IMG/VR virus record: IMGVR_UViG_3300011114_000166
Coordinates: 1 to 24,452 of that record
Direction: 5' to 3' (one strand)
DNA length: 24,452 nt
DNA from: a virus
Notes under the pieces: model-generated
Seen by the model: only the letters and a program-made list of their open reading frames with translations
What the model was told of the DNA's origin: nothing
Database searches by the model: none
Translations under genes and position numbers: made by a program
Shown here: one piece after another, positions 1 to 24,452 of the stretch
Position numbering within the stretch: the stretch's first letter is position 1
How the letters are laid out: the number at the start of each line of letters is the position of its first letter

Positions 1-878
1 AGAATGTCATTGAGCAGCCTGCTAACTTACTGTCTGTAACTCCAAGATCATTAAATTTACCAACTACTGGCGGTAATACTGCGCCAATGAGTGATGCTGC
101 ATTTGCTGCACAGATGGCAAATGGCGAGTCCAACGCGCAAAGCCTTGGAACTACTGGTGAGGCCATAGGTAAAGCAATGATGGCAATGCTGACCTCTCCA
201 CCAATTGCAGTACAAATAATGCAGGCACTGCTTGGCCCGAATGGGTTGGGCATTGGAATTGGAAGCACGCCAGGCGCACCAGGCACTGGCGTTGGCTTTG
301 GCGGTACTGCCGCCAGCGGTATGTCTGGCATGGGTATGAGTGCTGGCGCACCGTCAGGTCAATCTGCATCAAACTCAGGCTCTGGCGAGGGTGGCATGAA
401 TGCTGGCGGTGGTGGCCGTGGCGGGCCATCTTCAGGTGGTGACGGTGGTGCATCATCTGGAGGTGATGGCGGTGGTGCGTCTGGTGGTGATGGTGGTGGC
501 GCATCAGGCGGTGGTGGTGGTGGAGCCGGTGGCGGTGGCGGTGCTGGATGCTGTTTCATCATGCTGGAGGCTAGATACGGTGACGGCACTATGGACACCG
601 TGGTACGCCGATACCGTGATGAGAAGATCACTGAGCGCAACAAGCGCGGCTACTACAAGCTGGCAGAGGTATTCGTTCCGCTGATGCGTGAGTCAAAGTT
701 GTTCAAATTCATGGTGGCAAAGACATTTGCTGATCCACTGGTGTCCTATGGGAAATGGCACTATGGTCAAAATAAGTATGGCTGGCTATTCAAGCCAGTG
801 GAAAAATTCTGGATGAAGGTGTTTAATGTGCTTGGCACTGATACACAATTCATTCGTGAAAACGGTCAAACGGTTTAA
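1..878 (+). CDS. Gly-rich virion-associated protein with CFI-box-like C-terminus (5' partial)
   Basis: The reading frame is open to the left edge (codons from base 3), and the first Met at 87 has no Shine-Dalgarno, so I read this as the 3' part of a longer gene. After an Ala/Met/Gly-rich stretch comes a low-complexity Gly/Ser/Asp linker at about 425-548 with repeated SGGDGGGA-like units. A compact C-terminal domain of about 110 residues then begins Cys-Cys-Phe-Ile, with YGDGTMD and VVRRYRDE motifs and a Tyr-Tyr pair. This resembles the CFI-box (CFIATAAYG-type) C-terminal domain seen after Gly-rich linkers in bacterial and phage proteins; the match is from memory. It precedes ejection-type genes, so a virion or tail role is inferred. 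The biochemical function is unknown. Confidence 0.8.
   Translation, partial: NVIEQPANLLSVTPRSLNLPTTGGNTAPMSDAAFAAQMANGESNAQSLGTTGEAIGKAMMAMLTSPPIAVQIMQALLGPNGLGIGIGSTPGAPGTGVGFGGTAASGMSGMGMSAGAPSGQSASNSGSGEGGMNAGGGGRGGPSSGGDGGASSGGDGGGASGGDGGGASGGGGGGAGGGGGAGCCFIMLEARYGDGTMDTVVRRYRDEKITERNKRGYYKLAEVFVPLMRESKLFKFMVAKTFADPLVSYGKWHYGQNKYGWLFKPVEKFWMKVFNVLGTDTQFIRENGQTV
425..548 (+). repeat. GGT/GGC low-complexity tract encoding Gly/Ser/Asp repeats
   Basis: Imperfect tandem units of about 24 bases encode SGGDGGGA-like octapeptides, ending in pure poly-Gly. The tract lies in frame in the Gly-rich virion-associated gene and forms a flexible linker before its C-terminal domain. Such tracts can change length by slippage or recombination. 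The long frames on other strands over this region are by-products of the repeat. Confidence 0.8.
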
Positions 879-888
879 GGGGTAATGT

Positions 889-1617
889 ATGTCTAAAGGC
901 GGTTCACAACAAAGTTCAACGAGCATTGATCCTCAGATCAAGGCCAAGTACTTAGAGCAAGTAGGTAAAGCTGAAACAGCAGCCGGTAATCTTGGAGTAC
1001 AAGAGTTTGCTGGCTTTGATCCTATGTATCAGGCGGCTGAAAAAGCGTCCTACGAAGCAAGCATGAAACCATTTGGTGCTGAAGACATCATGGCGTTTCA
1101 AAATCCTTATGAGCAGGATGTTGTCAATACATCGCTTAAGGATATTGAAGAGGCACGCCAGATGCAAGCTCTGAGCGATGCACAGCAAGCCACTGGCGCA
1201 AAAGCCTTTGGAGGTTCACGCCAGGCTGTGCAATCAGCACTCAGCAATGAGGCGGCGCTGAAGACTGCGGCCAGAACGTCTGCTCAGTTGCGCTCTGCTG
1301 GCTACGGCCAATCAGCTGCACTGGCGCAGGCTGCACGCGGCATGAATCAGCAAGGCTATCAGACCGCCATGAACTTAGGTTTAGGCCGACAGTCATTTGC
1401 ACAGCAGCAGCTGGACGCGGCTAGAAACCTTGAGTTGCAGCGTCTTGGTATCACTCAGGCGGCACTGTCAGCGCAGCCAGCAAACGTAGGTCAGACAATG
1501 ACTCAGCCAACGTCACGCAATGTTGCATCAGGCGCATTGGGCGGTGCAATGGCTGGATATCAGCTTGGCGGACCATGGGGCGCAGCTGCTGGTGGTTTGT
1601 TGGGAGCATTTGGATGA
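889..1617 (+). CDS. Putative ejection-type internal virion protein (242 aa)
   Basis: The start is supported by AAGGGG at 877-882, six bases before the ATG. The protein is rich in Gln, Ala and Ser. It has a central helical part (about residues 65-125) with a DIEEARQMQALSDAQQATGA-type stretch followed by GGSRQAV, a style familiar from short-tailed-phage ejection proteins. The last 35 residues are Gly/Ala-rich and hydrophobic (GALGGAMAGYQLGGPWGAAA), which could insert in a membrane. It lies in a run of plus-strand genes and overlaps the next gene by ATGA. Assignment to DNA ejection rests on composition and context; no enzymatic motif is visible. Confidence 0.65.
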   Translation: MSKGGSQQSSTSIDPQIKAKYLEQVGKAETAAGNLGVQEFAGFDPMYQAAEKASYEASMKPFGAEDIMAFQNPYEQDVVNTSLKDIEEARQMQALSDAQQATGAKAFGGSRQAVQSALSNEAALKTAARTSAQLRSAGYGQSAALAQAARGMNQQGYQTAMNLGLGRQSFAQQQLDAARNLELQRLGITQAALSAQPANVGQTMTQPTSRNVASGALGGAMAGYQLGGPWGAAAGGLLGAFG

Positions 1618-1958
1618 CCAACTACCTAGACTTACTGCGGAAAAACAATCCCGCCAGCGGTTTGCGTAAGCCGATGATGGGTGAAGGCTTTGACCTGTAT
1701 GGTGGCGTAAAGAACGCAAGCCTTGACATGACTATGCCGTCACCTGATTACGGTGATGGCCTTGGCGTTAAAGCACCTGAGTCCTTTGGACAGATGCCTG
1801 CTGCAAAGCCAAACATGGATGCTGGTCTGGCAATATCTCTGCTGGGTGCTGGGCAAGAGAAGTCTGCTGGTATGCAGATGCCGCAACTGCCAGGCGGTAG
1901 CAATCTGACCTACGCGCAATTGATGAAGATGTACGGCATGACCGGCTTACTTGGATGA
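1614..1958 (+). CDS. Small hypothetical virion-module protein (114 aa)
   Basis: The ATG at 1614 overlaps the upstream stop as ATGA and has GGGAG at about 1602-1606. An in-frame ATG at 1575 would lie deep inside the upstream gene and is less likely. The protein starts MTNYLDLLRKNNPASGL and is rich in Met, Gly and Pro. It has no signal peptide, membrane segment or recognisable motif. Its coupling to two ejection-type genes suggests a small virion or assembly part. I do not recognise the family. Confidence 0.65.
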   Translation: MTNYLDLLRKNNPASGLRKPMMGEGFDLYGGVKNASLDMTMPSPDYGDGLGVKAPESFGQMPAAKPNMDAGLAISLLGAGQEKSAGMQMPQLPGGSNLTYAQLMKMYGMTGLLG

Positions 1959-1966
1959 GGTGAAAA

Positions 1967-3664
1967 ATGGCAGATTCTTTATATTCTGGCTTTAATGGAT
2001 TATTTGGGCAGTATGGTCAATATCAAGATTTATACAATGATCCAGAGGTTTCTGCCTTTAACGTAAATGTGAATACACGTCCAGGGTATGGAAATGCTGT
2101 GCCAATGAATCCATATGTTTATCCAATGCCTTTCCCATCTTTATCTGATGCGGAAAACATTTCAAGAGATGGGAATGTCACACCTATTTCATTGATGACA
2201 ACAGTTGCACCAGTGGATGTTCTCAGTGACCGCAATAGAAGAATACAGGCAATTGATCAGCGCATTGCAAATTCACCAATTCCAATTGAACCTTATGTGA
2301 GTCCCAAAATGGCAGATACACAAACAAACTCTAGTTTTATGGATAACCTTGGCGGCCTGTTGTTTGGCGGTGGAGGTGATGGCATGGAAGGTTATCTGTC
2401 AGAGAAACAGCAAAAGGCCATCCAGAATCAAGCAATGATGCAGGCCGCAGCCTCACTGCTTAAATCAAGTGGTAGGACAACGCAACCCATCTCAATAGGT
2501 CAGGCATTGGGTGAGGCATACGGCGCTGGCACAGCCGGTTATCAGCAGGCGCAGCAGGGTGCTATCCAGCAGCTGATAACAAAGCAGAAACTGGATGAAA
2601 TGAAACGCGCACAGGCGCAGCAGCAGGCATATCAGAACTTCTTGATGGGTCAGCCTACCGCTGGTACTGAGATCACGCCACAGCAGGCTTTGTCAGTACC
2701 AGGTATGCAAGTTGGCCCAACCGTTGAACGTGCTGCGATGATCGGTCAGCCGATGCCGTCTGATGGCACTGCAACTGGTGGCGCATCAGTATTGACACCA
2801 ATGCAACGCGCCATGTTGTCTCAATTGTCAGCAGACAAGGGTATCCCTGAAATGTTGAAATTGACTCAGCCAACAGAGAAAGCCAAGTTGTTGGCAGAAC
2901 TTGGAATGAAACCTACGTTGGAGAATCTGCGCCTGCTTGAAAAGCCAGAGGCTGATCCTGAAAAAATTAAATATTTGAAGGCATTGAATATGCCTATCAC
3001 GCTTGAGAATTTACGTCAGTTGGATAAGCCAGAGGCTTTGCCACATGAGATTCAATTGCTCAAGGCTACAAATATGCCAATTACATTTGAAAATGTTCAA
3101 GCAATTCGCAAGTCTGCGGCAGCAAATGTAACTGTTGATACAGGTCAAAAAGGATTTGAAAACAAGATGACCGCCAAGAAGACATTCATGTCTGAGCCGA
3201 TCTATAAAGATTTCAACGACATGAAGTCTGCCTATGGACAAGTACTGACTGCACTTGATCAAGGCTCACCAATTGGTGATGTTGCTGGCGCTACCAAGGT
3301 CATGAAATTGCTTGATCCTGGCTCTGTTGTACGCGAGTCTGAATTGGGTATTGCGATGGCGGCATCAGGCCGTATGGACAGACTTAAATTTTATTTCAAC
3401 AATTGGGCGACAGGTGAGAAACTGACACCTACACAACGCGAAGACTTCAAACAATTGTCAAACGAGTTGTATGCGGCTGCTGGTCAGGCTTACAACCAGA
3501 AGCGTGGTGAATACATTGACTTTGGTAATAGCACTGGAGTGACTTTGGATAAGGCACTTGGTGAGCCTGCAAAGCTACCGTCAATTGTCAGAACACCTGG
3601 CGCTAATGCTCCACCGATAAATATTCAAGATATATTGAACAAATATCCAGCAAGGAAACCGTAA
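1967..3664 (+). CDS. Large virion-module protein with 28-residue repeats (565 aa)
   Basis: GAGGTG at 1957-1962 precedes the ATG. The N-terminal 120 residues are Asn/Tyr/Pro-rich and AT-rich at DNA level. A Gln/Ala-rich helical middle follows (about 140-220). Residues 304-387 then form three tandem 28-residue units, each with a pattern like LLK-A-NMPITLENLRQL-KPEA, and a degenerate copy may lie just before. The C-terminal part (about 395-540) looks like a folded helical domain and ends in a Pro-rich tail. The gene shares TAATG with the next one. Position and composition fit an ejection or internal head protein, but the exact role is unknown. The AT-rich 5' part suggests mosaic origin. Confidence 0.65.
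   Translation: MADSLYSGFNGLFGQYGQYQDLYNDPEVSAFNVNVNTRPGYGNAVPMNPYVYPMPFPSLSDAENISRDGNVTPISLMTTVAPVDVLSDRNRRIQAIDQRIANSPIPIEPYVSPKMADTQTNSSFMDNLGGLLFGGGGDGMEGYLSEKQQKAIQNQAMMQAAASLLKSSGRTTQPISIGQALGEAYGAGTAGYQQAQQGAIQQLITKQKLDEMKRAQAQQQAYQNFLMGQPTAGTEITPQQALSVPGMQVGPTVERAAMIGQPMPSDGTATGGASVLTPMQRAMLSQLSADKGIPEMLKLTQPTEKAKLLAELGMKPTLENLRLLEKPEADPEKIKYLKALNMPITLENLRQLDKPEALPHEIQLLKATNMPITFENVQAIRKSAAANVTVDTGQKGFENKMTAKKTFMSEPIYKDFNDMKSAYGQVLTALDQGSPIGDVAGATKVMKLLDPGSVVRESELGIAMAASGRMDRLKFYFNNWATGEKLTPTQREDFKQLSNELYAAAGQAYNQKRGEYIDFGNSTGVTLDKALGEPAKLPSIVRTPGANAPPINIQDILNKYPARKP
2876..3127 (+). repeat. Three tandem 84-base coding repeats (28 aa each)
   Basis: Units at residues 304-331, 332-359 and 360-387 of the 565-aa protein align without gaps. 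Conserved positions include Leu-x3-x-Met-x-Pro-Thr/Ile-x-Leu/Phe-Glu-Asn-Leu/Val and Lys-Pro-Glu-Ala. The third unit is the most diverged. The pattern suggests two-helix repeats stacked into a short solenoid. Confidence 0.75.
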
Positions 3665-5526
3665 TGGCTAACCCAACTATTGACGATCTTTACAAGTCTT
3701 TAGCTGCTGCGGATGCAGCCGGTGACACGCAATCTGCTCAGATGTTGGCTGATTACATCAGGTCATTACAAGCGCCAGCACCAACGCCAGCACCGTCAAT
3801 GACTGAGGACTTGAAACGCCAAGCGGGTTTGTCTGTACGTCCTATGGCGCAGTCAGTGTTGACTGCTGGCGGTATGCTGCCGTTGGTAGTTGATCCTGCT
3901 GTCAATTTATTCAATCTGGCGGCAGGCACCAATGTGCCGACAATGACTCAGGCAGTGCCTAAAACGCTGTCAGCCATGGGCTTGCCTGAGCCACAGACAG
4001 CGCAAGAGCGAGTAGTGCAGGACATGGCAACGGCTGGATATGGCGTTGGAACAGCCGCAAATCTGGCTAAAAAGGCACTACCCATGGCGCAGTCTCAGAC
4101 AGCGCAAGAATTACTCAAGATGCTGGCTACAAGTCCCACAGCACAAGCGTCAGCGGCCACAGCAGCAACTGCTGCCAGCGGTGCATTGCGCGAAGGTGGT
4201 GCGCCACCATGGGCGCAAGTTGCTGGCGCATTGACAGCCGGTATGGTAGCCCCTGGTGGGCCAAGTCTGCCGACAACGCAACGCGCTTTATCCGCGCCGG
4301 TGTCTTTAGTGCAGCCATTCACACAAGCAGGCAGAGAAACCATCATTGGAAGCCTGCTAAATAAACTGGCGACAAATCCAGAACGAGCGCAACAAAACCT
4401 AAGCCGCGCCGAGCCGCTTGTTCCTGGCGTGTCACCGATGACTGCCGCTACAGCGTTTGATCCTGGCTTGGCATCCGCAGAAACCGCAATCAGGGCGCTG
4501 GATCAGTCAGGTGCATTTGCTACGCGCCTATCTGCCAACCAGCAGGCTTTGCTTGACGCATACCGCCGTCTGTCTGGTAAGCCTGGCTCAGTCCCGCTGG
4601 CCGAGGCAAAGCGCACGGCAGTCACAGCGCCTATGCGTGAGGCTGCATTTGAGGGTGTGACGGTCAACCCTGACACATTCCAAAGCGGCATCAAACTGGT
4701 GGTGAATCAGGCCATCAACAATGTAATGACAAGCCCTGTTGGTGTACGTCAGGACGTTGAAACGGCCATGAAGTTTGCGGCAGATCGAGTTGCGCGCGCA
4801 AAGTCTCCGATGGAGTTGTACGAAATCCGCAAGGACTTGGCCGGTGCAGCGCAGGGTAAGTACAACCAAGAGAATCCAAGCCTGCGACTTGCAAGCGGCC
4901 AGCTAAAGCAAGTCATTGCCGCCGTGGATGACGTGATTGAGGCATCTGCGCCAGGCTTTAAAGCCTACATGGACAAGTATTCCAAGATGTCCGGCCCCAT
5001 TGACCAGATGAAGATGCTGCAAGAGATTGAGCGCCGTGTCACCACCGGCCAGCCCAACCTGATAACGCAAGAGCCGGTGCTGGCCGCTGGTAGTCTGCGC
5101 CGCCAGCTGGCAAACAAGGCTGATGAACTCGATCTGAAACTGTCAGTGCCGGCACAGACGCGCTTGGATAACATCATTGACGAGATCAACCGTGGCATGG
5201 CAGCGACTGCGCCAGGCGTGCGTGCGCCAGGCTCTGATACGTTCAAGAATATGAGCATGGGTAACCTGATCGGGCGAGTGTTCAGCGAGTCCATGGCGAC
5301 CAACACCACACTGCGTACCATGACGCGGCCTTTGGACTTCCTGTACAAGTTGCCTGATGAGCAGATTCAGCAGCTGCTGGTGCAGGCAATGCTTGATCCT
5401 AAGATGGCCGCCATGATGATGGCAAAAGCCAACATCACCAAGGTGCAGCCTCTGGCAACATCATTGCGTGACAAGGCGACTCAACTCGGATATGGCACTG
5501 CAATTGGTGCCGCACAAGGACAGTAA
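3664..5526 (+). CDS. Putative DNA-ejection / internal virion protein (620 aa)
   Basis: The start overlaps the preceding stop as TAATG. Residues 7-36 carry a short helical motif (DDLYKSLAAADAAGDTQSAQ and onward to YIRSL) that I associate with the N-termini of many phage virion proteins. Residues 62-88 are hydrophobic, and an Ala/Thr-rich stretch lies near 150-205; either could touch a membrane during ejection. The C-terminal half is a helical domain with the pattern ELYEIRKDL, then GQLKQVIAAVDDVIEASAPG, then a Tyr-rich YMDKYSKMS stretch. I recall similar patterns in large ejection-type proteins of short-tailed phages. No lytic transglycosylase or protease motif is seen. Its place before an ART-like gene suggests the two may leave the virion together (inference). 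Confidence 0.65.
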   Translation: MANPTIDDLYKSLAAADAAGDTQSAQMLADYIRSLQAPAPTPAPSMTEDLKRQAGLSVRPMAQSVLTAGGMLPLVVDPAVNLFNLAAGTNVPTMTQAVPKTLSAMGLPEPQTAQERVVQDMATAGYGVGTAANLAKKALPMAQSQTAQELLKMLATSPTAQASAATAATAASGALREGGAPPWAQVAGALTAGMVAPGGPSLPTTQRALSAPVSLVQPFTQAGRETIIGSLLNKLATNPERAQQNLSRAEPLVPGVSPMTAATAFDPGLASAETAIRALDQSGAFATRLSANQQALLDAYRRLSGKPGSVPLAEAKRTAVTAPMREAAFEGVTVNPDTFQSGIKLVVNQAINNVMTSPVGVRQDVETAMKFAADRVARAKSPMELYEIRKDLAGAAQGKYNQENPSLRLASGQLKQVIAAVDDVIEASAPGFKAYMDKYSKMSGPIDQMKMLQEIERRVTTGQPNLITQEPVLAAGSLRRQLANKADELDLKLSVPAQTRLDNIIDEINRGMAATAPGVRAPGSDTFKNMSMGNLIGRVFSESMATNTTLRTMTRPLDFLYKLPDEQIQQLLVQAMLDPKMAAMMMAKANITKVQPLATSLRDKATQLGYGTAIGAAQGQ

Positions 5527-5529
5527 ATC

Positions 5530-7023
5530 ATGGCAGACAACCTACAAGCCACACCGCGCAACGAGTTGCTGGGACTCTTATCTGATGCCATGTATGGTGG
5601 TCTGGATTGGATGAAGTCTCCGCAAAGAGCGCAACAGATGCAAGGCTTGGCGGGTCTGCTGGAATCTACTGGCATTCCGAAAACCACTCAGCGCATGGCG
5701 TATGGTGAGCCACTCACCAACATTGGCCGAGCCAATGTGCCATTGCTCAAACCTGAGACTGCTGATGCCTTAATGAATGTTGCGCCATTTGCGCCAGTGG
5801 TGGGTAGATTGGCGAGTCGTGCTATTCGCGCCACTGAGGGTATGCCTGTTGGGATGAGTATTAAAGCGGTTAAAACTCCACAAGAGGCAGCTTTAGAGTT
5901 AGCAAAACAAAATGCAATGCAAACTGGTCAATCTTTAGATCCATATCCAAGATCATTGCAACAAGGGTATGAGCATGATTGGTATCACGGTTCTACTGGG
6001 GATATAACCAATTTTAATCCAAATTTGCTTGGTGAAGCCACTGGCGCTCAAAGTGCAAAAAAAGGATTTTTCTTTGCTAGAGACCCTCAAAATCCTCCTG
6101 CATCAATGATGACAAGAACAACAGATCAATCAAGTATTGATATGCTTAAAAAATTAGGCATACCTGATGATCAAATTGCCAAATTAAATCAAGTTTCAAT
6201 GCAAGGACATGGGGCAGAAACCGCATCTGGATATGCTCAGATTGGCGGTTCTAGAGAATACAGAGAAGCTATGCGTAAAGCAAAATCAGCAGAAAAGCGT
6301 GGCGATTGGAACGAACACGACAAGCAAATGCAAATTGCGGAAGATTCTGAAATACAAAGAATGCAAGAAGCACAATCTTTGGTTGCAAAGTATGGTGATA
6401 CCAGAGACACCATGACCGAAAAGATTAACCAAACATTTTACAGTTTGCAACATCCACAAGCGCAAGCTGAATTGTTAGATAAGAAATATAAAGAATTAAT
6501 GCCTTATGGTTGGTATAACAGTTATTCAGATGCCCAACTCAAAGGATTAAAAAAAGAAATAAGCCAATTAGTTGGTGAAGATGCAGCTAAATCTGCAATA
6601 AACGAAATAGATAAATTTAGAGCTGTTAAGAATGAACGTGCTCTTATTGAAAAAACCCAAACAGGTGGCAACGTCATGCCTGTTGCATTACGCTACAAAA
6701 ACCCTATGGTTCATGACTTTGGCGGCAAATCATATAGAGAGCAAACATATTCTGATTTGATTGATCAGGCTTTGGCTGGCGGTCATGATGCTTTGATATT
6801 GAAAAACACATTTGATCCTGGCGGTGGCCCTGCAAAACTAGTAGATGTTGGGGTTGTCTTTAAACCCGATCAGATAAGATCTAAATTTGCCGCCTTTGAC
6901 CCATTGCGTAAAGACGTTGCAACAGCAATTGCTGCGGGAGTTGCATTGCCTGATCTATTGGCGGCAGAGCCTACAACAGAAGAATTGCAGCGCCGTCAGC
7001 CAGCTTCCTTGCTATTCCCATAA
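5530..7023 (+). CDS. Putative virion-associated ADP-ribosyltransferase-like protein (497 aa)
   Basis: AAGGA at 5516-5520 lies nine bases before the ATG. The N-terminal 105 residues look like a structural or docking segment matching the GC-richer style of the neighbouring gene. Then come W151-Y152-H153-G154-S155 and K178-GFFFARDP, which resemble the first (HG) and second (G-Y-F-A) motifs of PARP/diphtheria-toxin-type ADP-ribosyltransferases. The C-terminal part has HDALILKN (419-426) and VGVVFKPDQIRSKFAAFDP (440-458), the typical closing segment of ART-like toxin and polyvalent-protein domains. The catalytic third position may be Gln448 instead of Glu; this is not settled. Such domains transfer ADP-ribose from NAD to protein or nucleic acid. 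Position in the ejection block suggests delivery with the DNA, as with T4 Alt (inference). The ART part is markedly AT-rich, suggesting separate acquisition. Confidence 0.6.
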   Translation: MADNLQATPRNELLGLLSDAMYGGLDWMKSPQRAQQMQGLAGLLESTGIPKTTQRMAYGEPLTNIGRANVPLLKPETADALMNVAPFAPVVGRLASRAIRATEGMPVGMSIKAVKTPQEAALELAKQNAMQTGQSLDPYPRSLQQGYEHDWYHGSTGDITNFNPNLLGEATGAQSAKKGFFFARDPQNPPASMMTRTTDQSSIDMLKKLGIPDDQIAKLNQVSMQGHGAETASGYAQIGGSREYREAMRKAKSAEKRGDWNEHDKQMQIAEDSEIQRMQEAQSLVAKYGDTRDTMTEKINQTFYSLQHPQAQAELLDKKYKELMPYGWYNSYSDAQLKGLKKEISQLVGEDAAKSAINEIDKFRAVKNERALIEKTQTGGNVMPVALRYKNPMVHDFGGKSYREQTYSDLIDQALAGGHDALILKNTFDPGGGPAKLVDVGVVFKPDQIRSKFAAFDPLRKDVATAIAAGVALPDLLAAEPTTEELQRRQPASLLFP

Positions 7024-7376
7024 AACGCAGCCACCAGCGGATCGCGCCGTGGCTTAAGCCTATGACCTCTTTCACGCGCCAAGCGGAAAGCCTTATCGTC
7101 CAATGTCTCACGCGCTCGATGCTTACGCAAACGCTCTACAGGTGTCAGCGGTAGCGGTCTGTCTGCATCAGTGCCAATGCCGTACCTATACACGGCCACC
7201 AGTATGCGGCCTGATCTAGACCATTCCTGAATGTGTACGGTGCCAGCCAGCCGCAGCCGCTTGATCATCTGCTGCGCTGACCTCTCGGTGCAGTACACCT
7301 TGGCCGCCAGCTCTGGCGCTGTGCAGCCGGTGCGCTGTAGCAAGTCAATTATTTTCGGTAGTCTTGCTGATTTCAT
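6996..7376 (-). CDS. Winged-helix DNA-binding protein (126 aa)
   Basis: I take the ATG at 7376, with AGG seven bases upstream. A longer frame back to 7481 would run wholly inside the zinc-finger gene and adds low-complexity sequence. The first 60 residues form a winged-helix pattern: RLPKIIDLLQRTGCTAPELA, a recognition helix around RSAQQMIKRLRLAG, then a beta-wing ending VAVYRYG. A basic tail follows with RKHRARETLDDKAFRLARER. It is probably a transcription regulator or DNA-binding accessory protein. It is the last gene of the minus-strand operon, overlaps the gene before it by 32 bases, and meets the plus-strand ART-like gene tail to tail with a 28-base overlap. Confidence 0.7.
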   Translation of the reverse strand: MKSARLPKIIDLLQRTGCTAPELAAKVYCTERSAQQMIKRLRLAGTVHIQEWSRSGRILVAVYRYGIGTDADRPLPLTPVERLRKHRARETLDDKAFRLARERGHRLKPRRDPLVAAFYGNSKEAG

Positions 7377-7530
7377 GCTCGCGCCTGTCGTGTCTGTTGG
7401 CCTCTTCCTTGTCGGTAAAAACTTTGCCGCACTTGCTGCACCGCCATAGTCTGCCGGTGGTGACCAGCGTCTGTCTGTCACCGCGCAGGCCGTGCTGCTT
7501 GCCGGTCATTGTGCGTATCGTTTCAATCAA
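7345..7530 (-). CDS. C2H2-type zinc-finger small protein (61 aa, TTG start)
   Basis: The start is TTG at 7530, overlapping the preceding stop (TTGA). AAGGAG lies eight bases upstream, while the first ATG (7509) is too far from it. The C-terminal half reads Cys31-x2-Cys34-x3-Phe38-x8-His47-x4-His52, the classical C2H2 zinc-finger spacing (C-x2-C-x12-H-x4-H) with its core Phe. A zinc-bound single finger would bind DNA, RNA or a protein partner. The basic residues before the finger (KQHGLRGDRQ) would help nucleic-acid contact. It is translationally coupled to its upstream neighbour. The function is inferred from fold only; the partner is unknown. Confidence 0.7.
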   Translation of the reverse strand: MIETIRTMTGKQHGLRGDRQTLVTTGRLWRCSKCGKVFTDKEEANRHDRREHEISKTTENN

Positions 7531-7763
7531 GTGTTGCGCTCCTTGAGTTTGGCTTCAATGGCTTTGGCAAAAATATGGTGAGGTTGCTTCTCTTTCCACA
7601 AGTCTTTGTTCCAGCAAGCATCAATCTGCTCATCCGTCAGCCCTACCCATGTGCGCTGTGCTAAGGCTTGCTCTACTGCTTTGCGTACCTCTGCATCTAC
7701 ATCAGATTTTGTCCACAGATTAAATCGCGCTCTAATCCATGCGTTATATTCGGCTTGTGTCAT
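7527..7763 (-). CDS. Small hypothetical early protein (78 aa)
   Basis: The ATG at 7763 overlaps the upstream stop (TAATG) and the stop overlaps the next TTG start, so it sits in a coupled chain. The protein is Trp- and Lys/Glu-rich, with MTQAEYNAWIRARFNLW at its start and a helical stretch VDAEVRKAVEQALAQ. It has no Cys motif, signal peptide or membrane segment. I do not recognise a family. Small charged helical proteins of this kind are common in phage early operons, where they often bind host proteins, but no target can be read here. Confidence 0.65.
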   Translation of the reverse strand: MTQAEYNAWIRARFNLWTKSDVDAEVRKAVEQALAQRTWVGLTDEQIDACWNKDLWKEKQPHHIFAKAIEAKLKERNT

Positions 7764-8185
7764 TACGCCACCTTTTTGTATTTGCCAGACCAGACGTATT
7801 CACCGCGTGGCTGCTTGGCCCCCATCTTCTTGAAGAACGTCAGCATGGACTTGTAGTTGACGTTAAAGCGGTCAGCAATCTCTTTCTTGGTCAATCCCTC
7901 ACTGAGCAATGACATGGCTCTGCGCTGGTCAAACTCCGGCATCTTGCGGCCAGAATTGGGACGCGCACCACCTTTGCTCTTCATCATCTCTGGCGCTCTG
8001 GGTTGCAACACCTTGTCGGTCAGGCCGTGGATGGTGCCATGCGCTGGATTCTTTTCGCGCAGCCGGTGAACGCCAGCAGTGACTTGTGCGCTGATCACTG
8101 CATTGCGCTTGATGTCAGCAAATGGGTCACCGCGCCTGGCGTGTTCTTCATCTGTGTATGCTTTCCAATCGAATGCGTTGACCAT
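7763..8185 (-). CDS. Helix-turn-helix protein (140 aa)
   Basis: I choose ATG at 8185, with GAGG seven bases upstream. A GTG one codon earlier is possible but closer than usual to that site. The C-terminal part carries GARPNSGRK, a linker often seen before HTH domains in phage small proteins. An HTH pattern follows (EGLTKKEIADRFNVNYKSML) with a basic end (FFKKMGAKQPRGEY). The N-terminal half is charged and not recognised. It is likely DNA-binding, a regulator or a terminase-like adaptor. It overlaps the tiny membrane-protein gene upstream by one base and the 78-aa gene downstream by TAATG. Confidence 0.7.
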   Translation of the reverse strand: MVNAFDWKAYTDEEHARRGDPFADIKRNAVISAQVTAGVHRLREKNPAHGTIHGLTDKVLQPRAPEMMKSKGGARPNSGRKMPEFDQRRAMSLLSEGLTKKEIADRFNVNYKSMLTFFKKMGAKQPRGEYVWSGKYKKVA

Positions 8186-8295
8186 CACTTCACCTCTGTT
8201 TCATCGAGCAGGAATTTGACCGCGCACGCAAGCACGATCACCACCAGTGCAATGCCGAGTAGACAGACCAGCACGAAATTCATCATTGTTTCCAT
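8185..8295 (-). CDS. Tiny single-pass membrane protein (36 aa)
   Basis: This short gene has ATG at 8295 with a strong GGAGG about seven bases upstream. Its stop overlaps the next start (TGATG arrangement). The translation is METMMNFVLVCLLGIALVVI, continuing hydrophobic to about residue 29 and ending in a charged tail (KFLLDETEVK). This is one transmembrane helix with a short N-terminus and a basic/acidic C-terminus. Phage micro-proteins of this shape can act on the host inner membrane (holin-like, superinfection exclusion or inhibitor), but no specific function can be assigned. Confidence 0.6.
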   Translation of the reverse strand: METMMNFVLVCLLGIALVVIVLACAVKFLLDETEVK

Positions 8296-8359
8296 AGAAA
8301 TCCTCCGAGTCAAAATAGAACAGTGCCAGCACCGCCAGCACCAGTAATATGATTTTCAC
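8201..8359 (-). CDS. Possible small hydrophobic protein overlapping the 36-aa gene (52 aa)
   Basis: A GTG at 8359 overlaps the stop of the 89-aa gene (GTGA). It opens a frame that starts VKIILLVLAVLALFYFDSED, a signal-anchor-like helix, then becomes hydrophilic. About 95 bases overlap the 36-aa membrane protein in another frame. The ribosome site is weak, and the hydrophilic tail may be only the shadow of that gene. The overlap of two hydrophobic small frames recalls Rz/Rz1-style nesting, but there is no lipobox or lysis neighbour. I regard it as possible only. Confidence 0.3.
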   Translation of the reverse strand: MKIILLVLAVLALFYFDSEDFYGNNDEFRAGLSTRHCTGGDRACVRGQIPAR

Positions 8360-8625
8360 TTCTGAGCCGCCAGCAACTCCATCTCCACTTCCTTAACGCG
8401 ATCACGCAAGATGGTCAACTCATGCTCAAGCGAGTCAATCTTGCGCTGCATACGCTCACGGGTCATGTTCTCCGCGTGCGTCCAGCCGATGAACGTGCCA
8501 TCAGTCACCGCCATGCGAGCGAGCTTGGCATATTCCTCGCGGGTGAGGAATCCACCGTAGACTTCCATTGGTGGCGTGCACTTGTTTACTGCGCGGTCAA
8601 TCTCAATCTGCATTTTTTCAGACAT
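8356..8625 (-). CDS. Small coiled-coil protein (89 aa)
   Basis: AAGGAG lies seven bases before the ATG at 8625, so the longer frame from 8760 is not the likely start. The first half (MSEKMQIEIDRAVNKCTPPM and onward) has a TFIGWTHAENM stretch. The second half is a heptad-like charged helix (RMQRKIDSLEHELTILRDRV and on to the C-terminus), probably a coiled coil for dimer formation. The start overlaps the end of the upstream 84-aa gene by eight bases. No family is recognised. It is an accessory early protein by context. Confidence 0.65.
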   Translation of the reverse strand: MSEKMQIEIDRAVNKCTPPMEVYGGFLTREEYAKLARMAVTDGTFIGWTHAENMTRERMQRKIDSLEHELTILRDRVKEVEMELLAAQK

Positions 8626-8872
8626 GGTTTTCTCCTTGTGGTTGTGTGTTGTTCCAGGCTTGCACCAGCAGGCTGGCGTTGTATGGGATGGGCGTGACAG
8701 TGGACACAAACAAGCCTTTGCCGCGCTGTTTGCGCCCCCATGCGTCCATGGCATTGGCATTCTTCAATTCATTGCGTTTGACGGCGTTGTAGACCGCGTG
8801 CGGCTTGAATCCAGCATTCTCCAAGTCTTCCATGGTGCGCGGTTCTTGGCAGAAGTCTTGGAGGTCAGTCAT
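8618..8872 (-). CDS. Small putative winged-helix-like protein (84 aa)
   Basis: The ATG at 8872 overlaps the previous stop as ATGA, with AGGAA just upstream. The protein begins MTDLQDFCQEPRTMEDLENA, then GFKPHAVYNAVKRNELKNAN. This helix-turn-helix-like succession is followed by a basic patch (WGRKQRGKG) and a short beta-like end (LFVSTVTPIPYN), as in small winged-helix DNA-binding proteins. The call is tentative. Its stop lies inside the start region of the 89-aa gene, indicating coupling. Confidence 0.6.
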   Translation of the reverse strand: MTDLQDFCQEPRTMEDLENAGFKPHAVYNAVKRNELKNANAMDAWGRKQRGKGLFVSTVTPIPYNASLLVQAWNNTQPQGENHV

Positions 8873-9105
8873 GCTTTCCTCGCTTTCAACATTGCATCTG
8901 CATATTTGTAAGCCGCCACAGCTACTGCATCTGCGGCACGCTGTCCCGCGTCAAAATTGAAATCTGCTGGGAACATGAAATCAGGATGCCATCCTTTCGC
9001 AGCCAGCATTCCCTGCAACACTTGAGCCGCCATGTAGTCACGCAATGTCATGCCTTGAAAAGTTTTTGTATCAGCAGAAACTGGAAATGCTGATGGGTTG
9101 TTCAT
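8869..9105 (-). CDS. Small phage protein with MTLRDY motif (78 aa)
   Basis: I choose the ATG at 9105 because it overlaps the stop of the 46-aa gene as ATGA; the frame could extend four codons to 9117. The protein starts MNNPSAFP and contains GMTLRDYMAAQVLQGMLA, a motif I know from many short phage and prophage proteins of unknown function. A helical Ala-rich end follows (AGQRAADAVAVAAYKYADAM). It shows no membrane segment or catalytic motif. It sits mid-operon and overlaps the next gene by ATGA. Confidence 0.7.
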   Translation of the reverse strand: MNNPSAFPVSADTKTFQGMTLRDYMAAQVLQGMLAAKGWHPDFMFPADFNFDAGQRAADAVAVAAYKYADAMLKARKA

Positions 9106-9242
9106 GATGACCACCATGCTACGAGCAGTGCGGCGAGGCCGATGCCGATTACCAGCGCCAGCAAGAGGTCAGCGCAAGCCTCTGCGCGTTTGCCAAGCCT
9201 ACGGTGGCTGGCTGCCGTCATGGCGTGTTGTGTGTGATTCAT
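9102..9242 (-). CDS. Tiny single-pass membrane protein (46 aa)
   Basis: ATG at 9242 follows AAGGAG by about eight bases, and the stop overlaps the next start (ATGA). The first 22 residues are hydrophilic and basic (MNHTQHAMTAASHRRLGKRA). Residues about 23-45 form a transmembrane helix (ADLLLALVIGIGLAALLVAW) ending WWSS. With a basic N-terminus and the C-terminus at the membrane edge, it should lie in the inner membrane with its N-terminus inside. The function is unknown. Tiny phage membrane proteins often act in exclusion, lysis control or host inhibition. Confidence 0.65.
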   Translation of the reverse strand: MNHTQHAMTAASHRRLGKRAEACADLLLALVIGIGLAALLVAWWSS

Positions 9243-9261
9243 GTAGGGACTCCTTAAAGAT

Positions 9262-9277
9262 GGGGGCTTGCGCCCCC
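9262..9277 (-). terminator. GNRA-loop hairpin between first two minus-strand genes
   Basis: On the minus strand the RNA reads GGGGGC-GCAA-GCCCCC, a six-pair stem with a GCAA tetraloop, followed by ATCTTT. The T run is short, so it is more likely a partial terminator or an mRNA-stabilising end for the 126-aa gene than a full stop. It lies between that gene and the ribosome site of the 46-aa gene. Confidence 0.55.
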
Positions 9278-9286
9278 TTGGGTTGA

Positions 9287-9667
9287 TTAGGCGGCTAACT
9301 TTTCTGCAAAAAGACGCTTTGACTCTGTACCTTGATCAATGTAGGCATCAGAGCCATAAGCTGGATCGACTTCAAACCAGCAAGATGCTGTCAAAGGCTT
9401 ACCTAAAGCCAAAACAACATTAACTTTGGCGGCTAACTCTTCAACAATGGCTACAGCATCTTGACGAATATCAGCAAATCCTGTTTCGCCAGTTTCTTCG
9501 CACTCTACAACTTCTACGCCAGCAAAAGACTTTTCATGACGAAAACGGCGGCCAGCTGCGTTCTCAATCAAGACATAATATTTTTCAGCAATAAATGGGT
9601 GACCGTCACAAGAGATGCCAGCTTCGTACAGATCAGATACTGCGTATGCTTTGTAAGTTGTGTTCAT
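9287..9667 (-). CDS. Hypothetical early protein, first gene of minus-strand operon (126 aa)
   Basis: AAAGGAAAGC precedes the ATG at 9667. The protein starts MNTTYKAYAVSDLYEAGISC and is acidic. It has beta-rich segments (KYYVLIENAAGRRFRHEKSF) and a helix VAIVEELAAKVNVVLALG near the end. No membrane segment or known catalytic motif is visible. It is first after the promoter at 9703-9730 and is followed by a stable hairpin, so it is probably the most abundantly expressed early protein of this operon. I do not recognise the family. Confidence 0.65.
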   Translation of the reverse strand: MNTTYKAYAVSDLYEAGISCDGHPFIAEKYYVLIENAAGRRFRHEKSFAGVEVVECEETGETGFADIRQDAVAIVEELAAKVNVVLALGKPLTASCWFEVDPAYGSDAYIDQGTESKRLFAEKLAA

Positions 9668-9702
9668 TTTGCTTTCCTTTAAGTTGCGTTGTTGATGGAT
9701 GA

Positions 9703-9730
9703 ATCATATCATCTTTGACTAACTCGTCAA
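9703..9730 (-). promoter_or_regulatory. Sigma70-type promoter for the minus-strand early operon
   Basis: On the minus strand, TTGACG (9730-9725) and TATGAT (9708-9703) are separated by 16 bases, each one mismatch from consensus. The start would fall near 9696, about 30 bases before the first ATG. It is the only strong promoter I see for the leftward operon. Confidence 0.6.
9715..9730. promoter_or_regulatory. Operator candidate TTGAC-N6-GTCAA
   Basis: A perfect inverted repeat with five-base arms overlaps the -35 and spacer of the leftward promoter. More GTCA/TTGAC half-sites lie at about 9752-9762, so a dimeric repressor could bind cooperatively. The Cro-like protein at 9894 is an obvious candidate, by position only. 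Confidence 0.45.
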
Positions 9731-9764
9731 CAACTATTATTTAGACCTTATAAGTCAGTCAAGT

Positions 9765-9847
9765 ATTCAGCCACTACAATGTCCCTGCTGGTCTTTGCTT
9801 TCCAGCAGTTGCCTTTGGGGATCGGTTTACGCTGATCCCCTTTTTTC
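9765..9847 (+). ncRNA. Candidate small RNA or leader ending in an intrinsic terminator
   Basis: On the plus strand a first hairpin (CTGCTGG at 9785-9791 with CCAGCAG at 9802-9808) is followed closely by the strong terminator at 9817-9846. No coding frame of note precedes it, and no gene upstream on this strand needs ending here. A TATAAG box at 9749-9754 could serve as -10, but no good -35 goes with it, so the 5' end is a guess. Confidence 0.4.
9817..9846 (+). terminator. Strong rho-independent terminator
   Basis: GGGGATCGG (9817-9825) pairs with CTGATCCCC (9832-9840) through nine pairs including one G-U. The loop is TTTACG and six T follow. It acts on the plus strand only, insulating the replication operon from any upstream rightward transcript. 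Confidence 0.85.
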
Positions 9848-9856
9848 GCTGTACAC

Positions 9857-9886
9857 TTGACGCTTTCCACAAAACATGGTTAACAT
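9857..9886 (+). promoter_or_regulatory. Promoter for the rightward replication operon
   Basis: TTGACG (9857-9862) and TAACAT (9881-9886) are spaced by 18 bases. The predicted start lies at about 9893-9895, almost on the ATG at 9894, and no ribosome site is present, so the first gene may be read from a leaderless transcript. Confidence 0.5.
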
Positions 9887-9893
9887 TGTAAAC
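9879..9893. promoter_or_regulatory. Operator candidate GTTAACATTGTAAAC
   Basis: This 15-base near-perfect palindrome has the form GTTnACAnTGTnAAC. It covers the -10 box and the expected start site just before the Cro-like gene. Its position fits autorepression. Confidence 0.5.
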
Positions 9894-10130
9894 ATGAAAG
9901 TCTCACAGCAAGCCATTCAGGACATCAAGCACAAGATTGAGTCAGCCGGTTATCGGATGTCCGATCTCTGCCGTGTCGCAGAAATCGACCAGGCGCAGCT
10001 CTCGCGCTGGGTAAACGGTCAAACAGAGCCACTCTACAGCACCGTCATCCGCTTGGAGCAGGCCGCAGACGCGCTCATCACAGCGCGGCTACAGGTACTC
10101 AACAAGGCCATGGAGGATGCCGTTAAATGA
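9894..10130 (+). CDS. Cro/XRE-like helix-turn-helix regulator (78 aa)
   Basis: Residues 22-43 form the HTH: MSDLCRVAEIDQAQLSRWVN, then GQTEP and a dimer-type helix (YSTVIRLEQAADALI), which is typical of small Cro/C1/XRE proteins. The start may be ATG 9894, with the promoter placing a leaderless transcript there, or ATG 9876, which adds six residues; neither has a Shine-Dalgarno. It is the first gene of the rightward operon, faces the leftward operon across the control region, and has a palindrome over its own -10 box. It is thus a likely switch between early and replication programmes or an autorepressor. Its stop overlaps the next start (ATGA). Confidence 0.75.
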   Translation: MKVSQQAIQDIKHKIESAGYRMSDLCRVAEIDQAQLSRWVNGQTEPLYSTVIRLEQAADALITARLQVLNKAMEDAVK

Positions 10131-10597
10131 AGGTCACATTGGGTATTGACTGCGGCTTAAATGGCGCAATAGCGGTGCTGGTTGACGGTCAATTGCTGTC
10201 GGTACACGATATGCCAACGCTCACGGTGGACATCAACAAGAAGTCAAAGCGGCAAGTTTCACCGCAGCTGCTGGCTGAGATCATTGGCAACCTCAAACCA
10301 GACCAAGCCATTGTGGAACGGCCTGCCGCACGGCCAGGTCAGGGCGTGACGGCCATGTTTGGCTTTGGCCGCAGCCTCGGTGTCGTTGAAGGCGTGCTGG
10401 CTGGACTCAGTGTGCCAGTGACCTATGTGGCACCAGCGACTTGGACGAAGGCCATGGGCAAGGCTGCCGGCAAGGACGCATCCCGTCAACGCGCCATTGA
10501 GTTATTCCCAGAGATGTCGGAACACTTCAAGCGCGTCAAGGATGAAGGCCGCGCCGAGGCAACGCTGATTGCAATGTGGGGTATCCGCAATGGCTGA
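10127..10597 (+). CDS. RuvC-like Holliday-junction resolvase (156 aa)
   Basis: The protein has the RNase H-like fold signature of RuvC resolvases. D8 sits in the first strand (LGIDCGLNGAIAV), E64 in AIVERPAARPGQG, and D139 with E144 in VKDEGRAEATLIAMWG near the C-terminus; these four would hold the two metal ions. The length is in the usual range for RuvC. It would cut branched DNA formed by recombination or replication before packaging. The ATGA overlap couples it to the regulator, and GGAGG lies ten bases upstream. It is followed with an eight-base overlap by a small helical protein. Confidence 0.85.
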   Translation: MKVTLGIDCGLNGAIAVLVDGQLLSVHDMPTLTVDINKKSKRQVSPQLLAEIIGNLKPDQAIVERPAARPGQGVTAMFGFGRSLGVVEGVLAGLSVPVTYVAPATWTKAMGKAAGKDASRQRAIELFPEMSEHFKRVKDEGRAEATLIAMWGIRNG

Positions 10598-10814
10598 CAA
10601 GGAACGACAGATCATGCGCCAGCACATAGTCTGGCTGGCCGAGATGCTGGAAAAGCAGCGCAAAGCCAACCAGGACAAAGTCGTATTCCTCAAGCGGCTG
10701 CTTGATCCCGAGGACTTAGGTCATGCGACAAGCACTGAGGTACGCCAGCTGGCGTACCAGATCATCATCAACGAACATCACTTAGAAAGAGATTCATGGC
10801 AACAAAGCAATTAA
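10590..10814 (+). CDS. Small helical replication-operon protein (74 aa)
   Basis: I choose ATG 10590 with GGGG nine bases before it. The frame could start seven codons earlier, but that Met lies farther inside the resolvase gene. The protein is almost entirely charged helix (KERQIMRQHIVWLAEMLEKQ and a second helix ending YQIIINEHHLERD). It overlaps the resolvase by eight bases and the nuclease by 19 bases, a tight operon arrangement. No family is recognised; a helper of the nuclease or a DNA-binding partner is possible. Confidence 0.65.
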   Translation: MADKERQIMRQHIVWLAEMLEKQRKANQDKVVFLKRLLDPEDLGHATSTEVRQLAYQIIINEHHLERDSWQQSN

Positions 10815-11911
10815 GACTCAGACCGTCAGCAGCATCTCGCTGGATCGCCTGTCCAGCATCAGCAAAGCTGTGCGAGCAAGTCCCGAAACGCCCATCCGGT
10901 GAGGCTGCCAATATTGGCACCGCCATCCATGCGCTGGCAGAAACCTGTTTTCAACTTGGATCAGACCCACTCCAGTTTGTCGGCCAGACGGTGGAAGGCA
11001 TCACAATGACCGAGGACAACTGTCTGTATGCGCTGGAACACATGAAAGCCATATGGGCGATTCAAGACCAACTCGGCATGGTCAAGGTGGAAGTGCCGGT
11101 GACGCTGTTCAGCACGGCGCTCTTTAAACTCGGCGGCACAGCTGACGTTATCGGCCACTCAATCAGCCAAAAGAAACTCGTCATTGCCGACTTAAAGACC
11201 GGCAAAGGCTGGGTGGACGCTGACACTGAGCAACTGAAAATCTATGCGCTGGCCGCCATTGCAACGCTGCGGCTTGACATTGATGAAGTCGAACTACAGA
11301 TCATCCAGCCGTTTCACGGTGAAAAGCGCATCCACATAATGACCGCCGATGAACTCGGCGAGTGGGAAGAGAATATTCTGATGCCGGCAATTGATGACGT
11401 GGTCAGTGACGCGCCATCATTTAAACCGTCAGAGTCAGCCTGCCAGTGGTGCGATGCAAAAACAATCTGTCCAGCGCAGCAAAAGCAATTCGATATCGTG
11501 GCGGCGCAACCAGACATCACCGTCATGAAAAAGGAAGAGATCAAGGAAGTCATGCTGGCGCTGACACCAGCACAGATCAGCGCCATTCTGGACAAAGCGC
11601 CGCTGGTAGAGAAATTCATAGCCGCGGTGCAGGAACACGCATTACAAGCCATGGAGAAGGACGGCATGGTGGTGCCAGGCTGGCAGTTGGCACCAAAGCG
11701 TGCAACCCGCAAATGGATTGATGGCAATGCCGCGCGCGAACAACTGACATCAATAGGTTTGTCTGACAGCGACATATTTGAAACAACCCTAATTACTCCT
11801 GCGGCAGCGGAAAAGCTACTGCCAAAGGAACAAAGAGTTATCTTGGACGAGCTATCGGTCAAGGTATCAAGTGGACTCACGCTTGCGAGAGATCGCAGTT
11901 TGAGTCAATAA
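10796..11911 (+). CDS. PD-(D/E)XK nuclease, DUF2800/Cas4-like, with probable Fe-S cluster (371 aa)
   Basis: Key residues fit the RecB/Cas4-type nucleases. H45 lies in GTAIHALAE, D117 in LGGTADVIG, D132-x-K134 in IADLKTGKG, and Q146 with Y150 in QLKIYA. Cys19 together with C216-x2-C219-x5-C225 matches the four-cysteine iron-sulfur arrangement of AddB and Cas4. The fold and context match the phage DUF2800 family. It would process DNA ends during replication or recombination, next to the resolvase and the probable ssDNA-binding protein. The C-terminal 140 residues are helical and less clear. The ATG at 10796 has GAG five bases upstream. Confidence 0.8.
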   Translation: MATKQLRLRPSAASRWIACPASAKLCEQVPKRPSGEAANIGTAIHALAETCFQLGSDPLQFVGQTVEGITMTEDNCLYALEHMKAIWAIQDQLGMVKVEVPVTLFSTALFKLGGTADVIGHSISQKKLVIADLKTGKGWVDADTEQLKIYALAAIATLRLDIDEVELQIIQPFHGEKRIHIMTADELGEWEENILMPAIDDVVSDAPSFKPSESACQWCDAKTICPAQQKQFDIVAAQPDITVMKKEEIKEVMLALTPAQISAILDKAPLVEKFIAAVQEHALQAMEKDGMVVPGWQLAPKRATRKWIDGNAAREQLTSIGLSDSDIFETTLITPAAAEKLLPKEQRVILDELSVKVSSGLTLARDRSLSQ

Positions 11912-11945
11912 TGCAACCCCTGTAACTTTGAAAGCGAAACGCAAA

Positions 11946-12542
11946 ATGCTAAACCTCTCTTCTGCTGGCGGCTCTGGAAACTACATCCGCTTCTCTCCCC
12001 AAGCCAACGCTTGGACAAACAACCTCGGCGAGGAAATCCAACTCGGTAAGGTTGTCTTTGACATCAATGCAGTGCAAACCGGCTGGCTGCAACTTGGTGT
12101 TGGTGTACGCGATTGGCAGGCCGATGCAAGCCTTGGCAAGAAAGGCCCGCAGCCGACACCTGACCACAAGCGCGGATTCATCATCCACTTCTACAACAAG
12201 GCGCTCGGACTGTGCGAGTGGTCATCTTCCGGCGTAGGCCCAAATATGGGGCTGGAGAAGCTGTACATGGACTGCGCCGCGCAGCAAGCCGCCAATGCTG
12301 GCAAGTTACCTGTGCTGGAGTACACCGGCTCCAAGCTGGAGAAGATCGGCAAAGGCACTACCCGCATCCCGAACTTCAATATCGTGTCATGGATCGACCG
12401 TCCCGCTGGCATGGATGCTGATGCGGCTCAGGAGGCGGCACCAGCGCCGGTGGCGCAAGCAAGGCCACCGTTCATACCGCCAGTGGCAGTGCCAGCGAAA
12501 ACTGCGATGGCCGCGGCAGTGGCTGATGACGAGATGTTTTAA
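11946..12542 (+). CDS. Probable single-stranded DNA-binding protein (198 aa)
   Basis: I choose ATG 11946. A TTG at 11928 is in frame but has no ribosome site, and the site before 11946 is also weak. The protein is beta-rich with NYIRFSPQANAW near the start, and has a GFIIHFYNKALGLCEWSSSG segment and an NFNIVSWIDRP strand. It ends in a Pro/Ala-rich flexible linker and the acidic tip DDEMF. An OB-like body followed by a disordered linker and an acidic tip with terminal Phe is the general design of SSB proteins, where the tip recruits partners. Its place between the nuclease and the primase-helicase supports this. A strong terminator follows. Confidence 0.6.
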   Translation: MLNLSSAGGSGNYIRFSPQANAWTNNLGEEIQLGKVVFDINAVQTGWLQLGVGVRDWQADASLGKKGPQPTPDHKRGFIIHFYNKALGLCEWSSSGVGPNMGLEKLYMDCAAQQAANAGKLPVLEYTGSKLEKIGKGTTRIPNFNIVSWIDRPAGMDADAAQEAAPAPVAQARPPFIPPVAVPAKTAMAAAVADDEMF

Positions 12543-12558
12543 GACTTAGCAGTCAAGT

Positions 12559-12588
12559 GCCTGGGCGTAAAACCCCAGGCTTTTTTTT
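12559..12588 (+). terminator. Strong rho-independent terminator after the SSB-like gene
   Basis: GCCTGGG (12559-12565) pairs with CCCAGGC (12574-12580), and eight T follow. I see no good promoter between it and the primase-helicase gene, so it likely acts as an attenuator that lowers the helicase relative to the ssDNA-binding protein. Confidence 0.85.
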
Positions 12589-12611
12589 CCTTTAAATATT
12601 GGCAGCCATAA

Positions 12612-14693
12612 ATGCAAGCAGAACAAATAGCCAAGACGCTCGGCAACGCAAAGAAAGCAAATGGTCAGTGGGTAGCCAGCTGCCCTGTACCTGGTCACGG
12701 CAAAGGCAATGGCGACAAGAATCCATCTCTCAGCATAGACATCAATGATGACGGCAAACCGCTGTTCCACTGTCACGGTGGATGCTCACAGGAGGACGTG
12801 TTCCAGACCATCAGGGAATTGCACCTGTTGCCGGAACTCATGGAGCGCCCCAATCCACTCGCCAACATCAAACCGATACCGCGCAACGTCTTAGAACAAG
12901 AGTGGCAATATCAGGACGAGGACAGGCAGACGGTGTTCGTCAAGCAGCGGTACAAGGTAGGCGAGACAGGGAAAACCTACCGGCTGTACAAGGTTGACGC
13001 TGACGGCCGCAGGCATTCAACACTTGGCGATGCACGCATAGTCCCGTACAACTTACCCGCGCTGCTGGACGCGAAGACGGCAGGCAGGAACATTTTCTTG
13101 GTGGAAGGCGAAAAAGCAGCGGATGCCATCACAAGCATTGGCATGATTGCAACCACCGCGCACACTGGCGCCGGATCATGGCCTGCGGCCATCACCGAGT
13201 ACTTCGCTGGCGCTCAGGTCATCATCCTGCCGGACAACGATGTACCAGGCTGGCAGTACGCGCACAAGGCAGCCGCCGCCATATTGCCCATCGCCAAGTC
13301 GGTCAAGGTAGTTGACCTCGGGCTGCAAGGGCAGGGCGATGATGCCTATGAATTCATTGAGGCTGGCGCGGGTAGAGAGAAGCTGGTGGCGCTGGTCAAG
13401 GCAGCGCAAATCATCACCAGCGTGGATCAGGTAACGATGCCCGAACGATTGAATCCGATCACCAATGAAGTGCAAACAGCAACACCGCCAGCGGAGGACA
13501 TCGCTAAGGAATTTGAGTCAGAGCCAGCGCCACCGATTCCCACCAAGCCGCCAAAGCAGATCAATATTGAGCATTGGGACTCAATACAAGACGAGCCGGT
13601 GAAGTGGATGATTGACAAGGTGCTGCCGGTGGGATCGTTTAGCGCGTTATTCGGGCCGCCAGGCTCATTCAAGTCGTTCATTGCCTTGGACATTGCCGAG
13701 GCGATAGCGACCGGCAGGACGTGGATGGGCAATCAGGTGACAGAGTCCGGCGCGGTGCTGTACCTGTGCGGGGAAGGGTTCGGTGGAGTAGGCGCAAGGA
13801 TCAAGGCCATCAAGCAGCACCACGGCACCGAGGACGGTGCACCGATCTACGTCATCCGGCACCAACTCAACCTCAGATCAAGCGTGGAGGACTTCAACGC
13901 GCTGATGATCGCAGTGGAAAACCTTGTCACTGAACTCGGCATCGATTTCAAGCTGATCATCATCGACACCTTAGCCAGAGCCTTTGGCGGCGGCAACGAG
14001 AACGACTCCAGCGATATGGGATCGTTTATCTCCAGCTGCGGACGCATCCAGCAGATCGTTCAGGACTGCGCCTTGATGATCTTGCACCACAGTGGAAAGG
14101 ATGCCACCAAAGGACTGCGCGGCCACTCCAGCCTCTTAGGCGCGGTAGATACAGAACTGGAACTGATCCGCTTTGAGGACTCCATGAAAGGCATTATCCG
14201 CACGGCCAAGCAGAAGGACGGCGAGGACGGCACAAGAATCGGCTTTGAGATGGTCAAAGTCGAACTCGCGCCGCCAGCTGGATCACTGCAAATAGGCGAG
14301 CCGATCACCAGTCTGGCGGTACAGGCATCAGATTCAGCCAAAAATGATCACGCAAAAATGACCGAGCCAAAAGCTCCAGCCAACAAAGGTGGTGGCAAAT
14401 GGCAGATATATGAGATTCCATCGCTTTATCGAGCAATTAAGAATAAGGGTTTCATTGAGGATGTAAATGGGGTCAGCATGAAAGTGGTAAAAATTGATGA
14501 TTGGAAGGAAGAATTTATACGCCAAGCCAGTGCCTCGGATGCATCAAAGACGCAGATAAATAACGCAATTTATGAAGCGAAGAAGCGACTCAAGGGAAAT
14601 AATTCGGGTGGACATTACGACAAAGTGGCATGGCTCAGTCAAGATGTCATGACGAAAATAGCAAATGAAACAGCGTACAGTTTTAATAAGTAA
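12612..14693 (+). CDS. Bifunctional primase-helicase: zinc finger, TOPRIM, RecA-like ATPase (693 aa)
   Basis: Domains in order are as follows. A zinc-binding site (C24-x4-H29 and H53-C54-H55-x2-C58) leads. A TOPRIM domain follows with VEGEKAADAI (E165/E167) and ILPDNDVPG (D208-x-D210), the primase metal site. An acidic/Pro-rich linker spans about 270-325. A RepA/RecA-like hexameric helicase ATPase comes next, with Walker A GPPGSFKS (348-355), Walker B LIIID (448-452), and a sensor region LHHSGKDATKG followed by GHSSLLGAVD. The C-terminal 110 residues look like a helical or winged domain. It would prime and unwind phage DNA. The start lacks a clear ribosome site. It directly precedes the repeat cluster at 14694, a natural binding region. 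Confidence 0.85.
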   Translation: MQAEQIAKTLGNAKKANGQWVASCPVPGHGKGNGDKNPSLSIDINDDGKPLFHCHGGCSQEDVFQTIRELHLLPELMERPNPLANIKPIPRNVLEQEWQYQDEDRQTVFVKQRYKVGETGKTYRLYKVDADGRRHSTLGDARIVPYNLPALLDAKTAGRNIFLVEGEKAADAITSIGMIATTAHTGAGSWPAAITEYFAGAQVIILPDNDVPGWQYAHKAAAAILPIAKSVKVVDLGLQGQGDDAYEFIEAGAGREKLVALVKAAQIITSVDQVTMPERLNPITNEVQTATPPAEDIAKEFESEPAPPIPTKPPKQINIEHWDSIQDEPVKWMIDKVLPVGSFSALFGPPGSFKSFIALDIAEAIATGRTWMGNQVTESGAVLYLCGEGFGGVGARIKAIKQHHGTEDGAPIYVIRHQLNLRSSVEDFNALMIAVENLVTELGIDFKLIIIDTLARAFGGGNENDSSDMGSFISSCGRIQQIVQDCALMILHHSGKDATKGLRGHSSLLGAVDTELELIRFEDSMKGIIRTAKQKDGEDGTRIGFEMVKVELAPPAGSLQIGEPITSLAVQASDSAKNDHAKMTEPKAPANKGGGKWQIYEIPSLYRAIKNKGFIEDVNGVSMKVVKIDDWKEEFIRQASASDASKTQINNAIYEAKKRLKGNNSGGHYDKVAWLSQDVMTKIANETAYSFNK

Positions 14694-14798
14694 CGATCGG
14701 AAGCGATCGGAAGCGATCGGAAATCAGATGCTTCCGATCATCGGAAGTCGGAATCGGAAACGAGAGTCTAGAAGACTCGTAGTTTCCGATCGTTCCGA
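14694..14798. repeat. CGATCGGAA repeat and palindrome cluster, candidate replication origin
   Basis: Three perfect head-to-tail copies of CGATCGGAA(G/A) occupy 14694-14723 with exact 10-base spacing, one helix turn. A perfect 17-base palindrome CTTCCGATCATCGGAAG lies at 14731-14747. Two short CGGAA copies and a bulged hairpin follow (ATCGGAAAC at 14753-14761 with GTTTCCGAT at 14782-14790, inner GAGTCT/AGACTC). A last inverted CGATCG-TTCCG copy ends the cluster. No gene covers it and no T run follows, so it is not a terminator. The iteron-like layout just after the primase-helicase suggests an origin or a binding array for a phage replication protein. Confidence 0.65.
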
Positions 14799-14834
14799 CA
14801 GACGCTTCAGTGAATTTTGATAAGGAGAACAGAA

Positions 14835-15518
14835 ATGGCAACAAAGCAAAAGAGCAGACAGCATCCACCAGCAACGAGTCCAATCCAACAAGCAGACCCT
14901 TGGACGATTTACGTTCAATCCAAACTGGTGGAACTGGAGTCAGCCAAGGCGGTCAGCGACAGGAAATGGGGAGAAAATCGACTGATTACTTTAGTTGACA
15001 GTGGGCTGAGAGAAAAATTCTGGATTCAGAACGCCAGATTGCAGCAAGCAATCACGGCAAAGGATCAGGCGAAATTCGATTCAAGCCTGGCGGGAATGAT
15101 CAGGGCGTATGGCGTGCTGGATCAGTGGGCAGCCGATCAAGGCATAACGCCAGCCAGCGACAGCATCCCAAGGATTGAGTGGGAGATGCAAAACGGCCAG
15201 GTCATGGTGATCACCAGAACTGTCAACGAGGCCGTGGCAATACAGCGGGAGCGTCAAGACATCAGCAATCAGAACATCTGGAGCATGGAAGAGATCGAGG
15301 CACTGATGGCCGATGAGCGTATGCAACAGGTCATCAAGATCAAAGCACTATTCCCAACGGCCAAAGTCACAGCATTCAAACCGACATCAGAATTCAAGCT
15401 GGGCGGTGCAACAGGATTTGATGACTTTGAAAACGACTTGAAATTCGATGACAATGAAGTCATGGAAAAGAAATTCGACACCAAACTCGCAGGAAGGCTC
15501 AAGAATGCAGCGAATTAA
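14835..15518 (+). CDS. Hypothetical protein between replication and packaging genes (227 aa)
   Basis: AAGGAG lies seven bases before the ATG at 14835, better than an earlier in-frame alternative start. The protein begins MATKQKSRQHPPATSPIQQA, followed by a helical body (WTIYVQSKLVELESAKAVSD and a second pair of helices around residues 60-105). It ends in a charged tail with FDDFENDLKFDDNEVMEKKF. No catalytic motif or membrane segment is visible, and I do not recognise the family. It lies between the iteron-like cluster and the small terminase subunit, so a role in replication or packaging initiation is plausible but unproven. Confidence 0.7.
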   Translation: MATKQKSRQHPPATSPIQQADPWTIYVQSKLVELESAKAVSDRKWGENRLITLVDSGLREKFWIQNARLQQAITAKDQAKFDSSLAGMIRAYGVLDQWAADQGITPASDSIPRIEWEMQNGQVMVITRTVNEAVAIQRERQDISNQNIWSMEEIEALMADERMQQVIKIKALFPTAKVTAFKPTSEFKLGGATGFDDFENDLKFDDNEVMEKKFDTKLAGRLKNAAN

Positions 15519-15573
15519 ACAATGGGTACTGGATATAGTCCAGCGGATTAAAACGGCTCTGAGGAGGGTCTGA
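15505..15573 (+). CDS. Possible 22-aa basic amphipathic peptide
   Basis: ATG at 15505 has GGAAGG about seven bases upstream and overlaps the end of the 227-aa gene. The peptide reads MQRIKQWVLDIVQRIKTALR plus RV. It forms a regular amphipathic helix with Arg/Lys on one side, and a repeated RIK element. Its last codons contain the AGGAGG ribosome site of the small terminase gene. It may serve only to keep ribosomes flowing into that gene. Being so short, it may be chance. Confidence 0.35.
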   Translation: MQRIKQWVLDIVQRIKTALRRV

Positions 15574-15575
15574 GC

Positions 15576-16007
15576 GTGGCAGGAAGACCGAAATTCAGAC
15601 AGGACATGGCTCTGCTTGAGGATCTGCCTCACGACATGATCGTGTCCATGTTTGAGGCAGGCAAGTCACAGACCACGATCTGCTACGAACTTGGCATCGG
15701 GCGCAGGGCGCTAGAGCAATGGATCGAAGATACCGATCCCTCTATAATTGCGCGTGCGCGCGCGATAGCCGCCGATAAGTTGGCGGTAGAGACAATGTCC
15801 ATTGCGGATGACATGGACGTGGAGCATCCGCAGCGCGATGTCCAGCGCATCAGAACGAGGCAGTGGCTGGCCGAGCGATGGGATCAGAAGACTTACGGCC
15901 TACAAAAAGCAGCCTCGATCAACATCAACATCCAAGATTTACGCATGGCGGCACTGCGCCATGTTGAGGTTGTCGATGAGTTATCCACAGGCGATAGGCA
16001 CGATTAA
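15576..16007 (+). CDS. terS: Terminase small subunit (143 aa)
   Basis: The start is GTG at 15576 with AGGAGGG eight bases upstream. Residues about 28-52 form the DNA-recognition HTH (AGKSQTTICYELGIGRRALE, then QWIED). The conserved helical stretch DPSIIARARAIAADKLAVET follows, with MSIADDMD and VQRIRTRQWLAERWDQKTYG. This is the layout of Sf6/P22-type small terminase subunits, which bind the packaging site and form a ring that recruits the large subunit. Unusually, the large subunit gene does not follow directly; a 317-base non-coding stretch with DnaA boxes lies between, and the first box is inside the last codons of this gene. Confidence 0.8.
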   Translation: MAGRPKFRQDMALLEDLPHDMIVSMFEAGKSQTTICYELGIGRRALEQWIEDTDPSIIARARAIAADKLAVETMSIADDMDVEHPQRDVQRIRTRQWLAERWDQKTYGLQKAASININIQDLRMAALRHVEVVDELSTGDRHD

Positions 16008-16010
16008 GCC

Positions 16011-16094
16011 ATGATTGAACACATTGCCCTGTGGATAACGCAACTCTGCCTGTTTGTTGAGCAAATACTGGTCAGTTATCCACAATTGACTTAA
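16011..16094 (+). CDS. Doubtful 27-aa frame within the DnaA-box region
   Basis: The frame reads MIEHIALWITQLCLFVEQIL and seven further residues, moderately hydrophobic. It has no good ribosome site and two DnaA boxes lie in it. It is listed only because it fills part of an otherwise gene-free gap. It is more likely non-coding. Confidence 0.15.
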   Translation: MIEHIALWITQLCLFVEQILVSYPQLT

Positions 16095-16114
16095 CATAAT
16101 GGACATCGTATTAA
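16086..16114 (+). promoter_or_regulatory. Promoter candidate upstream of the large terminase gene
   Basis: TTGACT (16086-16091) and TATTAA (16109-16114) are 17 bases apart, directly beside the third DnaA box. It could start late transcription or an origin-activating transcript. A DnaA-bound state would overlap it. The distance to the terL start is about 200 bases. Confidence 0.4.
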
Positions 16115-16324
16115 ATGGAATATGTCAGCATTCTGTAAGAAAGCATATAGATCAATGACTTGCATGAATAGTGGATTGTGGATAACTTCCAGCGGTAAAG
16201 TGGCCGCGGCTGGCGCTGGAGCGTGCCGCTGGCTGTGGGCGGCGATGACCCCCCCCCTTGCGCGATTTCGGCGGGGGCGGCTGAAGATGCAACCGAACAC
16301 CTACCGAATCCCACAGCCTGACGT

Positions 16325-17806
16325 ATGCCGAACATGACCGACCCCCTACCCCTAGCCCCCACAAAGCCGCGCATCCCGAAAAAAAAATCCGATGACTTGC
16401 TGGTAAACAATCCATTTGTTGAATTCGTCAAGCTGTACAAGAACAACCCTGTACTCTTCGTCAGAGAGGTGCTGAACACTGAGCCTGACCCGTGGCAGGT
16501 GGAATTCTTGAATCACATTGCCAAGGGCAACCGGCGTATCTCTGTCAGATCAGGCCATGGCGTTGGGAAGTCCACGGCCAGTGCCTGGGCGATGATCTGG
16601 TACTTGTTGCTGAGATTTCCGGTAAAGGTGGTGGTGACGGCACCAACGAGCAGCCAGCTGTATGACGCGCTGTTTGCGGAGGTCAAGCGGTGGGTGAAGG
16701 TGCTGCCGCCGATGCTGGCTGATATGTTGGAGGTGAAGCAGGACCGCATTGAGGTGAAGGATGCCAACGAGGAGGCGTTTATCTCAGCCAGGACATCGAG
16801 GGCAGAGCAGCCGGAAGCCTTGCAAGGCGTACACAGCGACCATGTGATGCTGGTGGGGGACGAGGCCAGCGGTATACCGGAGAAGGTGTTTGAGGCGGCC
16901 AGCGGAAGTATGTCCGGCCATAACGCCGTCACGTTGCTGCTGGGAAATCCGGTAAGGAGTAGCGGGTTCTTCTATGACACCCATAACCGTCTGGCGGGGG
17001 ATTGGGTGACCATGAAGGTTTCCTGCGCCGACTCGCCGAGGGTGTCTGAGGCTTACATTGAGGAGATGAAAGCGCGGTATGGCGAAGAGTCAAACGCCTA
17101 CCGAATTCGCGTGCTGGGGGAATTCCCAAGGAGTGACGAGGACACCGTTATACCCATGGAGTTGCTGGACTTGGCGATGAATCGGGATGTAGTGGCCTCA
17201 CCTTACGCGCCGCTGGTCTGGGGATTGGACGTTGCACGCTTTGGCTCTGACCGCTCGGCGCTGTGCAAGCGGCGGGGGAACGCGGTGACTGAGCCGATCA
17301 AGACGTGGAAGAATTTGGACTTGATGCAGCTGACGGGCGCGGTAGTGGTTGAGTTTGAGGCGTTGCCGCCAAGCGACAGACCCGAAGAGATACTGGTTGA
17401 CAGCATTGGGCTTGGTGCCGGAGTCGTGGATCGGTTGAAAGAGTTGGGACTGCCTGCACGCGGAATCAACGTCAGCGAGAGTCCGGCCATGGGCGGGACG
17501 TATCGGAATCTGAAGGCCGAGCTTTGGTACAAGGCCAAGGCGTGGCTAGAGCAGCGGGATTGTCGGCTGCCAAAGGATGAGCTACTGGTGGCCGAGTTGG
17601 CGACCGTTCGGTATATGTTTACGTCCAACGGCAAGATTCAGATTGAGAGCAAGGACGAGATCAAGAAGCGCGGTTTAGCCTCACCGGACAAGGCTGATGC
17701 ATTCTGCTTGACGTTTGCAAGTGACGCTGTAATCGGCATGATGGGGTCTAAAGCCAGCACCAAGTGGGGGCAACCGCTGAAAAGAAACCTGTCTAGGGTT
17801 GCATAA
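16325..17806 (+). CDS. terL: Terminase large subunit, ATPase and nuclease (493 aa)
   Basis: The N-terminal ATPase has Walker A SGHGVGKS (76-83) and Walker B VMLVGDE (174-180), with the coupling segment LLLGNP near 205-209. The C-terminal RNase H-like nuclease has D302 (WGLDVARFG), D359 (ILVDSIGLG) and D458 (SPDKADAF) as metal ligands. It cuts concatemers and pumps DNA into the head through the portal. Length and motifs are normal. The start is ATG 16325 or 16334; neither has a good ribosome site. A nine-A run at 16379-16387 encodes three Lys in the disordered N-terminus. It begins the packaging and head block. Confidence 0.9.
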   Translation: MPNMTDPLPLAPTKPRIPKKKSDDLLVNNPFVEFVKLYKNNPVLFVREVLNTEPDPWQVEFLNHIAKGNRRISVRSGHGVGKSTASAWAMIWYLLLRFPVKVVVTAPTSSQLYDALFAEVKRWVKVLPPMLADMLEVKQDRIEVKDANEEAFISARTSRAEQPEALQGVHSDHVMLVGDEASGIPEKVFEAASGSMSGHNAVTLLLGNPVRSSGFFYDTHNRLAGDWVTMKVSCADSPRVSEAYIEEMKARYGEESNAYRIRVLGEFPRSDEDTVIPMELLDLAMNRDVVASPYAPLVWGLDVARFGSDRSALCKRRGNAVTEPIKTWKNLDLMQLTGAVVVEFEALPPSDRPEEILVDSIGLGAGVVDRLKELGLPARGINVSESPAMGGTYRNLKAELWYKAKAWLEQRDCRLPKDELLVAELATVRYMFTSNGKIQIESKDEIKKRGLASPDKADAFCLTFASDAVIGMMGSKASTKWGQPLKRNLSRVA

Positions 17807-17834
17807 TTGATGTAATTGTTTAAAGGGGAAAATT

Positions 17835-18017
17835 ATGAAGATGACCAAAGCGGCGAAGAAGGTGGGCAAGGTGATGCATGAATTCAAGACCGGCAAGCTG
17901 CACTCTGGTGCTGGCGGCAAGGTTGTGAAGAATCCCAAGCAGGCCATTGCCATTGCGATGTCCGAAGCCAAGATGCCTATGAAGGCCAAGCCTGGCATGA
18001 AAAAAGGGAAGATGTAA
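17835..18017 (+). CDS. Small basic protein, DUF6496-like (60 aa)
   Basis: AAAGGGGA precedes the ATG. The protein is very Lys/Met-rich. It contains KVMHEFKTGKLHSGAGGKVV followed by KNPKQAIAIAMSEAK, the pattern I recall for DUF6496 proteins, found in phages and bacteria without known function. The high positive charge suggests DNA or RNA contact, perhaps a small head or packaging protein. It overlaps the next gene (TAATG). A similar small basic conserved protein lies at 19704. Confidence 0.75.
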   Translation: MKMTKAAKKVGKVMHEFKTGKLHSGAGGKVVKNPKQAIAIAMSEAKMPMKAKPGMKKGKM

Positions 18018-18541
18018 TGGCTACCATGCAACGCACCATGGCGCAGGCCATGGATCAAAAGCCTGGCTACCAGGATGCCAGCGCCAGCTGCCCTGCTCCA
18101 ACGCAGGACGTGACGCTGAATTTGAAGAATCGCGCCAAGGCTATTACTAGCGCGAATTACGGCCCTGAGAATCCCGCGCTGCCTAATACGCCGTTCTGGT
18201 CTAAGAAGGCCGACACATGGGACGTGAGTATTGATGATGCCAAGCAGAGCCGTTGCGGTAACTGCGCGGCTTTTAATGTGTCCGACAAGGTCAAGCAGTG
18301 CATTGCTGACGGCATTGGCCGAGAGGCTGACCCATGGGGAACAATTAAGCTGGCAGACTTGGGCTACTGCGAGATATTCGACTTCAAGTGCGCCGGCACG
18401 CGCACCTGTGATGCTTGGGTTGTCGGCGGCCCGAACAAGGGTGACGGCGGTGGTGACGGTGAGAATGGGGGAATGGATGCGGAAGAGAGCGATTCTGAGC
18501 CTGATTCATTGCTCACCATCAAGATCGGATCAGCGGATTGA
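18017..18541 (+). CDS. Cys-rich phage protein with HiPIP-like metal-binding pattern (174 aa)
   Basis: The start shares TAATG with the previous gene. Residues 80-131 hold six Cys: C80-x2-C83, C95, C118, C125, C131, within RCGNCAAFNVS, KQCIADGIG, LGYCEIFDFKC and RTCDAWVVGGP. The C-x2-C, Gly-x-Cys and aromatic spacing recalls high-potential iron-sulfur proteins, though a zinc site is also possible. The N-terminal 70 residues are polar (MATMQRTMAQAMDQKPGYQD and on). A Gly/Asp/Glu-rich tail ends the protein. I recall related proteins next to portal or terminase genes in environmental podovirus-like phages. The function is unknown. Confidence 0.7.
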   Translation: MATMQRTMAQAMDQKPGYQDASASCPAPTQDVTLNLKNRAKAITSANYGPENPALPNTPFWSKKADTWDVSIDDAKQSRCGNCAAFNVSDKVKQCIADGIGREADPWGTIKLADLGYCEIFDFKCAGTRTCDAWVVGGPNKGDGGGDGENGGMDAEESDSEPDSLLTIKIGSAD

Positions 18542-18553
18542 TCTCCCCGATCT
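18522..18553 (+). promoter_or_regulatory. Hairpin over the glycosyltransferase start
   Basis: AGATCGG (18522-18528) pairs with CCGATCT (18547-18553) and encloses the TTGA stop-start junction. It could hide the TTG start unless ribosomes arrive from the upstream gene, enforcing coupling. The loop of 18 bases makes this only moderately stable. Confidence 0.3.
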
Positions 18554-19236
18554 GCATCAGCACGGTACACGGCAAAGGTTTGCGGGTGATGCTCACAAGC
18601 ATTGCCGAGTACTGTCCCGAAGTGCCTGTCTATTTGCGAGGGCCAGAGTCCATCATTGGCGGCTTTGACGCTGACCTGAAGGTGTTTGGTGCGGCGCACA
18701 ATTTCGGTCTTGACTACAACGAAATCATTGACCGTGCCTTTGCCGATGGGTTTGAGTCAGTGATCTGCGCCAATGACGATATTGTGCTGACACCAACGAG
18801 CTACCGGCTGCTGATGGAGGATGTAGCACAGCTGAAGGCTGAAACTGGTGAGCCGGTGGGCTGGGTTTCAGCGCGGTGCGATGCAGCCAGGCCGGTGCAG
18901 AATATTCGCTCTAACCCATTTGATCAGCGGCTGCACTACTTCAAGTACCCGTATGAAGACGCAATTGTGCCGATGGAATGCCCCTCCCCTATCTTTGCAT
19001 GGATTGGTGCCGATGCGTGGAGCGCGGCTGTATTTCCACCGCTGAACTGGTACTCGGATGACGTGCATTGCGAGGATTTGCGCGCGGCTGGCTTTCATCA
19101 TTACCTGAGCCGGTCATATGTGCATCACATTGGCAGCCAGACTGTCGGTATGAATGGTGACGCACTGACCAAGGCCGCCATACCGTGGATATTACAGAAC
19201 AGGCCGGAATATGCAAAACAGTGGTTTGATACTTAA
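18538..19236 (+). CDS. Putative GT-A type glycosyltransferase (232 aa, TTG start)
   Basis: The TTG at 18538 overlaps the previous stop (TTGA). The next in-frame Met is at residue 18. The N-terminus has a nucleotide-binding beta strand (ICISTVHGKGLRVMLTSI), and VICANDDIVLTP (residues 75-86) provides a DxD-like metal/nucleotide-sugar motif. The C-terminal part has PIFAWIGADAW and DDVHCEDLRAAGFHHY with several His, typical of GT-A enzymes. It would move a sugar to a protein, lipid or modified base; the acceptor is not visible. It overlaps the methyltransferase gene by 26 bases, so the two likely act in one pathway. Confidence 0.6.
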   Translation: MISPICISTVHGKGLRVMLTSIAEYCPEVPVYLRGPESIIGGFDADLKVFGAAHNFGLDYNEIIDRAFADGFESVICANDDIVLTPTSYRLLMEDVAQLKAETGEPVGWVSARCDAARPVQNIRSNPFDQRLHYFKYPYEDAIVPMECPSPIFAWIGADAWSAAVFPPLNWYSDDVHCEDLRAAGFHHYLSRSYVHHIGSQTVGMNGDALTKAAIPWILQNRPEYAKQWFDT

Positions 19237-19729
19237 CTTAGGCTCCGGCAAGGACTACAAGCCTGATTGCGTGAATGCCGACATTCGTGCAGATGTTGGT
19301 GCCGATTGGGTAGTGGATATTGGTGCGCCGATGCAGATCGATCGTCAGTTTGCCAAGATCATGGCATTTGACGTGCTGGAACACATACCGAACTTAGTGC
19401 AGGCCATGACCAACTGCCGCGACTTGCTGGAGATGGGTGGTGAGATGCATATTCATGTGCCTTACGATTTGAGCCATGGCGCGTGGCAAGACCCGACACA
19501 CGTCAGAGCGTTCAATGAAAAATCATGGGTGTACTACTGCGAATGGGCGTGGTACTTGGGCTGGAAGGGCAGCAAGTTTGAGATGACGCATTTGGAGATG
19601 CGCCTCAGTGCCTACGGTCAACACCTAGAATTACCGCAAAATGAGATATTGCGGCTGCCGCGCGCAGTTGACTCCATGTATGTGATTTTGAAGAAAGTAC
19701 CCTATGAAAACACCGGCATGGCAGCGTAA
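19211..19729 (+). CDS. SAM-dependent methyltransferase, class I-like (172 aa)
   Basis: Motif I is LILNLGSGKDYKPDCVNADI (residues 6-25), the Gly-rich SAM loop with a following acidic residue. VVDIGAPM (34-41) and MAFDVLEHIPNLVQA (51-65) give the typical post-motif helix of small-molecule or sugar methyltransferases. PYDLSHGAWQDPTHVRAFNE is an active-site-like loop of the kind seen in sugar and O-methyltransferases. The short length is usual for a minimal class I fold. No DNA-methylase catalytic motif (DPPY, PCQ) is present. It overlaps both the upstream glycosyltransferase and the downstream small basic protein. Confidence 0.75.
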   Translation: MQNSGLILNLGSGKDYKPDCVNADIRADVGADWVVDIGAPMQIDRQFAKIMAFDVLEHIPNLVQAMTNCRDLLEMGGEMHIHVPYDLSHGAWQDPTHVRAFNEKSWVYYCEWAWYLGWKGSKFEMTHLEMRLSAYGQHLELPQNEILRLPRAVDSMYVILKKVPYENTGMAA

Positions 19730-19994
19730 AGAGGGAAAAAGTCCGAGTGGTGGCCTGAATGCCAAGGGACGCGCCAGCGCCAAGGCCGAAGGTATGAATC
19801 TGAAAGCGCCGGTGAAGTCTGGTGACAACCCGCGCAGGGCATCATTCCTTGCGAGAATGGGCAATATGCCTGGCCCTGAGATGAAGAACGGTGAGCCGAC
19901 TCGGCTGAGTCTGAGTCTGAAGGCATGGGGCGCGTCAAGTAAGGCTGATGCAAAAGCAAAGGCCAAAGCAATTTCTGCAAGGAACAAGAAATGA
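19704..19994 (+). CDS. Small basic conserved phage protein, DUF6321-like (96 aa)
   Basis: The protein begins MKTPAWQRKEGKSPSGGLNA and contains APVKSGDNPRRASFLARMGN, then MPGPEMKNGEPTRLSLSLKA. I recall this as the highly conserved core of DUF6321, a small family found beside packaging genes of phages. It ends in an Ala/Lys helix. It is strongly basic and likely binds nucleic acid or a packaged-DNA partner. It overlaps the methyltransferase by 26 bases and the portal gene by ATGA. Confidence 0.8.
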   Translation: MKTPAWQRKEGKSPSGGLNAKGRASAKAEGMNLKAPVKSGDNPRRASFLARMGNMPGPEMKNGEPTRLSLSLKAWGASSKADAKAKAKAISARNKK

Positions 19995-22168
19995 TCAACG
20001 ATTTGCAAATGACCACCGACATGGCCGCCGTCAATCCGATGGATGACACTGAGTTGCAGGGCATTGTTGCCGGTGAGTTGGAAGATGCCGTCAGCTACAT
20101 TGATGCCGATGTCTCACCGATTCGCGCCAAGGGTACAGAGTACTACCGTGGCGACCCTTTTGGCAATGAGGAAGATGGCCGCAGCCAGGTTGTTGCGATG
20201 GAGGTGCGCGACACGGTGAGCGCCATGCTGCCAAGTCTGATGCGCGTTTTCTTCAGCACCGAGAATGTCGTGGAATATGTGCCGCGTGGACCGGAAGATG
20301 TTGCTGGCGCACAGCAGGCGACTGACTACGCAAATTACATTTTCAGCAACGACAACAACGGTTTCATGACCACCTATGCGCTGTTCAAGGACTCGTTGGT
20401 GCGTAAGTGCGGCATTGCCAAATACTGGTGGGATGAGTCAGAAGAGGTCAAGATTGAGGATTATTCTGGCCTCGATGACCAGACCGTGCAGATGCTGATG
20501 AGTGAGCAGGCCGAGGTCAAGATTGTGGTCAGCTACCCTGATCCTATGCAACCAGGCATTCAAAACATTGATCCAATGACGGGTCAGCCTGGCCCTATGC
20601 AGCAGCCGATGCTGCATGACGTGCAGATTAAGCGCACCGTCAAGGACGGCCGTATCAAGATCATGGCGGTGCCACCTGAAGAGTTGGTGATTGATCGCCG
20701 AGCCAGATCGTTTGATGATGCTGGCATCATTGCTCACCGTCAGATGGCAACGGTGGACGATCTGATTCAGATGGGCTACGAGTTGGAGGAGATTGAGGAA
20801 AACATATCCAGCACCGACCTAGACAGCAATGACGAGTACTTGGCACGTCAGCCGCTGTCCACCACCATGGGTGCCGGTGACAGTTTGAATCCTGGTCAGC
20901 GCCGCGTGCTGTACGTTGAGTCTTACATTCGCGTGGACTTTGACGGTGACGGCATTCCAGAATTGCGTAAAGTCTGCTGCATGGGTTCTGGCTACACCGT
21001 AGTGCGTAATCTGCCGTCCAGTTACATCCCATTTGTGGACTTCCCCTGCGATCCAGAGCCGCATACCTCACCGCTGGAAGCCATGTCGATATTCGATCTG
21101 ACGCATGACATTCAGGAGATCAAGTCCGAGGTGCTGCGAAACACGCTGGACTCGCTGGCGCAGTCTATCCACCCACGCACTGCCGTGGTTGAAGGCCAAG
21201 TTAACATTGATGATGTACTGAACAACGAAACCGGTGCCATTATCCGGATGCGTGCGCCTGGCATGGTGCAGCCGTTCTCTACGCCATTTGTCGGTCAGGC
21301 CGCATTCCCCATGCTGGACTACATGGATTCCATGAAGGAAGACCGTACCGGCATGAGCAAGGCCGCGATGGGGTTGGATGCTGACGCATTGCAGTCCAGC
21401 ACCAAGGCAGCTGTGGCGGCCACCATTGGTGCCAGCCAAGGCCGTATTGAGTTGCAAGCACGCATACTGGCCGAGGGCATGAAGAAACTGTTTAAGGGCA
21501 TTCTGTACCTGATGACTACCCACCAAGACAAGCCGCGCATGGTGCGCTTGCGAAATGAGTGGGTTGAGATTGACCCGCGAGTCTGGAATTCCAGCATGGA
21601 CGTGACGGTCAATATTGGCTTGGGCAATGGCGACACCAACGAGCGCATCCAAGCACTGACCATGATTGCGGGAAAGCAAGAGCAGATCATGCAGCAGTTT
21701 GGTCTGAGCAATCCGGTGGTGACACCGGCCATGTACATCCGCAGCATCCAAAAGATCATTGAGTTGTCTGGATTCAAAGATGCATCAAGTTATATTCAAA
21801 CGCTGCCGGCAGACTTCCAGATGCCGCAGGCCGATGCGCCAAAGCCAACGCCAGAGGAGGTGCTGGCACAGGTTCAGGCTCAGTCGATCCAAGCCGACAT
21901 CCAGAAAAAGGCTGCCGAGCTGGAGTTGAAACGCGAGCAAATGATCCGCGATGACGATTACCGTAGAGATCAAATGGCGCAAGACTTAATGCTCAAGAAA
22001 TATGAACTTGAGTTAAAGTACAACACACAAATTAGCACTGCCGAGATCGAAGCGCGGCAGGCTATGGATCGTGAGGCCATGCAGCAGCAGTCAGCAATTG
22101 TCCAGCAGGCAGTGCAGACGGCGGCCAATGTGCCTCCACCCATCAACCTTAATGGAATGGCTCAATGA
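19991..22168 (+). CDS. Portal protein, P22-like (725 aa)
   Basis: Length and pattern fit P22/SU10-type portal proteins, which form the 12-subunit ring at one head vertex. The N-terminus has GRSQVVAMEVRDTVSAMLPS and LMRVFFST, the middle carries an Asp-rich DFDGDGIPELRK segment, and PLEAMSIFDLTHDIQEIKSE marks the portal clip/wing region. DRTGMSKAAMGLDADALQSS and TKAAVAATIGASQGRIELQA are strongly conserved features of this family. The C-terminal 110 residues form a long coiled, Gln-rich barrel-like tail. The ATGA overlaps on both sides indicate one transcript with neighbouring head genes. Confidence 0.9.
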   Translation: MINDLQMTTDMAAVNPMDDTELQGIVAGELEDAVSYIDADVSPIRAKGTEYYRGDPFGNEEDGRSQVVAMEVRDTVSAMLPSLMRVFFSTENVVEYVPRGPEDVAGAQQATDYANYIFSNDNNGFMTTYALFKDSLVRKCGIAKYWWDESEEVKIEDYSGLDDQTVQMLMSEQAEVKIVVSYPDPMQPGIQNIDPMTGQPGPMQQPMLHDVQIKRTVKDGRIKIMAVPPEELVIDRRARSFDDAGIIAHRQMATVDDLIQMGYELEEIEENISSTDLDSNDEYLARQPLSTTMGAGDSLNPGQRRVLYVESYIRVDFDGDGIPELRKVCCMGSGYTVVRNLPSSYIPFVDFPCDPEPHTSPLEAMSIFDLTHDIQEIKSEVLRNTLDSLAQSIHPRTAVVEGQVNIDDVLNNETGAIIRMRAPGMVQPFSTPFVGQAAFPMLDYMDSMKEDRTGMSKAAMGLDADALQSSTKAAVAATIGASQGRIELQARILAEGMKKLFKGILYLMTTHQDKPRMVRLRNEWVEIDPRVWNSSMDVTVNIGLGNGDTNERIQALTMIAGKQEQIMQQFGLSNPVVTPAMYIRSIQKIIELSGFKDASSYIQTLPADFQMPQADAPKPTPEEVLAQVQAQSIQADIQKKAAELELKREQMIRDDDYRRDQMAQDLMLKKYELELKYNTQISTAEIEARQAMDREAMQQQSAIVQQAVQTAANVPPPINLNGMAQ

Positions 22169-22425
22169 ACGAAGAACAAGTACGAAAAGGCCGCCGGTCT
22201 GAGCAGTTTATGCAGGACGAGGTATTTGCAACGGCCTTGGAGAAGATGCGTGGCGATTTGCTTTGGGAGTTTGAGAACAGCAAGCCGGAAGAGGCTGCAA
22301 AGCGTGAAATTTGTTGGGCGCAGTTGCGTGCCATTGAAAATTTTAAGAACGAACTCACCAAAATGATCGACAACGGCAAGGTGGCACAGCGTGCCATTGA
22401 GCGCGCGCAAAAGAATCTTGTTTAA
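22165..22425 (+). CDS. Small hypothetical protein between portal and scaffold (86 aa)
   Basis: The ATG overlaps the portal stop (ATGA). The protein is charged and fully helical. It contains SEQFMQDEVFATALEKMRGD near the start and AQLRAIENFKNELTKMIDNG near the end. Small proteins of this form commonly sit between portal and scaffold genes in P22-like and related phages, and I recall a similar helical motif there; their role is not known. A head-assembly helper is a guess. Confidence 0.7.
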   Translation: MNEEQVRKGRRSEQFMQDEVFATALEKMRGDLLWEFENSKPEEAAKREICWAQLRAIENFKNELTKMIDNGKVAQRAIERAQKNLV

Positions 22426-22440
22426 ATAGGGAAATAGACC

Positions 22441-23433
22441 ATGCAGACAGTAGCACCAACGCCAGCAGGCAGTGCCGTTCAAGGTCATATGAATATGGCT
22501 GAAGCAGCCGATGCACTTGTAGGAATGCTCCCCGATGAGGGACAAGAGGATTCAGGCGAGTCGCAGTTGCCCGAAGAGGGCGCGGCGGGAGAAGATGAGT
22601 TGCTGACCGATGCAGACGCGGATAGCAACGAAACTGATCCCGAACAATCCGAAGAAGATGAGAATTCTGAAGAGGAAGAACAGCCACAAGTCTTCACCGT
22701 CAAGGTTGACGGTAAAGAAGTCGAGGTGACGCTGGAGGAACTCCAAAAGGGATATTCAAGGACTCAGGATTACACACGCAAAACGCAGCAAATTGCCGAG
22801 GTGCGAAAGCACGCCGAGGCAGAGTTGCAGGCAGTGCGTGCCGAGCGCGAGCAATACGCTCATTTGTTAGGAGCTTTAGAGGCTCAGGTTCAGCAGGCAA
22901 CGCAGCCAAACATTGATTGGGAACGTCTTTACCAAGAAGACCCCATTGAGTGGGTACGGCAGCGCGAGGTGATGCGAGAAAACCAAGAGAAGAATGCGGC
23001 TATTCAAAGCGAAAAGCAGCGTCTGTCTCAGTTGTCGCAACAGGAACAAATGCAGCATCACCAGATGGTGTTGCAGCAAGAGCAAGAGGCTTTGGTGGCG
23101 GCTATTCCAGAATGGAAAGATTCCAAAAAGGCTGCGGCTGAAAAAGCCATGCTCGTTCAATTCGGCCAAAAGGCTGGATTCTCACCTGATGAACTTAAGA
23201 ATGTTCTCGATCACAGGGCGGTTGTACTGCTGCGAAAAGCGGCGCTGTACGACCAGATGGTGTCCAAGCGTGGACAGATCAAGCCGGTGACGAACAATGG
23301 GCCAAGACCCGCAAAGCCTGGTGCAGCGGGAAGAGTTTCTAACAATACTGAGGCATTGCGAGCACAACAGCGTCTTGCGAAAACTGGCCGTGTCGATGAC
23401 GCGGCTGATGCCATCTACAAACTATTGAAATAA
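22441..23433 (+). CDS. Scaffolding protein (330 aa)
   Basis: AGGGAAA precedes the ATG at 22441. The N-terminal 85 residues are very acidic (DENSEEEEQ and similar runs). VFTVKVDGKEVEVTLEELQK then forms a short folded repeat of the type found in phage scaffolds, followed by GYSRTQDYTRKTQQ. A long Gln/Glu-rich coiled coil runs from about 110 to 220. The basic C-terminus (PKPGAAGR-like and RAQQRLAKTGRVDDAADAIY) would contact the capsid protein. Position just before the capsid gene is the usual one. It would shape the procapsid and then leave. Confidence 0.8.
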   Translation: MQTVAPTPAGSAVQGHMNMAEAADALVGMLPDEGQEDSGESQLPEEGAAGEDELLTDADADSNETDPEQSEEDENSEEEEQPQVFTVKVDGKEVEVTLEELQKGYSRTQDYTRKTQQIAEVRKHAEAELQAVRAEREQYAHLLGALEAQVQQATQPNIDWERLYQEDPIEWVRQREVMRENQEKNAAIQSEKQRLSQLSQQEQMQHHQMVLQQEQEALVAAIPEWKDSKKAAAEKAMLVQFGQKAGFSPDELKNVLDHRAVVLLRKAALYDQMVSKRGQIKPVTNNGPRPAKPGAAGRVSNNTEALRAQQRLAKTGRVDDAADAIYKLLK

Positions 23434-23443
23434 GGAATTCACC

Positions 23444-24406
23444 ATGTCTATCGTAAGTAACACGTTCACCACATACTCTGCAAAGGGTATTCGTGAAGAT
23501 TTGAGCAATGTGATCACAAACATTTCTCCCGAAGAAACACCGTACCAATCCAACATTGGCCGCGAAACTGTTCAAAACACTTTGTTTGAATGGCAAACCG
23601 ATGCACTCGCTGACGCTGCTGCTAACGCACAGCTTGAGGGTGATGACGTTGGCACATTTGATTCAGTGACAGCAACCGTCCGCTTGACTAACTATGCTCA
23701 GATTTCACGCAAGACTATTGTCTTGTCGAACACTGAAGAAGTTGTCAACAAGGCTGGCCGCCGTTCTGAACTGGCATACCAGATCGCCAAGCGTGGCTCT
23801 GAACTGAAACGCGATCAAGAATTCATCTTCTTGAATGGCGGTGTTGCTGTTGCCGGCAACACTACCACTGCTCGCGTGACTGCCTCTTTGGGTGCGTTTA
23901 TCAAGACCAACACCGATAAGCAAACCAACGGCACTGACCCAAGCTACACCACACTGCCAAACAGTGCGCGTACTGATGGCAACGTGCGTACTTTCACTGA
24001 AACCATTCTGAAGAATGTGATTCAGAAAGTATGGTCTGCTGGCGGTACACCCAAAATCCTGATGGTTGGCCCTGTCAACAAGCAGCGCGTTTCCGGTTTC
24101 TCTGGCATTGCATCTTCACGTTACAACATCAATGGTGGCGACCGCCCTGCCACTTTGATCGGCGCTGTTGATATCTACGTCAGCGATTTCGGTCAAGTTT
24201 CTGTCATCGCTAACCGCTTCCAGCGCGAGCGTGATGCATGGATCATTGATCCTGAGTACGCAAAGATGACTGTGCTGCGTCCTTACCAGCAAGTCGAATT
24301 GGCAAAAACAGGTGACGCTGAGAAACGTATGCTGTTGATCGAATTCGGCCACAAGGTGCTGGCTGAAAACGCTCACGGTCTGGCAGCAGACTTGATCACT
24401 TCTTAA
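23444..24406 (+). CDS. Major capsid protein, SU10/DUF5309-like (320 aa)
   Basis: AAGGA precedes the ATG. The N-terminus has TYSAKGIREDLSNVITNISP, then EETPYQSNIG, the hallmark opening of SU10-type (DUF5309) HK97-fold capsid proteins. LTNYAQISRKTIVLSNTEEV follows, with ELAYQIAKRGSELKRDQEFI as the long spine helix. The C-terminal domain has VDIYVSDFGQVSVIANRF and ends with MLLIEFGHKVLAENAHG. Length is usual. Codon use looks adapted for high expression. A stable hairpin follows the stop. Confidence 0.9.
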   Translation: MSIVSNTFTTYSAKGIREDLSNVITNISPEETPYQSNIGRETVQNTLFEWQTDALADAAANAQLEGDDVGTFDSVTATVRLTNYAQISRKTIVLSNTEEVVNKAGRRSELAYQIAKRGSELKRDQEFIFLNGGVAVAGNTTTARVTASLGAFIKTNTDKQTNGTDPSYTTLPNSARTDGNVRTFTETILKNVIQKVWSAGGTPKILMVGPVNKQRVSGFSGIASSRYNINGGDRPATLIGAVDIYVSDFGQVSVIANRFQRERDAWIIDPEYAKMTVLRPYQQVELAKTGDAEKRMLLIEFGHKVLAENAHGLAADLITS

Positions 24407-24420
24407 TCAAATAAGAGGAA

Positions 24421-24442
24421 AGGGGAGGAGAAATCCTCCCCT
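24421..24442 (+). terminator. GAAA-loop hairpin after the capsid gene
   Basis: GGGGAGGA (24422-24429) pairs perfectly with TCCTCCCC (24434-24441) across a GAAA tetraloop, with one extra A-T pair outside. Only a weak T stretch follows (TACTTAC), so it may stabilise the capsid mRNA or cause partial termination. The window ends ten bases later. Confidence 0.65.
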
Positions 24443-24452
24443 ACTTACATGG

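Follow-up and report, generated by a model that had tools for sequence, protein, structure and literature searches.

A predicted psi-like Xer site among DnaA boxes beside the terminase genes of a freshwater tailed phage and its relatives

Introduction

At the replication origins RK2 oriV, P1 oriR and F oriS, several consensus DnaA boxes occur together with an IHF-type site and AT-rich DNA, close to replication genes. Sites for the host recombinases XerC and XerD are built from two 11-bp arms, with conserved and partly palindromic inner bases, and a centre of 6-8 bp (PMC11724359). The Xer complexes of plasmids are shaped by ArgR/ArcA and PepA, and the loxP site of phage P1 lies opposite the P1 origin (PMC11724359). 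In the attP sites of IMEX, the central hexamer shows a defined pattern of match and mismatch (PMC5357621). Phage Xer sites have so far been known mainly from small integrating phages.

Here, a locus at the terminase genes of IMG/VR virus record IMGVR_UViG_3300011114_000166 was compared with these systems. The whole stretch analysed, 24,452 nucleotides, is referred to as the window.

Results

DnaA boxes at the terminase genes

Exact copies of TTATCCACA are found in the window at 15981-15989 (box 1, plus strand), 16030-16038 (box 2, minus strand), 16076-16084 (box 3, plus strand) and 16177-16185 (box 4, minus strand), and therefore the four perfect boxes in two inward-facing pairs of the original prediction were recovered, all inside 205 bp. 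No further exact copy of TTATCCACA exists elsewhere in the 24,452-base virus record; by chance, TTATNCACA would be expected 0.81 times in the whole 24.5 kb, and at least four copies appeared in 1 of 100 shuffles. The prediction had also placed the boxes between terS and terL. This holds for boxes 2, 3 and 4, whereas box 1 lies within the 3' end of terS (15576-16007, plus strand), which encodes an Sf6-type small terminase (PF20901, E=1.4e-11). The large terminase gene terL follows at 16325-17806 on the same strand (phrog_2, E=8e-48). The gap between both genes, which had been described as unusual, is normal in the family, as every testable TerL-defined relative has one.

A search with TerL yielded about 600 related viral contigs, which are often fragments and are not independent samples. 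Several contigs wrap around, so the genomes, of about 34-37 kb, are circular or circularly permuted. One 55.5-kb contig (G036, L211-L213), in which a 9.7-kb stretch is repeated at 99.9% before the sequence diverges, may be a chimera formed from two phage strains. When the core was scanned for, the element came up in four lineages: A, to which the window belongs; B, with related replication genes and rearranged boxes; C, with a TerL 30% identical; and D, with different replication genes and an Xer site, described below, without boxes at the locus.

The boxes recur at fixed spacings in dozens of relatives, with 46 bp from box 2 to box 3, 101 bp from box 3 to box 4, and either 38 or 49 bp, an 11-bp step, from box 1 to box 2. 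The codons TTA-TCC-ACA (Leu-Ser-Thr) that contain box 1 are 100% identical in 82 distinct terS genes, whereas at conserved 4-6-fold codons the top codon accounts for a mean fraction of 0.69. Box 2 appears in relatives almost only as TTATCCACA, TTGTCCACA or TTATGCACA, mostly changes of a kind that DnaA tolerates. Among 92 unique element sequences, box 3 is TTATCCACA in 62, and box 4 is TTATCCACA in 36 and ATATCCACA in 14. The boxes are not universal, given that an L061-type subgroup keeps box 1 alone exactly. In the other element-bearing genomes, complete or partial, exact boxes are confined to the locus apart from a few strays, one in each of the two lineage-D genomes (none at the locus) and one in G014. 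The frozen terS codons, the restricted box 2 variants and the fixed distances together argue that the box cluster is under selection as DNA sites, as would be expected of a DnaA origin, and the proposed comparison of boxes with their flanks in relatives thus came out clearly in favour of the boxes.

The original prediction had considered that the cluster could act as a sink that titrates host DnaA and so blocks host replication. Consensus boxes on a replicon that is multi-copy during infection would suit such a role. Against it, there are just 0-4 exact boxes per genome and almost none elsewhere, and their fixed geometry around an internal Xer site argues for a nucleoprotein complex, which leaves the sink with little support and makes it extremely improbable.

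A predicted Xer site between boxes 3 and 4

The AT-rich core noted in the original prediction ranks within the least stable 0.2% of window sequence, and it is more than an AT-rich stretch, since between boxes 3 and 4 it contains a dif-like site that had been missed. This predicted XerCD (dif/psi-like) site, at 16089-16116 on the minus strand and 4 bp from box 3, consists of the XerC arm ATTTAATACGA, the centre TGTCCA and the XerD arm TTATGTTAAGT, an architecture that follows the rules given in PMC11724359. When 25 dif sites were tried, the best match was that of Rhodoferax ferrireducens (ACTTGATACGA TGTATA TTATGTTAAGT), itself a prediction (PMC2731167), with 24 of 28 positions identical, including 20 of the 22 arm positions. 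Elsewhere in the window the highest value was 18/28, and the maximum in 200 simulated windows was 20/28, reached once. The core also shares TCCATTATGTTAA with psi of pSC101.

The site was present in all 67 testable TerL-defined relatives, with 16-20 of 22 arm positions identical. The most conserved block of the alignment, TTAACATAATGGACATCGTRTTAA, lies between boxes 3 and 4 and persists where both are lost. The XerD arm is more conserved than the XerC arm, TTATGTTAA being nearly invariant, and the XerC arm is variable except at its inner end. The central hexamers were TGTCCA (50), TCACTA (8), TGTTCA (5), TGACTA (3) and GGTTCA (1); the host hexamer TGTATA was found in none of the 67, the host type being here the single published Comamonadaceae dif compared. 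On these features, 16089-16116 reads as a XerCD recombination site of the psi/dif kind, with XerCD binding and recombination predicted. Its arms match the dif type of the presumed Comamonadaceae host, whereas its central hexamer does not. The host of the window phage is probably a member of the Comamonadaceae, judging from that one dif; the bacterial genomes gave no route to a host name, as no bacterial centre was usable.

Two further sequences lie on the XerC side of the site, where no recognised ArgR/ArcA site was established. The first is an 11-bp-spaced direct repeat, TGTCAG-N5-TGTAAG (16123-16139, plus strand), a candidate site for an accessory protein, which is kept in most of lineages A, B and C and is absent in the L061-type subgroup and in lineage D. 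The second is a predicted IHF-type site, GATCAATGACTTG (16150-16162, plus strand). Many relatives have AATCAAYGACTTA, which fits WATCAANNNNTTR, and the window copy deviates at the first base; the ATCAA is nearly invariant in the alignment and stays even where boxes 3 and 4 are lost.

These sequences bear on the possibility that boxes and IHF site are architectural, making Xer recombination directional in place of the ArgR/ArcA and PepA of cer and psi. In having such sites for proteins next to the XerC arm, the locus is reminiscent of the accessory sequences reported in PMC11724359. The distances from boxes to core, about -111/-100, -62, -16 and +85, are fixed in lineage A and partly in C, and the shift of box 1 by 11 bp corresponds to one helical turn; such fixed spacing fits an origin equally. 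The boxes are rearranged in lineage B, however, and some relatives keep the Xer site without boxes. We know of no case in which DnaA acts as an Xer accessory protein, and this role is considered quite unlikely.

Replication genes and other features around the locus

A gene for a primase-helicase of the RepA/AAA_25 type (12612-14693, plus strand; PF13481, E=3.9e-37; phrog_906) lies 1.4 kb upstream of the Xer site. Of the 15 genomes with the element, 13 encode the same primase-helicase at a distance of about 1.3-1.4 kb, lineage D not being among them. When the proteins of genome G005 were scanned with Pfam, no recombinase, ParA/ParB, plasmid Rep or DNA polymerase family was detected, and thus the plasmid Rep and partition genes of a phage-plasmid were not found in this set.

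The consensus boxes, the IHF-type site, the easily melted DNA, the adjoining primase-helicase and the lack of a detected polymerase make an origin dependent on host DnaA the simplest reading of the boxes, and a plausible one, as the original prediction had supposed. Easily melted DNA and the IHF site are found in the window and in most relatives, low stability being missing in G013, G022 and G036. The GC skew suggested as a check gave the origin no support: no switch was seen at the locus, which counts for little because skew here follows gene direction.

Control of terL by DnaA, with the region serving as a promoter or late-gene switch, was also considered. DnaA is known to act as a transcription factor and, in the window, the region is directly upstream of terL. 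However, in lineage C the whole element is turned round with respect to both the primase-helicase and terL, as would be expected for an origin or a recombination site and not for a promoter, and another gene sits between the element and terL. Moreover, the invariant part of the region is the palindromic Xer core, not a promoter, and regulation of terL is accordingly a very improbable function.

Between the primase-helicase and terS, a conserved protein is encoded at 14817-15518 (plus strand). Its 46 homologues belong to lineages A and B, plus a few others. The fold matches and relatives of this protein are viral only, and one relative is annotated as terminase small subunit. It was tried as a candidate initiator and rejected (mean pLDDT 73.6, no PDB match).

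Other features of the window were recorded. A C-run/G-run inverted repeat (C8/G5; 16250-16280, plus strand) just upstream of terL is conserved through the relatives and also in phage C72C1. The terS codons for QRDVQRI (cagcgcgatgtccagcgcatc, 15831-15851) have near-invariant synonymous sites in 82 terS genes, and this stretch is a candidate pac or other DNA site. A large ORF at 5530-7023 gave a weak match to an ADP-ribosyltransferase (ART-PolyVal, E=7.5e-4, below the curated cut-off). An Rfam search of the window matched no known RNA. The KOPS motif (GGGNAGGG) was tried as a sign of FtsK control and rejected, its polarity (18 toward versus 14 away) being not significant.

Related sites in other phages and plasmids

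The 231-bp region had no direct similarity to phage and plasmid records. At the level of the Xer site, phage C72C1 (TerL 47%) carries TTGTCGCATAA CGTCCA TTATGTAATCT in its terS-terL gap. The 72 contigs of C72C1 type mostly have a dif-like site 114-346 bp before terL, with a mean best arm score of 16.2, compared with 13.1 in a control stretch. Many of them have alphaproteobacterial-type arms and variable hexamers, and DnaA boxes are few or absent. A generic pattern, in which NGTCCA was prescribed as the hexamer so that hexamer frequency is no evidence, matched 45 contigs; in two thirds of these a related terL lies close by. A site of this kind next to terL occurs in many other aquatic phages, where the arms are those of other bacterial groups and boxes are scarce or missing. 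Because the Xer site of lineage D and of the C72C1-type phages is accompanied by at most a few boxes, the two halves of the locus can be separated, and the role as origin would be specific to one clade.

The E. coli phage-plasmid p48, which encodes RepA, ParA, ParB-domain proteins and virion genes, has GGTGCCGATAA CGTCCA TTATGTTAAAT 1.4 kb after repA. In the prophage G037, whose integrase was judged from sequence and place, such a site lies between terS and terL. The plasmid p48 (L365, NZ_CP023368, 2179-2245) and G037 have a short Xer-site element in common; this stretch of p48 matches 106 plasmid records, and Klebsiella phage Mulock carries a related one in its terL-portal gap.

The Comamonadaceae arm type of the window is shared by eight inovirus contigs (L220-L227) whose hexamer is the host TGTATA and which thus contain an exact Comamonadaceae-type dif (GATACGATGTATATTATGTTAA); they were found by a pattern that demanded TGTATA. 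A second, partial site is present in some of these inovirus-like contigs. No convincing dif-like site was found in the known Comamonadaceae phage P26059B or in the distant relative MW202879 (L232), which in its place has a gamma-delta resolvase near repA and terS; two exact TTATCCACA boxes lie at 3059 and 3179 of MW202879, near repA and the resolvase gene. Integrases are present in the more distant relatives phiM5 and MW202496.

These data were weighed for a role of the Xer site as attP, by which XerC would integrate the phage at the host dif, as in IMEX, with the DnaA and IHF sites serving excision or replication. The arms are almost identical to a Comamonadaceae dif, the TGT on the XerC side of the hexamer is that of the host while the XerD side differs, as described for VGJphi, no integrase family was seen in the Pfam scan of G005, and inoviruses of the same collection carry an exact host-type dif. 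However, when 84,980 bacterial genomes were searched, the exact core, including the hybrid with the host XerC arm expected after integration, was found in none, so that no integrated copy at a host dif was recovered; two peptide patterns detected no TerL relative in them either, in a collection that holds one genome per species and could miss rare prophages. Moreover, the TGT match with the one host-type dif compared, seen in most relatives, is lost in those with TCACTA or TGACTA, and an integrase-bearing prophage (G037) and a circular phage-plasmid carry such a site as well. Integration through the site is therefore considered unlikely.

Recombination between copies of the site on phage DNA is favoured over integration, because no TerL-defined relative has the hexamer of the one published host-type dif, because the exact core is absent from all 84,980 genomes, and because p48 and G037, replicons that do not need Xer for integration, have closely similar sites. 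The inoviruses of the same arm type, by contrast, do carry the host hexamer, and the sequence shared with pSC101 psi points the same way.

Discussion

The reading preferred here, to which we assign a probability of about 0.5, is that the locus is a composite, plasmid-like maintenance site made from host signals, a psi-like Xer site combined with a DnaA/IHF origin. It is close to the plasmid-like maintenance of the original prediction, from which the most conserved part, the Xer site, was missing. XerCD and DnaA binding, the outcome of recombination, origin activity and the host family are all points that we infer.

According to this proposal, host XerC and XerD would recombine two copies of the site on the same phage DNA, turning dimers and multimers into monomers, circularising a terminally redundant genome after entry, or both. 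The circularisation step would resemble that of P1 lox and would be helped by the place beside terS, and the mismatched hexamer would discourage insertion into the host dif. In the freshwater clade, three or four boxes, the IHF-type site and the easily melted DNA would form a replication origin, at which host DnaA and IHF could open the DNA and so give access to the primase-helicase of the phage and the polymerase of the host. As the packaging of concatemers needs no monomers, a resolution site implies a circular, plasmid-like stage, against which stands the absence of any partition or plasmid Rep gene found.

A bolder version, which we hold to be doubtful, is that XerCD recombination is controlled by host DnaA and IHF, bound at set distances from a host-matched Xer site, which would couple monomerisation or circularisation to the host initiator, or that the locus is an origin plus a resolution site. 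If the boxes do act with the Xer site, replication initiation and dimer resolution would be linked in one 205-bp element.

Returning to the composite maintenance site, the fixed place of an Xer site, with arms of host dif type but a non-host hexamer, next to the terminase genes in tailed phages that are abundant in aquatic habitats suggests a widespread life-cycle step that depends on the host. Such phages are known almost only from metagenomes, and the site makes a circular, plasmid-like stage in them a suspicion that can be tested. From the arms there is also a clue to the host, Comamonadaceae here and alphaproteobacterial types elsewhere. In this widespread freshwater phage, host proteins seem to serve both for starting replication of the circular genome and for keeping that genome single.

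Among known systems, the predicted site resembles psi (pSC101) and cer (ColE1) in its host-type arms, its non-dif centre and the extra protein-binding DNA on the XerC side. It differs in lying on a tailed phage, in the terminase region, where DnaA boxes and an IHF-type site flank it in the place of any known site for ArgR/ArcA. With the attP of CTXphi, VGJphi and other IMEX it shares a dif-like phage site for host XerCD with the XerC-side half of the hexamer matched and the XerD side mismatched. However, the phages of the window group are tailed, their hexamer varies, no integrated copies of them were found, and similar sites are carried by a phage-plasmid and an integrase-bearing prophage. 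RK2 oriV, P1 oriR and F oriS have in common with the window the consensus boxes, the IHF-type site and AT-rich DNA near replication genes, whereas the window has no detected iteron array or Rep initiator and holds an Xer site in its AT-rich core. Finally, as with P1 loxP and Cre, a site-specific recombination site is proposed to keep a phage genome monomeric or circular. The window phage would use host XerCD instead of a phage recombinase, and its site, unlike the P1 loxP opposite the origin, lies inside the cluster of DnaA boxes.
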